Positions 1 to 64,000 of a stretch of 64,000 nt of DNA are shown here, one piece after another. A program made the position numbers and the translations under genes. The notes below the pieces were generated by a model. That model was not told where the DNA came from and did no database searches. It saw only the letters and a program-made list of their open reading frames with translations. The first letter of the stretch is position 1; each line of letters begins with the position of its first letter. Origin of the DNA: Herbaspirillum autotrophicum (GTDB taxonomy: Bacteria > Pseudomonadota > Gammaproteobacteria > Burkholderiales > Burkholderiaceae_D). The DNA lies in assembly GCF_001189915.1 (NCBI RefSeq), contig NZ_LFLS01000009.1, forward strand, positions 1-64,000, written 5' to 3'.

Positions 1-12
1 GGTTCAGGCTGA

Positions 13-594
13 TTACAACGTAATCTGCGTTCCCAACACCTTCAGGAATTGCGCCAGCCATTGCGGATGCGCGGGCCACGCCGGTGCGGTGACGAAATTG
101 CCGTCGGTGATGGCGCTGTCGACGGCGATGTCGGCATATTCACCGCCGGCCAGTTTGACTTCCGGGGCGCACGCCGGGTAGGCGGAAATCTTCTTGCCGC
201 TGATGACGCCGGCGGCTGCCAGCAATTGGGCGCCGTGGCAGACGGCGGCAATCGGCTTTTTGGCCGTGGCGAAGTGCCGTACTGCCGCCAGTACCCTTTC
301 ATTGAGGCGCAGATATTCCGGGGCGCGGCCGCCGGCGATCACGAGAGCGTCATAGCTGGCCGGGTCGATGTCGTCGAAGGACGCATTCAGCGCGAACTGG
401 TGGCCCGGTTTTTCGGTATAGGTCTGATCGCCTTCGAAATCATGGATCGCGGTCTTGATCTTGTCGCCGGCTTTCTTGCCGGGGCACACCGCATGCACGG
501 TATGGCCTACCATCAGCAAGGCCTGGAACGGCACCATCGTTTCGTAATCCTCGGCAAAATCGCCGGTCAACAATAAAATCTTTTTCGCTGCCAT
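13..594 (-). CDS. DJ-1/PfpI family protein (class I glutamine amidotransferase-like)
   Basis: A 193-residue cytosolic protein of the DJ-1/PfpI superfamily. The nucleophile elbow is visible as [10 protein letters not shown] (Cys about residue 118, followed by His), after an N-terminal beta strand [15 protein letters not shown] that carries the family acidic residue. Members are deglycase/chaperone-like, protease-like or isonitrile-hydratase-like enzymes, and the sequence alone does not decide between them. ATG at 594 is preceded by an AAGGAG ribosome site. It lies 77 bases downstream of a LysR gene on the same strand and may be co-transcribed with it. Confidence 0.85.
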
Positions 595-671
595 TCCTGT
601 CTCCTTGAAGATAAGCCCGAAGGCTGGGGTGAATAGATGTTGCGTGGGACGATTGAAGCGGAATCAAAATA

Positions 672-1589
672 TCATTTGGTCCAGACCATCTGGCGCGACT
701 TGCCAAGCAGGAAATCGCGATTCGGTTCGATGCATTCGCGCAGATAACTCCATAGCGCGGAGACCCGCGCCACATGGCGCTGTTCGCTGGCCGCCACGAG
801 CCAGAATGAGCGCATGATGTCGACCTGCTGATCAAGTACCGGTACCAGATCATCGCATTGCTGCGCCAAAAAGCAAGGCAAGATTGCCAGCGCCTGACCG
901 CTGCGCGCGGCAGTGTATTGCGCCACCACGCTGGTGCTGCGAAACGCGCGGAAGGCTTCCGGCGCAATCGTATCCTTGTAGCGCAGCTCTTCACTGAATA
1001 CCAGATCGTCAATGTAACCGATGAACGGGTGTTGCTCCAGATCGGCGACGCTGCGCACCGGTGCATGCGTTTCCAGATAACTTCGGGTGGCGTACAGCTT
1101 CAACGCATAATCCGCCAGTTTCGTGACAACATAATTACCGCTGAGCGGGCGCTCGATGGTGACGCTGATATCGGCTTCCCGCTTCGACAGGTTCACGAAG
1201 CGCGGCATCGGCAGCATGTCGACCGAAATATGCGGATTGCGCGCGCAAAAGTGCGCAATATGCGGCGCCAGCACGAAGGTACCGAAGCCTTCGGTGGCGC
1301 CGAGCCGGACCTGGCCCGAGAGCAGGCGGTTGTGGTCGCCCAGTTCTTCGGTGGCGGCGTAGACCGTACTTTCGATGCGTTCGGCATATTCCACCAGCCG
1401 GTAACCATCGGCGGTCAGGGTATAGCCATGATTGTTGCGGTCGAACAATTGACTGCCGACCTGTTCTTCAAAGCGTTTGATGCGGCGCGACACGGTTGAA
1501 TGGTCGATACCGAGTTTCTTGGCGGCATCGACCAGACCCTGACTGCGCGTCAGTTCCAGAAACACCCGTAAATTGTCCCAATCCAGCAT
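672..1589 (-). CDS. LysR-family transcriptional regulator
   Basis: A 305-residue LysR regulator. The N-terminal winged helix-turn-helix (about residues 3-60, with VDAAKKLGIDHSTVSRRIKR) is followed by a periplasmic-binding-like effector domain. I chose ATG 1589 because AAGGA lies just upstream; an in-frame GTG at 1607 is less likely. It is divergent from the substrate-binding protein gene starting at 1757, with a 167-base shared intergenic region, and is upstream of the PfpI-like gene. By the usual LysR arrangement it probably controls one of these neighbours. No effector can be assigned. Confidence 0.88.
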   Translation of the reverse strand: MLDWDNLRVFLELTRSQGLVDAAKKLGIDHSTVSRRIKRFEEQVGSQLFDRNNHGYTLTADGYRLVEYAERIESTVYAATEELGDHNRLLSGQVRLGATEGFGTFVLAPHIAHFCARNPHISVDMLPMPRFVNLSKREADISVTIERPLSGNYVVTKLADYALKLYATRSYLETHAPVRSVADLEQHPFIGYIDDLVFSEELRYKDTIAPEAFRAFRSTSVVAQYTAARSGQALAILPCFLAQQCDDLVPVLDQQVDIMRSFWLVAASEQRHVARVSALWSYLRECIEPNRDFLLGKSRQMVWTK

Positions 1590-1756
1590 GGTTTCCTTGT
1601 TTTGCACTAATGCAAAGGCATTTTGAATTATTGGCTATTGTAACGATATTAACGCACATGCAAAATGGGTTCCGGAAACTGATGGCAAATAAGGTGCATT
1701 CCGATGTGCCAATGCTACCGTCAGGATTTCAATAAAACTAAAACCGAGGAGACAAA

Positions 1757-2971
1757 ATGCGTAAGAACACCTTCGCCCGCGCGGCGATGACCTGTGCCTT
1801 TTCCCTGTTGAGCGTGGCTGCTGCCCAGGCGCAGAACAACGATACCGTCAAGATCGGGGTCCTGACCGACATGTCCGGCCCGTATTCGGCGATGGGCGGC
1901 CCGGGTTCGGTAGTGGCGGCCAAGATGGCGGTGGAAGATTGCCTCAAGGCCGAATGCAAGGGCATGAAGATTGAAGTGCTGTCTGCCGATAATCAAAACA
2001 AGCCGGATGTCGGCGTGACCAAGGCGCGCGAATGGCTGGACCGCGACAAGGTCGAGGCGATTGCCGATCTGACCAATTCCTCGGTGGCGCTGGCGGTACA
2101 AAAACTGATCAAGGACAAGGGCGGCATCGCCATGTACAGCGGTCCGGCAACCGGCGTGCTGACAACTACCGAATGTGCGGCCAACGGCTTTCACTGGATG
2201 TTCGATACCTATTCGCAAGCGGCCGGTGCGGCAGCGGCATTGACCAGGCTGGGTAACAAATCGTGGTACTTCGTGACGGTCGATTACGCTTTCGGTCACT
2301 CGCTGGAAAAAGATGCCAGCGATGTCGTCAAGAGTCTCGGCGGCACGGTGGTCGGTTCGGTACGGCATCCGCTGAATGCCTCGGACTTCTCGTCTTTCCT
2401 GTTGCAGGCGCAGGCTTCCAAGGCGCAAGTGATCGGTCTGGCAGATGGCGGCACTGACGTCGTCAATGCCATCAAGCAAGCGCGTTCATTCAGCGTCGGC
2501 GATAAGAATCAGCGTCTGGTGGCATTGCTGGTGTTCTTGTCGGATGTCCATGCACTGGGTCTGGAAGCCGCACAAGGTCTGGTGTATACCGATGGCTTCT
2601 ACTGGGATTACGACAATGACACGCGCGCATTTTCGAAGCGTTTCGAAGCGCTGTACAAGAACAACAAGCCGACCATGGTGCAAGCCGGTGTCTATTCCAG
2701 CGTGTACCACTTCCTGAAAGCACGCGCTGCCGCCAAGACGTCGGATTCCAAAGTGGTGGCGCAAAAGATGCGTGAGATTCCAATCAGCGATGTCGTCATG
2801 CGCAATGCTTCGATCCGTCCAGACGGTCGCGTGATTCACGACATGTATCTGTATCAGGTCAAGACCCCGGCCGAATCCAAGGGCGCCTGGGATTATCTGA
2901 AATTGTTGTCGACCATTCCTGCGCAACAGGCATTCCGTCCGATGGATGCCAGCTGCCCGCTGGTCAAGTAA
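1757..2971 (+). CDS. ABC transporter periplasmic substrate-binding protein, branched-chain amino acid (LivK-like) type
   Basis: A 404-residue type-1 periplasmic binding protein. A signal peptide of about 26 residues ends near AAAQAQ. The mature part starts VKIGVLTDMSGPYSAMGGPGS, the standard opening of Peripla_BP_6 (LivK/amide/urea) proteins. No permease or ATPase genes follow, so it is an orphan binding protein that must use components encoded elsewhere. The 3' neighbours mmsA and mmsB degrade valine-derived intermediates, which suggests a branched-chain or related acid ligand, but that is inference. ATG 1757 follows a GAGGAG ribosome site. Confidence 0.85.
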   Translation: MRKNTFARAAMTCAFSLLSVAAAQAQNNDTVKIGVLTDMSGPYSAMGGPGSVVAAKMAVEDCLKAECKGMKIEVLSADNQNKPDVGVTKAREWLDRDKVEAIADLTNSSVALAVQKLIKDKGGIAMYSGPATGVLTTTECAANGFHWMFDTYSQAAGAAAALTRLGNKSWYFVTVDYAFGHSLEKDASDVVKSLGGTVVGSVRHPLNASDFSSFLLQAQASKAQVIGLADGGTDVVNAIKQARSFSVGDKNQRLVALLVFLSDVHALGLEAAQGLVYTDGFYWDYDNDTRAFSKRFEALYKNNKPTMVQAGVYSSVYHFLKARAAAKTSDSKVVAQKMREIPISDVVMRNASIRPDGRVIHDMYLYQVKTPAESKGAWDYLKLLSTIPAQQAFRPMDASCPLVK

Positions 2972-3039
2972 GTATCGTCGGCGACCGTTGCAGTAATGCG
3001 GTCGCCGGATTTCATTCTCTTCATTAATGGAAGTGCATC

Positions 3040-4548
3040 ATGAGCCAAGCCAATATCCCCAACATTCCTCTTTTCATCAACGGCAAGCATGTGCAGTCGA
3101 CGTCGACTGAATGGCGTGATGTGCTCAATCCGGCAACGCAGGAGGTAGTCGCGCGCGTACCATTTGCCACCGCCGATGAAGTCAATGCCGCCGTGGCCAA
3201 CGCCAAGGAGACGTTCCGTACCTGGCGCAACACCTCGCTGGCGCAGCGCATGCGCATCATGCTCAAGTTCCAGCAACTGCTGCGTGAAAACATTGCGCCG
3301 CTGGCCGAACTGATTACACGTGAACACGGCAAGACCTTGCCGGATGCCGAAGGTGAAGTCATGCGCGGTCTGGAAGTGGTGGAGCATGCCTGTTCGATCA
3401 CGTCGCTGCAATTGGGCGAGCTGGCAGAAAATGCCGCCACCGGCGTCGATGTCTACACCATCAATCAACCGCTCGGCGTGGGCGCCGGCATTACCGCGTT
3501 CAACTTCCCGGTGATGCTGCCATGCTTCATGTTCCCGATCTCGGTGGCCTGCGGCAATACCTTCATCCTCAAGCCATCCGAGCAAGATCCGTCGTCGTCG
3601 CTGTTCCTGGTGGAATTGGCCAACAAGGCCGGTCTGCCACCTGGCGTGCTCAACGTGGTGCATGGCGGTCCTGACGTCGCCAACATGATTTGCGATCATC
3701 CGGATATCAAGGCGGTATCGTTCATTGGCTCCACCAATGTCGGTACCCATATCTATCGCCGCGCCACCGAATCCGGCAAGCGTGCGCAATCGATGATGGG
3801 CGCCAAGAATCATTGCATCGTGCTGCCTGACGCCAACAAGGATCAAGCCATCAACAACTTGCTGGGCGCCGCATTCGGTGCTGCCGGTCAGCGTTGCATG
3901 GCCAATTCGGTGGTGGTGCTGGTCGGCGCTACCAAAGAATGGATTCCGGAAATCGTGGCGCGCTCCAAGACCCTGAAAATCGGTCCGGGCAGCGACCGTG
4001 AAGCGGATCTGGGACCAATGGTGTCGAAGGCCGCGAAGGCCCGCACCGAGCGCTTGATCGGCACTGGCGTGGAGCAGGGCGCCAAGCTGTTGCTCGACGG
4101 TCGCAACTGCAAGGTGGACGGTTATCCGGAAGGCAATTTTGTGGGGCCATGCATTTTCACCGGCGTCAAAACCGAAATGGATATCTACCAGCAGGAAATC
4201 TTCGGCCCGGCAATGTGTATCGTGGAAGTGGAAACACTGGATGAAGCGATTGCCTTCATCAATGCCAATCCGAACGGCAACGGCACATCGATCTTCACCT
4301 CATCAGGTTGGTCGGCGCGCAAGTTCCAGAATGAAATCGATGTTGGTCAGGTTGGCATCAACGTGCCGATTCCAGTGCCGGTCGCGTATTTCAGCTTCAC
4401 CGGTTCGCGTGCTTCCAAGCTCGGCGATCTGGGCCCGAACGGCAAGCAGGCAGTGCAATTCTGGACTCAGACCAAGACCGTGACAGCGCGCTGGTTTGCA
4501 CCGGATGATCAGGCTGGCAAGATCAACACCACCATTTCGCTGAAATAA
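3040..4548 (+). CDS. mmsA: Methylmalonate-semialdehyde dehydrogenase (CoA-acylating)
   Basis: A 502-residue aldehyde dehydrogenase. It catalyses NAD- and CoA-dependent oxidation of (methyl)malonate semialdehyde to propionyl- or acetyl-CoA, the last step of valine and thymine/myo-inositol catabolism. The catalytic cysteine is C286 in [11 protein letters not shown]. MmsA-type signatures include [15 protein letters not shown] near the N-terminal half and the C-terminal [19 protein letters not shown]. Length is normal for the family. mmsB begins 13 bases downstream, so the two genes form an operon. The 68-base gap from the binding-protein gene also allows co-transcription with that gene. Confidence 0.95.
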
Positions 4549-4561
4549 AAGGGGTACGCAT

Positions 4562-5455
4562 ATGAGCGCCGCTATCGTTTTTATCGGGTTGGGCAATATG
4601 GGTTTGCCGATGGCGCAGAATCTGGCGAAAGCCGGATTTTCCGTCAGCGGTCATGATCTGGTCAAAGCCAGTGTCGACAAGCTGGTGGCGGCGGGCGGCA
4701 AGACCGAAGCCGATGCCATGGCGGCGGTGGCCAAGGCCGATGTCGTCATTACCATGCTGCCGGCCAGCAAGCACGTAGAGTCGATCTATCTGGGTGACAA
4801 GGGGATTCTGGCGCATGCCAAACCGGGCACCTTGCTGATCGACTGTTCGACGATTGCCCCGGAAAGCGCGCGCAAGGTTGCCGGCGCGGCCAGCGAAAAA
4901 GGCTTTGCCATGCTCGACGCGCCGGTCTCGGGCGGCACTGGCGGCGCCACTGCCGGTACGCTGACCTTCATGGTCGGCGGTGCGGCCGCGACCTTTGCGG
5001 CGGCCAAACCCTATCTGGAAAAGATGGGCAAGGCAATTTATCACGCCGGCGACAGCGGCAGCGGTCAGACCGTCAAGGTGTGCAACAACATGCTGCTGGG
5101 GATTCTGATGATCGGCACCTCGGAAGCGATTCGCCTCGGTATCGCCAATGGCATGGATCCCAAAGTATTGTCGGAAATCATGTCCAAGAGTTCCGGCCGC
5201 AACTGGGCGCTGGAAGTGTACAACCCGTGTCCGGGCGTGATGGAAGCGGCACCGGCGTCGAAAGATTATGCCGGTGGGTTCGGTGTTGATCTGATGCTCA
5301 AGGATCTGGGACTGGCAGTGGAAAATGCACTGGCAACCAGCAGCCCGGTACCGTTGGGTGCACTGGCGCGCAATCTGTACGACATCCACAGCAAGGGCGG
5401 TTCCGGCGGTCTCGATTTTTCCAGTATCTTCAATATGCTGGCGAAGGCTAAATAA
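4562..5455 (+). CDS. mmsB: 3-hydroxyisobutyrate dehydrogenase
   Basis: A 297-residue beta-hydroxyacid dehydrogenase that oxidises 3-hydroxyisobutyrate to methylmalonate semialdehyde, the substrate of the adjacent MmsA. The Rossmann motif GLGNMGLPMAQNLAKAG is at the N-terminus, the substrate loop DAPVSGGTGGATAGTLTFM is near residue 120, and the catalytic-lysine segment GSGQTVKVCNN is near 170. Length is normal. The gene closes the mms cluster and is followed by a rho-independent terminator at 5462-5505. Confidence 0.95.
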   Translation: MSAAIVFIGLGNMGLPMAQNLAKAGFSVSGHDLVKASVDKLVAAGGKTEADAMAAVAKADVVITMLPASKHVESIYLGDKGILAHAKPGTLLIDCSTIAPESARKVAGAASEKGFAMLDAPVSGGTGGATAGTLTFMVGGAAATFAAAKPYLEKMGKAIYHAGDSGSGQTVKVCNNMLLGILMIGTSEAIRLGIANGMDPKVLSEIMSKSSGRNWALEVYNPCPGVMEAAPASKDYAGGFGVDLMLKDLGLAVENALATSSPVPLGALARNLYDIHSKGGSGGLDFSSIFNMLAKAK

Positions 5456-5461
5456 CCGGAG

Positions 5462-5505
5462 CGGGTTTCCGGGTCTGACTGCGGTCGGGACGGAAACCCG
5501 TTTTA
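5462..5505 (+). terminator. Rho-independent terminator of the mms operon
   Basis: A perfect 10-base stem (CGGGTTTCCG at 5462-5471 paired with CGGAAACCCG at 5491-5500) is followed by TTTT. It starts seven bases after the mmsB stop codon. Confidence 0.85.
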
Positions 5506-5562
5506 CTGTTTTTGTGCTGTCTTTTTTACCGGTTTTCTGTAGTCTCTCAGTAGCAGTTCTTC

Positions 5563-5587
5563 AAGCGCGGCATGCCGCGCTTTTTTT
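5563..5587 (+). terminator. Second terminator-like palindrome with T-tract
   Basis: The perfect palindrome AAGCGCGGCATGCCGCGCTT at 5563-5582 runs into a tract of seven T ending at 5587. Polarity is plus. It lies between mmsB (+) and a methyltransferase gene (-) but has no T-tract on the minus side. It is therefore either a back-up terminator for mmsB or the end of a small transcript. Confidence 0.75.
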
Positions 5588-5600
5588 ATGCACGGCAGTT

Positions 5601-6194
5601 TCAGCGCACGTCTTTGCGCACGATCAGGCGATGAATTTTCTTGCCCGAAGAAACACTGACCACCGCTTCATCCAGTAGTGGCGTGGCTTCGGCCAATGCC
5701 TGCCTGACCAGCGCGGCATCGAAGGCGGCATACAGGCGATCATTCTTGTCGCGCAGATTGGCATCTTCGGTGATGCGCCAGCTCAGATAAAGTATGCCGC
5801 CCGGTTTGACGATGGCCAGCAAGCGGCGTGCGGCGGCGGCAATGTGCGCCGGCGGCAGATGCATGATCACGGTTTCGCACACCACATTGTCAACGCTGGC
5901 ATCGGCAATGCCATCGAGATCGGGCAGGGCGGCATAGCGAAATTCGCTGTGCGGATGGTGCAATCTGGCCTGTGTCAGCAAGCCTTGCGAGGCATCGTAA
6001 CCGCAAACCTGAAAGCCATTGGCATCGAGCCACGCGACTTCGCGTCCGCTGCCGCAACCGATGTCGGCGCAAGTGCCGGGAATCAGAAAACGGCTGAGCA
6101 ACGCATGCAGGTCGGTCGGCGCGGGCTGGGATTCCCAGTCTTGCGCAAAGCTGGCGGCAGCAGCGTCGTAGGCGCTCAGCGTGGCTTGGTCCAT
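5601..6194 (-). CDS. Class I SAM-dependent methyltransferase
   Basis: A 197-residue methyltransferase of the small, stand-alone Methyltransf_11/25 type. The SAM-binding motif I is ADIGCGSGREVAWL, motif II follows in GYDASQGLL, and VKPGGILYLSWR is the post-motif strand. I chose ATG 6194, which has GGAG eight bases upstream. An in-frame ATG at 6227 would add 11 residues but has no clear ribosome site. The substrate cannot be told from sequence. It has its own transcription unit, because a terminator separates it from the upstream dehydrogenase gene. Confidence 0.8.
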   Translation of the reverse strand: MDQATLSAYDAAAASFAQDWESQPAPTDLHALLSRFLIPGTCADIGCGSGREVAWLDANGFQVCGYDASQGLLTQARLHHPHSEFRYAALPDLDGIADASVDNVVCETVIMHLPPAHIAAAARRLLAIVKPGGILYLSWRITEDANLRDKNDRLYAAFDAALVRQALAEATPLLDEAVVSVSSGKKIHRLIVRKDVR

Positions 6195-6236
6195 GGCAGC
6201 ATCTCCGGCGACATTCAAGCGATCCATTCTGCACGC

Positions 6237-6263
6237 AAAACGGCGCCATTGCTGGCGCCGTTT
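6237..6263 (-). terminator. Rho-independent terminator of the denD-like gene
   Basis: A perfect 11-base stem (6238-6248 with 6253-6263, core CGGCGCC/GGCGCCG) with a four-base loop. On the minus strand it is followed by TTTT. It sits 30 bases past the stop codon of the 6294-7268 gene. Confidence 0.8.
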
Positions 6264-6293
6264 ATTTTGCTGCGGCCTGGCCCGTTTCGGTAC

Positions 6294-7268
6294 TTATTTT
6301 TTGGCTTCGTCTTCGATATGTGCGCGCACGATGCCGGCGAAATCCTTATCGGCGGTAAAGCCAAGCGCCCTGGCGCGCGCGGCGTTGAAATTGCCGGGCC
6401 AGGAATTGACGATGCGCTTGATGGCTTCGTCTTCTTTCCATTCGATACGCTTGACGACCTCAGCGCCGGCCACCTGTTCCAGCGCATCGACCATGTCACG
6501 AACAGTGACTGACAAACCATCGATGCTGAGAAAACGCGCCAGTCCCAGATCGGCGCCATTGATTTCATGGCCGTGAATCAGATTTTCAATCGCCTTGCGC
6601 GGTGACATCAGCCACATGCGGGTTTCCGGGCTGACCGGGCAAATCGCGTGCTGGCCATTGAGCGGTTCGCGGATGATGCCGCTGGCGAAACTTGATGCTG
6701 CCTTGTTGGGCGCGCCGGGCCGCACCGAAATGGTCGGCATGCGCATCGCGCGGCCATCGATGAAGCCCTTGCGGCTGTAGTCATTGATCAGCAACTCACC
6801 CATTACTTTTTGTGCGCCGTAAGAGCTTTGTGGCATCAGCAAGGCATTGTCCGGTACCTGCGCTGGCAAGTCGCCGCCAAATACTGCCACCGAGCTGGTG
6901 AACACCACACGCGGCTTGGTGCCGAGGGCGCGGGCGCGCTCAAGAATCAAGCGCGTGGCGTCGAAATTGATTTTCATGCCGAGGTCGAAATCGGCTTCGG
7001 CGTGGCCGCTGACAATCGCGGCCAGATGGAAGATCGATTGCGTGTCAGGTCCGATCGCGCGTGCAATCACGGCGGCATCGGCGATATCGCCGGTGATCGA
7101 TTCGATGCGCGGGTCATTGAAGCCCTGGGCCGGCGCCACGTCGAGCAGGGTAATGCGGGTGATGGCTTGCGCCTTGCCGTCTGCTCCGGTCAACTGACCC
7201 CGTTGCAGCAATTGACGCGCCAGACGACTGCCAAGAAAGCCGGCGCCGCCGGTGATGACGATGTGCAT
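6294..7268 (-). CDS. denD: NAD-dependent epimerase/dehydratase, D-erythronate dehydrogenase (DenD)-like
   Basis: A 324-residue extended short-chain dehydrogenase. The N-terminal Rossmann motif is TGGAGFLGSRLARQL, and the catalytic YxxxK lies in SSYGAQKVMGE (about residue 150) after the Ser of FTSSVAVFG. The overall sequence reads like the DenD group (D-erythronate to 2-keto-D-erythronate), known from Ralstonia/Cupriavidus, but the companion kinase and aldolase genes (otnK/otnC) are not in the window. ATG 7268 is chosen because the fold starts immediately there; an upstream extension to 7334 has no domain support. A FadR-type regulator is divergent, with an operator-like palindrome between the two. 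Confidence 0.75.
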   Translation of the reverse strand: MHIVITGGAGFLGSRLARQLLQRGQLTGADGKAQAITRITLLDVAPAQGFNDPRIESITGDIADAAVIARAIGPDTQSIFHLAAIVSGHAEADFDLGMKINFDATRLILERARALGTKPRVVFTSSVAVFGGDLPAQVPDNALLMPQSSYGAQKVMGELLINDYSRKGFIDGRAMRMPTISVRPGAPNKAASSFASGIIREPLNGQHAICPVSPETRMWLMSPRKAIENLIHGHEINGADLGLARFLSIDGLSVTVRDMVDALEQVAGAEVVKRIEWKEDEAIKRIVNSWPGNFNAARARALGFTADKDFAGIVRAHIEDEAKK

Positions 7269-7338
7269 ATGTTCTCCTCTGATATGCATGTTGGATGAAT
7301 AGCGGTATCTGAACCTGAAATGCGCAAACTGCAAACGG

Positions 7339-7359
7339 CAAAGTTGTCATACAACTTTG
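7339..7359. promoter_or_regulatory. Putative FadR/GntR-type operator
   Basis: Perfect 9-base arms CAAAGTTGT and ACAACTTTG are separated by CAT. The core TTGTCATACAA fits the TNGTNNNACNA pattern recognised by FadR-subfamily GntR regulators. It lies between the divergent denD-like gene and the GntR gene at 7387, so it is probably bound by that regulator and controls both. Confidence 0.7.
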
Positions 7360-7386
7360 ATCGCAGTGTATGAATAAAGCAGTATC

Positions 7387-8199
7387 ATGTCAATCGTCAT
7401 GAAAAATCCTCATCCTTCTTTCTCGTCCTCTCTCATGCCCGAAACATCGGCTGCCGATGGCGGTACGCTGGCCGACCGCGTCACCGGTTTTTTGGCGGAA
7501 AAGATCCGCAGCGGAGAATTCGCTCCGGATACCCGTTTGCCATCGGAAATGGAACTGACCGAACATTTTCAGGTGAGTCGCACGGTGGTGCGGGAAGCGA
7601 TTTCCCGGCTCAAGTCGGAGGGGCTGGTGGGGTCGCGCCGTGGCAGCGGTACAGTGGTGTTGCAACCGAATCATGCAACACCGTTCCGGCTCGATATCGA
7701 TGTGCGCGATTCGATTCAGGCGGTGTTGCGCGTGATCGAATTACGGCGCGGGGTGGAAGGCGAGATGGCGGCGCTGGCGGCACAGCGTCGTACTGCGGCG
7801 CAAAATCGCAGCATTCAGCAAGCACTGAAAAATATCGACAAAGCGGTACGCGCCGGACGGGATGGCGTGGCGGAAGATTTCGCTTTTCATGCGGCGATAT
7901 CGGCCGCATCGCACAATCCCTTGTACACCTCGTTGCTGCAATTCCTCGGCCAGTTTTTGCAGGCCGCGATCCGCGTGGCGCGCATCAATGAAGCGCGGCG
8001 CGAAGATTTCAGTCAGCAGGTGCGCAATGAACACGCCGTCATCGCACAGGCGATTGCCGCCGGCGATGCCGATGCCGCGCGCAAGGCAGCGTTGCAGCAT
8101 ATGGAGCATTCGGCGTTGCGGATTCAGGCCGCAGATGAGGCGTTCTGGGCCAGCGAGGGCGGCAAGGCGGCGCGCCATCTGGCGCAGGTGAAAACCTGA
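7387..8199 (+). CDS. FadR-subfamily GntR transcriptional regulator
   Basis: A 270-residue regulator. The N-terminal GntR winged helix (about residues 25-95) has the signature RLPSEMELTEHFQVSRTVVREAISRLKSEGLV. The C-terminal all-helical FCD domain (about 110-235) carries metal-ligand-type histidines in FAFHAAISAASHN and EHAVIAQAIAAGD. ATG codons at 7402 or 7438 could also be the start. It is divergent from the denD-like gene and probably responds to a sugar acid or other carboxylate. A bidirectional terminator follows at 8233-8267. Confidence 0.88.
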   Translation: MSIVMKNPHPSFSSSLMPETSAADGGTLADRVTGFLAEKIRSGEFAPDTRLPSEMELTEHFQVSRTVVREAISRLKSEGLVGSRRGSGTVVLQPNHATPFRLDIDVRDSIQAVLRVIELRRGVEGEMAALAAQRRTAAQNRSIQQALKNIDKAVRAGRDGVAEDFAFHAAISAASHNPLYTSLLQFLGQFLQAAIRVARINEARREDFSQQVRNEHAVIAQAIAAGDADAARKAALQHMEHSALRIQAADEAFWASEGGKAARHLAQVKT

Positions 8200-8232
8200 C
8201 GGCCGGCAATGGGTGCCATATGGCAGGCGAAA

Positions 8233-8267
8233 AAAAACGCTGCGCACTGGTGAGTGGCAGCGTTTTT
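8233..8267. terminator. Bidirectional rho-independent terminator
   Basis: A perfect 11-base stem AAAAACGCTGC / GCAGCGTTTTT gives a T-tract on both strands. It sits between the convergent FadR-type gene and efp. Confidence 0.88.
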
Positions 8268-8283
8268 CAAGGTCTTGCAGAAA

Positions 8284-8859
8284 TCAGTTACGGACAACTT
8301 TTTTGTATTCGTTGGTCCGGGTGTCGATTTCGATATTGTCATCCTGGCTGACGAACAGCGGCACCATGACAACGTGTTGATTTGCTTCAATCGCGTTTTC
8401 GATCTTGGCTTCTTTCAGGACGTTGCCGGAAGTGTTGCCCTTGACCGCTGGTTCCGAGTAAATCACCTGGCGCACGATAGTGGTTGGCAGTTCAACCGAA
8501 ATCGCCTTGCCGTCATAGAACACGGCTTCGCATTCCATGCCATCTTTGAGGTAGTGCAGGGCGTCGCCCAGATTCTCGCCTTCGATTTCATACTGTTCGT
8601 AGTCGGAATCCATGAACACGAACAACGGATCGGCAAAGTACGAATAGGTCACGGCTTTTTTGTCGAGCACGACGACGTCGAACTTGTCATCGCCACGGAA
8701 CACGTTTTCCTGCGGGCTGTTGGTCAGAAGATTCTTCATCTTCCACTTGTAGGTGAAGCCCGTGCGGCTCGAACCATTGACGTCGGAGCGCAAAACGATC
8801 ATTGGTTTGCTGTCAACCATGATGATGTTGCCAACACGAATTTCTTTTGCAAATTTCAT
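8284..8859 (-). CDS. efp: Translation elongation factor P, Arg32 (rhamnosylated) type
   Basis: A 191-residue EF-P. It binds ribosomes stalled at polyproline and stimulates peptide-bond formation. The three beta-barrel domains run from [14 protein letters not shown] to the C-terminal [10 protein letters not shown]. The modification site at the tip of domain I is arginine (R32 in NGSSRTGF) rather than lysine. In this EF-P type Arg32 is rhamnosylated by EarP, and the earP gene lies directly upstream at 9000-10166 on the same strand. Length and start (ATG 8859) are normal. Confidence 0.97.
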
Positions 8860-8999
8860 AGCGAATATACGTAAAAAGTAGGTTGCATAAAAATCGTCTG
8901 TAGCCTACTGGCAAAAAAACACCGCAAGCCCACGTATGATTGAATTTTAAAATGCGTTAAAAAATAGCCGTACATTCTAACCCATTTTTGAATCGGCCC

Positions 9000-10166
9000 C
9001 TATTTAACTGTGTCGACAAACTTCAGTAAATTGCTGCTCAAGTCGCCATTTGCCAACATTTGACGTTGCCAGTCCACGGCTTTTTCAGCGATCTCCGGCA
9101 TGTCCGCCGCAAACGCCGGCCAGATTGTGCTCCAGTCAACCGTGGTGGCGTCATTCCAGCCCAGCGACAAGGCCTGGAGATGCGCGGTGGCACCGGCATA
9201 GACGTGCAGGAATGCCTTCAACTTGACGTGGTGCAAATTTTCATCTTGCGGATAAATGTGCCAGATGAATGGTCGCGCAGCCCATTGGGCGCGCACGAAG
9301 GAGTCTTCGCCGCGCACGAAGTTGAGATCGCAGGCCCACAGCAGGCGGTCGTAATCCGGTTGCGGCACAAATGGCAGTACGCGTACCGTAAGTGCGCCAC
9401 GCGTGGCGCTGGCGCCGACTGTTGGTGGCCGGCCCAGAAATGCTTCGACTGCGGCACTGGCAACACCCTCCGGCACCAGACAGGTCACTGCTTGCGGATT
9501 GCGCTGCCAGGCGGCGAACAATTCCGCTACCGGTGCTTGCGGATAACAAAACAGGGATACTTTCAATGACGCCATTTCGGCGGCGCTGACGCCGAAATGC
9601 CCCAGGAAACTGGCCATGGCGGCCGGATCATTCTGGAATTCGCTGCGTTGCCGTTCCAGTCCGGACTCGGCCAGCAAGCCGCCGGTGCGGCTGGTGAAGC
9701 CAGGGAAGAAAAAATACTTGGTGAGCGACATGCTGGGATGCGGCGACGACAAGGTATGGCAACCTTCGACCCAGGTTTCGGCGGTCAGCCCCTCCAGATT
9801 CAGCCATACCGGACGCGGCGTGCACTCTGCCATGGCGCGGATATAGCCGGGTGGAATGTCGCAGGCGAAGAATTCGATCACGATATCGGCAACATCGGCA
9901 GCGCCAAACACGCCATCCTGATCGCGCCAGTGGCGCACCGTGACACCGTTGATTTGTTGCATATCAAGATTGGTGCCGACCTCCGGACAGATGCGCCGAA
10001 AGCTGACCAGATCGTCCACCCACAAGGTGACTGCGACCGCATGTTCGCGCTGCAACTGGCGCGCCAGTCGCCAGCAAATGCCGATGTCGCCATAGTTATC
10101 GACGACTTTGCAAAACAGGGCCAGCGTACGCGCTGGTGCAGCGGCGGGAGTGGTGGGGAATGGCAT
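9000..10166 (-). CDS. earP: EF-P arginine rhamnosyltransferase
   Basis: A 388-residue GT-B-fold glycosyltransferase (formerly DUF2331) that transfers rhamnose from dTDP-L-rhamnose to Arg32 of EF-P in the cytosol. The N-terminal ALFCKVVDNYGDIGICWRLA holds the family catalytic Asp pair (D23 and D27 with this start). The nucleotide-sugar-binding segment RGEDSFVRAQWAARPFIWHIY is in the C-terminal half. I chose ATG 10166; an in-frame extension to 10364 would overlap the ohrR start and adds no domain. A 140-base AT-rich gap separates it from efp. Confidence 0.94.
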   Translation of the reverse strand: MPFPTTPAAAPARTLALFCKVVDNYGDIGICWRLARQLQREHAVAVTLWVDDLVSFRRICPEVGTNLDMQQINGVTVRHWRDQDGVFGAADVADIVIEFFACDIPPGYIRAMAECTPRPVWLNLEGLTAETWVEGCHTLSSPHPSMSLTKYFFFPGFTSRTGGLLAESGLERQRSEFQNDPAAMASFLGHFGVSAAEMASLKVSLFCYPQAPVAELFAAWQRNPQAVTCLVPEGVASAAVEAFLGRPPTVGASATRGALTVRVLPFVPQPDYDRLLWACDLNFVRGEDSFVRAQWAARPFIWHIYPQDENLHHVKLKAFLHVYAGATAHLQALSLGWNDATTVDWSTIWPAFAADMPEIAEKAVDWQRQMLANGDLSSNLLKFVDTVK

Positions 10167-10308
10167 GTGCAGGTAATTCGGGTTCGGTTCAGGTGGCCAG
10201 CATTGTTGCTGTGAGAGGCATCGGACGCCAGTCCGGATGATACAGGAGGTCGCGGGCGCAGGATAACGGTGTCCGGGCGGCAAGTTATTGTGTGATTTCG
10301 GATAAATG

Positions 10309-10334
10309 AAATTAAATTGTTTGCAATTTAATTT
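10309..10334. promoter_or_regulatory. OhrR operator upstream of ohrR
   Basis: A perfect 11-base inverted repeat, AAATTAAATTG and CAATTTAATTT, is separated by four bases and ends 21 bases before the ohrR start codon. The core GCAATTTAATT recurs in front of ohr at 10885-10897, as expected for an OhrR site. Confidence 0.82.
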
Positions 10335-10355
10335 TGTGCTGTGTATTATCGCTGC

Positions 10356-10832
10356 ATGGAACACACCACCACCCCGACATTACCGGCCGCCGCCATTGAT
10401 CAAGCCCTGTTGCTTGAAAATCAATTGTGCTTCGCCATGTATTCGGCGTCGCTGGCGATGACCAAGGCGTACAAGAAAGTACTCAAGAATCTCGATATCA
10501 CTTATCCGCAGTATCTGGTGATGCTGGTATTGTGGGAACGCGATGAAGTCATGGTATCGGATCTGGGCGGCAAGTTGTTTCTGGACTCCGGCACGCTGAC
10601 GCCGTTGCTCAAGCGCATGGAAACCATGGGCTTGTTGCACCGGACCCGCAATGCAGAGGATGAACGGCGGGTAATGGTCAAGCTCAGCCCGGAAGGACGG
10701 GCCTTGCGTGAGAAGGCCAAGGCCTTGCCGGAAAAATTGGCGTGCATGTTGCCGCCGCTGGAGCAGGTCGACAGTTTGCGTGAGCAATTGAAGCTGGTGC
10801 GCAAGAATTTGCAGGAGCAGTCGGAGGAGTAA
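10356..10832 (+). CDS. ohrR: Organic hydroperoxide-sensing MarR-family repressor OhrR
   Basis: A 158-residue MarR/OhrR regulator. The redox-sensing cysteine is C25 in [12 protein letters not shown], and a second cysteine, C130, near the C-terminus fits the two-Cys OhrR class. The wing region [21 protein letters not shown] is typical. ATG 10356 is chosen; an in-frame GTG at 10341 is possible. It lies directly upstream of ohr on the same strand, with matching palindromic operators in front of each gene. Oxidation by organic peroxides is expected to release both promoters. Confidence 0.93.
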
Positions 10833-10881
10833 GGCTGACGTCTGAGTCAAGGGATGTCGCCGGCTTTACTTTATTAAGTTG

Positions 10882-10909
10882 TTGGCAATTTAATTGCTTG
10901 AAATATTTT
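10882..10909 (+). promoter_or_regulatory. ohr promoter with embedded OhrR operator
   Basis: A candidate -35 TTGGCA (10882-10887) and -10 TATTTT (10904-10909) are 16 bases apart. The perfect palindrome GCAATTTAATTGC (10885-10897) lies across the -35 and spacer, so a bound repressor would exclude RNA polymerase. The same core is found upstream of ohrR. Confidence 0.75.
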
Positions 10910-10962
10910 TGTGTTTTTTTGATAAAAATTTGATGTTTTTCACCCCCTCGAAAGGAATTGAA

Positions 10963-11388
10963 ATGAAAGTCGCACAAGTACTGTACAAAGCCCAGGCCAC
11001 TGCAACCGGCGGCCGTGAAGGCAGCGCCAAATCATCGGATGGCATCCTCGACGTCAAGCTGACCACGCCGAAAGAACTGGGCGGCGCCGGCGGCGCTGGT
11101 ACCAATCCTGAACAATTGTTTGCGGCCGGCTATTCGGCATGTTTCATCGGCGCGCTCAAGTTTGTCGGCGGTCAGGAAAAAATCGCGGTGCCGGCGGATA
11201 CCAGCATCACCGGCACCGTTGGCATCGGCCAGATCACCGGCGGTTTCGGCATTGAAGTGGCGCTCGATATTTCCTTGCCGGGTCTGGATCGCGCAGTGGC
11301 GCAATCGCTGATCGAAAAGGCGCACCAAGTGTGCCCGTATTCGAATGCAACACGCGGCAATATCAATGTGACGCTGACACTGGTGTAA
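10963..11388 (+). CDS. ohr: Organic hydroperoxide resistance protein
   Basis: A 141-residue Ohr/OsmC thiol peroxidase that reduces organic hydroperoxides using lipoyl-dependent or other thiol reductants. The catalytic pair is C60 ([10 protein letters not shown]) and C124 ([13 protein letters not shown]), at almost exactly family spacing. The N-terminal [16 protein letters not shown] strand is also typical. ATG 10963 is preceded by AAAGGA; an upstream in-frame ATG at 10894 lies within the promoter and is rejected. Confidence 0.96.
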
Positions 11389-11413
11389 GTCGCGGCTCAG
11401 CAAGCCGCATGGC

Positions 11414-11451
11414 AAAAAGCCCCGCCGGATATTTCCGGCGGGGCTTTTTTT
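11414..11451. terminator. Strong bidirectional terminator
   Basis: A perfect 16-base stem (11414-11429 with 11434-11449, GC core GCCCCGCCGGA) with a TATT loop and T-tracts on both strands. It separates ohr (+) from the DUF2867 gene (-). Confidence 0.93.
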
Positions 11452-11469
11452 CGTTCCTGTGCGTTGGCG

Positions 11470-11982
11470 TCAGTGACTGCGCAGGCGATTGAGCATCGTC
11501 GGCACGATGCATTTGTGAATCGGCCTGACGACGAACATGTAAGCGCGTCCCAGCAATTTATTGGTGCGGACTACGGTGGTGACGGTCAGTCGCTGCGGCA
11601 CGCTGCCACCGGCTTCGGTGCGTTGCACCCAGATGCGAAAGTCGAGGTGATGATCATCAAAGCCGAGCAATACCTGATTCTCGCTGTTTGACATGACCGG
11701 AAAGCCGGAAATGGCGTCGCGGGCAAGCGGCTGGATATGCATGCCGACTTGCTTCAGCCCGAGCTTGCCGACAATCGCGTTGCGCACGCGCATCAGGGTT
11801 TGAATCCATCCCGGCGTGCGGCCAAACATCTGCTGCGCCAGCGCATGCGCGGAACAGGTCTGGCTGCCCGGCGGCAGCGCGATTTCAAACGCATCGGCAA
11901 AATCGGCGCCGGCCAGCGACTGTTTCAAATCAGCGGCAGGTGCGACGGCGACCGCCTTCGCGCTGGTATTGGTGGTGGTCAT
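11470..11982 (-). CDS. DUF2867-family protein encoded at the end of the cyd operon
   Basis: A 170-residue soluble protein resembling DUF2867. Recognisable segments are DFADAFEIALP, the central FPVMSNSENQVLLGFDDHHLDFR, and a basic C-terminus VRPIHKCIVPTMLNRL. The family has no firm biochemical function; some members are fused to NAD-binding domains. Its ATG overlaps the cydX stop codon (ATGA), so it is translationally coupled to the cytochrome bd genes. That suggests a role in oxidase assembly, haem handling or respiration, but nothing in the sequence proves it. Confidence 0.75.
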   Translation of the reverse strand: MTTTNTSAKAVAVAPAADLKQSLAGADFADAFEIALPPGSQTCSAHALAQQMFGRTPGWIQTLMRVRNAIVGKLGLKQVGMHIQPLARDAISGFPVMSNSENQVLLGFDDHHLDFRIWVQRTEAGGSVPQRLTVTTVVRTNKLLGRAYMFVVRPIHKCIVPTMLNRLRSH

Positions 11983-12146
11983 TTTTTTCTGTTTCCTTTG
12001 GTGCCGGCGCTGGCCGCAGCGAAGCGTTCTTTGGTTTCATCTTCGTTGCGACGACCGAAGGCGTAGTTGGCTTCCAGCCACATGACATTGATGATGCCGA
12101 ACGCCAGTGCCAGACCGACGCCGAGAATCCATGCGAAGTACCACAT
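11979..12146 (-). CDS. cydX: Cytochrome bd oxidase small subunit CydX
   Basis: A 55-residue single-pass membrane protein. It begins MWYFAWILGVGLALAFGIIN and continues with the CydX signature VMWLEANYAF, then a charged cytosolic tail. In Escherichia coli CydX is a structural subunit that stabilises the haem site of cytochrome bd. It follows cydB by 15 bases with a ribosome site (GGAGGG) in the gap. Its TGA overlaps the ATG of the DUF2867 gene. Confidence 0.93.
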   Translation of the reverse strand: MWYFAWILGVGLALAFGIINVMWLEANYAFGRRNEDETKERFAAASAGTKGNRKK

Positions 12147-12161
12147 ATGAAGCCCTCCTGA

Positions 12162-13304
12162 TTAATAAGCGGTGTGTTCGTTGTCGCTGATGTGTTTGAG
12201 CGTGACCTTGCCGCGAATGACGCGATAGACCCATGCCGTATAGAGCATGATCAGCGGCAGGAAAAACAGTACCAGCCAGAACATGATGCCCAGCGTTTTA
12301 TGGCTGGAGACCGAATCCCAGATGGTCAGGCTGCTGCGCGGATCGAGTGAGGATGGCATGATGAACGGGAACATCGACATGGCGGCAGTCAGGATGATCC
12401 CAGTCACGGCCAGGCCACTGCCGATGAATGCCAGGCGCGGTTTGCGGGCGGCACTGAAGATCGCTGCCAGCAAGGCGCCGCCAATACCGATGGCAGGCAA
12501 GGCCCAGGTCGCCGGCCAGCGCGCATAGTTGTCCATCCAGGCGCCGGCGGCGATTACTACGGTTTTAGCAATCGGCATGAAGGCGGCGTTGGCATCCGGC
12601 ATCGAAGTGATGCGATAGCCGTTGATGCCGGTGGCAATCCAGACGCCGCCGATCACGAACAACACAATCGTTCCCAGCGCAGCGAAGATGGCGACTTTGC
12701 GCGAACGTGCGGCAACGGCGGCATCGGTTTTCACTTGCAGGAAAGTGGCGCCATGCATCAGCAACATCAGTACGCTCAGCACTCCGGCCAGCAAGCCGAA
12801 CGGATTGAGCAGACCAAAGAAGCCGCCGATATATTCGACCCGCATGGTGTCGTCGTAATGGAATGGCACGCCGAGCAACAGATTGCCGAACGCCACGCCG
12901 CAGATCAGTGGCGGCACGAAACCGCCGACGAACAAGCCCCAGTCCCAGGCATTGCGCCAGCGCGGATCAGCCAGTTTGCTGCGATAGTCGAACCCGACCG
13001 GACGGAAGAACAGCGAAAACAGCAGCAGCATCAAGGCCACGTAAAAGCCCGAGAACGCGGCGCCATACACCAGCGGCCAGGCCGCAAAGGTGGCGCCGCC
13101 GGCGGTGATGAACCAGGTCTGGTTGCCTTCCCATGTCGGGCCGATGGAGTTGATCAGCACCCGGCGTTCGCCGTCGGATTTGCCGACGAACGGCAACATC
13201 ATGCCGACCCCGAAGTCAAAGCCGTCAGTCAGTGCGAAGCCGATGATCAGCACGCCGACGAATGCCCACCAGATGATTTTTAGCGTTTCATAGTCGAAGA
13301 TCAT
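12162..13304 (-). CDS. cydB: Cytochrome bd ubiquinol oxidase subunit II
   Basis: A 380-residue polytopic inner-membrane protein with about eight to nine helices. It pairs with CydA in the quinol:O2 oxidoreductase that supports low-oxygen respiration. Typical segments are the N-terminal WWAFVGVLIIGFALTDGFDFGVGMM and GPTWEGNQTWFITAGGATFAAWP. Length matches the family. It follows cydA after 10 bases and precedes cydX in the same operon. Confidence 0.97.
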   Translation of the reverse strand: MIFDYETLKIIWWAFVGVLIIGFALTDGFDFGVGMMLPFVGKSDGERRVLINSIGPTWEGNQTWFITAGGATFAAWPLVYGAAFSGFYVALMLLLFSLFFRPVGFDYRSKLADPRWRNAWDWGLFVGGFVPPLICGVAFGNLLLGVPFHYDDTMRVEYIGGFFGLLNPFGLLAGVLSVLMLLMHGATFLQVKTDAAVAARSRKVAIFAALGTIVLFVIGGVWIATGINGYRITSMPDANAAFMPIAKTVVIAAGAWMDNYARWPATWALPAIGIGGALLAAIFSAARKPRLAFIGSGLAVTGIILTAAMSMFPFIMPSSLDPRSSLTIWDSVSSHKTLGIMFWLVLFFLPLIMLYTAWVYRVIRGKVTLKHISDNEHTAY

Positions 13305-13314
13305 GATGCATTCC

Positions 13315-14937
13315 TCACGGTGCGGAAGAGCGGGGCGATGGCTTGCCCGGTGTTTTCGGCGGCGGCAATGGTGCCGGCGTATTGACTTGTTGTTCCCAGT
13401 GGTACTTGCCGGTATGCAGGCTGCTTGGCCCGCGCCGCGCGTACTTCACCATCAGGATCATTTCCACCACCAGCAGGAAGGTATAGAACAGGATGAACCC
13501 GGTCAGGCTGAAATACAGGCTGGACGGTTGCAGCGTCGAGGCCGACAAGTGGGTCGGCAAGATGCCGGAAATGGTCCATGGCTGACGGCCATATTCGGCC
13601 ACGATCCAGCCCAGCTCGGCGGCAATCCATGGCAGCGGAATGCTGAATACCGCCAGTCGCAGCAACCAGCGTTGCGGCGCCAGTTGCTTGCGGATCAGGA
13701 AGTAGAACGAGGCCGAGAAAATGAACAGGAACAGGATACCCAATGCCACCATGCCACGGAACGACCAGAACAGCGGCGCGACCTTGGGAATTGTATCGTT
13801 GACGGCCAGCGTGATTTGTTCCGGGGTGGCATCGATCACATTCTGGGTGTACTTCTTGAGCAGCAAGCCGTAACCGAGATCATGTTTGTATTTGTCGAAT
13901 TCGGCGCGCGCGGCAGGCGACTTGTCGCCCGACTTGAGCCGCGTCAATGCGGCGTAAGCCAGCATGCCGTTGCGAATGCGCGCTTCATGTTCCTTCTTCA
14001 AATCCTTGATGCCGATCACCGGGGTGTCGGTCGAGCGCGTCGCGATCAGCCCCAGCACATACGGGATCTTGACCGCGTAATCGGTGCGTTCTTCCTTGTC
14101 GTTCGGCAGGCCGAACAGCGTCAGGCCGGCCGGTGCCGGATGGGTATCCCATTCGGCTTCGATGGCGGCCAGCTTGACCTTGGTAACTTCACCGGCGGTA
14201 TATCCCGATTCGTCACCGAGCACGATCACCGACAAGGTCGAGGCCAGACCGAAACCGGCGGCCACCGCAAACGAGCGTAAGGCAAACGGCGTATCGCGCG
14301 CCTTCAGCAGGTAATACGCCGAGACGCCGAGGACGAACATCGATGCCGTGACATAACCGGCGGCGACCGTGTGTACGAACTTGACCTGCGCCACCGGATT
14401 GAAAATCACGTCGGTCATGCTGACCAGTTCCATGCGCATGGTTTCGAAGTTGAATTCAGCGCCGACCGGATTATTCATCCAGCCATTGGCGATCAGAATC
14501 CACAACGCCGACAAGCTGGAGCCGAGCGCGACCAGAAAGGTCACCATCAAATGCTGTACGCGTGACAACCGGTCCCAGCCGAAGAAGAACAGGCCGACGA
14601 AGGTCGATTCCAGGAAAAATGCAGCCATGCCTTCGATCGCCAGCGGCGTGCCGAAGATGTCGCCGACATAGTGCGAGTAGTAAGACCAGTTGGTGCCGAA
14701 CTGGAATTCCAGCGTGATGCCGGTAGCGACGCCCATGGCGAAATTGATGCCGAACAGTTTGCCCCAGAAGCGGGTCATGTCCTTGTAGATCGGGCTGCCG
14801 GTCATGACGTAGACCGATTCCATGATGACCAGAATCCAGGACAAACCAAGCGTCAAGGGCACGAACAGAAAGTGATACATCGCCGTCACGGCAAATTGCA
14901 GCCGTGACAAATTGACGACTTCATCGATTGGAATCAT
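13315..14937 (-). CDS. cydA: Cytochrome bd ubiquinol oxidase subunit I
   Basis: A 540-residue catalytic subunit carrying haems b558, b595 and d. The N-terminal LSRLQFAVTAMYHFLFVPLT holds the haem b595 histidine (H22). The helix LAIEGMAAFFLESTFVGLF carries the conserved glutamates near haem d, and GRQPW lies in EYGRQPWTISG. The region between the GYTAGEVTK helix and that motif is long, so this looks like the long Q-loop (E. coli-like) class. It overlaps the 3' end of cydP by 17 bases. Confidence 0.97.
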   Translation of the reverse strand: MIPIDEVVNLSRLQFAVTAMYHFLFVPLTLGLSWILVIMESVYVMTGSPIYKDMTRFWGKLFGINFAMGVATGITLEFQFGTNWSYYSHYVGDIFGTPLAIEGMAAFFLESTFVGLFFFGWDRLSRVQHLMVTFLVALGSSLSALWILIANGWMNNPVGAEFNFETMRMELVSMTDVIFNPVAQVKFVHTVAAGYVTASMFVLGVSAYYLLKARDTPFALRSFAVAAGFGLASTLSVIVLGDESGYTAGEVTKVKLAAIEAEWDTHPAPAGLTLFGLPNDKEERTDYAVKIPYVLGLIATRSTDTPVIGIKDLKKEHEARIRNGMLAYAALTRLKSGDKSPAARAEFDKYKHDLGYGLLLKKYTQNVIDATPEQITLAVNDTIPKVAPLFWSFRGMVALGILFLFIFSASFYFLIRKQLAPQRWLLRLAVFSIPLPWIAAELGWIVAEYGRQPWTISGILPTHLSASTLQPSSLYFSLTGFILFYTFLLVVEMILMVKYARRGPSSLHTGKYHWEQQVNTPAPLPPPKTPGKPSPRSSAP

Positions 14938-15187
14938 GCGTTGCCTCTGAAGGAGAAGTGAAAGCGGTTGGAGATGGGGCAGCGATTGCAGGCGACAGCA
15001 TGTGTTGCACTACCTGATCGGTAGGTACACGCATTTTTTTTGCCTGCGGTTCGGAAAAGAAGGTTTTTGCCAGCACCGTCAGCAGCGCGATCTTGATCGC
15101 CAGGATCAGTGCAATTTCGATGCCCAGAGGCAGTTTGGTCAGGCGGGGAAAGCGACGAAGTTCAGATAGCCACGAGCGCAGGCGCAT
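14921..15187 (-). CDS. cydP: Small cyd-operon membrane protein, CydP-like
   Basis: An 88-residue protein. A basic N-terminus (RLRSWLSELRRFPRLTK) leads into one transmembrane helix, LGIEIALILAIKIALLTVLA, followed by a Pro/Ser-rich tail. Its size, single helix and position immediately upstream of cydA match the small protein annotated CydP in beta- and gammaproteobacterial cyd operons. The role is putative (oxidase assembly or accessory subunit). It begins two bases after the regulator gene ends. Confidence 0.75.
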   Translation of the reverse strand: MRLRSWLSELRRFPRLTKLPLGIEIALILAIKIALLTVLAKTFFSEPQAKKMRVPTDQVVQHMLSPAIAAPSPTAFTSPSEATHDSNR

Positions 15188-15189
15188 TG

Positions 15190-15807
15190 TTACTCCTTGT
15201 GCGGCTGCCCGGAAAGATCCGCGCTGGCCGTGTCCTTGCTGACTTGGTTCTTGTCGCCAGTAAAACGGAATTTGTCACGCACGTCCAGAAGTTTTTTGAC
15301 TTTGGATCCCATTTTCATCAGTGACGCCAGCGTTTCCGGCGACAGTCGTTGTACATCGTCGAACCAGGAACTGGACAACTCGATCAGGTCATACATCTCG
15401 CGCATGCGTTGCTGTGCCAGCCGGTCTTCGGGCGTAGCCGGATTTTCCAGCAGGGCATCGCGCAACATCGACAGCGTCGGTTCTATTTCGCGCCGGCGGC
15501 GTTCTTCCAGCAAGGCTTTGAAAATGTCCCAGATATCCTTCGGCGGTTCAAAGTATTCGCGCCGGTCACCGGGTTTGTGGAGCAGCTTGACCAGTCGCCA
15601 GGATTGCAATTCTTTCAAGCCCATGCTGACATTGGAGCGCGAAAAGGCCAGAAATTCGGCGATCTCGTCGGCATTGAGCGCAGTTCCTTGCACATACAGC
15701 AAGGCATAAATCTGGCCGACCGTGCGGTTGATACCCCAGCGGCTGCCCATTTCACCGAAGTGCATGATGAAGCGTTGCTTCAGCGGGCTTAGCGATGCAT
15801 TTTCCAT
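15190..15807 (-). CDS. GbsR/MarR-family transcriptional regulator of the cyd operon
   Basis: A 205-residue winged-helix regulator of the GbsR-like branch of MarR. The HTH region reads GINRTVGQIYALLYVQGTALNADEIAEFLAFSRSNVSMGLKEL. A basic, helical C-terminal half probably mediates dimerisation. It is the first gene of the run leading to cydP-cydA-cydB-cydX. A perfect palindrome 14 bases upstream (15821-15838) is the obvious autoregulatory operator. No Cys or His ligand cluster is evident that would indicate a metal or haem sensor. Confidence 0.85.
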   Translation of the reverse strand: MENASLSPLKQRFIMHFGEMGSRWGINRTVGQIYALLYVQGTALNADEIAEFLAFSRSNVSMGLKELQSWRLVKLLHKPGDRREYFEPPKDIWDIFKALLEERRRREIEPTLSMLRDALLENPATPEDRLAQQRMREMYDLIELSSSWFDDVQRLSPETLASLMKMGSKVKKLLDVRDKFRFTGDKNQVSKDTASADLSGQPHKE

Positions 15808-15820
15808 GAGTGTTTTGAAT

Positions 15821-15857
15821 TTTCAGTAATTACTGAAATATACGTTATTTCAGTAAT
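15821..15857. promoter_or_regulatory. Palindromic operator of the GbsR/MarR-cyd operon
   Basis: The perfect 18-base palindrome TTTCAGTAATTACTGAAA (15821-15838) is followed ten bases later by a direct copy of its half, TTTCAGTAAT (15848-15857). This gives a one-and-a-half-site array right upstream of the regulator start. The region is AT-rich and must contain the promoter. Confidence 0.82.
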
Positions 15858-16126
15858 GTTCTCAACGGAAGATTGCCGGGGACGCAGAATCCTGCAAAAA
15901 GTATGGGATGGGCAACGGACAACGATGCTCAAGCGCAACAGGGCTGGACGCAGTTGCAGCAGGAACGGCGTCGGTTCCGATAAACCTCGCTAAAATGACG
16001 GCGGTACTGTTGGATAAGATAAATTGGCCGTATTAGGGCTATCTTGCGTTGTTTTTCGCGACAGATAAGCAATATTTGCCGTATCGGATGGCGATCCCAC
16101 GGATTATGGGCGCGCAGTTGTCAGCG

Positions 16127-18229
16127 ATGAAGCAGAATAAGAACAGGAATGGCAACGTGCATATACATAGACGGAGTGGGGGCAGTGCCGGCTGGCGCAA
16201 CTGGCTTGCCCGCGCATTGCTGTTGACGCTGATGCTGATCGGCAGTGTTGCACTGGCACAACTGAAACCGGTGTTGTTGCAACAGGGGCGCATCGATTTG
16301 TCGGACCATGCCACCAGTCTGGTTGATCGCAGCGGCAAGCTGACCATTGCCGAGGTCATGCAAGCGGCAACTGCCGGGCGCTTTCGGTCGCAGCCGGATG
16401 TCTTGCATCAATATAACGATGGTACGGTGATCTGGCTGCGCATGACCGTGCAGCAAGCCGCGCCGCAAGCGCGCGAATGGTGGCTGGAAGTGCAGACGCC
16501 GGCCGCGGTTGAGCAACAAGCGTTTTATCAGCCGGGAACGTTGACCGTGTATCTGCCGCAAGCCGATGGCACCGTGCGTTCATCGGCGCAAGCCGGGCCC
16601 GGACTGTTTCCGCTGACCGCCACCGAATATCGCAATCCGCTGTTCAGTGTGGCGCTGGCGGATGCGCAGCCCTACACCTTTTATCTGCAGTTCAAAACCG
16701 GTTACGGGCCGGTAAAGGAAGTCGTCTTGTGGCAACCGGGCGCGTATGCAAAAGCGGTCGCGTTCGAAGAACTGATTTGGGGTGTCTATATCGGCATCTG
16801 TCTGATGCTGGTGCTCACCAGTATCTGGTTCGAACGCGCCATTCGCGACGGCGTCTATCTGGCGTTTTCTGCATATGTCGGCAGTGTGATGCTGATGACC
16901 TTGCCGGATACCGGCTTGCTGCGCCAGTATTTTGGTGCGGCGTATACGGTCGAACTGAATTACCTGCGTTTCTTCGGGCTGGCGCTGGGAGCGGTGGCGT
17001 GCATTGAATTCTTTTTCCGTTTCATCAACATGCGCGAAATCAATCCGCGACTGACGCGCTGCTATCTGTGGTCGCTGCGCGGCTTTGCGTTGCTGGCAGC
17101 GATCATTGCGATGGCCGGCTACTTTCCTGAAGCCGGCCAACTGCTGTCGTTCGGCATGACGTTCGTGATCGGGCCATCGGCGATTCTGATCTTGTTCAAG
17201 CACGTACTGCGTGGCAGCAATGACATACGCATGCCGTTTTTCGTGACGGCATTGCTGTTTACCCTCTCCATCATGGTGCAGTTCTTTGCGGTCAACGGCT
17301 ATATTGGCGACGGCAATCTGGTCGATTATTCGTCGGTCTGCTTTTCCGTGATTTTCTTTCTGACGATTTATTACGCTGTCAGCAAGCGTTATCAGCGCAT
17401 GCGCGAGGCGACTGAAGCGGCGCAGGGCAAGATGCTGGAAATGGTGCGCAGTTCCGAGCGCGATCTGGAGCGCCAGGTGGCCGCGCGCACACAGGATTTG
17501 CTGCAAGCGATGGATGAAGTGGAGCGGGCCTTGTCGCTGGAGCGCGCAGCCTACGAAGAGCAGCGGCAATTCATTGCCATGGTGTCGCATGAATTGCGCA
17601 CGCCACTGGCAGTGATCGATGCCGCCGCGCAAAACATGGCGCGCGAAGAAATGCATGCCTCGTCGAAGACGCCGGTGCGCCTTGAAAAAATCAAGCGCGC
17701 TACCGAGCGTCTGACGTCGCTGTTCGGCCACTACCTGAGCAATCACCGGCTGGATACATTTTCACAAGGCGTGCAAACCGCCGACGTGGCATTGCGACCA
17801 TTGCTCGAAGACGCGGTGCAAATGTCGAAGCCGCTGGCAGAGAGTCATCAGTTCCTGATCGAGACGGCGACCATGCCGGAATGGATTCGCGCCGATCCGG
17901 ACTTGTTGCGTCTGATCCTGGGCACGCTGGTCGACAATGCCGTGAAATATACCCCGGGCGGAACCCGAATCACATTGGCTGCGCGTGCTGCCGCGCATGG
18001 CTGGCATATCGACATTGCCGATACCGGCGCCGGTATTGCGGACGACGAAAAAACGCAGATCTTTGAACGTTACTATCGCGGCCGGGCGGCCGGCAGCAGT
18101 GTCGGCACCGGTCTCGGCTTGTCGTTGGCGCGGCACTTGCTGGAACGTCAGGGCGGGACGCTGACGTTGCTGGAAACGGCCGGGCCGGGTGCCACCTTCA
18201 GAATTTTTTTACCGCAAACCGTCGCCTGA
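16127..18229 (+). CDS. 7TMR-DISM membrane sensor histidine kinase
   Basis: An inner-membrane sensor kinase of about 700 residues. A signal anchor (ALLLTLMLIGSVALAQ) precedes a periplasmic DISMED2 beta-domain of about 150 residues. Seven transmembrane helices of the 7TMR-DISM type follow, then a coiled coil. HisKA carries the phosphorylated histidine in MVSHELRTPLAVID (H488), and the HATPase domain has DNAVKYTPGG, DTGAGIADDE and GTGLGLSLARHLL. No receiver domain is present and no response-regulator gene is adjacent, so it is an orphan kinase. The start is uncertain: ATG 16127 and GTG 16157 are both plausible. Confidence 0.88.
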   Translation: MKQNKNRNGNVHIHRRSGGSAGWRNWLARALLLTLMLIGSVALAQLKPVLLQQGRIDLSDHATSLVDRSGKLTIAEVMQAATAGRFRSQPDVLHQYNDGTVIWLRMTVQQAAPQAREWWLEVQTPAAVEQQAFYQPGTLTVYLPQADGTVRSSAQAGPGLFPLTATEYRNPLFSVALADAQPYTFYLQFKTGYGPVKEVVLWQPGAYAKAVAFEELIWGVYIGICLMLVLTSIWFERAIRDGVYLAFSAYVGSVMLMTLPDTGLLRQYFGAAYTVELNYLRFFGLALGAVACIEFFFRFINMREINPRLTRCYLWSLRGFALLAAIIAMAGYFPEAGQLLSFGMTFVIGPSAILILFKHVLRGSNDIRMPFFVTALLFTLSIMVQFFAVNGYIGDGNLVDYSSVCFSVIFFLTIYYAVSKRYQRMREATEAAQGKMLEMVRSSERDLERQVAARTQDLLQAMDEVERALSLERAAYEEQRQFIAMVSHELRTPLAVIDAAAQNMAREEMHASSKTPVRLEKIKRATERLTSLFGHYLSNHRLDTFSQGVQTADVALRPLLEDAVQMSKPLAESHQFLIETATMPEWIRADPDLLRLILGTLVDNAVKYTPGGTRITLAARAAAHGWHIDIADTGAGIADDEKTQIFERYYRGRAAGSSVGTGLGLSLARHLLERQGGTLTLLETAGPGATFRIFLPQTVA

Positions 18230-18242
18230 ATGGCGGCGCGAA

Positions 18243-18716
18243 ATGTCATTGCCGATGCGTGAACACATACAGATCAGAGAAACCGTCGCCGCAGAAATGC
18301 CGCGTGATTTATTGTTGCAGGCCGATCCGTCAACGGCCAGGGTCAATGCCTGTTTGCACAATGCCAGATGTTTTGTCGGCGAGATCGATGCCGACATCGT
18401 CGGCGTATATCTGTTGCAGGCAACAGCGCCGGAGGTCTGGGAGTTGATGAATATCTCGGTGCATGCGGCGTTCCAGATGCAAGGTGTCGGCAGCGCCATG
18501 TTGCGGCACGCGATTGCCACCGCCGGTGCGGCCGGTGCGATTCGTCTGGAAGTCGGCACCGGCAGTTTTGGCTATCAGTTGGGTTTTTATCAGCGTCACG
18601 GATTTCGGGTGACGGCAATCGCGCAGGATTTTTTCCTGACACATTATGACGAACCCATTCATGAAGATGGCATTCAGCTCAAAGACATGCTCCGGTTGAC
18701 GCTGGAATTGCGCTGA
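18243..18716 (+). CDS. GNAT-family N-acetyltransferase
   Basis: A 157-residue single-domain GNAT. The acetyl-CoA-binding motif A is seen in MNISVHAAFQMQGVGSAMLRHAIATA (Q/RxxGxG/A as QGVGSA). The later segment FYQRHGFRVT is the usual motif B end. The acceptor substrate is unknown. ATG 18243 lies 13 bases after the stop codon of the sensor kinase, so the two may be co-transcribed. An ATG at 18255 is an alternative start. Confidence 0.8.
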   Translation: MSLPMREHIQIRETVAAEMPRDLLLQADPSTARVNACLHNARCFVGEIDADIVGVYLLQATAPEVWELMNISVHAAFQMQGVGSAMLRHAIATAGAAGAIRLEVGTGSFGYQLGFYQRHGFRVTAIAQDFFLTHYDEPIHEDGIQLKDMLRLTLELR

Positions 18717-18740
18717 GGTTGAATTCTGCCGCGCGTTTTT

Positions 18741-19712
18741 TCAAGTTGGCGGCAGTTCGCCGAGGCGCACGCCATTCTTTTTCTTGCGATAGGCATCCCG
18801 GTTGTGGGCGCTGGCTCTGGCAAGGATGCCGCGCAACCATTCATGCGCGCTGGAGCGATGGGTGCGTTCGTGCCATAACTGGTAGAAGCGCATTTCAGGG
18901 AAGGCAATCGGTGCTTCGACGGTTTTCAGCGGCAGGAAATTTTCGTAGTAATTGGCAAAGTGACGGCTGGTGGTGAAAACCAGATCTGAATTCACGAGCA
19001 GATAGGGTGCCATGCTGAAGAATGGCAAGGTGATGATCGCATTGCGCGTCAGCCGGCGGCTGGCGAGGTAGCTGTCAATCACGCCACGGTGTGCATTGGA
19101 GTAGGGCTGCGGCACGATATGCGCGGCGTTCAGATAATCGGTCTGGCTCATGTTGTCGGACAGCGGATTGTTTTTCCCGACCAGGCACACCACATCATCT
19201 TCCAGCAAGATCGACAGATGCAACTGCGGCGGCGGGTTGTGCCAGTTGCTGATGACCAGATCAAGTTCGCCGTCGGCCAATGCCGTTTCGTAATCGAGTT
19301 CGCGTCCCAGTGGAATCAGTGACAGCCGTGTCAGCGGTGCTTCGCGCCGCATGTGTTCGACCACTTCACCGACAAAGGTGGCAATCAGGAAGTCAGCGAC
19401 GCCGATACGGAACTCACGTTGTGAGGTGGCGGGCACGTAATCGCTGGGCTCTTCCATCATGCGCGCGGTTTCTGCCAGGATCACCCGTGCCGATATCACC
19501 AGTTCCAGCGCCCGCGCGGTCGGGATCATTTGTCCCTTTTCGCGTGCCAGCAGCGGATCGCCAAACATTTCCCGCAAGCGTTTCAGGACCGCGCTGATCG
19601 CCGGTTGCGACTGGTTCAGCTTCATGGCCGCACGCGACACGCTGCGCTCCACGATCAGGGTCTCCAGAACGCGTAACAGGAAGGTGTCCAGAGGATCGGT
19701 GGATCGAGACAT
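18741..19712 (-). CDS. LysR-family regulator, divergent from the ureide cluster
   Basis: A 323-residue LysR protein of the NodD/LeuO-like, PBP2_Nac-type style. The HTH is RSVSRAAMKLNQSQPAISAVLKRLREMFGDPLL. The effector domain starts at about residue 90 with REFRIGVADFL. ATG 19712 starts at the usual distance before the HTH; an upstream in-frame extension to 19850 has no domain support. It is divergent from uraD with a 247-base intergenic region, so it is the likely regulator of the uraD-transporter-amidohydrolase genes. Confidence 0.87.
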   Translation of the reverse strand: MSRSTDPLDTFLLRVLETLIVERSVSRAAMKLNQSQPAISAVLKRLREMFGDPLLAREKGQMIPTARALELVISARVILAETARMMEEPSDYVPATSQREFRIGVADFLIATFVGEVVEHMRREAPLTRLSLIPLGRELDYETALADGELDLVISNWHNPPPQLHLSILLEDDVVCLVGKNNPLSDNMSQTDYLNAAHIVPQPYSNAHRGVIDSYLASRRLTRNAIITLPFFSMAPYLLVNSDLVFTTSRHFANYYENFLPLKTVEAPIAFPEMRFYQLWHERTHRSSAHEWLRGILARASAHNRDAYRKKKNGVRLGELPPT

Positions 19713-19959
19713 GGGTGCCGGAATCAATAAAAGAAATGGTTGCCGCCAGCCGTTTGCCTGCATGTTGTCATGGTGCACCGGAGCGATGAGGAACCGTATA
19801 GGATTTTTGTTATTTTGTATATAGCACATCAAACATTGTGCGCGGCTCAAGGCCTCTCTAGTATCGCTGTTGGCAGATCAGGCTTGTCGCGGACGTCGCA
19901 CCGACGCGGATGATTCGCGCTGCATGATATTTTGACAAGGCACAAGAGGAGGCTTGCGG

Positions 19960-20499
19960 ATGGATCTGAATGCAGTAAATGCCATGACGGCAGAAAACTT
20001 TGTTGCTACCTTCGGTGGCGTGTTCGAACATTCTCCCTGGGTGGCGCAGGAAACCTGCAAGGTGCGCCCGTTTGCCTCGGTGGAGCAAATGCACGGCGCC
20101 ATGTTCAATGCAGTGCGCACCGCACCGCACGCGAAAATTCATACTTTGCTCGCGATGCACCCGGATCTGGCTGGCAAGGAAGCCCGGGAGGGCAGCATGA
20201 CCAGCAGTTCGGTGGCCGAGCAAGCCAGTGCCAGACTCGATGCCTTGTCAGCGCCGGAGATGCGCAAGATGAGCGAGCTCAACGCAGCTTATCGCACGCG
20301 GCACAATTTCCCGTTCATCATCGCGGTCAGGAATTATTCCAAGGAAGAAATATTTGCCGAATTCGAGCGGCGTTTGCAGCACGATTCGATGACCGAATTC
20401 AGCAATGCGCTGGAACAGATTTCCGACATTGTCGGCATGCGCCTGGAACGCATTTTCGCGAATGGAAAAACGTCTGCGCCGGTACTGGCAAGCGTGTAA
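19960..20499 (+). CDS. uraD: 2-oxo-4-hydroxy-4-carboxy-5-ureidoimidazoline (OHCU) decarboxylase
   Basis: A 179-residue helical enzyme that decarboxylates OHCU to S-allantoin, the last step of urate oxidation. Family signatures are FVATFGGVFEHSPWVAQ at the N-terminus, MHPDLAGKEA with the active-site His near residue 68, and LNAAYRTRHNFPFIIAVRN. ATG 19960 is seven bases after an AAGAGGAGG ribosome site; a TTG six bases earlier is too close to it. It heads a four-gene plus-strand run. Uricase and HIU hydrolase genes are not in the window. Confidence 0.93.
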   Translation: MDLNAVNAMTAENFVATFGGVFEHSPWVAQETCKVRPFASVEQMHGAMFNAVRTAPHAKIHTLLAMHPDLAGKEAREGSMTSSSVAEQASARLDALSAPEMRKMSELNAAYRTRHNFPFIIAVRNYSKEEIFAEFERRLQHDSMTEFSNALEQISDIVGMRLERIFANGKTSAPVLASV

Positions 20500-20571
20500 T
20501 TGCAGCAGGCAGCAGGCAAGGCAATACATCAAATCATAAGTGCAAAAAATTTGCACAACAGGAGACACATC

Positions 20572-21912
20572 ATGACAAGCGCGCAAACCGATCGGGCCGG
20601 CACTCTCAATGAAAAGAGTGAACAGGACCGGCTGTACCGGAAAATCACCTGGCGTCTGATTCCGTTCCTCGCCACGTTGTGGGTGCTGGCGTGGATCGAC
20701 CGGGTCAATATCGGTTTCGCCAAACTGGCGATGCTCAACGACTTGCAGTTTTCCGACACGGTGTACGGTCTCGGTGCCGGCATATTCTTTCTGGGCTATT
20801 TCTTGTTTGAAGTGCCGAGCAACATGTTGCTGGTCAAGATCGGCGCCAGAAAAACCATTGCCCGCATCACCATCGGCTGGGGCATCGTCAGCATTCTGAT
20901 GTTGTTCACCAAGACGCCGACCCAGTTCTATTGCCTGCGTTTCATGCTGGGCGTATTCGAGGCCGGCTTTTATCCCGGCATCATTCTGTATCTGACTTAC
21001 TGGTTTCCCAGCCAGCGTCGTTCGCGCGCCTTCGGTCTGTTCATGTCGGCGTCGGCGGTGGCCGGCATCATCGGCGGTCCGATTGCCGGTGTCATCATGT
21101 CGACCATGAACGGTTTCCATAACCTGCATGGCTGGCAATGGCTGTTCTTGCTGGAAGGTATTCCTTCGGTGGTGGCCGGTATCGTCACCTTGTTTTATCT
21201 GACCGATAAGCCGGCCCAGGCGCACTGGCTGACAGCGCAAGAACAGGCGCAGGTGCAACGCGATCTGGATCAGGATGCAGCGGTCGCCGGTCCGCGTGAT
21301 CACAGCTTTCTGGCCAGCCTGCGCAATCCCAAGCTGTGGGTGCTGGTAGCGATTTATTTTTGCATCATCGCCGCCAATTCCACGCTGACATTCTGGTCGC
21401 CCAGTATCGTCAAGGATATGGGTGTCAGCAATCCCTTGCATATCGGTTTGCTGATCGGACTGATGTATATCTTTGGCGCCGTCGGCATGATCGGCAACGG
21501 TTTTCTGGCGGATAAAAGCGGCAAGAACAATTTGCACTGTGCCGCCGGCGCATTGATTGGCGCGACGGCCATGGTCGTGACGGCGCTGGTGACACATAAT
21601 CCGGTACTGGCCTTTGTGGCGCTGACGCTGGCGGTGTTCGGCACCATGAGTGCGATTCCGGTGTTCTGGCAATTGCCCAACATGTATGTCTCCGGGGCTG
21701 CCGCAGCGGGCGGCGTGGCGATGATCAATTCGATTGCCAACCTGGCCGGCTTTGGTGCGCCGTATGCAATGGGTGTACTCAAGGATTCCGGCGCCGGTAT
21801 TTCCGCCGGCTTGCTGGGGGTTGCTGCGGTCGAAGCATTGGGCGCGTTGCTGATCCTGGTGATGATCCGCAACAAGCGTGAGCCGCAGGCAGTTGCTGCG
21901 GTGGCGCACTGA
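20572..21912 (+). CDS. MFS transporter, anion:cation symporter family
   Basis: A 446-residue transporter with about 12 helices. It has the ACS-family hallmarks of tartrate/phthalate/allantoate-type permeases: WRLIPFLATLWVLAWIDRVNIGFAKLAML near the N-terminus and RFMLGVFEAGFYPGIILYLTYWFP in helix 4/5. Its place between uraD and an allantoate-amidohydrolase-like gene suggests it imports allantoin, allantoate or a related ureide; this is inference. ATG 20572 has a GGAG site. The stop codon overlaps the start of the next gene by one base. Confidence 0.87.
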   Translation: MTSAQTDRAGTLNEKSEQDRLYRKITWRLIPFLATLWVLAWIDRVNIGFAKLAMLNDLQFSDTVYGLGAGIFFLGYFLFEVPSNMLLVKIGARKTIARITIGWGIVSILMLFTKTPTQFYCLRFMLGVFEAGFYPGIILYLTYWFPSQRRSRAFGLFMSASAVAGIIGGPIAGVIMSTMNGFHNLHGWQWLFLLEGIPSVVAGIVTLFYLTDKPAQAHWLTAQEQAQVQRDLDQDAAVAGPRDHSFLASLRNPKLWVLVAIYFCIIAANSTLTFWSPSIVKDMGVSNPLHIGLLIGLMYIFGAVGMIGNGFLADKSGKNNLHCAAGALIGATAMVVTALVTHNPVLAFVALTLAVFGTMSAIPVFWQLPNMYVSGAAAAGGVAMINSIANLAGFGAPYAMGVLKDSGAGISAGLLGVAAVEALGALLILVMIRNKREPQAVAAVAH

Positions 21913-23222
21913 TGGATTTGCCTGCCGTGGTTCAACAGCCGCCCATGATGAAACAGTTGCACGATGCTGCGCCGGGCGACGATGCCGGCCTTCTCGGCCA
22001 GCGCATCATGGCACATGCCCGGGTATTGTCTGCGCATACCGAAACGGCGGGCATGATGACCCGCACTTACCTCACCGCCGCGCATCACGGCGCTGCCGCA
22101 CAACTCAGTGCCTGGATGCAGGAAGCCGGCATGCAGGTGAGACGCGATGCTGCCGGCAACGTGATCGGGCGCTACGAAGGCAACGTCGCCGGCGCCCCGG
22201 CCTTGATCACCGGTTCGCATTTCGATACCGTCAGAAATGGCGGCATCTACGACGGTAACCTTGGCGTGCTGTTGCCGATTGCCAGCATCGCGCAATGGCA
22301 TGCGCAAGGCAAGCGCTTCGATCACGCGATTGAAGTCATCGGTTTTGCCGAAGAAGAGGGTGTGCGCTTCAAGGCCACCCTGCTTGGCAGTCGCGCGGTA
22401 GCGGGTACCTTTGATCAACGCGTGCTGGAGAATCAGGATGCGGCCGGCATCAGCATGCGAGCCGCCATTGACGGCGCGGGTCTCGGTTTCAGCAGCACCG
22501 ATATTCCGGCTGCGGCATACCGGCCGGAACAGGTCCTGGGTTTTGTTGAGGTCCATATCGAACAGGGACCGGTGCTGCTCGACGCCGGTCTGGCACTTGG
22601 TGTCGTCACCGCAATTTCCGGTGCCAGCCGGTTTTTGATCGAGATCAGCGGGGTAGCCGGTCATGCCGGCACGGTGCCGATGGCGTTGCGTCAGGATGCG
22701 GCCATGGCAGCCGCCGAAATCGGTTTGTATATCGAGCGCCGCTGCAGCGGCAGCGCCGGGCTGGTGGGAACCGTGGGGCAGTTTGATATTCCCGATGGCG
22801 CGGCCAATGTGGTGCCGGGACGCGCCAGATTTTCCATCGATATCCGTGCCAGTGACGATGCGGTGCGGGCGGCCGCGGTCGATGATGTGTTGCAGGCGAT
22901 CACTGGCATTGCCGCCCGTCGCCGGGTGCAGGCCGCGATCCGCAAGACGCATGAAGCGCCCGGCGTGCCCTGCGCCGCATGGCTGCAACAGCGTTGGGAG
23001 CAAGCCGTCCGGCGGTGCGGCTTTCCGCTGTATCATTTGCCTTCAGGCGCCGGACATGACGCCATGGCGATGGCCGCCATTACCGATGTTGCCATGTTGT
23101 TCGTGCGCTGCGGTAACGGTGGCATTTCACACAATCCGCTGGAAACCATGAGCGCGCAGGATGCTGCCGCCGCAGCCCAGGTGTTTTCAGCATTGGTGGA
23201 GCACTTTGAAGTCAGTGCCTGA
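21912..23222 (+). CDS. Zn-dependent amidohydrolase, allantoate amidohydrolase / N-carbamoylase type
   Basis: A 436-residue M20-fold hydrolase of the AllC/HyuC group, which releases ammonia and CO2 from allantoate or N-carbamoyl compounds. The metal-binding segments are GSHFDTVRNGGIYDGNLGVL (His and Asp), GFAEEEGVRF (the EE pair) and the late GAGHDAMAMA. FVEVHIEQGPVL is the typical dimerisation-domain entry. Context with uraD favours allantoate as substrate, but carbamoyl-amino-acid hydrolases share these motifs. Confidence 0.87.
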   Translation: MDLPAVVQQPPMMKQLHDAAPGDDAGLLGQRIMAHARVLSAHTETAGMMTRTYLTAAHHGAAAQLSAWMQEAGMQVRRDAAGNVIGRYEGNVAGAPALITGSHFDTVRNGGIYDGNLGVLLPIASIAQWHAQGKRFDHAIEVIGFAEEEGVRFKATLLGSRAVAGTFDQRVLENQDAAGISMRAAIDGAGLGFSSTDIPAAAYRPEQVLGFVEVHIEQGPVLLDAGLALGVVTAISGASRFLIEISGVAGHAGTVPMALRQDAAMAAAEIGLYIERRCSGSAGLVGTVGQFDIPDGAANVVPGRARFSIDIRASDDAVRAAAVDDVLQAITGIAARRRVQAAIRKTHEAPGVPCAAWLQQRWEQAVRRCGFPLYHLPSGAGHDAMAMAAITDVAMLFVRCGNGGISHNPLETMSAQDAAAAAQVFSALVEHFEVSA

Positions 23223-23260
23223 GCACTTCATTTCTGTATTTACGAGACCTTATTGTTAAC

Positions 23261-24496
23261 ATGACTGATGCCAATCTGAAGAACCGTTTGAGTACCTGGA
23301 TCGACGCCCATTTCGAAGAAGAAGTGACATTCTTGCAAGAGGTGGTCCGCATTCCCACCGATACGCCGCCCGGCAATAACGCGCCGCATGCCGAAGCGGT
23401 AGCCGGCATGATCGATGCCTTGGGCTGGGCAGTGGAAAAATATCCGGTGCCGGAACAAGTGGTCAAGGATTACGGCATGCAAAGCATCACCAATCTGATC
23501 GTGCGCCGCCGCTATGCCGATCAAGGCCCGGTGCTGGCCTTGAATGCCCATGGCGACGTAGTGCCGCCGGGCGACGGCTGGAGCAAGCCGCCGTATGGCG
23601 GCGTGATCGAAAACGGCCGCATGTATGGCCGCGCCACGGCGGTGTCGAAGTCTGACTTCGCCACGTATCTGTTTGCGGTGCGCGCACTGGAAGCGCTTGG
23701 CGTTCCGCTCAGGGGCGCAGTCGAACTGCATTTCACTTACGATGAAGAATTCGGCGGTTTGCTGGGGCCGGGCTGGTTGCTGGAACACAAACTGACACAG
23801 CCGGATTATCTGATCGGCGCCGGCTTCAGTTATAACGTCGTGACTGCCCATAATGCCTGCCTGCAATTCGAGGTCTCGGTGTTGGGCAAGGCCACCCATG
23901 GTTCGGCGCCGGATACCGGGCACGATGCGATGCATGCCGCCAGCGAAGTATTGCGGGCGATCTACGCCAAGGTGCCGGCGTTGAAGAACATCCGCTCCAA
24001 GGTCGCCGGCATTACGCATCCGACCATGATCGTGGGCCGCATTGACGGCGGCACCAATACCAATGTGGTGGCCGGCAAGGTAACGCTGAAAATCGACCGC
24101 CGCATGATTCCCGAAGAAGATCCGACCCAGGTGGAGCAAGAGGTGCGCACACTGATTGAACAGTCGGTCGCCGGTCTGCCCGGAATCAAGGTCGAGATCA
24201 AGCGGCTGTTGCTGGCGCGTGCGCTGCGGCCGCTGCCGGGGCACGAGCGGCTGGCCGGCAGTCTGCGCGAGAATGCCCGCGCCGTATCGGGCGAGGATAT
24301 TACCGACAATGGTTCGCCGTTGTATACCGACGCCCGCTTGTACGGCGAGCACGGCATTCCATGCGCACTGTATGGCGCCGGGCCGCGTACCGTACTGGAA
24401 TCGAATGCCAAGCAAGCCGACGAACATCTGGTGCTGGAAGATTTGCGACTGGCAACCAAGGTGGTTGCCATGACCTTGCTGGATTTTCTCGGCTGA
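23261..24496 (+). CDS. M20-family metallohydrolase (ArgE/DapE/CPG2-like)
   Basis: A 411-residue zinc hydrolase. The catalytic domain has NAHGDVVPPGDGW (metal His and adjacent Asp), TYDEEFGG (catalytic and metal-binding glutamates) and a central lid domain with KATHGSAPDTGHDAMHAASEV. Close homologues are annotated as peptidases, ArgE-like deacylases or ureidoglycolate-type hydrolases. Its position at the end of the ureide run, 38 bases after the amidohydrolase, suggests a related C-N bond cleavage. The substrate is not decided by sequence. Confidence 0.83.
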   Translation: MTDANLKNRLSTWIDAHFEEEVTFLQEVVRIPTDTPPGNNAPHAEAVAGMIDALGWAVEKYPVPEQVVKDYGMQSITNLIVRRRYADQGPVLALNAHGDVVPPGDGWSKPPYGGVIENGRMYGRATAVSKSDFATYLFAVRALEALGVPLRGAVELHFTYDEEFGGLLGPGWLLEHKLTQPDYLIGAGFSYNVVTAHNACLQFEVSVLGKATHGSAPDTGHDAMHAASEVLRAIYAKVPALKNIRSKVAGITHPTMIVGRIDGGTNTNVVAGKVTLKIDRRMIPEEDPTQVEQEVRTLIEQSVAGLPGIKVEIKRLLLARALRPLPGHERLAGSLRENARAVSGEDITDNGSPLYTDARLYGEHGIPCALYGAGPRTVLESNAKQADEHLVLEDLRLATKVVAMTLLDFLG

Positions 24497-24511
24497 TTTC
24501 GCAATTGCTCA

Positions 24512-24572
24512 CGCAATCGATTACGCAACCGATTACGCAACCGATTATGCAACCGGTCACCTGACCGGTTGC
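24512..24572 (+). repeat. Tandem 12-base repeat ending in a perfect hairpin
   Basis: Three 12-base units (CGCAATCGATTA, then CGCAACCGATTA twice) fill 24512-24547. A fourth partial unit runs into a perfect 11-base inverted repeat, GCAACCGGTCA / TGACCGGTTGC (24549-24559 and 24562-24572). There is no T-tract. It lies just after the M20 gene stop and before a convergent gene, so it may act as a transcription or mRNA-3'-end barrier. Confidence 0.8.
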
Positions 24573-24629
24573 GTGTGTCGCGAGGGCATCTGATGGCTGG
24601 CAGTGCAATGCTGCCAGACCATCAGCAGT

Positions 24630-25124
24630 TCAGAGGGTGCGTACCACTTCCACCAGTTGATCCAGCGCCTTGCCCCATCCTTCACGAAATCCCATGGCTT
24701 CATGTTTTGCCTTGTCCGCGGGATTGCTGTGGATGGCAAAGGCGCTGTATTTAGTGCCATTGCCATGCGGCTCCAGAACGATCATGGCGGTGATGGCCAG
24801 CACACCGGGACCTGCTGCCACCGGCCGGTAACCCGGCCCCAGCACGGTAGTCCAAACCAGCCGCTGATTTTCCACCACTTCCAGATAGCAGCCCAGATTG
24901 GGAAATTCCATGCCTTCCGGTGACCGCATCATCGTTTGAAATTTGCCGCCCGGACGCAAATCGATGTCACAGGCGACCGTGGTCCACGGCGCCGGCGTGA
25001 ACCAGCGCAAGATCAGTTCCGGCGTGGTCCAGGCTTTCCAGATCAAGGCCGGAGGGACGTCGACGATACGTTCGAACGTGAGGTCGAGGGCGGGATCGAA
25101 ATGCTGCGCGAATGCATTGGTCAT
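24630..25124 (-). CDS. SRPBCC/AHSA1-type protein
   Basis: A 164-residue START/Bet v1-like protein of the AHSA1 family. Seen are LDLTFERIVDVPPALIWKAWTTPELILRWF at the N-terminus, the central DLRPGGKFQTMMRSPEG, and a C-terminal helix starting at GFREGWGKALDQLVEVV. These are small hydrophobic-pocket proteins; no reaction can be assigned. It is the third of three close minus-strand genes (VOC, GST, AHSA1), 60 bases after the GST gene. Confidence 0.85.
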   Translation of the reverse strand: MTNAFAQHFDPALDLTFERIVDVPPALIWKAWTTPELILRWFTPAPWTTVACDIDLRPGGKFQTMMRSPEGMEFPNLGCYLEVVENQRLVWTTVLGPGYRPVAAGPGVLAITAMIVLEPHGNGTKYSAFAIHSNPADKAKHEAMGFREGWGKALDQLVEVVRTL

Positions 25125-25184
25125 TGTTGGTCTCCTGTTTATTTTGCAGCGGGAAGTTGGTTCCCGCCATCGGCTCAGTCAGCT

Positions 25185-25889
25185 TCAGGCGCGTTGCGGA
25201 ATGTTGAGGCCCTTCACCACGGCCGGTCGCGCGACGAACGCTGCCAGCACGCGCACCACCTCCGGAAAGTCGGCAATGCCGACCAGATCACCGGCTTCAT
25301 AAAAACCGATCAGATTGCGGATCCACGGGAAGGTGGCAATGTCGGCGATGGTGTAGTTGTCGCCCATGATCCACTGGCGTCCGCTCAGGCGTTGGTTGAG
25401 TACCGACAGCAGGCGCCTGGATTCCGCCACATAGCGGTCACGCGGACGTTTGTCTTCGTAATCCTTGCCGGCGAATTTGTTGAAAAAGCCGAGTTGCCCG
25501 AACATGGGGCCGATGCCGCCCATCTGGAACATCAGCCACTGTATGGTTTCGTAGCGGCCGGCCGTATCTTTGGGGATGCACTGGCCCGACTTGTCGGCCA
25601 GATAAAGCAGGATCGCGCCGGACTCGAACAGCGCCAGCGGCTTGCCGTCCGGACCATCCGGATCCAGGATGGCGGGAATCTTGTTGTTCGGATTGAGCGA
25701 CAGAAATTCCGGCGACGTCTGATCATTGGTTTCGAAACTCACCAGATGCGGCTCATATGCCAGGCCGGTTTCTTCCAGCATGATCGAGACCTTGACGCCA
25801 TTCGGTGTCGGCAAGGAATAGAGCTGGATGCGCTCGGGGTGTTGCGCCGGCCATTTTTTGGTAATCGGGAAATTGGAGATATCGCTCAT
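25185..25889 (-). CDS. Glutathione S-transferase family protein (YfcG/YghU-like)
   Basis: A 234-residue GST. The N-terminal thioredoxin-fold domain has IQLYSLPTPNGVKVSIMLEETGL, with TPNG where nucleophilic-site residues of the Nu/YfcG class lie. LNPNNKIPAILD carries the cis-Pro, and LFESGAILLYLADK the Glu-Ser glutathione-binding pair. The helical C-terminal domain ends GDNYTIADIATFPWI. The class is linked to disulfide reductase or peroxidase activity. ATG 25889 is chosen because the upstream extension has no domain content. Confidence 0.88.
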   Translation of the reverse strand: MSDISNFPITKKWPAQHPERIQLYSLPTPNGVKVSIMLEETGLAYEPHLVSFETNDQTSPEFLSLNPNNKIPAILDPDGPDGKPLALFESGAILLYLADKSGQCIPKDTAGRYETIQWLMFQMGGIGPMFGQLGFFNKFAGKDYEDKRPRDRYVAESRRLLSVLNQRLSGRQWIMGDNYTIADIATFPWIRNLIGFYEAGDLVGIADFPEVVRVLAAFVARPAVVKGLNIPQRA

Positions 25890-25969
25890 GGCATGTCCTT
25901 TGTGGAAAAATGGGCAGAGAGGGTTGTCGGAGACCGGCAGTACGGAATGATTGTTGGTGACGGCGGCGA

Positions 25970-26320
25970 TCAGCAATGCATCAGTATATTGACCAGTTTG
26001 CCAAACGGGTCGCGCACATAAAAGCGCCGTACGCCCCAGGGTTCGTCGACCGGGCCATACTCGATTGCAAAGCCGGCCCCGGTCATGCGTTCCAGCGCAA
26101 CCGCAAGATCATCGACTTCAATCGACAGATCCGGCGTGGCGGTTCCTGATCCGCCTTGCGTGGCAAAGCTGATCTGGATTGCCATTTGCTGTTGTGAGCC
26201 ATAGGTTGCAATCCAGCCTTGATCCATCAATACATCGAGTCCCAGCACATCGTGATAAAAGCGCCCCGCCGCAGCCGTCGCTGGCGTATTGATATTGGCA
26301 ACAATCCGTTTGACTTGCAT
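25970..26320 (-). CDS. VOC/glyoxalase-fold protein
   Basis: A 116-residue vicinal-oxygen-chelate protein with one pair of beta-alpha-beta-beta-beta modules. Segments KRIVANINTPATAAAGRFYHDVLGL and VRRFYVRDPFGKLVNIL are typical ends of the two modules. Such proteins act as glyoxalases, dioxygenases or antibiotic-binding proteins, and no metal-ligand set is clear enough to choose. ATG 26320 is used. It is the first gene of a three-gene minus-strand group. Confidence 0.8.
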   Translation of the reverse strand: MQVKRIVANINTPATAAAGRFYHDVLGLDVLMDQGWIATYGSQQQMAIQISFATQGGSGTATPDLSIEVDDLAVALERMTGAGFAIEYGPVDEPWGVRRFYVRDPFGKLVNILMHC

Positions 26321-26794
26321 GCGAGAAACTCCCAGAAGCAATGGCTGCGATGAGCGGCAACTTTACCATGGGCGGACGGCGCAGGTTGGCGGCCACAGGA
26401 TTGGATTGCCGGGATGAAATGTGGTCCGCAAGAAATGATCGCGATGCGTTTGCAACAAATGCTGAAGCGCCGCATTTGAGGTTGCGCGCGAGCTGGCGTC
26501 ATAGGGAAATCAGGCGCATCACACGCAGCAATCGCGCTGCGGCGAGTCCCGCGCAGCCTTGCCGGCAAAATATATTGTTGAGGGTTGAGCACCCAAACGG
26601 TGAAAACTGTTATCGAAATATTACTAATTATTATTAAAAAAACAACAATTGTGCATTCGAATATCTTTTACAATCAGTTTCGATAGTTTTTTGATAACGA
26701 ATGCTCCTGAGTATTGCTGCTCGGCATATGATGGGGGCAAACGATACTTTCATTCCGGCTGGTCCGATTGTCCGTATTAAAGTAGGGGGGGAGA
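26321..26794. other. Intergenic region upstream of the pel leader
   Basis: The 474 bases between the VOC gene (-) and the pel leader ORF (+) hold no supportable gene of normal size. 26620-26700 is strikingly AT-rich (ATTACTAATTATTATT followed by A-runs), unlike the rest of the window, and is the best place for the pel promoter or nucleoid-protein binding. I could not identify a c-di-GMP riboswitch or a clear regulator site. Confidence 0.5.
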
Positions 26795-26878
26795 ATGAGC
26801 AACGCTATACATTGCGCTGATCGTTTCATATCAGCTACCCGTTTTACCGCTGACGCGGCTGCGAAAGGCCTGTTTTGA
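26795..26878 (+). CDS. Putative 27-residue leader ORF coupled to pelA
   Basis: The ORF starts ATG AGC AAC GCT and encodes 27 residues (starting MSNAIHCADRF and ending AAAKGLF). An unusually strong purine run, AGGGGGGGAG (26784-26793), stands directly before the ATG. The TGA stop at 26876-26878 overlaps the TTG start of pelA at 26875-26877, the same geometry as ATGA coupling. No database support is possible here, so coding is inferred from the ribosome site and the overlap. Confidence 0.5.
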   Translation: MSNAIHCADRFISATRFTADAAAKGLF

Positions 26879-29787
26879 TACCGGCGTTGCGTCGTTATTG
26901 CGGCCTGGCATTGACACTGTTGCTGTCCTGCGCAGGCGTCACTGCCCAGACTGCACCGGTGTCGGCACTGTCGTCGGCCGCATTCTATTACGGCGAACAG
27001 CCGCCGCTTTCCGATTTGCAGGCATTCGATATTGCCGTGGTCGAACCGGATCACGTGCGCCATCCTGCACAGCGCAGTCGTTCCGGTGACAGTGGCAGGC
27101 ACGAGTTGTTCGCCTATGTCTCCCTCGGTGAAGTGCATTCCACGCGTGACTATTACAAGCAACTCCCGGCCGGCAGTCTGCGCACCGAGAACGCGGCCTG
27201 GAACAGCAGCGTGATCGATCAGACGGCACCCGGCTGGAGCGAATTCTTTTTGTCGAAAATCATCGCGCCGCTGTGGGAAAAAGGCTGGCGCGGTTTCTTC
27301 CTCGATACGCTGGACTCTTATCAGTTGTTTGCCAAGACCGATGCTGAACGCAAGATTCAGGTCGATGCCATGGTCGCCACATTGCGCGAATTCAAGCGCC
27401 GTTATCCGGATGCCAAACTGATTCTGAATCGCGGCTTTGAAATGCTGCCGGAGATTGCCCCGCTGACCTATGCTGTGGCGGCGGAATCGCTGTATAGCCG
27501 CTACGATGCCGGCCGTCGTCAATACGGTGCGGTGCCGGAAAATGATCGCTCGTGGTTGCTGGCGCATATGGAACTGGTGCGCGATCAGTATCACTTGCCG
27601 GTGATCTCCATCGATTATGTTGATCCGGCCAAACCGAACGCGCGCGAACTGGCACGCGCCACCGCGAAGAAAATTGCCGCGCACGGTTTCATTCCGTGGG
27701 TTGCCGATGGCGGTCTCGCTTCGATGGGTGTCAGCAATATCGAAACCATTCCACGGACCGTGCTGGTACTACTGGATGTGCCTGCCGGCGAGGATTTGCA
27801 CACCACGGAAGCGCAACGCTTTCTCGGTATCCATCTGAACTATCTTGGTCTGCGCTATGAGTTTGTCGACCTGGCGTCGGAATCGCTGCCGCAAAAAATT
27901 CTGGCCGGCCGCTATGCCGGCGTGGTGAGCTGGTTTGCTGGCGGCGCCTATCACCCGGAATTGTTGCCATGGCTCAAAAAGCGCAAGGATGAAGGCGTGC
28001 CGGTAGCGATTCTGAGCAAGCTGGGCTTTCAATTGTCACCGGCGGCGGCAACGCAATTGGGGTTGACCGCATTTACCACTGGCAAGCCGGACAAGTTGAC
28101 GGTGGTATCCAGTGATCCGGAAATGATCGGCTTCGAAACACCGCCGCGTCCGGACCGGACTGAAATCGACTTTTTGCGACTGGCCAATGCCAGCGATAAA
28201 TCCTTGTTGCGGTTGCAGGATGGGCGCGGCAATATTTACGACGCTGCGGCAATCACGCCGTGGGGCGGATTTGCATTGTCGCCGTTTGTGGTGGCCAGCA
28301 TTCCGGGTACCGAACAATCGTTTTGGGTGTTGCAGCCGCAGAAATTCTTGCGGGCGGCATTGCGCCTGCCGGAGATGCCGGTGCCCGATGTCACGACCGA
28401 AGGCGGGCGCCGCATTCTGATGAGTCACGTCGATGGCGACGGCTTTGCGTCACGGGCAGAAGTACCTGGCACACCGTTATCGGTGCAGGTATTGCAAAAG
28501 GAGATCTGGGAAAAATATCAGATTCCGGTGACGATTTCGGTGATCGAAGGCGAAATCAGCCCGAAGGGCGTGTATCCGCAACTGTCGGCGCAAACCGAGG
28601 CACTGGCCAGAAAACTGTTTCAACTGCCGTATGTGGAACCGGCCAGCCATACTTATTCGCATCCGTTTTCGTGGCGCGATGCGATGGATCCGGAACGGGC
28701 GGCGGTGGCTCATGTGCCCGGCGAAGAAGAAGCACACCGTCTGGATGTACCCGGTTACGTGTTTGATTTGCAGCGTGAAATCAAGGGCTCGATGGATTAC
28801 GTCAATACCTTGCTGGGCGGCGGCAAAAAGGCCGAAGTGCTGCTCTGGACCGGGAATTGCGAACCGTTGCCGGCGGCCATTGCGCAAACCTATCTCGATG
28901 GCTACCTGAACATGAATGGCGGCGATACGCTGATCACCGAAAGCAACAAGACCTGGACCGAGATTGCCTCGCAAGGAATTCGCAAAAAGGGCTGGTACCA
29001 GGTGTTTGCGCCTAACCAGAATGAGAATGTCTATACCAATAACTGGACCGGCCCGTTTTATGGTTTCGAGCGCGTGATCGAAACCTTCAAGCTGACCGAA
29101 GAGCCGGTGCGCTTCAAGCCGGTCGATATCTATTTCCATTTTTATGCCGGCACCAAGCCAGCCACGCTGGGCGCGCTGCAAAAGATTCATAGCTGGGCCG
29201 TTGCGCAACCGTTCACCCGTTTGTATTCCTCGCAGTACATCCGCAAGGTGCTGGATTTTGAAAACACCAGCTACGCCCGCAGCATTGATGGCGGTGATCT
29301 GGTGATCCGTACCGGCAAGCACTTGCGTACCTTGCGCTTGCCACCCGGCGCGGCGACGCCATCGCTCAGCGTCAGCAGCGGCGTAGCCGGCGTGGCGCCG
29401 GGACCAGCCGGTGCCTATCTGATCACCAGTGCCGGCGAAGTGCGGGTGTCGTCGCAGCCACAGGTCAAACCGATTTTGGCTTTATACGAAGCAAGCGGTG
29501 CCGTCAGCAATTTCAGCCGTACCGAAACCGCCGGCGGCAGCAATCTCAGCTTTACGCTGAGTGCCAATGGCGCCGCCAGCTTCAGCGTCAGCAACAGCAA
29601 CAAATGCAGTGCGACGGCAGACGGCAAGGCGCTGACGCGTTCAGCCGGTAACAAGAACAGCATCGCATCATCCAAATACGCAGCACAATCGGCAGCACAC
29701 TTGGCCATTACACAATATGAAATCAGGACCTCGCCAAACAACTTCGCAACCACCGAATACAACGTACGCGTTCAATGCGCCGCATGA
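26875..29787 (+). CDS. pelA: Pel polysaccharide hydrolase/deacetylase
   Basis: A 970-residue periplasmic enzyme that trims and partially de-N-acetylates the Pel polymer. After a signal peptide (ALTLLLSCAGVTAQ), a TIM-barrel glycoside hydrolase domain (about 35-290) has the catalytic-type E204 in AAESLYSRYD. A linking domain (about 295-500) follows. The deacetylase domain has HVDGDGF (D520) and SHTYSHPF (H592, H596), with the same spacing as the catalytic set reported for Pseudomonas PelA. The start is TTG with AAAGG upstream, overlapping the leader ORF stop. The 3' end overlaps pelB by 71 bases. Confidence 0.95.
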   Translation: MIPALRRYCGLALTLLLSCAGVTAQTAPVSALSSAAFYYGEQPPLSDLQAFDIAVVEPDHVRHPAQRSRSGDSGRHELFAYVSLGEVHSTRDYYKQLPAGSLRTENAAWNSSVIDQTAPGWSEFFLSKIIAPLWEKGWRGFFLDTLDSYQLFAKTDAERKIQVDAMVATLREFKRRYPDAKLILNRGFEMLPEIAPLTYAVAAESLYSRYDAGRRQYGAVPENDRSWLLAHMELVRDQYHLPVISIDYVDPAKPNARELARATAKKIAAHGFIPWVADGGLASMGVSNIETIPRTVLVLLDVPAGEDLHTTEAQRFLGIHLNYLGLRYEFVDLASESLPQKILAGRYAGVVSWFAGGAYHPELLPWLKKRKDEGVPVAILSKLGFQLSPAAATQLGLTAFTTGKPDKLTVVSSDPEMIGFETPPRPDRTEIDFLRLANASDKSLLRLQDGRGNIYDAAAITPWGGFALSPFVVASIPGTEQSFWVLQPQKFLRAALRLPEMPVPDVTTEGGRRILMSHVDGDGFASRAEVPGTPLSVQVLQKEIWEKYQIPVTISVIEGEISPKGVYPQLSAQTEALARKLFQLPYVEPASHTYSHPFSWRDAMDPERAAVAHVPGEEEAHRLDVPGYVFDLQREIKGSMDYVNTLLGGGKKAEVLLWTGNCEPLPAAIAQTYLDGYLNMNGGDTLITESNKTWTEIASQGIRKKGWYQVFAPNQNENVYTNNWTGPFYGFERVIETFKLTEEPVRFKPVDIYFHFYAGTKPATLGALQKIHSWAVAQPFTRLYSSQYIRKVLDFENTSYARSIDGGDLVIRTGKHLRTLRLPPGAATPSLSVSSGVAGVAPGPAGAYLITSAGEVRVSSQPQVKPILALYEASGAVSNFSRTETAGGSNLSFTLSANGAASFSVSNSNKCSATADGKALTRSAGNKNSIASSKYAAQSAAHLAITQYEIRTSPNNFATTEYNVRVQCAA

Positions 29788-32700
29788 ACGTCTGAAATTG
29801 TTTTCGCCGTGGACGATCGCCGGTTTCGGACTGGCGGTCGGCCTCGGACTGGTGCTCGTTTATCCGCACACGCCGCTGGAGCAACGCTTCTCGACGACGG
29901 CCAATGGCGCGCGTCCGGACCGGTTGACGGTGGAGTACCTGAAAGTGTTTCTGAAGGCGCAACCCAAGGCCGACAGTTTGCGCGCAGAGCTGGTCAAGCA
30001 ACTGGTGTTGCTGGGCTTGTACGACGAAGCGCGCACGCAGTTGGCGTTGTTGCGCAAAGCGCCGGACCAGCGTTATCAACTGACCGCCGACTGGTATGAG
30101 TATCAGATACTGGAAAACGAAACCTATGCGGAACCGGAAAATTCACCGGAACGCAAGACACGGATGGCGCAGTTGCAGGCATTCCAGCGTGAATTGCTGA
30201 AGCAGCCGCTTGATGCCAGTCAGTTGCAAACGGTGGCGCAACGGGCGCTGGCGCAGGGCGATATCGCTACCGGCACGGCGGCGTTGCAATTGCTGGCCAA
30301 GAATCCGAGTGCGCTGAGCGTCGATCAGAATGTGGCATCGGCGTTGCAGAGTCTCGGGTTGGGCGACTACCGCAGCAGCGCGGCGTTCTATTTCCGCGCC
30401 ATGGATGACAGCTCCAATATCGACCGCCAGCGAGAATACTATCTGAGCGCCTTGCGCACCTTGCAGTCCGGTCGTCTGTATGACGAAGCGATCGCCGCCG
30501 CCGATGCCCATATCGGGCCACTCAGCCGCGACAAGCCAACCTTGCTGTTCCTGGCGCGGCTGGCGCAATCGTCCAACAAGCTGGACGCTGCCGAACGTTA
30601 CATCAAGCAATTGCTGAAGCTGTCGATGCTCAAGCCGCGCGGTGATGCGCGCCCGGCGCGGCAACAGGTCAGGTATCAAAGCATGCAGGAATACGCCGCC
30701 AATCTGCGCGAGACCATGCTGCATCCGCAATATCAGATCGGTGCCGTGCATATCATTCGTGCTGCCGATACCAGCGGACCATTACAAGCCAGTCTGCCGT
30801 TCGACGATGAAAGCTACACGCTGAGTTACAACATTTTCCTGGCCAACCGCAATCTGACCGATGCCCGCTTGCTGGCGCAATCGGCAGTACGGCAGCAGCC
30901 CGGTTCGGCGGCCTGGAACAAGCGGCTGGCGGAAGTCAGCGAGTGGAGCGGCGCGCCGGATCAGGCGCTGACAGCGTGGCAGAACTATGCCCGGGTCAGC
31001 GGCGATGAAGCCGGTTGGGATGCGGTGCTGCGCCTGAGTCAGGGGACCTATTCGCAAGGGCCGCAGCAGGCGGCGCTGGAACACAAGCTGCGCACCGATC
31101 CGAACAATCCCAAGTGGCTGGATCTGTTGCTGAGCCAAAGCGAAACCGTCGGCGATCCGCGCCGTGCGGCAGCGTTGCTGGAAGGGCGGTTGGGCAGCAG
31201 CAATCGGGCACCGCAGTTTGCCGCCCAGCGCGAACGTGAATTTCAACTGCTGGCTGCCGTCTACGAACGCAGCGGCGATGATGCGCAAGCGCTGGCAACC
31301 TTGCGGCGGGCGCAGGCCGAGTTCGGTCCCAAGGCCAGCTATGCCTTGCTGATCGCCAATCAGTTGTATCGTCGGGGTCGGATCGAAGAAGCGATGGCGG
31401 CGTTGCAGGAAGCAGCGCCGGTGACGCCGGCCGACAACGGCGAATTCTGGCGCACGCATGCAGAAGTGGCGCGGTTCCTGCAGCAAGATGAAGTGGCGCG
31501 CGACAGCTATCGCCGCTTGCTGACATCGAACCAGCAAACCGATGCCGACATCACCAACATGATTGCCTTGATCGAAGACGAGCAACCATTGGCGGCGGCC
31601 AACCTGGCCGAGTTCGGCTATCTCAAGAGCGGCAAGCCGGAATTCGCGACCCAGGCACTGGGCAACCGCATGCGTGCACTCGACTATCGCGGCGCGCAAG
31701 CATTCCTGGATCAGTTGCCAGCGTCCGCGCTGGTCAAGCTGGAACGCAATGGCAACTTCCTTGCCGCGCGCGCCGAAGTGCGGCAAGCCAATCGCAATAT
31801 CAAGGGCGCTGCCAGCGACTTGCGGGCGGCACTGGTGATCAGTCCCGGTGACAGCAATTTGCGCGCCGGTCTGATCTGGACCATGATCGCCCAACGCGAC
31901 ACTCACGGTCTCAAACGGGTGTTGCGTTTGTGGTCGGCCGATGCCGAAAGCAATGCGCTGATGTGGGGACCGTTCGCAGCGGCCAACATGTCGATCAACC
32001 GGCAACGCACGGCATTGCATTGGTTTCGCAAATCGGGTTTCCTGAAAAATGATTACTTGTGGTTGCTGAATTACGCCGAGTGCCTGGAAGCCAACAGCCA
32101 GCCTGATCTGGCCTGGCGCATCCGACGCAAGGCATGGCTCGATTTGCGCAAACCGGAAGTGTTGAGCAATGCCAATCCGGGGCAGTTGCGTGACATCCGT
32201 GACCGTCTGGCGTCACTGGCGCCGATGTTCATGCAATCCGATGCCAGCAACCGGGTCATGCAATCGCTGTTGCGTGCGGATGTCGCCAAACTGGCCGCGA
32301 CGCCGGAAGCGGTGCCGGTACCGGCCGATGGACCGGCGCTGTTGCGATTGCTGGAAAGCGAACGTGTGCAAGCCAAAGGCACGGCCGCCACCGAAGCCAG
32401 CCTGAAGGGCATGTTTGCCGCACCCGGTACCCGGCGCGACGATGCACGGCTCTCGGCCAGCGTGCGGGAAGTGGCACTGGCCTATGCCTTGAGTCAGGAA
32501 TCCTATGACCTGGCGCATGCGTGGCTGGCGACCCGTTTTGCCAACAACATGGACAAGCCGTTGTGGGGTGAATTCTCGCTGACGCTGGCCGACAATGACC
32601 GCGATCATCTGAATCAATTGCTCGATAACGTGGCCGACTGGTTGCCGATGTATGAACGCATCGATGCCGCCAAACTGGCCGGACGCGATCCGCTGGCGCA

Positions 32701-33703
32701 AACACTGGCCTTCGATCAACTGGCGATTCTGCCGCATGACGAAGAGTTGCATCAGCGCCTGACCAGTCTGGTAACCGAAGATCCGGCTTCGTTCTCGGCC
32801 TCGGTCACACGCTTGCGCGATGCGCCGTGGCAAGGCACGCGCTCGGAAGTGCAGAGCGGCTGGTCGATCACGGGCGGCACGCGCTTGTATGTCAAGTTGA
32901 GCCAGATCAATCAAAGCAGCAGCGACGACACCCAAATGGTCAATGTGCCGGCGCTGGACCGGCTGGTGGAAGTCACCGTTCGTCGTCGTCTCGATAAAGG
33001 TTTTGTGGCGTTCAGCGTGTCGCATCGTCAGGCCGCTGCCGATACCAACGGCGCACGGGTCGACTTCAGCACCGCGTTGACCGGACGCCTGACCATGACC
33101 GGTGAGATCGGCATCCATCAGATGGCAACCGAGTCGGTGCTGATGCGCGTCGGTGGCATGCGCAGTGGTGCCGATCTGAATCTGAATTATGCGGTGACCC
33201 ACAATGAGTATCTGAGCGGCGGCATCGGCTGGCAGCAGTACGCGACGCAAGCCGGCACCAGGCTTGGCAGCGGCACCAACTTCAATCTGGAAGCCGGTAC
33301 CCATTTCCGCATCGAGTATCCGAATCTGACCTTGCGCACTTACGTATCGGGCAGCAATTTCAAGGACAAGGGCTCTTACGATGCGCAGATCGCGCGACTG
33401 GTGCCGCCGGGGACCGACCCCGCCACGTATCGTTACATGCCGGTCAACACCCGCGTCTACGGTATCAGCCTGGGTGCCGGCACGGTCATCGACAACACGT
33501 ATACGCGCGGCTGGCGGCCGTTCGGCGAATTCGGCATGACGTATACACCGGACTTGGGCTGGGGCCGCAATTTCCGCACCGGCGTGCAAGGAAGCGTGAT
33601 CGGGCAGGATGTATTAAGCGTGCAGTTGCAAAGCATCAGCGCGACCGCGAATTCACCACAGAGGTCTTTTGAGCTAGGAGTAAATTACAAATGGTTATAT
33701 TAA
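29717..33703 (+). CDS. pelB: Pel export outer-membrane porin with TPR scaffold
   Basis: A 1328-residue protein. An N-terminal membrane anchor (WTIAGFGLAVGLGLVLVYP, about 30-48) is followed by long periplasmic helical TPR-like repeats (about 70-1000). The C-terminal beta-barrel of about 280 residues ends FELGVNYKWLY with a terminal aromatic, as outer-membrane proteins do. It exports Pel and brings PelA to the exit site. It is longer than Pseudomonas PelB (about 1190 residues). ATG 29717 overlaps the end of pelA by 71 bases; a later start such as TTG 29797 just before the anchor is possible. Confidence 0.94.
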   Translation: MKSGPRQTTSQPPNTTYAFNAPHERLKLFSPWTIAGFGLAVGLGLVLVYPHTPLEQRFSTTANGARPDRLTVEYLKVFLKAQPKADSLRAELVKQLVLLGLYDEARTQLALLRKAPDQRYQLTADWYEYQILENETYAEPENSPERKTRMAQLQAFQRELLKQPLDASQLQTVAQRALAQGDIATGTAALQLLAKNPSALSVDQNVASALQSLGLGDYRSSAAFYFRAMDDSSNIDRQREYYLSALRTLQSGRLYDEAIAAADAHIGPLSRDKPTLLFLARLAQSSNKLDAAERYIKQLLKLSMLKPRGDARPARQQVRYQSMQEYAANLRETMLHPQYQIGAVHIIRAADTSGPLQASLPFDDESYTLSYNIFLANRNLTDARLLAQSAVRQQPGSAAWNKRLAEVSEWSGAPDQALTAWQNYARVSGDEAGWDAVLRLSQGTYSQGPQQAALEHKLRTDPNNPKWLDLLLSQSETVGDPRRAAALLEGRLGSSNRAPQFAAQREREFQLLAAVYERSGDDAQALATLRRAQAEFGPKASYALLIANQLYRRGRIEEAMAALQEAAPVTPADNGEFWRTHAEVARFLQQDEVARDSYRRLLTSNQQTDADITNMIALIEDEQPLAAANLAEFGYLKSGKPEFATQALGNRMRALDYRGAQAFLDQLPASALVKLERNGNFLAARAEVRQANRNIKGAASDLRAALVISPGDSNLRAGLIWTMIAQRDTHGLKRVLRLWSADAESNALMWGPFAAANMSINRQRTALHWFRKSGFLKNDYLWLLNYAECLEANSQPDLAWRIRRKAWLDLRKPEVLSNANPGQLRDIRDRLASLAPMFMQSDASNRVMQSLLRADVAKLAATPEAVPVPADGPALLRLLESERVQAKGTAATEASLKGMFAAPGTRRDDARLSASVREVALAYALSQESYDLAHAWLATRFANNMDKPLWGEFSLTLADNDRDHLNQLLDNVADWLPMYERIDAAKLAGRDPLAQTLAFDQLAILPHDEELHQRLTSLVTEDPASFSASVTRLRDAPWQGTRSEVQSGWSITGGTRLYVKLSQINQSSSDDTQMVNVPALDRLVEVTVRRRLDKGFVAFSVSHRQAAADTNGARVDFSTALTGRLTMTGEIGIHQMATESVLMRVGGMRSGADLNLNYAVTHNEYLSGGIGWQQYATQAGTRLGSGTNFNLEAGTHFRIEYPNLTLRTYVSGSNFKDKGSYDAQIARLVPPGTDPATYRYMPVNTRVYGISLGAGTVIDNTYTRGWRPFGEFGMTYTPDLGWGRNFRTGVQGSVIGQDVLSVQLQSISATANSPQRSFELGVNYKWLY

Positions 33704-33717
33704 CTGGTGGACATACT

Positions 33718-34263
33718 ATGAAAACACACATCCTCAATTTTTCCCGCATTCTGCTGGCAGGCGTCCTGTTGGCAGTGTTGGCGGCGTGTTCGACGGTGGA
33801 CGTCGGCCCGGCACCAACGTTGGAAGCCAAAGCATCATGGGCCTTGCTGCCATTTGCCAACAATACGGAAACACCGCAAGCCGGTTTGCGGGCCGAAGCC
33901 ATTTCGGAAAGTCTGTTGCGCGCCAATGGCGTGAACAATCTGCGTCGCTATCCAAGCAATCTGAATACCGAAACCTTGTTTGAACCGATGGATCGCAAGC
34001 AACTCGATGCCGCGCTGGAATGGGCCCGCGCCGAGAACCTGAAATATGCATTGACCGGTACCGTCGATGAATGGCGTTACAAGGTCGGTATCGATGGCGA
34101 ACCGGCAGTCGGCCTGACCTTGCAATTGATTGAAGTATCCAGCGGCAACGTGGTGTGGGCAGCCAGTGGCGGTAAAACCGGCTGGAGCCGCGAAGCTTTG
34201 TCTGCAGTGGCGCAGAAATTGTCGCGCACCTTGCTTAATCCTCTGATCGCCAGTGCGCGCTGA
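33718..34263 (+). CDS. pelC: Pel outer-membrane lipoprotein
   Basis: A 181-residue lipoprotein. The signal peptide ILLAGVLLAVLAAC has a lipobox ending at C24. The mature domain resembles the PelC/CsgG-like fold with GKTGWSREALSAVAQKLSRTLL at the end. In Pseudomonas, PelC forms a dodecameric ring below the PelB barrel that guides the polymer. I chose ATG 33718 for the shorter signal peptide. ATG 33691, preceded by TAGGAG and overlapping pelB by 13 bases, is also possible. Confidence 0.92.
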   Translation: MKTHILNFSRILLAGVLLAVLAACSTVDVGPAPTLEAKASWALLPFANNTETPQAGLRAEAISESLLRANGVNNLRRYPSNLNTETLFEPMDRKQLDAALEWARAENLKYALTGTVDEWRYKVGIDGEPAVGLTLQLIEVSSGNVVWAASGGKTGWSREALSAVAQKLSRTLLNPLIASAR

Positions 34264-34272
34264 CAGGTTGCC

Positions 34273-35733
34273 GTGAATACTCAGTCCAACTCCGCGCAAA
34301 ATGCGGCCCGCAGCGGCCCGGGAAAGCGGCCGACAGGCGGTATCGTACGTCCCGGTTCCAACTGGTGGCGACGTATTTTCCCGCGCACGCAGGCGGCCAG
34401 TCTGAGTCCCTGGGCAGCAGTACTGCGCATACTGGAAGCAGCGTTGTTTGTCGCCCTGGCGTTGCTGTTCAGTTTCTGGGCCACACCCGCCGATCCGTTC
34501 GGCGTGGCTGGCGAATTTCCGTGGATTTGGATCGTGCCGGCAGTATTGGCAATGCGTTACGGCACCGGTATCGGCGTCATTTCAGTGCTGCTGTTGCTGC
34601 TCAGCTGGTTTGGCTGGAGTTACCTGTTCCCCGGCGGCAGCGGCAAAGTATTTCCGCAAGTGTATTTCCTGGGCGGTCTGGTATTGACCTTGTTGTGTGG
34701 CCAGTTCTGCGAAGTCTGGAACGCCCGCAGTCGTCGTTTGAGCGCCATCAATTCGTATCTGGACGAACGACTCACGATGCTGACCAAGAAGCATTTTCTG
34801 TTGCGGTTGTCGCATGAACGGCTGGAGCAGGATTTGCTGTCCAAGCCGCTGACCTTGCGCGAATCGCTTGAGCGCATGCGTGCCTTGACCATCAATCAGG
34901 CCGTCAGTGCCGGCAATCCTTTGCCTGCCGCCAATGCGTTCATGCAGATTCTGGTGCAAAGCTGCCAATTGGAAGTGGCGGCGTTGTACGCTTGCGATGC
35001 ACATGGCAAGGTGTTGCATCAGGCCGTGGCAACGCTGGGTCAGCCGGCACCGCTGGACAGTGGCGATTCGTTGCTGCTGTATTGTTTGCAGCAGCAAAAG
35101 CTGGCGCATGTGCAAACCATCGCCATGCCGCATCAGCAAAGCAGTCGTTATCTGATCTGCGCGCCGCTCAAGAATTTCGATGGCTCGGTGTTCGGTGTGC
35201 TGGTGGTGGAAAAGCTGCCATTCGTGGCACTCAATGAAGACACGCTGCAATTGTTGTCGGTGCTGGTGGATTACTACGCCGACGGGGTACAGATGAGCGG
35301 CGCGGCACATGAAATCGTGGAGCATGTGCCTGGTTGTCCATCCGATCTGGCGATTGATATCGTGCGCTTGCATCGCCTCAAGGCCAATACCGATATCGAT
35401 TCGGCACTGGTGGCGCTGGTTCTCGATGATGATGAAATTTCGCGCGACATGTTCGAGCAGATCAAACGTCTCAAGCGCGCCGCCGACGTGGTGTGGGAAA
35501 TCTCCGCCGGCGCGCCGGCGAACCCGGCACTCACTCGCAATATATTGATCACGTTATTGCCGCTGGCCGGGTCGGCGGCGGTGGAGGGTTATCTGATGCG
35601 TATCGAAGAAGTCATGCAGGCGCAGTTTGGCGGAAAGTATCTGACCAGCTATGCGCAGGTGCATACCGAGCACATGGGCCACGACAGCCCGGTGCACATG
35701 CTGGAAAAACTGGTGCAACGCTGTGTTGTATAA
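34273..35733 (+). CDS. pelD: Cyclic-di-GMP-binding inner-membrane regulator of Pel synthesis
   Basis: A 486-residue protein with about four N-terminal helices (about 55-150), a short coiled stretch, a GAF domain (about 195-340) and a degenerate GGDEF-like domain. The RxxD I-site motif appears as RAAD at residues 402-405, in the position expected for c-di-GMP binding. PelD activates the synthase post-translationally when c-di-GMP is high. The start is GTG 34273, ten bases after pelC. Lacking a cyclase motif, it is a receptor, not an enzyme. Confidence 0.93.
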   Translation: MNTQSNSAQNAARSGPGKRPTGGIVRPGSNWWRRIFPRTQAASLSPWAAVLRILEAALFVALALLFSFWATPADPFGVAGEFPWIWIVPAVLAMRYGTGIGVISVLLLLLSWFGWSYLFPGGSGKVFPQVYFLGGLVLTLLCGQFCEVWNARSRRLSAINSYLDERLTMLTKKHFLLRLSHERLEQDLLSKPLTLRESLERMRALTINQAVSAGNPLPAANAFMQILVQSCQLEVAALYACDAHGKVLHQAVATLGQPAPLDSGDSLLLYCLQQQKLAHVQTIAMPHQQSSRYLICAPLKNFDGSVFGVLVVEKLPFVALNEDTLQLLSVLVDYYADGVQMSGAAHEIVEHVPGCPSDLAIDIVRLHRLKANTDIDSALVALVLDDDEISRDMFEQIKRLKRAADVVWEISAGAPANPALTRNILITLLPLAGSAAVEGYLMRIEEVMQAQFGGKYLTSYAQVHTEHMGHDSPVHMLEKLVQRCVV

Positions 35734-36742
35734 GCTGACCTTTACCGGCATCGGCTTCGAGCTGGTTTCGATCTGGCTGCTGTTTTCGCACGATGCATCG
35801 ATGGCGCTGATGTTGTCGTATCTGGGCCTGCACGCCTTGTCGAGCATTCTGTTTTCACTGGCGCTCAGTTTTGTCGTGCCGAAACAGTACCGGCAACCGC
35901 GGCTGTGGTTGCTCGGCTATCTGTTCGCCTTCAATTTCTTCATGCCCATCGTCGGCTTGCCGTGTGCGGTACTGGCGATCATTATCGGCGCCTGGTTGCC
36001 AAAGATCGACAAGAAAAGCGAATTCGAGACCACCGTGCCACCGCAGTTCGCGGCGGTACACGGCCCCGAAGGCGCCGGCTTTCAGGGCAGCCGGATTCGG
36101 GCGCAACTGAGCAATCCGTCAATGCCGCTCGACGAACGACTGAACGCGCTGGCCGCGATCCAGAACACGCCGACCCGCAGCAGCAGCGGCTCCTTGCGCC
36201 AACTGCTGGCTGATCCGGCCGATGACGTGCGCATGCTGGCGTATGGCATTCTGGATGGCAAAGAAAAGAAAATCACGCATCGCATTATCGAAACTCGTCA
36301 GCAAATCGAGAGTGTCGATACCGACTGGCAACGCGCCGCATTGCACAAGCGGGTGGCCGAGTTGTATCAGGAATTGATTTATCAAAATCTGGTGCAGGGC
36401 GATTTGCTGACCTATTCGTGCGACCAGATGCGCGAACATGCGCAGCAGGCGCTGGACTTCAATCCGGATGATCAGGGCTTGTGGTTCATGCTGGGCCGGC
36501 TGGAACTGTTGTCCGGCAATGCCGCCAGCGCAGAACTGGCGTTTGACAATGCGCAACGCTATGGATTTTCGCGCGAGCGCTTGTTGCCCTATCTGGCCGA
36601 ACTCAGTTTTTTGAAAAAGAATTTTGACCGCGTACGCAGCCTGTTCGTTGAGATTGCCTTCAATCCCAGCGTGTCGATTGCCTCGCAACTACACCGGTAC
36701 TGGACGGCGCAAGCCGCGACCGGAGATCAGGAAAAGTCATGA
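35723..36742 (+). CDS. pelE: Pel inner-membrane scaffold with TPR domain
   Basis: A 339-residue protein. Two or three N-terminal membrane helices (about 5-100, e.g. YLGLHALSSILFSLALSFVV) are followed by a cytosolic helical TPR-like region with EHAQQALDFNPDDQGLWFMLGRLELLSGNAASAELAF. PelE holds the PelD-PelF-PelG complex together. The start appears to be GTG 35723 (a TTG follows directly), overlapping the pelD stop by 11 bases. A longer reading from 35651 would overlap pelD by 83 bases and encodes no membrane segment. It overlaps pelF by four bases (ATGA). Confidence 0.9.
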   Translation: MLYKLTFTGIGFELVSIWLLFSHDASMALMLSYLGLHALSSILFSLALSFVVPKQYRQPRLWLLGYLFAFNFFMPIVGLPCAVLAIIIGAWLPKIDKKSEFETTVPPQFAAVHGPEGAGFQGSRIRAQLSNPSMPLDERLNALAAIQNTPTRSSSGSLRQLLADPADDVRMLAYGILDGKEKKITHRIIETRQQIESVDTDWQRAALHKRVAELYQELIYQNLVQGDLLTYSCDQMREHAQQALDFNPDDQGLWFMLGRLELLSGNAASAELAFDNAQRYGFSRERLLPYLAELSFLKKNFDRVRSLFVEIAFNPSVSIASQLHRYWTAQAATGDQEKS

Positions 36743-38337
36743 GTCATACCGCCGCCGTGCCGGATATCCGCCGCAGCGCAACCGACTGCGATGTGATGTT
36801 GTTGCTGGAAGGAACCTTCCCCTTCGTCAGCGGCGGTGTGTCGAGTTGGGTCAATCAGATCATTCGCGGCTTTCCGGAAATCCGCTTCGGCATCTGCTTC
36901 ATCGGCAGCCGCAAGGAAGACTACGGGGTCGCCAAATATGCGTTGCCTGACAACGTCGTGCATTTGGAAATTCATTACATGCACGAGCGCTATGAGGCGC
37001 CGGAAGTCAGGGAAAGTCGCGGCAACGGCAAAGCGTTCTTGCAAATGGATTTGCTGCATGAGCAGTTGCGTGTCGGCCGCACCGGTCGCGACAAGCCGGA
37101 CGTGACAGCGTTGCTGGCGCCGCTGGTGCCATTGCTGGAAGAGGGCAAGGCGCTCGATGAATCGGCCTTTCTGTACAGCGAAGAAGCCTGGAAATACACC
37201 ACGGAAAAGTATCGCGAATTTTGTACCGATCCATCGTTCGTCGATTACTTCTGGACCGTGCGCACCATGCACAAGCCGATCTGGAATCTGGCCAAGGTTG
37301 CACGCAACATGATTCCGGCGCGCTGCTATCACACCATTTCCACCGGTTATGCCGGCTTTCTCGGCAGCTTGCTGAAATTGCAGAATGGCAAACCGTTGCT
37401 GTTGTCCGAGCATGGCATCTACACCAAGGAACGCAAGATCGATCTGTTCCAGAGTGAATGGATTCATGACAATCGTGACGTGTTTGAAAAGGATGCCTCG
37501 CAGATTCCGTATTTCCGTGATTTGTGGATGCGCTTTTTCGAAGCGCTGGGGCGCATGTGTTATCAGAGCGCCGATCAGATCGTGGCATTGTATGAAATCA
37601 ACCGTTTGCGCCAGGTCGCTGACGGCGCGCCGGCTGCTGTTACCCGCAATATCCCGAATGGCATCGATTTGCCGCGTCTGTCCGCATTGCGCGCCTTGCG
37701 CAGCAAGGAAATTCCGCCGGTGCTGTGTCTGCTGGGACGGGTGGTACCTATCAAGGACGTCAAGAATTTCATTCGTGCCATGCGTACCGTGGTCACTTTG
37801 TATCCCGATGCCGAAGCATGGATTGCCGGTCCGGAAGATGAAGATGTGGCCTATGCCGAAGAGTGTCGCGGCATCGCTGAAGGTCTCGGTTTGGCCAGCA
37901 AAGTCAAATTCCTCGGTTATCAGAAGATCGATGAGCTGATGCCGAAGATCGGGCTGGTGATGTTGTCCAGCATCAGCGAAGCGTTGCCGCTGGTGTTGCT
38001 GGAAGGGTTTGCGGCCGGCGTACCGGCAGTGGCAACCGACGTCGGTTCGTGCCGTCAGTTGATCTATGGCCTGGACGATGCGGATCAGGCCCTGGGTGCC
38101 GCCGGCGCCGTGGTTGGCATTGCCGAGCCGCAGGCGCTGGCGCGGGCCGCAGTGGAGCTGCTGACCGACCCGGTCAAGTGGCATGCCGCACAAGCCGCCG
38201 GTATTGCCCGGGTCGAACGTTACTACACGCAGGACATGATGTTTGCATCGTACCGGCAGTTGTATCAAGGTGCATTCGAGCAGGAAGCCGGACAGCCGCA
38301 GCAGAAAAAACTGACTTGCCCGATGGGGCATGCATAA
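36739..38337 (+). CDS. pelF: Pel glycosyltransferase (GT4)
   Basis: A 532-residue cytosolic GT-B glycosyltransferase that polymerises Pel from UDP-sugars (GalNAc/GlcNAc/galactose in Pseudomonas). The N-terminal domain has LLLEGTFPFVSGGVSSWVNQI. The C-terminal nucleotide-sugar domain has LGRVVPIKDVKNFIRAM and the EX7E motif (E414 to E422 in SEALPLVLLEGFAAG). The length fits PelF. Start ATG 36739 overlaps the pelE stop (ATGA). Confidence 0.96.
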   Translation: MSHTAAVPDIRRSATDCDVMLLLEGTFPFVSGGVSSWVNQIIRGFPEIRFGICFIGSRKEDYGVAKYALPDNVVHLEIHYMHERYEAPEVRESRGNGKAFLQMDLLHEQLRVGRTGRDKPDVTALLAPLVPLLEEGKALDESAFLYSEEAWKYTTEKYREFCTDPSFVDYFWTVRTMHKPIWNLAKVARNMIPARCYHTISTGYAGFLGSLLKLQNGKPLLLSEHGIYTKERKIDLFQSEWIHDNRDVFEKDASQIPYFRDLWMRFFEALGRMCYQSADQIVALYEINRLRQVADGAPAAVTRNIPNGIDLPRLSALRALRSKEIPPVLCLLGRVVPIKDVKNFIRAMRTVVTLYPDAEAWIAGPEDEDVAYAEECRGIAEGLGLASKVKFLGYQKIDELMPKIGLVMLSSISEALPLVLLEGFAAGVPAVATDVGSCRQLIYGLDDADQALGAAGAVVGIAEPQALARAAVELLTDPVKWHAAQAAGIARVERYYTQDMMFASYRQLYQGAFEQEAGQPQQKKLTCPMGHA

Positions 38338-38371
38338 GTCGTCTAAAAATTAACCGAAAAATGGGCCCTCA

Positions 38372-39742
38372 ATGGCTGGCATAGGATTTGAATTAAGAAA
38401 GATTCTCAAGCGAGATAATCTGGTATCGCTGCTGCAGGCATATTCTTATGCGGCGCTGATCAGTTCCGGCTCGTGGGTCTTGTCCATCGTCGGTATTCTG
38501 ATTATCGGTCTGCTCAGTTATACGGTGGTGGTGCCGAGCGAAATCATTGTCCAGTTTCAGGTCAGCATCACCTATGTGATTGCCGGCTCGCTGGTGTTTA
38601 CCGGCGTCTTTCAACTGGCGTTGACGCGCTTTACGGCAGACCGTCTGTTCGAGAAAAAAACCGACATCATTCTGCCCAATTTTCATGCCGTAGCGCTGAC
38701 CGTCACGGTCAGTTCCGGCGTCGTCGGCCTGCTGTGCGTAATGTTCCTGTTCCCGCAGCAAAGCGTTCTGTATCGCCTGTTGTTGCTGGCGGCATTCGTG
38801 ATCATGTGCAATATCTGGATTGCCACCATCTTCCTTTCGGGGATGAAGCAATACCGCTCCATCGTCTGGCTGTACTTGCTGGGCTATGCCATCACGGTAG
38901 TGGTCGCGCTGGGCTTGCGGCAACAGGGGCTGGAAGGATTGATGGCCGGCTTCGTGATCGGCCAGGCAATGATGATGATGGGCATGATGGCGCTGATCCT
39001 GCGCAACTTCACTGCGGCCAGTTTTATTTCCTTCGAATTTTTCAACAAGCACATGTTGTACCCGTCGCTGATGGTGGTCGGTTTGATGTATAACGCCGCG
39101 ATCTGGGTCGACAAGGTCATGTTCTGGTACACCGAAGAAACCAGTCAGGCCATCATCGGCCCGCTGCGGGCATCGATGATTTACGATTTGCCGGTGTTTC
39201 TGGCCTATCTGGCGATCATCCCCGGCATGGCGATTTTCCTGTTGCGCATGGAAACCGATTTCGTTGAAGACTACGATAATTTCTATCAGGCCGTGCGTTC
39301 CGATGCCTCGCTGGAAACCATTGAAAAACATCGCAACGATATGGTGGAAACCATTCGTCTCGGCATTTTCGAAATCATCAAGATCCAGGCGATCGTGACC
39401 TTGTTGCTGATTGTCGCCGGCAAAGCGATTCTGACCTGGCTCGGTATCTCCACCATGTATCTGCAATTGCTGTTCATCGATATCATCGCTGCCAGCCTGC
39501 AGGTTGTCTTGCTCGGGATTCTGAATGTCTTCTTCTATCTGGATAAACGGCGGATCGTGGTGTGGTTGTGCACCAGTCTGTTTTTCCTCAACATCATTTT
39601 TACCTGGATGTCATTGCAACTGGGGCCGAATTTCTATGGCTACGGTTTTGCGGTTTCGGTATTGATCGTGGTGCTGGCAGGCTTTGTCATGATGTCGCGT
39701 ACCATGGCCAGACTCGAATACGAGACGTTCATGTTGCAGTAG
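38372..39742 (+). CDS. pelG: Pel inner-membrane flippase-like protein
   Basis: A 456-residue protein with about 12 membrane helices, of the PST/Wzx-like MOP exporter type. It starts MAGIGFELRKILKRDNLVSLLQAYSYA cut by the first helix SWVLSIVGILIIGLLSY, and later has LYNAAIWVDKVMFWYT. It works with PelD, PelE and PelF to move the polymer across the inner membrane. It is the same size as Pseudomonas PelG. It lies 34 bases after pelF and closes the operon. Confidence 0.95.
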   Translation: MAGIGFELRKILKRDNLVSLLQAYSYAALISSGSWVLSIVGILIIGLLSYTVVVPSEIIVQFQVSITYVIAGSLVFTGVFQLALTRFTADRLFEKKTDIILPNFHAVALTVTVSSGVVGLLCVMFLFPQQSVLYRLLLLAAFVIMCNIWIATIFLSGMKQYRSIVWLYLLGYAITVVVALGLRQQGLEGLMAGFVIGQAMMMMGMMALILRNFTAASFISFEFFNKHMLYPSLMVVGLMYNAAIWVDKVMFWYTEETSQAIIGPLRASMIYDLPVFLAYLAIIPGMAIFLLRMETDFVEDYDNFYQAVRSDASLETIEKHRNDMVETIRLGIFEIIKIQAIVTLLLIVAGKAILTWLGISTMYLQLLFIDIIAASLQVVLLGILNVFFYLDKRRIVVWLCTSLFFLNIIFTWMSLQLGPNFYGYGFAVSVLIVVLAGFVMMSRTMARLEYETFMLQ

Positions 39743-40039
39743 GCAGGTACTGCCGGTCTCGATGCGAGGCCGGCACGGGAATATCTCTGATTGCCGATAT
39801 CTCCTCTGTCGGTCCTGCCGGCGGATCGGAAATGGCAATTCATCGGCGCATGGCATGATCTCGTTGCAGCACTCGCGGCAACCTCCTGAATGACAAAACT
39901 GTCATCAAATCGTAATTTTCCCGGGGAAACTTTTTCCCTAAAATTCTTGCTTGATAAAGCCGTTCGAATTCGCGCGTTTCGTCGTCGCGAATTGAGGGGG
40001 GCGGCGCTGTCCATGGCTTTTTTGGGGGGAGGGGATCTG

Positions 40040-40276
40040 ATGAGTTTTGAACGCATTGGCAGATATGAAATTGATCTCGACGCATTCCGTACGATTGATC
40101 AAAAAAATTGGGTGCCTTATTTGGCGATCTATCGGGTCACCACCGGCGCTTTTCAAAACGCCTGTGTTTTTCCCCGTCAGCGGGTGGTGACGTCGTCGGT
40201 GTTTGATACCAGGGAACGGGCGTTGGAAGAGGGGCGTTCTTACGCAGTCCGGAAAATTGTCGGCGGAAAATTCTGA
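40040..40276 (+). CDS. Hypothetical 78-residue protein
   Basis: I do not recognise this gene. It encodes 78 residues, MSFERIGRYEIDLDAF to YAVRKIVGGKF, with no signal peptide or membrane helix. It looks like a small alpha/beta fold with several basic residues at the C-terminal half. ATG 40040 is preceded by a very strong GGGGGGAGGGG ribosome site; an in-frame ATG at 40014 is possible. It lies 297 bases after pelG and could be a separate unit. Confidence 0.6.
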   Translation: MSFERIGRYEIDLDAFRTIDQKNWVPYLAIYRVTTGAFQNACVFPRQRVVTSSVFDTRERALEEGRSYAVRKIVGGKF

Positions 40277-40457
40277 CAGGCATTTTAGCCGCCGGCACCC
40301 GCAATCGGGATGAAATGCAGGCGGTTCAACGTTTTTTGCAAGGAGTGCTAAAATCCACCTCGCACGGTCAGCAGCAGTGGGTATTTATTGCGGCCATGCG
40401 ATTCGGGGGAGCCGGTTTCGGACCGGTTTGGCATTTCATCAAGAAGCAAAGTCCATC

Positions 40458-40634
40458 ATGTCTCAAGACGGCAGTTATGCGGAGCATTGCGCAATAATCA
40501 ATGACGTCAGGTATGTAATACAGACCCGGGTTTCTCATGGGCAGGATGGGAGCCGGCATGCCGAATATCAGGTGCTCAAGGACGGCCAGGTAGTCAAGCC
40601 CTGGGCGGAAGGCGATATCGGCCCGTTGTTGTGA
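40458..40634 (+). CDS. Hypothetical 58-residue protein
   Basis: I do not recognise this gene. It is a small soluble protein that begins MSQDGSYAEHCAIINDVRY and ends WAEGDIGPLL. It looks like a short beta-rich fold (VRYVIQTRVS, AEYQVLKDGQVV). The ribosome site is weak. It follows the 78-residue gene by 181 bases and is convergent with the GGDEF-EAL gene. Coding is suggested by sensible composition and clean ends, not by homology. Confidence 0.5.
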   Translation: MSQDGSYAEHCAIINDVRYVIQTRVSHGQDGSRHAEYQVLKDGQVVKPWAEGDIGPLL

Positions 40635-40674
40635 TTCTTGCAAGCCATTATCGGACGGCGTGTTCCGACCGGCT

Positions 40675-43344
40675 TCAGGCCAGCATATAGCGCTTGCGCA
40701 TCAGCGCCGGCAGTTCCGCCGGCGGCAATGGCCGCGAAATGAAAAATCCCTGTACCTCATCACATCCCAGTTCTTGCAGCAATTGCAATTGTTCTGCGGT
40801 CTCGACGCCTTCGGCTACCATCGTCATGTTCAGCGCGTGCGCCATGGAGACCATGGCGCGAAACAATACTTCACTTTCACGTCGTTTGCCGAGCTCGGCG
40901 GTGAATGACTGATCCACTTTCAATATGTCGAGATCGAGTTTTTGCAGTTGTGACAGCGACGAATAGCCGGTACCGAAATCATCGACCAGCAATTTGATGC
41001 CGAGCCGTTGCAATGACAACAGTTCGACTGAAATGGCGTCCGTATCATCCATCATGCAAGACTCGGTAAGTTCCAGTTCTATCTGCGATGAGGCAATCGC
41101 GTACTGGCGCGTGCAGGAGGCGATCAGCGCTTCCAGATTGCCCTGATTGAGCTGTTGCGACGACACGTTGATGGAGACCGGCAGCAACGGCAGGCCTTCG
41201 TTTTTCCATTGCGCCATTTGGGCGCAGACCTTGTGGATGACCAATTCGCCGAGCCGCCCGATCAATCCTGATTCTTCAACGATGGCAATGAATTCCTGCG
41301 GCTGGATCAATCCATGTTGCGGATGTTGCCAGCGCACCAGGGCTTCCATGCTGCACAGTTCGCCACCGATGGCGGTAACGCGCGGCTGATAGTGCAGCAC
41401 GAATTCGTCGCGATCCAGCGCCAGCCGCAATGCATATTCATATTCCACGCGCTGGGTCAGGCGCTGCGACAGTTCCGGCTGGTAGAAGCGCAGCCGGGTC
41501 TTGCCCTCCGACTTGGCTGCATGCATCGCCGTATCGGCGTGTTTGATCAAGGCTTCCACCGAGTCGCCGTCTTGCGGGTACAGACTGATGCCGATCGAGA
41601 CGCTGGTAAGAATGTCGTCCTGCGCCGGCAGCAGGAAGGCTTCGCTGAAACCCCGCAGGATCCGCTCGGCGGTTGACCGGATCACATCGATGCTGTCCGG
41701 CGCCTCGAGAATCACGATGAAGGCATCGCCGCCGAAACGCACGCAGGCAGCCTCGGGTCCCGCCAGCGTCGGCAAGCGCTGTGCGGCGACGTGCAATAGC
41801 TGGTCACCGGTCGCATGACCCAGCGTATCGTTGATATTCTTGAAGTTGTCGATATCGAACAGCAGGATTGCGACCTGGTGCCGGCGGTCGCCGGCGCTGA
41901 TCAGGATGCCGGCCAGATTGTTGTGCAACCAGTGACGATTGGGCAGTCCGGTCAAGTCGTCGCGGTTGGCCTGATTGAATAGTGCCAGATCATGCGCTTT
42001 GGCGGCACTGATGTCGCGTATGGTCATCGCCAGGCCGGATGGGGTTCGAATCATGCGGCGGTGCATCCAGTCCATCCGGAACGGACTTTGGCGGGGTACC
42101 TGATAGTCGTCTTCCAGATAGCCGCTTGCCATCGCTTGCACGAACGTCTGCAGCAGACGTTCGAAATATTCACCGTGATAAAGCGCAGACAGATTGCAAG
42201 TCATGAGTACGGTTCTGGTACTGCCCAGCAGGGACGCGCCACGGTCATTGCAATCGAGCAGATTGAAATCGATGATCTGATCATTTTTGTCGCGGATGGC
42301 ACGCCACAGATAAAAGCCATCTTCGTCGTCACCGGCGGTCATGCCGCAGGCGGCTCTGGCTTTTTCCGTTTCGCGCCGTCTGGCCACCATGCGCAGCGAC
42401 AGGAACATGCCGGCACAGGCCAGCAGCAACAAGCCAAACGAACCTTGCATGGCGCGCGCGCGGTACTCGCCGGCCAGTTGCCGGAAGGGGGAGAATATTT
42501 CTCTGGTGGTCAGCGCCGAGACGGCCTGCAAGGGATAGCCGGGAACCGCGTTCCAGGCCACGATGCGTTCTTCGCCATCGACAAACAGATTGCCGGGCAT
42601 CCGCGTGGTGCCCCCGTCACCGCTGAAGAAGGGCATGTCCCGGTAAAGTGTCTGTTGCCGGGCGCCGCTGCCTGCGGTCGATGCCAGCAACGTGCCGCTT
42701 CTGGTGGCCAGCGTGATGAAGTCGCCCGCGCCGAGCAACATTTTGTCTTGAAAGGAAGAGAGGTAATCCGGCTCCACGGCGATGATGATCAAACCATCGA
42801 ATTTGCCATCGCTGGTTGCCAGACGTTGTGCGAAACGAATCAGGGTTTTGCCGGCATCCGGACAACGCAGCGGAGCACTGATGACCATGCCCGCAGCCGT
42901 GTCAGCCGCCAGGATCGGAAAATCGGCAGCCGCAGCGAGTTGCGGGCAGCCCGCCAGCGAACTGTTGCGGAGCTGACCGTCAGGTGCAGAGAGGGCAACA
43001 TACAACAGCGCCGAGGGCGGGAACAAACCATCGCGGATTTGTTGCTCAAGGCCGGGGTTGCCGTTGGTGAATGTCCAGTAAAACTGCAGGTTGCGCAATG
43101 TACGGTTGATGCGCTCCAGCGTCTTTTTGGTTTGCAGCGCATAGGCACGGGAAATATGGGTAGCTTGCCTGACGGCGTCGGCTTCAATGCCGCGTTCCCG
43201 TTCATCCAAATTGGATTGCATCATGCTCCACAGCAACGTGCCGGCAGCGAGGCAACCGAGTGGCCAGGCAAGTACGCTGAGCATGCTCTGCGCGCGCAGC
43301 GACAACGACGTCAACCGATGACGATGGGATGCGATGTCTGTCAT
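40675..43344 (-). CDS. Membrane GGDEF-EAL protein, probable c-di-GMP phosphodiesterase
   Basis: An 889-residue signalling protein. An N-terminal helix (SVLAWPLGCLAAGTLLWSM) and a second near residue 300 flank a periplasmic Cache/CHASE-like sensor of about 240 residues. A PAS-like region, a GGDEF domain and a C-terminal EAL domain follow. The cyclase signature is RFGGDAF (D540, A541 replacing the usual Glu), so cyclase activity is doubtful. The EAL domain is intact: E667 in SMEALVRW, INVSSQQL, ELTES, DDFGTGYSS, KVDQSF and AEGVET. It lies downstream of the pel operon on the opposite strand and probably lowers c-di-GMP. ATG 43344 is preferred over the adjacent TTG. Confidence 0.92.
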   Translation of the reverse strand: MTDIASHRHRLTSLSLRAQSMLSVLAWPLGCLAAGTLLWSMMQSNLDERERGIEADAVRQATHISRAYALQTKKTLERINRTLRNLQFYWTFTNGNPGLEQQIRDGLFPPSALLYVALSAPDGQLRNSSLAGCPQLAAAADFPILAADTAAGMVISAPLRCPDAGKTLIRFAQRLATSDGKFDGLIIIAVEPDYLSSFQDKMLLGAGDFITLATRSGTLLASTAGSGARQQTLYRDMPFFSGDGGTTRMPGNLFVDGEERIVAWNAVPGYPLQAVSALTTREIFSPFRQLAGEYRARAMQGSFGLLLLACAGMFLSLRMVARRRETEKARAACGMTAGDDEDGFYLWRAIRDKNDQIIDFNLLDCNDRGASLLGSTRTVLMTCNLSALYHGEYFERLLQTFVQAMASGYLEDDYQVPRQSPFRMDWMHRRMIRTPSGLAMTIRDISAAKAHDLALFNQANRDDLTGLPNRHWLHNNLAGILISAGDRRHQVAILLFDIDNFKNINDTLGHATGDQLLHVAAQRLPTLAGPEAACVRFGGDAFIVILEAPDSIDVIRSTAERILRGFSEAFLLPAQDDILTSVSIGISLYPQDGDSVEALIKHADTAMHAAKSEGKTRLRFYQPELSQRLTQRVEYEYALRLALDRDEFVLHYQPRVTAIGGELCSMEALVRWQHPQHGLIQPQEFIAIVEESGLIGRLGELVIHKVCAQMAQWKNEGLPLLPVSINVSSQQLNQGNLEALIASCTRQYAIASSQIELELTESCMMDDTDAISVELLSLQRLGIKLLVDDFGTGYSSLSQLQKLDLDILKVDQSFTAELGKRRESEVLFRAMVSMAHALNMTMVAEGVETAEQLQLLQELGCDEVQGFFISRPLPPAELPALMRKRYMLA

Positions 43345-43615
43345 CAAAGTGTTGGGAGTGATGGTTATTGTTCAACGGCAATGACGAATATTTTTGGCTC
43401 TCCAGCGCACTTGATGGTGAATATCGTTGGAAAATTGATTATATAGAATGCAACAAATCACTTCAGTTCCATCGTTTGCGATAAACGATGAAATAGAGTG
43501 AGATGGTGTTGTCGGGAAGCAGCGCAGAGGGGTGCCGTCGGCGCCGAAGTGGCCGGCAGGGAAGATGCTGGAAGGTTGATTTTCTGCGGCTTTGCGGTGG
43601 CCGCAGGCGCCGTGT

Positions 43616-43963
43616 TCAATATTGTTCGCGTTTGCAATCCCAAACACTGACGCCGAGCGCGCACCAGATCAGAAACAGGACCATGTTGGCCGGTATCCAG
43701 ATAAATTGCAGCCATGTGTAATACATCAGCCAGTCGCGCCAATGTTGCGGTTGCTGCAGACCGATCAGTTCCAGCAACGGCGACGGGCCGTGTGACACCG
43801 CAAAGGATGCATATTCGATCCAGCCGGCAATGGCGATCACCGGTATCAGCAAAAAGCCCCAGAAAAACCATTGACGATACATTTTTGCTGCTGGCAGCGC
43901 CGCGACAGCGTGCGTACCGGCGCGCGTCAGACATGCTGATTTATTAGTCAAACCATTCTGCAT
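43616..43963 (-). CDS. Hypothetical small membrane protein
   Basis: A 115-residue protein with two predicted membrane helices (FFWGFLLIPVIAIAGWIEY and WIPANMVLFLIWCALGVSV) separated by a loop rich in Trp and Gln (QQPQHWRDWLMYYTW). I do not recognise the family. ATG 43963 has TGGGGGC five bases upstream; an internal ATG at 43882 right before the first helix is an alternative. It stands alone between the GGDEF-EAL gene and a TetR gene. Confidence 0.6.
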   Translation of the reverse strand: MQNGLTNKSACLTRAGTHAVAALPAAKMYRQWFFWGFLLIPVIAIAGWIEYASFAVSHGPSPLLELIGLQQPQHWRDWLMYYTWLQFIWIPANMVLFLIWCALGVSVWDCKREQY

Positions 43964-44429
43964 AATGCCCCCATGTTTGCAATTTGATTTTGTGCCTGAA
44001 GCGCTCTGGTCGCGAGACGGAGACGCTTCGATGTAGCTGGACGGTTTGGAGACCGATGTTTTCTAATGATGGAAACGCACGCGCATGCCATGTGCTGGCG
44101 GTGGTCGTTGCGGTATGGCTGGCAGGGCAAGCTGAGTGCTTGCGGCAAGCGTACAAATGGTGGTCGAGCGCTTTTTCGGCATTTTGTTTTTCTCACATGA
44201 ACGGAATCACCAAGGCAAGACGATACGTTTCGTATTGCATTCTAGGTGGAAAGTTACATTCGTGCAATTAAACTTGTCGAGGTGTTGTTATTGCGATATC
44301 GGGCTTGCTTGCCGGCTAGCGGCAAGTAAAGCGCAAGTTGGGAGAGGCAACGGCAGGAAGGGGAATGCGGGGTGCCCATCGCGATGGGCAGAAGGACGGG
44401 CGGTAACGGCGTTGACTGCAAACGCCGTT
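43964..44429. other. Gene-free stretch with two inverted repeats
   Basis: No supportable gene is seen in these 466 bases. Two structures stand out near the TetR gene end. One is the perfect palindrome TGCCCATCGCGATGGGCA (44373-44390). The other is a 9-base stem, AACGGCGTT (44405-44413) with AACGCCGTT (44421-44429), that directly abuts the TetR stop and may be its weak terminator. Confidence 0.55.
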
Positions 44430-45008
44430 TCAGACTGCGATGCCGTCCAGTACCAGTTTCAGGTGCAGATTGAGTTGCTTGTCATCGATGCTGGCGTGGC
44501 GCATCAGCATGCGTGCCAGTAACGGACTGTAGAGCAGATCGAACACGATATCGAGATCCAGATCGGATTTGAATTCATGTTGCGCAATGCCTTTGCGCAG
44601 CACGGCATGGGCGGCCATGCGGCGCGGTTCCAGGTAGTTTTCATTGAACAGGCGGGTAGTGTCGTCGTCGACCTGGGCCAGTCGTATCATGTCGCAAGTA
44701 ATGCGGCCGCTCTTGCCGCGATACAGGCGCGCGACTTTGCGGAACTGGGTTTCGATGGACTTGCGGGCCGAGGCCGAGTCGGGGAAGTTGACAGTCGGTC
44801 CGGCTTCGCGCAGCAAGGCTTCCATTGCCAGCACGCTCTTGTTGGACCACCAGCGATAGATGGTGGCTTTGCCGACGCCGGCGCGCGCAGCCACGCCTTC
44901 CAGCGAAAGCTTGTCAAAACCGATTTCTTCCAACATGCAGCAGGTCGCGTCCAGAATCGCGTCGTGCGTGGCCGGGTTGCGGCGCCGGCCGGTGGCTGCA
45001 TCGGGCAT
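44430..45008 (-). CDS. TetR-family transcriptional regulator
   Basis: A 192-residue TetR protein. The N-terminal HTH is LSLEGVAARAGVGKATIYRWWSNKSVL (about residues 33-60). The C-terminal ligand domain contains FDLLYSPLLARMLMRH, the TetR_C type often seen in AcrR-like repressors. The ribosome site is weak. No neighbouring efflux or enzyme gene reveals its target: upstream (divergent, 600 bases away) is a bactofilin gene. No operator could be assigned. Confidence 0.85.
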   Translation of the reverse strand: MPDAATGRRRNPATHDAILDATCCMLEEIGFDKLSLEGVAARAGVGKATIYRWWSNKSVLAMEALLREAGPTVNFPDSASARKSIETQFRKVARLYRGKSGRITCDMIRLAQVDDDTTRLFNENYLEPRRMAAHAVLRKGIAQHEFKSDLDLDIVFDLLYSPLLARMLMRHASIDDKQLNLHLKLVLDGIAV

Positions 45009-45617
45009 ATAGGTGAGTGAAATGATCGGGCTCCAAAATAATCGTAGCGTAGGTCTGTCTTGATATCGGTAAAGATTTAGATAACTTGAGAAATTTGACT
45101 TCGATTCCCTTCAGGTTTTCCCGGTGAGCGCGTATCAGCAGCCTGTTGTCTGGGTTGTGCGCCAACCCGGATCAGGCGCAACCGAGACGAAACGGACCGT
45201 ATCTTGACGGATTGATACAAATAATGACGGCGATGCAGATCGTTTTACCTGGCCGGGCGGGTATTTGTTTTATGTCGGCATCGCCTGAATTTTTGCATAT
45301 CTTCAAAATATATTGTTGATACGACAATGCAAATCGGCCGTGATCTGCAGGCCTGATTCATTTGATTTTTCTCCGAATAATTCGATTTGAATTTTTCTAT
45401 TTTTTTGTTACAAAATTCTGATGAACTTTCGTTTCCATGTTGTGCCGAATCGCTGAGATCGTTGTGCGATGTGCGTTTGATTGAAAGCGCGGGGTCGTGC
45501 AGCGATCTCTCTTTTCGCGACGATAGCGTGCACGTGTTTCCCGCCGATGTACGCGTCGTCGATATTTGTCTTATCAGTGCCGTGTCTTGTACCGCACATT
45601 TATTTTCAGGAGATCAC
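45009..45617. other. Long intergenic region between tetR and bactofilin genes
   Basis: These 609 bases hold no supportable gene. A short hairpin (GGGTTG/CAACCC at 45152-45168) competes with a second pairing, TGCGCC/GGCGCA. From 45290 on, the sequence becomes AT-rich and must include the bactofilin promoter. The leader is long enough for regulation or a small RNA, but I see no specific element. Confidence 0.4.
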
Positions 45618-46148
45618 ATGCTTCGCTCAGAAACCCTTTTTGGCAAACGTGAAACCAATTCGCCAAATTCACCATTCAGCGCCAATAACAATTTGACGCA
45701 ACCGGGCGTGTCCAGCGTGTCGAAGACGGTCACTTCAGGTGCTGCCGGCACTGGCACCAGCAATACAAACAATGCATCGAGTGGCTCCAACGAGATGGGC
45801 AGCAAGCTTATCGTCGGACCGAATATCAAACTCAAGGGTGTGGAAATCAACGATTGCGATACGCTCGTGGTCGAAGGCCGGGTTGAAGCAACGATGGATT
45901 CGCGCGTGATCCAGATCGCTGAAAAGGGTGCTTTCAAAGGTTCTGCCGAAATCGACCTGGCGGAAATTCATGGCGAATTCGACGGCGATCTGACCGTGCG
46001 TCACAAGCTGGTGATTTATGCCACCGGCAAGGTTTCCGGCAAAATCCGCTACGGCAAGCTGGTAGTGGAAGAAGGCGGCCAGTTGAGCGGTGACGTGCAA
46101 GTCGGCATTGCGGAGCAGAAGGACCTGCTGCAAGCCAAGACCGCCTGA
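45618..46148 (+). CDS. Bactofilin family cytoskeletal protein
   Basis: A 176-residue bactofilin (formerly DUF583). After a low-complexity Ser/Thr/Asn-rich tail of about 65 residues, a right-handed beta-helix core runs from SKLIVGPNIKLKGVEINDC to GQLSGDVQVG, with the repeated hydrophobic-glycine rungs of the family. Bactofilins polymerise without nucleotide and place cell-wall enzymes or polar structures. ATG 45618 has an AGGAG site eight bases upstream; a longer in-frame reading from 45387 is non-coding leader. Confidence 0.9.
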   Translation: MLRSETLFGKRETNSPNSPFSANNNLTQPGVSSVSKTVTSGAAGTGTSNTNNASSGSNEMGSKLIVGPNIKLKGVEINDCDTLVVEGRVEATMDSRVIQIAEKGAFKGSAEIDLAEIHGEFDGDLTVRHKLVIYATGKVSGKIRYGKLVVEEGGQLSGDVQVGIAEQKDLLQAKTA

Positions 46149-46490
46149 GTCGCGCAATTTGCTGAGTGACCGAAAGCATCGCAATGCGGTGAGACTGTGG
46201 TGTTTCGGTTGTTTTGTATTGTTTTTAAATCAAGATTTCCTGTTTGCAATCTTCTTTCCCGCAGAAAGCCGGTTTCTGGCTGTCTGCGCGGCAGGTGCGT
46301 TTGCGCCAGATCAAGCCCGGCAATTGTCCGGGCTTTTTTGTTGCTTGCGCCGAGGCCAATGCCGGCAGCGTCCTGCGGCCTGATTATGTCCAAATTTTGT
46401 GTGCTTGCCCCGGGCATGCGACAATAGCGCTTTTCGCCCGCATGCGGCTGTGTTTGCTTCTGCGGGCGAACGTGTTTTCAGAAGATAATC
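46149..46490. other. Intergenic region between bactofilin and purU genes
   Basis: These 342 bases contain one clear element, the terminator at 46313-46339. The last 100 bases should hold the purU promoter. No gene or riboswitch was recognised. Confidence 0.5.
46313..46339 (+). terminator. Rho-independent terminator after the bactofilin gene
   Basis: An 8-base stem, AAGCCCGG (46313-46320) with CCGGGCTT (46328-46335), and a T-tract of six ending at 46339. It is 165 bases past the bactofilin stop. Confidence 0.82.
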
Positions 46491-47360
46491 ATGGCGCACC
46501 CGGAATATATCCTTACTCTGTCCTGTCTCGACCAGCGTGGCATCGTGCATCGCGTCTCGGGATTTTTGGCCGATCACGGCTGTAACATCATTGATTCAGC
46601 CCAATTTGGCGATGCCCAGTCCAAGCTGTTTTTCATGCGCGTGCATTTTGCATCGGAAGATGTCGCCATCAGCGATGCCGTGCTGCGCGAAGATTTCGGC
46701 GTGCTGGGCGGCTTGCTCGGCATGAACTGGCAATTGCATGACGCCGGCGTCAAGCCGCGTCTGATGCTGATGGTGTCGAAGATCGGCCATTGTCTCAACG
46801 ATTTGCTGTTCCGCTACAAGAGCGGTTTGCTGCCGGTTGAAATTTCGGCGATTGTGTCCAATCACACGGATTTCTATCAACTGGCCGCCAGCTACAATAT
46901 TCCCTTCCATCATTTGCCGCAGGCGGCTGGTGCTTCGACGCAAGCCAAGCAGGCGCAGGAAGCGCGCATTCTGGAAATCGTTGAAGCCAATCAGATCGAT
47001 CTGGTAGTGCTGGCGCGTTACATGCAGATTTTGTCACCGGCCTTGTGCGATGCCCTCAAGGGTCGTGCCATCAACATCCATCATTCATTCTTGCCGAGTT
47101 TCAAGGGCGCCAAGCCTTACTATCAGGCGCATGACCGCGGCGTCAAACTGATCGGCGCGACGGCGCATTTCGTCACCGGCGATCTGGACGAAGGTCCGAT
47201 CATCGAGCAGGGCGTGGAGCGGGTTGATCACGCCATGGGCCCGGATACGCTGACGGCCATCGGTCGCGATATTGAATCGGTGGTGCTGGCACGGGCGGTG
47301 AAATGGTTCATCGAACACCGCATTCTGCTCAACGGTCACAAGACCGTGATTTTCAACTAA
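46491..47360 (+). CDS. purU: Formyltetrahydrofolate deformylase
   Basis: A 289-residue enzyme that hydrolyses 10-formyl-THF to formate and THF, balancing one-carbon pools. The N-terminal ACT domain (ILTLSCLDQRGIVHRVSGFLADHGCNI) is followed by a formyltransferase-fold catalytic domain with ARYMQILSP, the catalytic INIHHSFLPSFKGAKPY (Asn and His) and TAHFVTGDLDEGPII (the Asp). Length and start are normal. It is convergent with the acyl-CoA ligase gene. Confidence 0.96.
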   Translation: MAHPEYILTLSCLDQRGIVHRVSGFLADHGCNIIDSAQFGDAQSKLFFMRVHFASEDVAISDAVLREDFGVLGGLLGMNWQLHDAGVKPRLMLMVSKIGHCLNDLLFRYKSGLLPVEISAIVSNHTDFYQLAASYNIPFHHLPQAAGASTQAKQAQEARILEIVEANQIDLVVLARYMQILSPALCDALKGRAINIHHSFLPSFKGAKPYYQAHDRGVKLIGATAHFVTGDLDEGPIIEQGVERVDHAMGPDTLTAIGRDIESVVLARAVKWFIEHRILLNGHKTVIFN

Positions 47361-47398
47361 GTTTCACACCGCGATTCACCGCAGGTCATGCAACTGAC

Positions 47399-47426
47399 GA
47401 TGCCGGTGCTGTTCAGCGCCGGCATC
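47399..47426. terminator. Hairpin between purU and the ligase gene
   Basis: A 12-base stem with one G-T wobble (47399-47410 with 47415-47426) and a GTTC loop, between two convergent genes. There is no T-tract, so it may act as an attenuating or mRNA-stabilising hairpin rather than a classic terminator. Confidence 0.55.
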
Positions 47427-47436
47427 AGCCTTCATG

Positions 47437-49077
47437 TCACGACGGATATTGCTCGCGAATCACGCGCTTGTTGAGTTTGCCGACACTGGTGCGTGCCAGT
47501 GCCGTGACAAATTCAATCCGGTCCGGTACCCCGTATTTCGAAATGCCGCCGGCTTCCGCCACTGCCAGTACATGCTTGCGGATGGTATCGCTGTCAATCT
47601 TGCCGGCCTGATCGGCTTTCAATACCACCAGCGCCAGCGGGCGTTCGCCCCATTTGCTGTCCTTGACGCCGACCACGGCGACTTCGGCGACGGCCGGATG
47701 GCGCGCAATGATTTCCTCGATTTCCAGTGACGATACCCATTCGCCGCCTGTCTTGATGACATCCTTGATGCGGTCGGTGACTTGCAGGTAGCCGCGCTGA
47801 TCGATGTTGCCGATATCTTGCGTATGCAACCAGCCACCTTCCCATAATTCGGCCGACGCCTGCGGGTTATGCAAATAACCTTGCGTCAGCCACGGCGAAC
47901 GGACCACTACTTCGCCGGTGGTTTTGCCGTCATGCGGACAATCCTGCATGGCCGCATCGACCGTGCGCAGCGCCACCAGCGGCAATGGCCGGCCGGTTTT
48001 GACGCGGGTCGGAATATCGCGTTCGGTGCCGATGTCGGCGGTATCGAGCTGGGCCAGCGACAGGATCGGGCAGGTTTCCGACATGCCGTAACCGGTGAAG
48101 ACATCGATTCCGAGATCGCGCGCAGTCTGGGTCAGGCTGCTGGTCATGGCCGAGCCGCCGATGATCATTTTCCAATGCGAGAGGTCGACATCCTTGCAGG
48201 TCGGCGCGCTCAGGATCATGTGCAAGATCGTCGGCACGCAATGCGAAAAAGTCACTTTTTCGGTCGCAATCAGTTTCAGGATGGTCGCCGGCACATAGCG
48301 TCCCGGATAGACCTGCTTGAGACCGGCCATGGTCGCTACATAAGGCAAGCCCCAGGCATGGACGTGAAACATCGGCGTCAGCGGCATGTAGACGTCGTCG
48401 CGATGCAGGCGTCCCTGTTGTGGCGCCAGCGCCAGGCCGGCAGTGGCGCCGAGCGTGTGCAGCACCAGTTGGCGGTGGCTGAAATACACGCCCTTCGGCA
48501 AGCCGGTGGTGCCGGTGGTGTAGAAGGTGGTGGCGCGCGCATTTTCGTCGAAGTCAGGAAATTCGCACTGGTCGTCGGATTGCGCCAGCAACTGTTCATA
48601 CTCGCCGGCAAAGCCGTCCGGTGCGGCGGTGCCGGTATCGGTCAGCAATATGAATTGTTTGGCGGTGGTCAGTTCACCGCGAATCTGATTGAACACCTCC
48701 AGGAATTCGGCATTGATCAGGATGATGTCGGCCTGGGCATGATTCAGGGTGTAGAGAATCTGCTCCGGCGACAGCCGCACGTTCACGGTTTGCAGCACGC
48801 TGCCGAGCATCGGCACCGCAAAAAAACATTCCAGATAACGGTGACTGTCCCAATCCATCACCGCCACGGTATTGCCGGGCCGGATATCGCGCTGGCGCAG
48901 CAGATTGCCGAGACGCTGAATCCGCACATGGAATTCGGTATAGGTATGGCGGCGCTGATCAGCATAGACAATTTCCTGCTGTGGCGCGGTGGCCATGGCA
49001 CTGTGCAGCAATTGCTTGATCAGCAAGGGGTAGCCATAGGCTTGCGGGGTTGTCTCGATGGGATGAGCGCTCATCAT
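47437..49077 (-). CDS. Acyl-CoA ligase (fatty-acid-CoA synthetase, AlkK-like)
   Basis: A 546-residue ANL-superfamily ligase that activates a carboxylic acid to its CoA thioester through an acyl-AMP. The P-loop TTGTTGLPKGVYFSH, the A5 motif TGYGMSETCP, the hinge WLHTQDIGNIDQRGYLQVTDRIKD and the C-terminal catalytic lysine in VGKLNKRV are all present. The sequence style matches medium/long-chain AlkK-type enzymes. The chain-length preference cannot be read from sequence. ATG 49077 is used. Confidence 0.9.
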   Translation of the reverse strand: MMSAHPIETTPQAYGYPLLIKQLLHSAMATAPQQEIVYADQRRHTYTEFHVRIQRLGNLLRQRDIRPGNTVAVMDWDSHRYLECFFAVPMLGSVLQTVNVRLSPEQILYTLNHAQADIILINAEFLEVFNQIRGELTTAKQFILLTDTGTAAPDGFAGEYEQLLAQSDDQCEFPDFDENARATTFYTTGTTGLPKGVYFSHRQLVLHTLGATAGLALAPQQGRLHRDDVYMPLTPMFHVHAWGLPYVATMAGLKQVYPGRYVPATILKLIATEKVTFSHCVPTILHMILSAPTCKDVDLSHWKMIIGGSAMTSSLTQTARDLGIDVFTGYGMSETCPILSLAQLDTADIGTERDIPTRVKTGRPLPLVALRTVDAAMQDCPHDGKTTGEVVVRSPWLTQGYLHNPQASAELWEGGWLHTQDIGNIDQRGYLQVTDRIKDVIKTGGEWVSSLEIEEIIARHPAVAEVAVVGVKDSKWGERPLALVVLKADQAGKIDSDTIRKHVLAVAEAGGISKYGVPDRIEFVTALARTSVGKLNKRVIREQYPS

Positions 49078-49141
49078 CTGTCCTGTTTATTTGTTTTCGC
49101 AGGCTCAGATGATAGCGCCGTTTTGCCGGGATGTAACATCC

Positions 49142-49483
49142 TTAGTTTCGGGCGTCTGCTTCCATGCGGGTGACGACCAGTGCGCCGTCAATTTTCTGCG
49201 CCGAGAAGAGCACTTTATCGCCGGCCTTGAACTGCGTCAGCATGGCCGGTTCGGCAACGCGAAACAGCATGGTCATTTTGGGCATGTCCAGATTGGGAAT
49301 CTCGGCATGGCGGATAGTGATTTTCCCGGTGTCGGGATCGACCTTGCGGATTTCGCCGCTGACTTTCGGCAGGGCGTCCGTGGTTGCCGTCTGTTGGTTT
49401 TCGGCAGCGGTATTTTGTGCGCTGACGGGGATGGCAACCATCAGTGCCATCGCCAGCAGCAGTGGCGAGAAAAGTGAAGTCAT
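49142..49483 (-). CDS. Periplasmic copper-binding protein, CusF-like
   Basis: A 113-residue secreted protein. A signal peptide (LLLAMALMVAIPVSAQ) precedes a CusF_Ec-type OB-fold with GEIRKVDPDTGKITIRHAEIPNLDMPKMTMLFRV, which holds the His/Met/Met copper ligands of CusF-type chaperones. It is the last gene of the metal-resistance run. ATG 49483 is chosen because the signal peptide starts there; an in-frame ATG at 49513 overlaps the upstream gene's end. Confidence 0.85.
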   Translation of the reverse strand: MTSLFSPLLLAMALMVAIPVSAQNTAAENQQTATTDALPKVSGEIRKVDPDTGKITIRHAEIPNLDMPKMTMLFRVAEPAMLTQFKAGDKVLFSAQKIDGALVVTRMEADARN

Positions 49484-49509
49484 GATGTTCCTTTCAAATC
49501 GGGTGATGC

Positions 49510-49953
49510 TCATGCGGGATAGTGGCGGTAGACAGTGCTGCGGCCGTCGGCCTGTACCAGCAACACGTCATAGGCATCGTTGCGCTTGCCTTCCATGCCG
49601 GGCGAGCCCATCGGCATGCCCGGCACGGCCAGCCCGACCGCCTTCGGACGTTGTTTCAGCAATTGCTGAATTTCCCGCGCCGGCACGTGGCCTTCAATGG
49701 TGTAGCCGGCCACGCGACCGGTATGGCAGGAGCCGAGCGTATCCGGCATGCCATAGCGGCGCCGGTAGACACCGGTGTCGTCGACATTGCGCGCCGTGAC
49801 AGCAAAGCCATTGGCTTGCAGATGTTCTATCCAGCCGGTACAGCAGCCGCATTGGGCATCCTTGAATACTTCAATGGCGGGCGCCGCAGCAAAAGCGGAT
49901 TTGCCGAACAGCAGTGCCATTGCGGCGGAGGTGAGCAGGGTGCGTCGTTGCAT
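49510..49953 (-). CDS. DUF411 metal-binding protein
   Basis: A 147-residue exported protein. The signal peptide (LTSAAMALLFGKSAFA) is followed by a DUF411 domain with the paired-cysteine site FKDAQCGCCTGWIEHLQANGF, a later Cys in LGSCHTGRV, and VPGMPMGSPGME. Members occur beside copper genes and are thought to bind copper in the periplasm; the exact role is unproven. It is eight bases downstream of the cupredoxin gene. Confidence 0.85.
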   Translation of the reverse strand: MQRRTLLTSAAMALLFGKSAFAAAPAIEVFKDAQCGCCTGWIEHLQANGFAVTARNVDDTGVYRRRYGMPDTLGSCHTGRVAGYTIEGHVPAREIQQLLKQRPKAVGLAVPGMPMGSPGMEGKRNDAYDVLLVQADGRSTVYRHYPA

Positions 49954-49961
49954 GGTGATCC

Positions 49962-50480
49962 TTAATGTTGATGAGATGAGGTCTTGCCGGCGGCAACCGT
50001 GACACTGCCTTTCATGCCGGCATCGTAATGGCCGGGCTGGAGGCAGGCGAAATTGACCAGGCCGGCGTTGCTGAAGGTCCAGATCAGGTCGCCAGTCCTG
50101 CCGGCGGCGAGGGTCAGCTGGTTATCGTCGGCATGTTCCATTTCCGGATTTTTCAGCATCGCCGCGTAATGCGCTTTGAGATCGGCATCGCTGCCAAACA
50201 CCATTTCATGCCTGATCTTGCCGCTGTTGCTGATGACGAAACGAATCGTCTCGCCTTGGCGGACCTTGATACTGGCTGGCGTGAAACGCATGTTGTCGGT
50301 CATGTCGACCTTGACGGTGCGGCTGACCTGCGCCGCGCTGCCGGGCTGACCAATGGCTGCACTGTCGGCGCTGGCGCCATGCTGATGATGGCTGGCATCG
50401 GCGAGGGCGCTGCCGGCACCTGCCAGCAACAGACTGCCGAGGAGGAGTTGCAAAGGACGTGATGGGCAGATGAATTTCAT
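49962..50480 (-). CDS. Periplasmic cupredoxin
   Basis: A 172-residue cupredoxin. The signal peptide (LLGSLLLAGAGSALA) is followed by a His-rich stretch (DASHHQHG) and a plastocyanin-like domain. Type-1 copper ligands are visible: His in GKIRHEMVF and Cys, His and Met in FACLQPGHYDAGM. A role in electron transfer or copper binding for the adjacent multicopper oxidase is likely. It lies 18 bases after that gene. Confidence 0.88.
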   Translation of the reverse strand: MKFICPSRPLQLLLGSLLLAGAGSALADASHHQHGASADSAAIGQPGSAAQVSRTVKVDMTDNMRFTPASIKVRQGETIRFVISNSGKIRHEMVFGSDADLKAHYAAMLKNPEMEHADDNQLTLAAGRTGDLIWTFSNAGLVNFACLQPGHYDAGMKGSVTVAAGKTSSHQH

Positions 50481-50498
50481 TTCGGGCTCCTGTAAAAA

Positions 50499-51887
50499 TC
50501 AATGATTGGCATGTGTGCGGCGCACGACATTTACGGTGGTTGTGGTTTGATTGCTGCTGTTGTTGCTGGCTGCTGCCGGTGCCGATGGTGCGGCGGGCAC
50601 GGCTTGCGGTGCTCCGCGCCACTCGTAAGCGACGCTGCCCTTGGGTGCCCGATACCAGCCGGGATCGCGATAATCGTTGCGTGCCAGATTCTTGCGCACC
50701 TTGACCACGCTGAACATGCCGCCCATTTCCAATGAACCGTAAGGACCGCGGCCACCCATCATGGGCAGCGTGTTGTCCGGCAGCGGCATGTCCATATCGC
50801 CCATGGAACCGCCTTTGTCGCCCATGATCATGTAGTCGGGAATCAGGCGGTTGATTTTCTCGGCGACGGCGCTCTGATCGACGCCGATCATGGTTGGTAC
50901 GCCGTGCCCCATGGCATTCATCGTATGGTGCGACTTGTGGCAATGAAACGCCCAGTCGCCTTCATCGGTGGCGTCGAATTCGATGGCGCGCATCTGGCCG
51001 ACGGCGATGTCGGTGGTCACTTCCGGCCAGCGCGAGGCAGGCGGCGTCCAGCCGCCATCGGTGCCGGTCACCACAAATTCGTGGCCGTGCAAATGGATCG
51101 GATGATTGGTCATGGTCAGATTGCCGACCCGGATCCGCACCCGGTCGTTTTGCCGTACCACCAGCGGATCGATGCCGGGAAAGGCGCGGCTGTTCCAGGT
51201 CCACAGATTGAAGTCGAGCATGGTGTTGACCTTGGGCGTGGCGGCGCCGGGTTCGATGTCATAGGCGTTGAGCAAAAACACAAAGTCGCGATCCACGCGC
51301 ATGAAACCGGGATCCTTCGGATGCGTGATCCAGAAGCCCATCATGCCCATTGCCATCTGCACCATTTCATCGGCGTGCGGGTGATACATGAAGGTGCCGG
51401 GACGTTTGGCAATGAATTCATAGACAAAGGTTTTGCCGGGCGGGATGCCGGGCTGGGTCAGGCCGGTGACGCCGTCCATGCCGTTCGGCAGGCGCTGTCC
51501 GTGCCAGTGCACCGACGTATGTTCCGGCAATTTGTTGGTGACGAAAATGCGTACCCGGTCGCCTTCCACCACTTCAATCGTGGGCCCGGGGCTTTGGCCG
51601 TTATAGCCCCACAGATTGGCCTTCATGCCGGGGGCGATTTCGCGCACTACCGGTTCCGCCACCAGATGGAATTCCTTGACGCCTTGTTGCATGCGCCACG
51701 GCAGCGTCCAGCCATTGAGGGTGACCACCGGGTTGTACGGACGGCCGTTGGGCGGTGCCAGGGGCGCTTGCGTGGCGGCGCCGGTTTGAATCACGGCTTC
51801 CGGCAACGAAGCAGCGCCGACGCGGCTGATCGCACCGATGCCGACGGCCAGGGCCGAACTGCGCAGGAATGTGCGGCGAGTGTTCAC
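50499..51887 (-). CDS. Multicopper oxidase (copper tolerance)
   Basis: A 462-residue periplasmic multicopper oxidase that would oxidise Cu(I) to less toxic Cu(II). A Tat-type signal (NTRRTFLRSSALAVGIG) opens the protein. All four copper-ligand motifs are present: SVHWHGQRLP, MYHPHADEM, HPIHLHGHEF and FHCHKSHHTMNAMGHGV. After the last motif a Met/Asp/Gly-rich segment (GDMDMPLPDNTLPMM) and a disordered Ala/Ser/Asn tail follow. It overlaps the TolC-like gene by four bases. Confidence 0.93.
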   Translation of the reverse strand: MNTRRTFLRSSALAVGIGAISRVGAASLPEAVIQTGAATQAPLAPPNGRPYNPVVTLNGWTLPWRMQQGVKEFHLVAEPVVREIAPGMKANLWGYNGQSPGPTIEVVEGDRVRIFVTNKLPEHTSVHWHGQRLPNGMDGVTGLTQPGIPPGKTFVYEFIAKRPGTFMYHPHADEMVQMAMGMMGFWITHPKDPGFMRVDRDFVFLLNAYDIEPGAATPKVNTMLDFNLWTWNSRAFPGIDPLVVRQNDRVRIRVGNLTMTNHPIHLHGHEFVVTGTDGGWTPPASRWPEVTTDIAVGQMRAIEFDATDEGDWAFHCHKSHHTMNAMGHGVPTMIGVDQSAVAEKINRLIPDYMIMGDKGGSMGDMDMPLPDNTLPMMGGRGPYGSLEMGGMFSVVKVRKNLARNDYRDPGWYRAPKGSVAYEWRGAPQAVPAAPSAPAAASNNSSNQTTTTVNVVRRTHANH

Positions 51888-53317
51888 GGTTGAGTCCTTT
51901 CATGATGGTTGCCGGCAGCGCTCAGTGGTGCACCGAGGGCCAGTTGCAGATCGGCGTCGGCGATCCAGAATTCGCGCTCGGCATCAATCGCGGCATTGAC
52001 GGCATTGGCTTGTTCGCGAGCATCGGCCAGCAACTCGAACACGCTGATCAGCATGCCGTTGTAGCGCAGCATGTATTCGTCCGAAATGCGTTTGCGCAGC
52101 GGTACCACCTGATCCCGATATTGCCGGGCCAGCGCGTGCGCCTGCAGATAACCGTCATAGTTTTCACGCACTTGCGAACGGGCGTCGATGGCGGTTTGCG
52201 CCAGCGTATGCACGGCTTGCATATAGACCGATTCGGCCTTGGCTACGCGGGCACCGCCCCAGTCGAACAAGGGAATTTCAATGCTGATTTCATAGCCATT
52301 TTCCACTGCCTTGCCGCGCTCGGCATTGCGCATCAAACCGAGATCCAGCACATTCACAAAGCGCGTGGTCTGGGTCAGACCGAGGGACGTGGCGAGTGCA
52401 TCGACTTCCATTTTCATGGCCTGAATATCCAGTCGTTGCGTCATCGCCGTGGTTTCGACGTCTTGCAGGGTGGCTGCCAGTGCGGGCGTATCCGGCAAGC
52501 GCGGCGGCAGACGCAGATTGGCGCGCGGCTGTTGCGCCGTGCCTGCCGTGCCTGCCATGCCGGACAGGCCGAGCAGACGGATCAGTTTTTCGCGATCCGC
52601 ATTGGCTTGCTTGCGCATGCGCGTCAATTGCGCCTGCGTGTCGGCATAAAAGACTTGTTCACGGGCGACATCGAGTTGACTGAAATTGCCACGGCTGGCC
52701 ATGCCCTGACTCAGCTCATGGCCAATCTCGGCCGCCAGCCGCACTTGCTCCTGATAGCTCAGGCTTTGCTGACTGGCGACCGCCTGGTAATACGCCTTGC
52801 GGGTATCGGCAGCAGTCTGCAACATGCTTTGTGCCACCAGCAGCTTGCTCTGTTCAAAGCGGCGGCTTTCGATGGCGGTGCTGGCCGGCAGCGTCAGCAA
52901 AGACATCAGCGACAAGGTCAGGGAGCGGTCAATCTTCAGTTCATCTCCGCCGTGGGTGCGGGCGAAGCTGAAACCCGGATTGGGCATGCGGCTGGCCTGC
53001 ACCAGTGTCGCTTCGGCAATCCCGAGATCGCTGTAGCGGGCTTGCAGCGCGCGGTTGTTGAGCAGGGCGATTTGCACTGCATCGTCCACCGTCAGCGGTT
53101 TTTCCAGCAGCGCATTGACGCTGTGGGCCACGCTGTCGATATCTTGTACGGAGCGCATCCAGGTGGTGCGCTTGCCGGTCTGTTGTTGCGCGGCTTGCTG
53201 GATGCGGTCGAAACCGCCGTCCGCGCTGAAGCTGGCGCAACCGCTGAGAACTGCGGCTGCGCATAGCGCCAGCAAGACGGGCCGTACGCGCAGGCGCGGC
53301 CGGATAAATAGAGCCAT
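51884..53317 (-). CDS. TolC-family outer-membrane lipoprotein
   Basis: A 477-residue outer-membrane efflux protein. The lipoprotein signal (LLALCAAAVLSGCASF) is followed by two OEP repeats with long alpha-helical stretches (e.g. RMRKQANADREKLIRLLGLS) and a loop FSFARTHGGDELKI. It is like CusC-type outer-membrane factors, yet no RND pump or membrane-fusion gene is nearby. It overlaps the multicopper oxidase gene (ATGA) and so is produced with the periplasmic copper proteins. Confidence 0.88.
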   Translation of the reverse strand: MALFIRPRLRVRPVLLALCAAAVLSGCASFSADGGFDRIQQAAQQQTGKRTTWMRSVQDIDSVAHSVNALLEKPLTVDDAVQIALLNNRALQARYSDLGIAEATLVQASRMPNPGFSFARTHGGDELKIDRSLTLSLMSLLTLPASTAIESRRFEQSKLLVAQSMLQTAADTRKAYYQAVASQQSLSYQEQVRLAAEIGHELSQGMASRGNFSQLDVAREQVFYADTQAQLTRMRKQANADREKLIRLLGLSGMAGTAGTAQQPRANLRLPPRLPDTPALAATLQDVETTAMTQRLDIQAMKMEVDALATSLGLTQTTRFVNVLDLGLMRNAERGKAVENGYEISIEIPLFDWGGARVAKAESVYMQAVHTLAQTAIDARSQVRENYDGYLQAHALARQYRDQVVPLRKRISDEYMLRYNGMLISVFELLADAREQANAVNAAIDAEREFWIADADLQLALGAPLSAAGNHHERTQP

Positions 53318-53452
53318 GAAATGACCTCGTGCAAAGGAGAATCGGAGCTGGCACGAACCGAATCGTGCAGCGCGAATGCAGATGGCGTCAGCGGGTGGCG
53401 TTAGTCAGCAGTGACGCACAAGCGTGATTGCAGAAAAACGACGCAGTGACGC

Positions 53453-53890
53453 TCAGGCGAGGACGGAAGGGGGACGTTCGGGGTTTTCCGGCGTATAGCC
53501 GACGAAACCGTGGGCAGTGTTGCTGCCGTAGATTGCAGAGACGCGCGGGAGATCGGAGAAATCGTTGAGCGCCAGCGGCAGCAAGGCGCCGACACAACAG
53601 GCCGCGCATGAACTGCACGAGGTGCTGGCCTGATGCGGATGACCGTCGTGGCCCGTGGCCGGGGCTTCACCTGCGCTGGCATGCATGGCATGGGACAGCG
53701 CCGCAACTTCCGCTGTTGCCGCAGCGTCGCCGCCATGCATGTGATGCGTGGACGCCGACGCCTGGGTGGCGGCAGTCATCTGATGTTGCTGATGGGCCGG
53801 CGCGCACGCCGCCTGCACCGTCGCCGCGAAACCCTGTAACGGGATCGCAAAGGCCAGCAGCCAGAGCAGGAAGATTTTTGTGCGCGTCAT
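53453..53890 (-). CDS. Cys/His/Met-rich exported protein of the metal operon
   Basis: A 145-residue protein. The signal peptide (IFLLWLLAFAIPLQGFAA) precedes a middle section full of potential metal ligands (HHMHGGD, SHAMHAS, GHDGHPHQ), then a STSCSSCAACCVGALLPL segment and a Pro-rich tail (PENPERPP). It resembles small CopL/DUF2946-like proteins linked to copper genes, but I cannot name the family with certainty. It lies between the P-type ATPase gene (54 bases upstream) and the TolC gene (135 bases downstream). Confidence 0.7.
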   Translation of the reverse strand: MTRTKIFLLWLLAFAIPLQGFAATVQAACAPAHQQHQMTAATQASASTHHMHGGDAAATAEVAALSHAMHASAGEAPATGHDGHPHQASTSCSSCAACCVGALLPLALNDFSDLPRVSAIYGSNTAHGFVGYTPENPERPPSVLA

Positions 53891-53944
53891 GATGGCGGCT
53901 AGTTTAGCATCAGTTTTACGGAATTTGTCGGCAGTGAAGACAAA

Positions 53945-56287
53945 TCAGCCGACCTTGCGAATCAGGCGCAAGCCGTTGAACACCACCAGCAGGCTGGCAC
54001 CCATATCGGCAAACACGGCCATCCACAGCGAACTCTCGCCGGTGACGGCCAGCACCAGAAACACGGCCTTGATGCCGAGCGCAATCGTGATGTTTTGCAT
54101 CAACACCCGATGGGTACGCTTGCTCAGACGGATGAAGTCCGGAATCTTGCGCAGGTCGTCATCCATCAGTGCGACGTCGGCGGTTTCCAGTGCGGTATCG
54201 GTGCCGGCCGCGCCCATGGCAAAGCCGATCTGGGCCTTGGCCAGTGCCGGGGCGTCGTTGATGCCGTCGCCCACCATACCGACCTGGCCATGACGGGCAA
54301 TCAGTTCGCCAATGGCGGCCAGTTTGTCTGCCGGCAACTGATCGCCACGCGCATCAGTGATGCCGACGGTAGCGGCGATCGCTTGCGCAGTGTGGTTGTT
54401 GTCGCCGGTCAGCATGGTGACGTTGACCCCCAGCGTGCGCAGTTGCGCGATCGCATCCTTGCTGCCGGGACGCACCGTATCCGCGACCGCCAGCAACAGT
54501 GCAACGCGATTGTCGCGGCACAGAATGACGGTGGTTTTTCCCTGCTGTTCGAGCGCCAGCAATTGCGCTTCCAGTGCCTCGCTGCACATGCCGAGTTCGT
54601 GTACCAGCCGGTGATTGCCGAGCTGGCAGCGTACACCATCGATCTCACCTTGCACGCCGCGACCGGTCAATGCTTCGAAGTTGCCGACCTCGACCAGCGG
54701 CGCGCTGTCTTGTCGGCTCTTCCAGCAGGCGGCGACGGCAGCCGAGACAGGGTGGTCGGAGCGGCTGGCGAGGCTGGCGGCCTGCCGCAACAGCAAGTCG
54801 CTGGCGTCGTCATTCAATGCCACGATATCGGTGACCACCGGCTTGCCGTAAGTGATGGTGCCGGTTTTGTCGAGCGCCAGCGCTTTCAGCTTGCGGCCTT
54901 GTTCCAGATAAGCACCGCCCTTGATCAGGATGCCGTGTTTGGCGGCCGCCGCCAAGCCGCTGACCACGGTGACCGGTGTCGAGATCACCAGCGCGCAAGG
55001 GCAGGCGATCACCAGCAATACCAGCGCCTTGTAAAACCATGGATAGAATGCGGCGCTCAACAGCAGCGGCGGTATCAGCGCGACCAGAATCGCGACGATC
55101 ACGATCACCGGAATGTAATAGCGCGCGAACTGATCGACAAAGCGCTGCGTCGGTGCGCGCTGGCCTTGCGCCTGTTGCACGCTTTTGACGATACGCGACA
55201 AGGTCGATTCGCTTTGCAGCGCCGTGACGCGATAGTCCAGTGCGCCGTTGCCATTGATGGTGCCGGCAAAAACCGCATCGCCGCTTTGTTTTTCCACCGG
55301 CATGCTTTCACCGGTGATCGGTGCCTGATTGACTGCGCTTTGACCGCTCACGATCAGGCCGTCGAGGGCAATCCGTTCGCCCGGCTTGACGCGCACAATG
55401 GTATCGAGCGCGACCTTGTTGGCGGCGACGCTGACCCATTCGCCATTGGCATCGCGCACGGTGGCGCTGTCCGGCGCCATCGCCATCAAACCGGCAATCG
55501 CGTTGCGGGCGCGGTCGAGTGACAGCGATTCGATCATTTCCGCCAGGGTGAACAGTACGATCACCACGGCGGCTTCCGGCCATTGACCAATGATGGCGGC
55601 GCCGATCACGGCCAGCGACATCAGGAAATTCATGTTCAGCGACAGATGACGCAATGCGATCCAGCCTTTTCTCAAGGTATCCAGACCGCCGCACAGAATC
55701 GCGAACAAAGCCAGCGCGATCACCGCCAGCGAGCGATCATTGCCGCTGGTCCAGGCGACCACTTCGGCCGCCAGCGCCGCCACACCGGCGATGCCGACCA
55801 ACAGCCATTTGCGGCGCGGGATGCCATAGGCCGCAGCCTGATCACTGCCGTCGTCGTCATTGGCGGCATCTGCATTGAGCGAATCGGCTTTGACCTTGGG
55901 CAACATGTCGAGGCCACTCAGTACCTTGACGATAGGCGCGACCGAAGACAGTTTGTGTTGCACGGTCAATTCGCGCTGGATCAGGTTGAATTGCATGGCA
56001 ACGATGCCATCCATGTTGCGCAGGCGTTCCTGAATCAGTTTTTCTTCAGTCGGACAATCCATTTTCTGGATGAAGAACACGGCTTCCTGACTACCTTGCA
56101 GCAAGGCTGCATCGGGTCTGGCCTGCGGCGCTGTCGCCGTGTGTTCGTGAGCACAGGCGTGCGAATGACCTGCTTCGTGATGATCATGATGATGCGCGTG
56201 TGCCTGGTCGTGATCATGCGGATGATCATGTTGGCGCTCATGCTTGTGGTCGTGCTTGTGATCGTGGCTGTGGCTGCAATTCGACAT
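53945..56287 (-). CDS. Zn/Cd/Pb-translocating P1B-type ATPase
   Basis: A 780-residue heavy-metal pump. The first 60 residues are a His/Asp-rich tail. A degenerate HMA domain has KMDCPTEEK, the ZntA/CadA form, instead of CxxC. The membrane CPC is C429-C431, the phosphorylated Asp is D473 in LDKTGT, then SDHPVSAAV and [13 protein letters not shown]. The last helix region GIKAVFLVLAVTG...DMGASLLVVFNGLRL is typical of the Zn/Cd/Pb group. A PbrR/CadR-type regulator is divergent and a matching operator lies between them. Confidence 0.93.
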   Translation of the reverse strand: MSNCSHSHDHKHDHKHERQHDHPHDHDQAHAHHHDHHEAGHSHACAHEHTATAPQARPDAALLQGSQEAVFFIQKMDCPTEEKLIQERLRNMDGIVAMQFNLIQRELTVQHKLSSVAPIVKVLSGLDMLPKVKADSLNADAANDDDGSDQAAAYGIPRRKWLLVGIAGVAALAAEVVAWTSGNDRSLAVIALALFAILCGGLDTLRKGWIALRHLSLNMNFLMSLAVIGAAIIGQWPEAAVVIVLFTLAEMIESLSLDRARNAIAGLMAMAPDSATVRDANGEWVSVAANKVALDTIVRVKPGERIALDGLIVSGQSAVNQAPITGESMPVEKQSGDAVFAGTINGNGALDYRVTALQSESTLSRIVKSVQQAQGQRAPTQRFVDQFARYYIPVIVIVAILVALIPPLLLSAAFYPWFYKALVLLVIACPCALVISTPVTVVSGLAAAAKHGILIKGGAYLEQGRKLKALALDKTGTITYGKPVVTDIVALNDDASDLLLRQAASLASRSDHPVSAAVAACWKSRQDSAPLVEVGNFEALTGRGVQGEIDGVRCQLGNHRLVHELGMCSEALEAQLLALEQQGKTTVILCRDNRVALLLAVADTVRPGSKDAIAQLRTLGVNVTMLTGDNNHTAQAIAATVGITDARGDQLPADKLAAIGELIARHGQVGMVGDGINDAPALAKAQIGFAMGAAGTDTALETADVALMDDDLRKIPDFIRLSKRTHRVLMQNITIALGIKAVFLVLAVTGESSLWMAVFADMGASLLVVFNGLRLIRKVG

Positions 56288-56330
56288 TCAACTCTCCTGA
56301 CGGTGCTTGTGCACATGCTGTATATTAAAA

Positions 56331-56351
56331 ACCCTGAAGCAGCTTCAAGGT
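56331..56351. promoter_or_regulatory. PbrR/CadR-type operator in the ATPase promoter
   Basis: A 21-base imperfect palindrome with arms ACCCTGAAG and CTTCAAGGT around a three-base centre, between the divergent ATPase and MerR-family genes. On the minus strand a TTGACC -35 overlaps one arm. The stretched spacer (about 19-20 bases) to a weak -10 is the MerR-type geometry. Confidence 0.85.
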
Positions 56352-56383
56352 CAAGCATTAATTTTGATGTCATGGAGGAAACA

Positions 56384-56866
56384 ATGACGCCGTTGTCACA
56401 ACCACACGCCTCGCACGACGCATTGAAGATCGGCGAACTTGCCGCACGCACTGATTGCCCGGCGGAAACCATCCGCTATTACGAGCGCGAGGCACTGTTG
56501 CCGCCGCCCACCCGGTCCCAGGGAAATTACCGCATGTATGGCGAGCAGCATGTGGAACGGCTGCAATTCATCCGCCATTGCCGCTCGCTCGACATGACGC
56601 TCGATGAAGTGCGCAGTCTGTTGCAGTTTCGGGATGCGCCGGAGCAAAACTGCGGCGCGGTCAATTCCTTGCTCGACAAGCATATCGGCCATGTGGCCCA
56701 GCGCATTGAAGAACTCAAGGGGTTGCAGGTGCAACTGAATGCCTTGCGCGCCCAGTGTGACAACGCGCAAGCTGCCAGGGACTGCGGCATCCTGCAGGGA
56801 TTGGCCAGCATGAGTGATGACTGCAAACCGGTGAATCTGGGCAGTCACAGCGGCGGTTGCTGTTAG
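56384..56866 (+). CDS. MerR-family Cd(II)/Pb(II)-responsive regulator (PbrR/CadR type)
   Basis: A 160-residue MerR regulator. The HTH begins LKIGELAARTDCPAETIRYYEREALLPPPTRSQGNYR. The metal-site cysteines are C90 (PEQNCGAVN), C125 and C134 (QCDNAQAARDC). The 35- and 9-residue spacing matches PbrR-type sensors, and the tail GGCC is cysteine-rich. ATG 56384 has GGAGG five bases upstream; a longer reading exists upstream but runs into the promoter. It is divergent from the P-type ATPase it should control. Confidence 0.92.
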   Translation: MTPLSQPHASHDALKIGELAARTDCPAETIRYYEREALLPPPTRSQGNYRMYGEQHVERLQFIRHCRSLDMTLDEVRSLLQFRDAPEQNCGAVNSLLDKHIGHVAQRIEELKGLQVQLNALRAQCDNAQAARDCGILQGLASMSDDCKPVNLGSHSGGCC

Positions 56867-56876
56867 GCGCGTCGCA

Positions 56877-57629
56877 TCAGATCAGGCGCACATAACAGGT
56901 CTGCAATTCGCAGCGCGCGTCATCCACTTCGAGCAGGCCGGTATCAACGAAGTGCAGTAAGCGATAGCGCAGAAAGGCATCCCCCAGACTGTTGCGCGGA
57001 TCGGCATTCGCCATTGCCTGTCCGACGACGATGCCCGCGAGTTGCCATTGCCGGGTACATGCTGCCAGCAGTAAATGATCGTGCTCGCTCAGATCGCGAA
57101 AAAGCAGCTTGCCATGTGCATCGCATATGCGCAGTAATTCTGGTCGCTGTGCAATCGCTTCGCATTCACAGGCCCAGGTTTGACGTTGCGTAGCCGCGAT
57201 TGACACGGCATCACGCACAAACCGTTTCAGGCCGGATGGCGGCCACTCTGCTGTCGCGTAGCGCCCTCGTCGCGGCGGCGCTTCCACCGCAAACAAGGGA
57301 TGGACAGTGTTGGCGAGCCAATGGCAGGCGACCCGCAGGAACATGTATTCGGCGCCGCTGCCGCTATGCCAGATAAACAGCTTGCAGGATTCCAGTGTAG
57401 ATAACTCCGTCTGCAAGTCACGCCAGCATTGAAACGGATCCGTCGCCGGTCGTTCCTCTGGTTCAGCATAACCATGATCGATCCCGCGCCAGAATTCAGC
57501 TCTTTTATTGCCGTCGCGCAATGGTCCGAGACTGTAATCGTCATGCGCACAAAATACGCGTGCATGCGGAAACGCTACCCGCAGCGACCCGGCAGTACTG
57601 GCATTGTCGGTCAAATGAAATTCGTGCAT
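56877..57629 (-). CDS. DUF1835/DUF3658-type protein
   Basis: A 250-residue protein resembling the DUF1835 family. The N-terminus HEFHLTDNASTAGSLRVAF and FCAHDDYSLGPLRDGNKR is the typical opening, and the C-terminal third (LGDAFLRYRLLHFVDTGLLEVDD) matches the usual DUF3658 partner. Function is unknown. The spread of Cys and His residues is not a recognisable metal site. It is convergent with the PbrR/CadR-type gene (10-base gap) and lies between two metal-response regions, but the link may be only positional. Confidence 0.75.
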   Translation of the reverse strand: MHEFHLTDNASTAGSLRVAFPHARVFCAHDDYSLGPLRDGNKRAEFWRGIDHGYAEPEERPATDPFQCWRDLQTELSTLESCKLFIWHSGSGAEYMFLRVACHWLANTVHPLFAVEAPPRRGRYATAEWPPSGLKRFVRDAVSIAATQRQTWACECEAIAQRPELLRICDAHGKLLFRDLSEHDHLLLAACTRQWQLAGIVVGQAMANADPRNSLGDAFLRYRLLHFVDTGLLEVDDARCELQTCYVRLI

Positions 57630-57739
57630 AAGGCTCTCGTGTATTGATGCCCGGTGCCGGTATCAGGCGCGGGCAGCGCAGGGTACCGGACCGGATCCGA
57701 CGGGCAAGACACTTGGAGAGCACTTGATAAATGGAGTTC

Positions 57740-57755
57740 TTAGAAAAAATTCTAA
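57740..57755. repeat. Short inverted repeat upstream of the DUF1835 gene
   Basis: TTAGAA and TTCTAA are separated by four A, in an AT-rich patch of the 180-base gap between the DUF1835 gene and cueR. It is a candidate operator or promoter element of the DUF1835 gene. Confidence 0.4.
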
Positions 57756-57809
57756 ATTTGTGATGGTTTTTACGGGGTGCACATTCCTTGTACCGCACCG
57801 GCATGATCT

Positions 57810-58205
57810 TCAATGGCAACGATTACCGAGTGCATCCAGAATCGGGCAATCCGGCCGCGCATCGCCATGGCAATGCTGCGCCAGTTGTTCCAGCGTCGAT
57901 TTCATGGTTTGCAGTTCGCGGATTTTTTCGTCGAGTTCGCGAATGTGCTCGGTCGCCAGTTGCTTGACCTTGCGGCTGGGGCGCGACTGATCCAGCCACA
58001 GGCCCATCAGGTCGCCGATCTGCTTCATCGAAAATCCCAGCACGCGCGCCTGTCGCACGAAGCGCAACAAATGGATGTCACGCTCCGAATACACGCGGTA
58101 ACCGGCATCGGTGCGCGCCACCTTGGGGGTCAGACCGATTTCTTCGTAGTGACGGATCATCTTGGCCGATACGCCCGAGGCCTGTGCGGCTTCACCGATA
58201 TTCAT
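57810..58205 (-). CDS. cueR: Cu(I)-responsive MerR-family regulator CueR
   Basis: A 131-residue MerR activator. The HTH is [25 protein letters not shown]. The Cu(I)-binding cysteines are C112 and C120 (CHGDARPDC), and S77 sits where Cu(I)/Ag(I)/Au(I) sensors have serine; all three match E. coli CueR numbering. It overlaps the copA stop by four bases, so it is the second gene of a copA-cueR operon. Matching CueR boxes lie upstream of copA and copZ. Confidence 0.95.
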
Positions 58206-60625
58206 GATTTCTCTCCGTGGTTGTCGCGGGCTTTCCAGCGCCGCAGTAATAGCGCGTTGCTGACTACACTGACGCTGGAAAACGCCATCGCCGCACCGGC
58301 AATCATCGGATTGAGCAAGCCGGCGGCCGCCAGCGGTATGCCGACAATGTTGTAGACGAAAGCCCAGAACAGGTTTTGCCGGATCTTGCCGTAAGTGCGC
58401 CGGGAAATGTCAATGGCATCGGCCACCAGTGCCGGATCGCCACGCATCAGCGTAATCCCGGCGGCCTGCATGGCGACATCGGTGCCGGTCGACATGGCGA
58501 TGCCGACATCGGCCGCGGCCAGCGCCGGCGCATCGTTGATGCCATCGCCGACCATGGCCACCACCGCGCCATCCTTGCGCATTTCGCTGACAGCGGCAGC
58601 TTTGTCGGCGGGCAGCACATTGGCGCGGAAGCCGGTCAAACCGAGACCTTGGGCAATCGCGGCGGCGCTGCCCTGATTGTCGCCGGTCAGCATGAAGCTG
58701 CCGATGTTGAGCTCACGCAGACGCGCCACCGCTTGTTGTGCACTCGGTTTGGCGCGGTCGCCGAACGCCAGCAGGGCGTGCGCGGCCACCTGTTCATCAG
58801 CCTGCCGCGAGGCCAGCCAGGAAATCGTTTTGCCTTCCGCTTCAAGTGCCGCAGCGCGGCTTTGCAACGCGTCGGTGGCGGCGCCGAGTTCTTGCATCCA
58901 GCGCGCGCTGCCGAGATACCAGCGCTGACCATCGACCAGGGCTTCGATGCCGCGTCCCGGCACTGCTTTGGCATCACCCGATTGCGGCACGCTCAATTGC
59001 GCTTGCGTGGCAGCATGCGTGACGGCGCGTGCCAGCGGATGTTCGCTGTTGCGTTGCAGTGCTGCCGCGACGGCCAGCATGGCGTTGTCGTCGCCATCGG
59101 TGGCGTGCAAGGCTGCCAGTGTCGGCTTGCCTTCAGTCAGCGTGCCGGTCTTGTCGAATGCCACCTTGCTGATGCGATGCGCGATCTCCAGCGCTTCGGC
59201 ATCCTTGATCAGAATGCCGTAACGCGCCGCGACCCCGGTGCCGGCCATGATCGCAGTCGGCGTTGCCAGTCCCAGTGCACACGGGCAGGCAATCACCAGC
59301 ACCGCCACGGCGTTGAGCAGAGCCTGCTCCCAATCACCGCCGATCAGGCCCCAGCCGAGCAGGGTCGCCAGCGCGATCACCAGCACTACCGGAACAAATA
59401 CCGCACTGACCTGATCGACCAGACGCTGGATCGGCGCTTTCGCAGCCTGCGCATGTTCGACCATGCGGATGATGCGCGCCAAGGTGGTTTCCGCGCCGAT
59501 GGCGGTCGTCGTCACCAGCATCAAGCCATCGCCATTGATGGCGCCGGCGGTGACATGGTCGCCGGCTTGTTTTTCAATCGGCAGGCTTTCACCGGTCAGC
59601 AAGGATTCATCGACATGGCTGATGCCTTCGGTGACGGTGCCGTCAACCGCTACCCGTTCCCCCGGATGGACCACGATCAGATCGCCGATGACAATCGATG
59701 CCAGCGGTATCGTGCGGTCAGCGCCGTCGCGGCGCAAGGTGGCCTGATCCGGACGCAGTGCATTGAGGGCGCGGATGGCATCGGCGGTCTGGCGCTTGGC
59801 ACGGGTTTCCAGCCACTTGCCGAGCAATACCAGGGTAATCACGGCGGCGGATGCTTCAAAGTACAGATGCGGCATGCCATGGCCGTGCTCACCGGCGCGC
59901 AGCATCTGATACAGCGACAGGCCAAAGGCGGCGCTGGTGCCGAGCGCGACCAGCAAATCCATATTGCCGGTACGTGCTTTCAAGGCACGCCAGCCGGCGC
60001 GATAGAAGCGGGCACCGAGCCAGAACTGCACCGGGCTCGCCAGTGCCAGTTGCCACCAGGCCGGTAGTTCCAACGTCACGCCGAATGGCATCAGCAACAT
60101 CGGCAACATCAGCGGTGCGGTCAGGATTGCCGCCACCGCCACCGGCCACCAGGTTGGTGCTGCGTTGACGGTGCTGGCGCTGGCAGTGGCGACCGGCAGC
60201 GATGCTTCATAGCCGGCTTGCTTGACGGCCGCGATCAGGCTGGCCGGTGGAATGTCGGCCAGCGTGGTGATGGTGGCTTTTTCGGTCGCCAGATTGACCG
60301 AGACCTGACTTACGCCCGGCACTTTGAACAAGGCTTTTTCGACCCGCCCGACACACGAGGCGCAGGTCATGCCGGCCACATCCAGCGTGATTTCCTGTTC
60401 CTTGGTGTCGTAGCCGGCTTTGCGTACGGCGGTGGCCAGGGCTTGCGGATCCATGGCGGCATCGCCCTGCACGGTAGCGATTTCGGTGGCAAGATTGACG
60501 CTCACGTCGCGCGTTCCGGGTACGGCGCGCAAGGCTTTTTCGACGCGGCTGACGCACGAAGCGCACGTCATGCCGCTGATCGGGAGTGCCAGTTCGCGAG
60601 TAAGGACGGCTGTTTGGTCTGACAT
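58202..60625 (-). CDS. copA: Cu(I)-exporting P1B-type ATPase
   Basis: An 807-residue copper pump. Two N-terminal HMA domains each have GMTCASC. The membrane CPC is C447-C449 in [13 protein letters not shown], the phosphorylation site is [10 protein letters not shown], and HP and [30 protein letters not shown] complete the set, with [20 protein letters not shown] in the last helices. ATG 60625 is chosen. An ATG at 60658 lies on the -10 of the CueR-controlled promoter and cannot be in the transcript. cueR overlaps its 3' end. Confidence 0.95.
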
Positions 60626-60656
60626 GACAATTCCACGTAGGGTTGATAGTGATTGC

Positions 60657-60687
60657 ATGATGGACCTTCCTGGCATGGTAAGGTCAA
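60657..60687 (-). promoter_or_regulatory. CueR-dependent copA promoter
   Basis: On the minus strand a TTGACC -35 (60682-60687) and a CATCAT -10 (60657-60662) are separated by 19 bases. The CueR-type box (60664-60684) has ACCTT and AAGGT ends. This places the transcript start downstream of the ATG at 60658. Confidence 0.83.
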
Positions 60688-60722
60688 GGCCTATATTAAT
60701 ACGTTTGTGTACTTTATTTGGC

Positions 60723-60753
60723 TTGACCTTGTCATGGAGGGAAGGTTTAAGCT
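60723..60753 (+). promoter_or_regulatory. CueR-dependent copZ promoter
   Basis: TTGACC (60723-60728) and TAAGCT (60748-60753) are separated by a 19-base spacer. It holds a CueR-type box (60726-60746) with ACCTT/AAGGT ends. It faces copZ, back to back with the copA promoter. Confidence 0.83.
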
Positions 60754-60783
60754 GCAACTTCGATGAATCAAAGGAGCCTGAAA

Positions 60784-60981
60784 ATGACAACATTTACTGT
60801 CAACGACATGACCTGCGGCCACTGCGCCAGCACCATCAACAAAGCAGTACATGACGTCGATGCTGCCGCCAAGGTGGAAATCAAACTGGATCAGAAGCAG
60901 GTCGTGATCGACAGCGCGGTGGATGCGGAAGAATTCGCCGCCGCCATCAAGGACGCAGGGTATACCCCGGTCGCAGTCTGA
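60784..60981 (+). CDS. copZ: Copper chaperone CopZ (HMA domain)
   Basis: A 65-residue single HMA-domain protein with the metal site [10 protein letters not shown] (C11 and C14 with this start) and a C-terminal [10 protein letters not shown] strand. It would carry Cu(I) to CopA in the cytosol. ATG 60784 has AAAGGAG eight bases upstream; an in-frame ATG at 60763 precedes the ribosome site. It is divergent from copA and has its own CueR-type promoter. A hairpin-T terminator follows. Confidence 0.93.
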
Positions 60982-60990
60982 TCGCGGGGC

Positions 60991-61030
60991 GGGGCGGCAT
61001 GGCAGATTGCCATCCGGCCCCGCAGTTTTA
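60991..61030. terminator. Imperfect hairpin terminator between copZ and the VWA gene
   Basis: A GC-rich stem, GGGGC..GCATGGCA with TGCCAT..GGCCCC, with two mismatches and followed by TTTTATTT. The tract covers the last codon of the convergent VWA gene. It probably stops copZ transcripts. Confidence 0.6.
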
Positions 61031-62197
61031 TTTGCTGAGCAGGCGCATCGCCTGTTCCAGACCGTCGATGGTCAGGCCATACATGCGATTGCCCATCAGT
61101 TGCCGGATCAGCGCGATCGATTGCCGGTATTGCCACAAGCCTTCGGGTTCCGGATTGAGCCAGACGTGATTGGCGAAGGTCGAGGTCAGCCGTTGCAGCC
61201 AGACGGCGCCGGCTTCTTCATTGTTGTATTCAACCGAACCGCCGGGTTGCACGATTTCATAAGGACTCATGGTGGCATCGCCGACCAGAATCAGTTTGGT
61301 ATCGGGCGTATATTTGCGCAACACATCCCAGGTCGGAAAACGCTCGGCGTGACGGCGACGGTTGTTCTTCCACAGAAAATCATAGACGCAATTGTGGAAG
61401 TAAAAGAATTCCATATTCTTGAATTCGGTGCGGGATGCGGAAAACAGTTCTTCCGTGCGGGCGATGTGATCGTCCATCGAGCCGCCGACATCAAACAGCA
61501 TCAAGACCTTGATATTGTTCTTGCGCTCGGCGCGCATGCGGATGTCGAGGTAGCCGGCATTGTTGGCAGTGGCGCGGATGGTGTCATCCAGCGCCAATTC
61601 ATCTTCCAGGCCATGACGCGCAAACTTGCGCAGTCGTCGCAACGCAATCTTGATATTGCGGGTACCGAGTTCGCGCTCGCCGTCGTAATCTTTATAAGTG
61701 CGTTCGTCCCACACCTTGACCGCGCTGCGGTTGCGGCTCTCGCCGCCGATGCGGATGCCTTCCGGATTGAAGCCGCCGTTGCCGAACGGCGAGGTGCCGC
61801 CGGTGCCAATCCATTTGCTGCCGCCTTCGTGTCGTTCCTTTTGCTCCTTGAGCAATTCGCGCATGCGGTCCATCAGCTTTTCATAGCCGAATTTTTCCAG
61901 TGCCGCCTTTTGTTCCGGCGTCAGTTCCCGCTGCATGCGCTTGAGCAGCCAGTCGAGCGGAATTTCCGGATTCTTTTCAAAGACCGTTTCGATGCCTTTG
62001 AAATAGCTGCCGAAGGCCTTGTCGAATTTGTCGAAGTTGGCTTCATCCTTGACCAGCGTCATGCGCGACAAGTAATAGAAATCGTCGAGCGACGGCGAGA
62101 TGACGTTTTTTTGCATGGCTTCGAGCAAGACCAGAAACTCCTTGATCGAGACCGGAATGCGGGCATCTTTAAGCGTGAAAAAGAAATCGATTAGCAT
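61028..62197 (-). CDS. VWA domain-containing CoxE-like protein
   Basis: A 389-residue protein with a C-terminal von Willebrand A domain. The MIDAS motif is present as FDVGGSMDDH (DxGxS form). The N-terminal half is helical and charged (RMQRELTPEQKAALEKFGYEKLMDRMRELLKEQKERHEGG), with a Gly-rich linker. Proteins of this kind pair with MoxR-type AAA ATPases in metal-cofactor insertion and membrane-complex maturation (the CoxE/CoxD and MoxR families). The partner ATPase is two genes upstream. ATG 62197 is preferred to an upstream TTG. Confidence 0.88.
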   Translation of the reverse strand: MLIDFFFTLKDARIPVSIKEFLVLLEAMQKNVISPSLDDFYYLSRMTLVKDEANFDKFDKAFGSYFKGIETVFEKNPEIPLDWLLKRMQRELTPEQKAALEKFGYEKLMDRMRELLKEQKERHEGGSKWIGTGGTSPFGNGGFNPEGIRIGGESRNRSAVKVWDERTYKDYDGERELGTRNIKIALRRLRKFARHGLEDELALDDTIRATANNAGYLDIRMRAERKNNIKVLMLFDVGGSMDDHIARTEELFSASRTEFKNMEFFYFHNCVYDFLWKNNRRRHAERFPTWDVLRKYTPDTKLILVGDATMSPYEIVQPGGSVEYNNEEAGAVWLQRLTSTFANHVWLNPEPEGLWQYRQSIALIRQLMGNRMYGLTIDGLEQAMRLLSK

Positions 62198-62218
62198 GAC
62201 ATGGCGCAACAGCGTTGC

Positions 62219-62806
62219 TTAGCGTCCCAGTTTGTATTGCAGGTGGTGTTTGATGGTGGGCCATTCGGATTCGATGATCGAAAACACGACCGTGTCACGC
62301 AGCGAACCATCGGGGCTGCGCTGATGATTGCGCAGGATGCCGTCCTGCTTGGCGCCGAGGCGGGCGATGGCGGTGCGTGACTGCTGGTTGATCCAGTGGG
62401 TGCGGAATTCGACGGCGATGCAATGCAGCGACTCGAAGGCATGCGTCAGCATCATCAGTTTGCATTCGGTATTGATGCCGGTGCGCTGGGCGCTGGCGGC
62501 AGTCCAGGTGCTGCCGATTTCCAGCCGGCGGTTGATGGCGTCGGCATTCATGTAGGTCGTCATGCCGCACAGGGCGCCGGTATCATGGCGTCGCATCACG
62601 AACGGCAACATGCTGCCCTGAGCCTGCAAGGCCAGCCGCCGTTCGATTTCGGCCGCCATGTTTTCCGGCTTGGGCACCGAGGTGTACCAGAGCTTCCACA
62701 GCTTGCCATCGGATACTGCCGCGATCAGTGCATCGTGATGATCCGGCGACAAAGGTTCCAGCGTGGCGTACTGGCCCTTGAGCGTGATCGGGTGCAAGAA
62801 TTGCAT
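62219..62806 (-). CDS. GNAT-family N-acetyltransferase, RimJ/RimL-like
   Basis: A 195-residue GNAT close to the ribosomal-protein acetyltransferase style. Typical are TLEPLSPDHHDALIAAV at the N-terminus, LEIGSTWTAASAQRTGINTECKLMML (the acetyl-CoA site region) and RTHWINQQSRTAIARLGAKQDGILRNHQ. The acceptor cannot be inferred. It lies between the MoxR ATPase gene and the VWA gene on the same strand, with 53- and 21-base gaps. Confidence 0.85.
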   Translation of the reverse strand: MQFLHPITLKGQYATLEPLSPDHHDALIAAVSDGKLWKLWYTSVPKPENMAAEIERRLALQAQGSMLPFVMRRHDTGALCGMTTYMNADAINRRLEIGSTWTAASAQRTGINTECKLMMLTHAFESLHCIAVEFRTHWINQQSRTAIARLGAKQDGILRNHQRSPDGSLRDTVVFSIIESEWPTIKHHLQYKLGR

Positions 62807-62859
62807 GACAGCCTCCCTGATGTGCGATTACTGCTGTGAACGCATGGATGCGACTTGAC

Positions 62860-63714
62860 TCAGCGATGGGATCTGGACATCTGCGCCAGACGTTCGAACA
62901 GATGCACATCCTGTTCATTTTTCAGCAGCGCGCCATGCAGCGGCGGCACGCCGGTCTTGCCGGTGGCGCCGAGCAGGGCATGCTGGGAAATGTCTTCGGC
63001 CAGCAACAGCTTGATCCAGTCAATCAGTTCCGAGGTCGATGGCTTCTTCTTGAGGCCGGGCACATCGCGCACTTCATAAAAAGTTTGCAGCGCCTGCGCC
63101 AGCAAATCCCGTTTCAGGTGCGGGAAGTGCACTTCGACAATCTGTTCCATGGTGTCTTTGTCGGGGAACCTGATGTAATGAAAGAAGCAGCGGCGCAGGA
63201 AGGCGTCCGGCAATTCCTTTTCATTATTGGAGGTAATGATGACCAGCGGCCGATGTATCGCGCGCACCATTTCGCGCGTTTCATAGACATAAAATTCCAT
63301 GCGGTCGAGTTCGCGCAGCAAGTCGTTGGGGAACTCGATATCGGCCTTGTCGATTTCATCGATCAGCAGGACTTGCGGCTCGTCGGCAGTAAATGCCTGC
63401 CACAAGACACCCTTGACGATGTAGTTGTGGATATCCTTGACCCGTTCATCGCCCAGTTGCGAATCACGCAAACGCGATACGGCGTCGTATTCGTACAATC
63501 CCTGTTGCGCCTTGGTTGTGGATTTGACATGCCATTGCAACAGTGGCCGCTGCAAAGCCGCCGCCACTTCTTCGGCCAGCATGGTTTTGCCGGTGCCCGG
63601 TTCACCCTTGATGAGCAACGGGCGCTGCAACGTCAGGGCAGCATTGACCGCAAGTTTGAGATCGTCGGTCGTAACATAACTGGCGGAACCTTCAAATCGT
63701 GTTTCTTGTCGCAT
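62860..63714 (-). CDS. MoxR-family AAA+ ATPase
   Basis: A 284-residue AAA+ ATPase. The Walker A is KGEPGTGKTMLAEEV (about residue 38), the Walker B is VLLIDEIDKAD, and sensor-1-like VIITSNNEKELPDAFLRRCFFHYIRFPD follows. MoxR ATPases act as chaperones with VWA partners, and the CoxE-like VWA gene two genes downstream fits. ATG 63714 is the first gene of the run. Confidence 0.93.
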   Translation of the reverse strand: MRQETRFEGSASYVTTDDLKLAVNAALTLQRPLLIKGEPGTGKTMLAEEVAAALQRPLLQWHVKSTTKAQQGLYEYDAVSRLRDSQLGDERVKDIHNYIVKGVLWQAFTADEPQVLLIDEIDKADIEFPNDLLRELDRMEFYVYETREMVRAIHRPLVIITSNNEKELPDAFLRRCFFHYIRFPDKDTMEQIVEVHFPHLKRDLLAQALQTFYEVRDVPGLKKKPSTSELIDWIKLLLAEDISQHALLGATGKTGVPPLHGALLKNEQDVHLFERLAQMSRSHR

Positions 63715-63983
63715 GGCGGATTGGTATCAGGATAGAAGTGATGGATATCGGCCAGTATAAGGGGAAACCAGCGGAAAATAATTGTTACATTTTTTTCCCG
63801 TGGTTTGGCCGGTGCACAGGCCGTTGAAATTGTGAATTTCATCCCCATATCCGCAGTCACGTGTGTCGATCAGTGTCGACAGTCTCGACGTCCCGGAAGC
63901 GTCTGTTTATTACCCCAGTTTCCCGGCGGCAGATGTCGGTATCCGATATCTGTCGCTGAAATGAGTTTGAATAAGAGTCACCA

Positions 63984-64000
63984 ATGAAATTTCTTTTGCT
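63984..64000 (+). CDS. Start of an unidentified gene cut by the window end
   Basis: ATG 63984 begins MKFLL and runs off the window, looking like the start of a signal peptide. The upstream sequence (AATAAGAGTCACCA) has a weak ribosome site. Too little is present to identify it. Confidence 0.3.

Follow-up and report, generated by a model that had tools for sequence, protein, structure and literature searches.

A candidate ribosome-loading leader overlapping the TTG start of pelA in Herbaspirillum autotrophicum

Introduction

Genes whose stop and start codons overlap can be linked by termination and reinitiation; for such pairs in an archaeon and in Escherichia coli, translation was strictly coupled in 13 of the 14 cases tested, according to the part of PMC6728339 considered here. 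Short nonsense ORFs placed just upstream of a gene can raise its translation in E. coli by up to 20-fold, as described in PMC13255528, and PMC12121999 offers general precedent for regulatory upstream ORFs.

Here, we analyze a stretch of 64,000 nucleotides from Herbaspirillum autotrophicum (contig NZ_LFLS01000009.1, positions 1–64,000 of the forward strand; hereafter the window), in which a 27-codon leader frame ends on the start codon of pelA. The leader and pelA share with the pairs of PMC6728339 the four-base stop/start overlap and the location of both frames on the same strand. The published pairs consist of two genes, whereas the upstream partner in the window is a frame of 27 codons without sign of function, and the overlap in the window is TTGA; neither TTGA nor UUG occurs at a word start in the main text of that paper. 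The E. coli nonsense ORFs are likewise short, immediately upstream and either in or out of register with their target, but those of PMC13255528 were designed, with a strong internal ribosome site by the stop, whereas the internal AAAGG of the window is weak. A further counterpart is a clade of ten related pelA loci (L004–L013, hereafter the fused clade), in which pelA is likewise fed from a strong site about as far ahead of the conserved FYYG motif, but through one continuous frame where the window would have a stop and a restart. Stop-start coupling of a leader to the next gene is an established mechanism and would not amount to a new class of regulation.

A literature search found no paper combining Herbaspirillum and the pel operon. 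Among the titles listed, none names a pelA leader, and PMC7705225, in the part considered, treats RsmA, Hfq and vfr with no mention of a pelA leader ORF.

Results

The leader frame was first described in a first-pass annotation, made from the letters alone, as an AGGGGGGGAG run followed by an ATG that opens a 27-residue ORF, and this description proved exact, base for base, by direct reading and in the ORF listing (Table 1). A26784, seven G residues (26785–26791) and AG (26792–26793) are followed by A26794 and the ATG at 26795–26797, and the frame encodes MSNAIHCADRFISATRFTADAAAKGLF. The overlap claimed for the leader stop and the pelA start is borne out by the same two sources: TGA 26876–26878 shares two bases with TTG 26875–26877. 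Since the pelA frame is open for only 21 nt on the 5′ side of this TTG, TTG 26875 is the furthest upstream start available to pelA; the next in-frame start is TTG 26887, and from TTG 26875 onward the frame is open across its full length.

Table 1. Features of the pelA leader region and the pel operon in the window
Feature	Position	Strand	Basis
AT-rich promoter-like block, also found upstream of the second pelA copy	26583..26684	+	local alignment, G+C profile
TACAAT, candidate –10 element	26669..26674	+	shared by the two pelA copies
Strong ribosome-binding site AGGGGGGGAG of the leader	26784..26793	+	direct read, –11.5 kcal/mol with 16S tail
Leader ORF, 27 codons, ATG to TGA	26795..26878	+	direct read, ORF listing; intermediate codon score
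AAAGG, weak pelA ribosome-binding site within the leader	26864..26868	+	direct read, –3.2 kcal/mol
TTGA, pelA start codon overlapping leader stop codon	26875..26878	+	direct read, ORF listing
pelA, 970 aa, signal peptide-like N-terminus then GH114 domain	26875..29787	+	ORF listing; Pfam PF03537, E 8.3e-21
Remaining pel operon, pelB to pelG	29717..39742	+	ORF listing and Pfam

The annotation had also contrasted a strong ribosome site at the leader with a weak one at the pelA TTG, and the computed duplexes with the 16S rRNA tail agree, the upstream site being clearly stronger than the downstream one (–11.5 vs –3.2 kcal/mol). Among 243 gene starts of the same genome, which were picked by script and are not annotated starts, 3.7% have a site as strong as that of the leader, 21% have one as weak as that of the TTG, and TTG is the picked start in 40. 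Unmasking of the TTG by a ribosome on the leader was considered as a special effect and rejected: with the bases covered by a leader ribosome kept unpaired, the computed energy needed to open the TTG is 8.1 instead of 13.7 kcal/mol, a drop that is ordinary because 70% of 120 sampled genes show one no greater than this (median 4.1 kcal/mol).

We then set the overlap against a background of 362 scripted genes in 464 kb, of which 158 are preceded by a gap of 100 nt or more. Frames of 10–60 codons were counted if their site reached –8.5 or better and their stop overlapped a start codon among the initial 30 codons of the following gene. Such a frame precedes 7 of the 158 gapped genes, the pelA of the window counted in, a figure based on 9 of 20 rows; among these seven, one could be a real small gene. 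Because comparable frames are found at this rate, the overlap by itself is not striking, and the pattern is real and uncommon, yet not extraordinary, at about one gapped gene in 20. Elsewhere in the window, at 11979–12146 on the minus strand, a 55-codon frame beginning MWYFAWILGVGLALAF also has a strong site and an ATGA overlap with the next start. We take this frame to resemble the small cytochrome bd subunit CydX/CbdX.

As judged by codon usage, the leader lies between genes and open non-coding frames. Its third-position G+C is 44%, compared with 68% for genes, and its codon score of 0.073 can be set against a mean of 0.37 for in-frame windows (11% of which score below the leader) and of –0.27 for open off-frame windows (9% of 676 score above it). 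The leader is slightly outscored by one reverse-strand frame of this stretch (0.088), and scores for the first 27 codons of the extensions described below for the relatives range from –0.13 to 0.27.

Translated from the TTG, PelA begins with a short basic stretch and a hydrophobic stretch, judged by eye to be signal peptide-like, and continues into the conserved FYYG region. The operon is identified as pel by its gene order, pelA through pelG, and by diagnostic Pfam matches to, successively, GH114, the PelB C-terminal barrel, the PelD GGDEF, DUF3492/GT4 and PelG; the pelC and pelE ORFs (two of the seven) have no Pfam match and owe their names to position alone. Neighboring ORFs of the operon overlap or sit 9 and 34 nt apart.

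The genome contains a second pelA (L002, C27:66955–69870, minus strand), whose product is 68% identical to PelA of the window and which pairs with the window's pelA in the tree with support of 93/99, just under the tool's mark for firm support. At the scan threshold, it has no strong-site leader; its start carries an ATGA, and a possible leader there has a weak site (–5.8). Upstream of LRR this copy has a cluster of three ATGs, at distances of 5, 3 and 1 residues, and PelA of the window begins four residues before LRR, so that a pelA start at the TTG fits the spacing of the second copy. The pelA frame of the second copy is open for 73 codons upstream, with an in-frame GTG at –57 codons and a weak site (–3.6).

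Upstream regions of the two copies also share the promoter-like block of Table 1, which aligns with a score of 61; none of 200 mononucleotide shuffles scored above 30. The lowest G+C of the profiled area (0.24) is found at 26600–26699. Within the block, TACAAT sits 126 nt before the leader ATG and is a candidate only, because a sigma-70 consensus scan of 26300–27200 gives no site on the leader strand (and one on the other strand, vs 1.0 expected from shuffles). As a candidate –10 element it would place the transcript start near 26680, ahead of the leader, and a transcript from the block would accordingly be predicted to include the leader. From TACAAT to the FYYG motif the distance is 314 nt in the window vs 239 nt in the second copy; the 75 additional nucleotides correspond roughly to the length of the leader.

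We next compared the locus with its relatives. The genome belongs to the Herbaspirillum group, the named relatives with the most similar PelA being Herbaspirillum and other Oxalobacteraceae, and the search places 33 further genomes in the genus of the window (34 with its own). A PelA query gave a match in 14 of 61 genomes, its own counted in, where one of the 14 is a weak match of 87 residues and another is truncated at the start. Because the nearest PelA sequences are 67–68% identical to that of the window, loss of the ATG or of the overlap in close relatives cannot properly serve as a test of the leader. The DNA of the leader region (361-base query) was found in 1 of the 34 genus genomes, the window's own, and nine plasmid records match the coding part of pelA only, at 70–81% identity. 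In a scan of 53 distinct pelA loci with a recognizable FYYG motif (30 loci lacking the motif were left out), the layout of the window without a strong in-frame start was present in two, the window itself and CAVE-383. Four other loci have leader-like frames beside a strong in-frame start, which gauges the rate of false positives.

In the fused clade, all ten loci have a strong in-frame pelA start (site –7.4 to –12.7) located 50–64 codons before FYYG, from which an uninterrupted extension runs, ahead of the hydrophobic stretch, into pelA. The leader ATG of the window lies 188 nt (about 63 codons) before FYYG and the TTG 36 codons before it, and an alignment of 13 loci sets the ribosome site of the window close to those of the fused relatives. 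The clade has tree support of 100/100 and is the only one with the strong-site fused state; its least certain member is L007, which has a stronger site inside its hydrophobic stretch. Translation of the extension is predicted from the ribosome site and the open frame. Differences between extensions, in the three usable pairs (two pairs with L005 were out of alignment and not used), show no preference for third codon positions, and the extension appears weakly constrained as protein at best.

Eight members of the clade (L004, L005, L006, L008, L009, L010, L012 and L013) share, in the roughly 90 nt that precede the start of pelA, an element that reads approximately TCAGGAATTTCCGGAT and then TGGTYTCATGCGG; 24 of its 96 columns are invariant, the ribosome site and start among them, and the element was not recognized in the window by eye. 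L008 and L010 also contain a seven-G run in frame, at about codons 8–10 of the extension, as a possible slippage site.

CAVE-383 (L003) falls outside the fused clade and has a strong site (–10.8), a 14-codon leader and an ATGA overlap, with no ribosome site at the pelA ATG of the overlap (+0.6). Upstream, its pelA frame is open for 59 codons; the ATG located there, at –58 codons, has a weak site (–3.5). The upstream regions of CAVE-383 and the window align with a score of 22, compared with a shuffle mean of 21.5, and the two strong sites are not set against each other in either alignment tried; a shared origin of the two leaders thus finds no support in the alignments.

Four further Oxalobacteraceae loci (L016, L017, L018 and L020) have apparent pelA TTG starts 38–44 codons before FYYG with a site of –8.1 to –8.9, which is GGGAGAA-like in L016, L017 and L020. 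The outgroup L019 has a TTG start candidate with a site of –3.2, as in the window, and no strong-site leader.

Finally, we evaluated the leader as a sensor. The 27-residue peptide has no long run of one residue, no terminator-like site is found on the leader strand between 26300 and 27200, and the RNA folds no better than shuffled sequences (z of +0.91 and +1.00), such that the leader does not show the run of regulatory codons, combined with alternative RNA structures or a terminator, that would mark an amino-acid attenuator or stalling peptide. A structured RNA or riboswitch was likewise rejected, given three Rfam matches over 26300–27200 far below their family thresholds and folds that are no more stable than those of shuffled sequences.

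Discussion

We propose that the leader is a ribosome-loading element and that translation restarts on pelA by stop-start coupling; this is our best reading of the sequence, and we put its probability at roughly one half. Ribosomes would bind the strong site at 26784–26793, translate 27 codons of no particular meaning and terminate at TGA 26876, whereupon the same ribosome, or its small subunit, would restart at the overlapping TTG with help from the weak AAAGG site. Coupling is favored because (i) the leader site is far stronger than that of the TTG, and (ii) a strong site occurs at a similar distance from FYYG in each of the ten fused relatives. The first-pass annotation had proposed such translational coupling and had regarded a TTG with a weak ribosome site as the kind of start that depends on it. 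The coupling is plausible in light of the strong leader site, the weak TTG, the TTGA overlap, the upstream promoter-like block and the analogous CAVE-383. The presence of the leader on the transcript, its translation, the restart and the dependence of pelA on the leader are all inferred, and the dependence is not compelled, because sites as weak as that of the TTG occur at about a fifth of scripted starts.

That frequency also bears on the possibility that the TTG initiates alone via AAAGG, the leader being incidental and of little effect on pelA. TTG is a regular choice among the scripted starts and seems to be used for pelA by other Oxalobacteraceae (L016–L020), comparable overlaps form a background among gapped genes, and the leader DNA lacks conservation in the genus. 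The leader site is nevertheless among the strongest 4% of scripted starts, and an analogous layout exists in CAVE-383. A site of this rank makes translation of the leader likely, provided that the transcript begins at the promoter-like block, and the ribosomes engaged on it would then stop on the TTG in any case. Independent initiation is, in our view, a possible but unlikely account of the locus. Alternatively, the leader could represent the 5′ end of the pelA coding sequence, namely an extension comparable to that of the fused clade that a small indel, whether an assembly error or a real mutation, has put out of register. The continuous extensions of all ten fused loci and the placement of the window's ribosome site near theirs argue for such a split, as do CAVE-383 and the second copy, where a longer PelA N-terminus is possible because the pelA frame is open upstream. 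However, the strong-site fused state is confined to one well-supported clade, the pelA frame of the window is open from the TTG over its full length, and a short N-terminus fits both the LRR position found for the second copy and the TTG starts seen in four family outgroups, whose distances from FYYG are close to that of the window. We therefore consider a split extension rather improbable.

A sensory role, in which the rate of leader translation would control pel by attenuation or stalling, finds general precedent in upstream ORFs of known regulatory function, as far as PMC12121999 was considered. Against it stand the composition of the peptide, the lack of a terminator-like site, the ordinary folds and the restriction of the leader DNA to a single genome of the genus, and we regard it as highly improbable. 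The earlier suggestion that pel might respond to amino-acid supply finds nothing to sustain it in the residue content, the folds, the Rfam scan, which gave no match at threshold, or the distribution of the DNA (1 of 34 genomes), and amino-acid sensing by the leader is unsupported.

If ribosome loading and restart is the correct reading, the loading of ribosomes on a short frame without meaning of its own would determine the output of pelA and perhaps that of the compact operon downstream. The annotation of pelA starts in the group would then need care, given that the strong site would serve pelA directly in one clade but a separate leader elsewhere, and the group would provide a natural case of an upstream frame that occurs both separate and fused. 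It is conceivable, although we hold it to be quite doubtful, that pelA is driven by a separate leader in the deep lineages of the Herbaspirillum group and that one clade fused this same leader into the PelA signal peptide. With such a history, a regulatory upstream frame would have become part of the N-terminus of a secreted enzyme.
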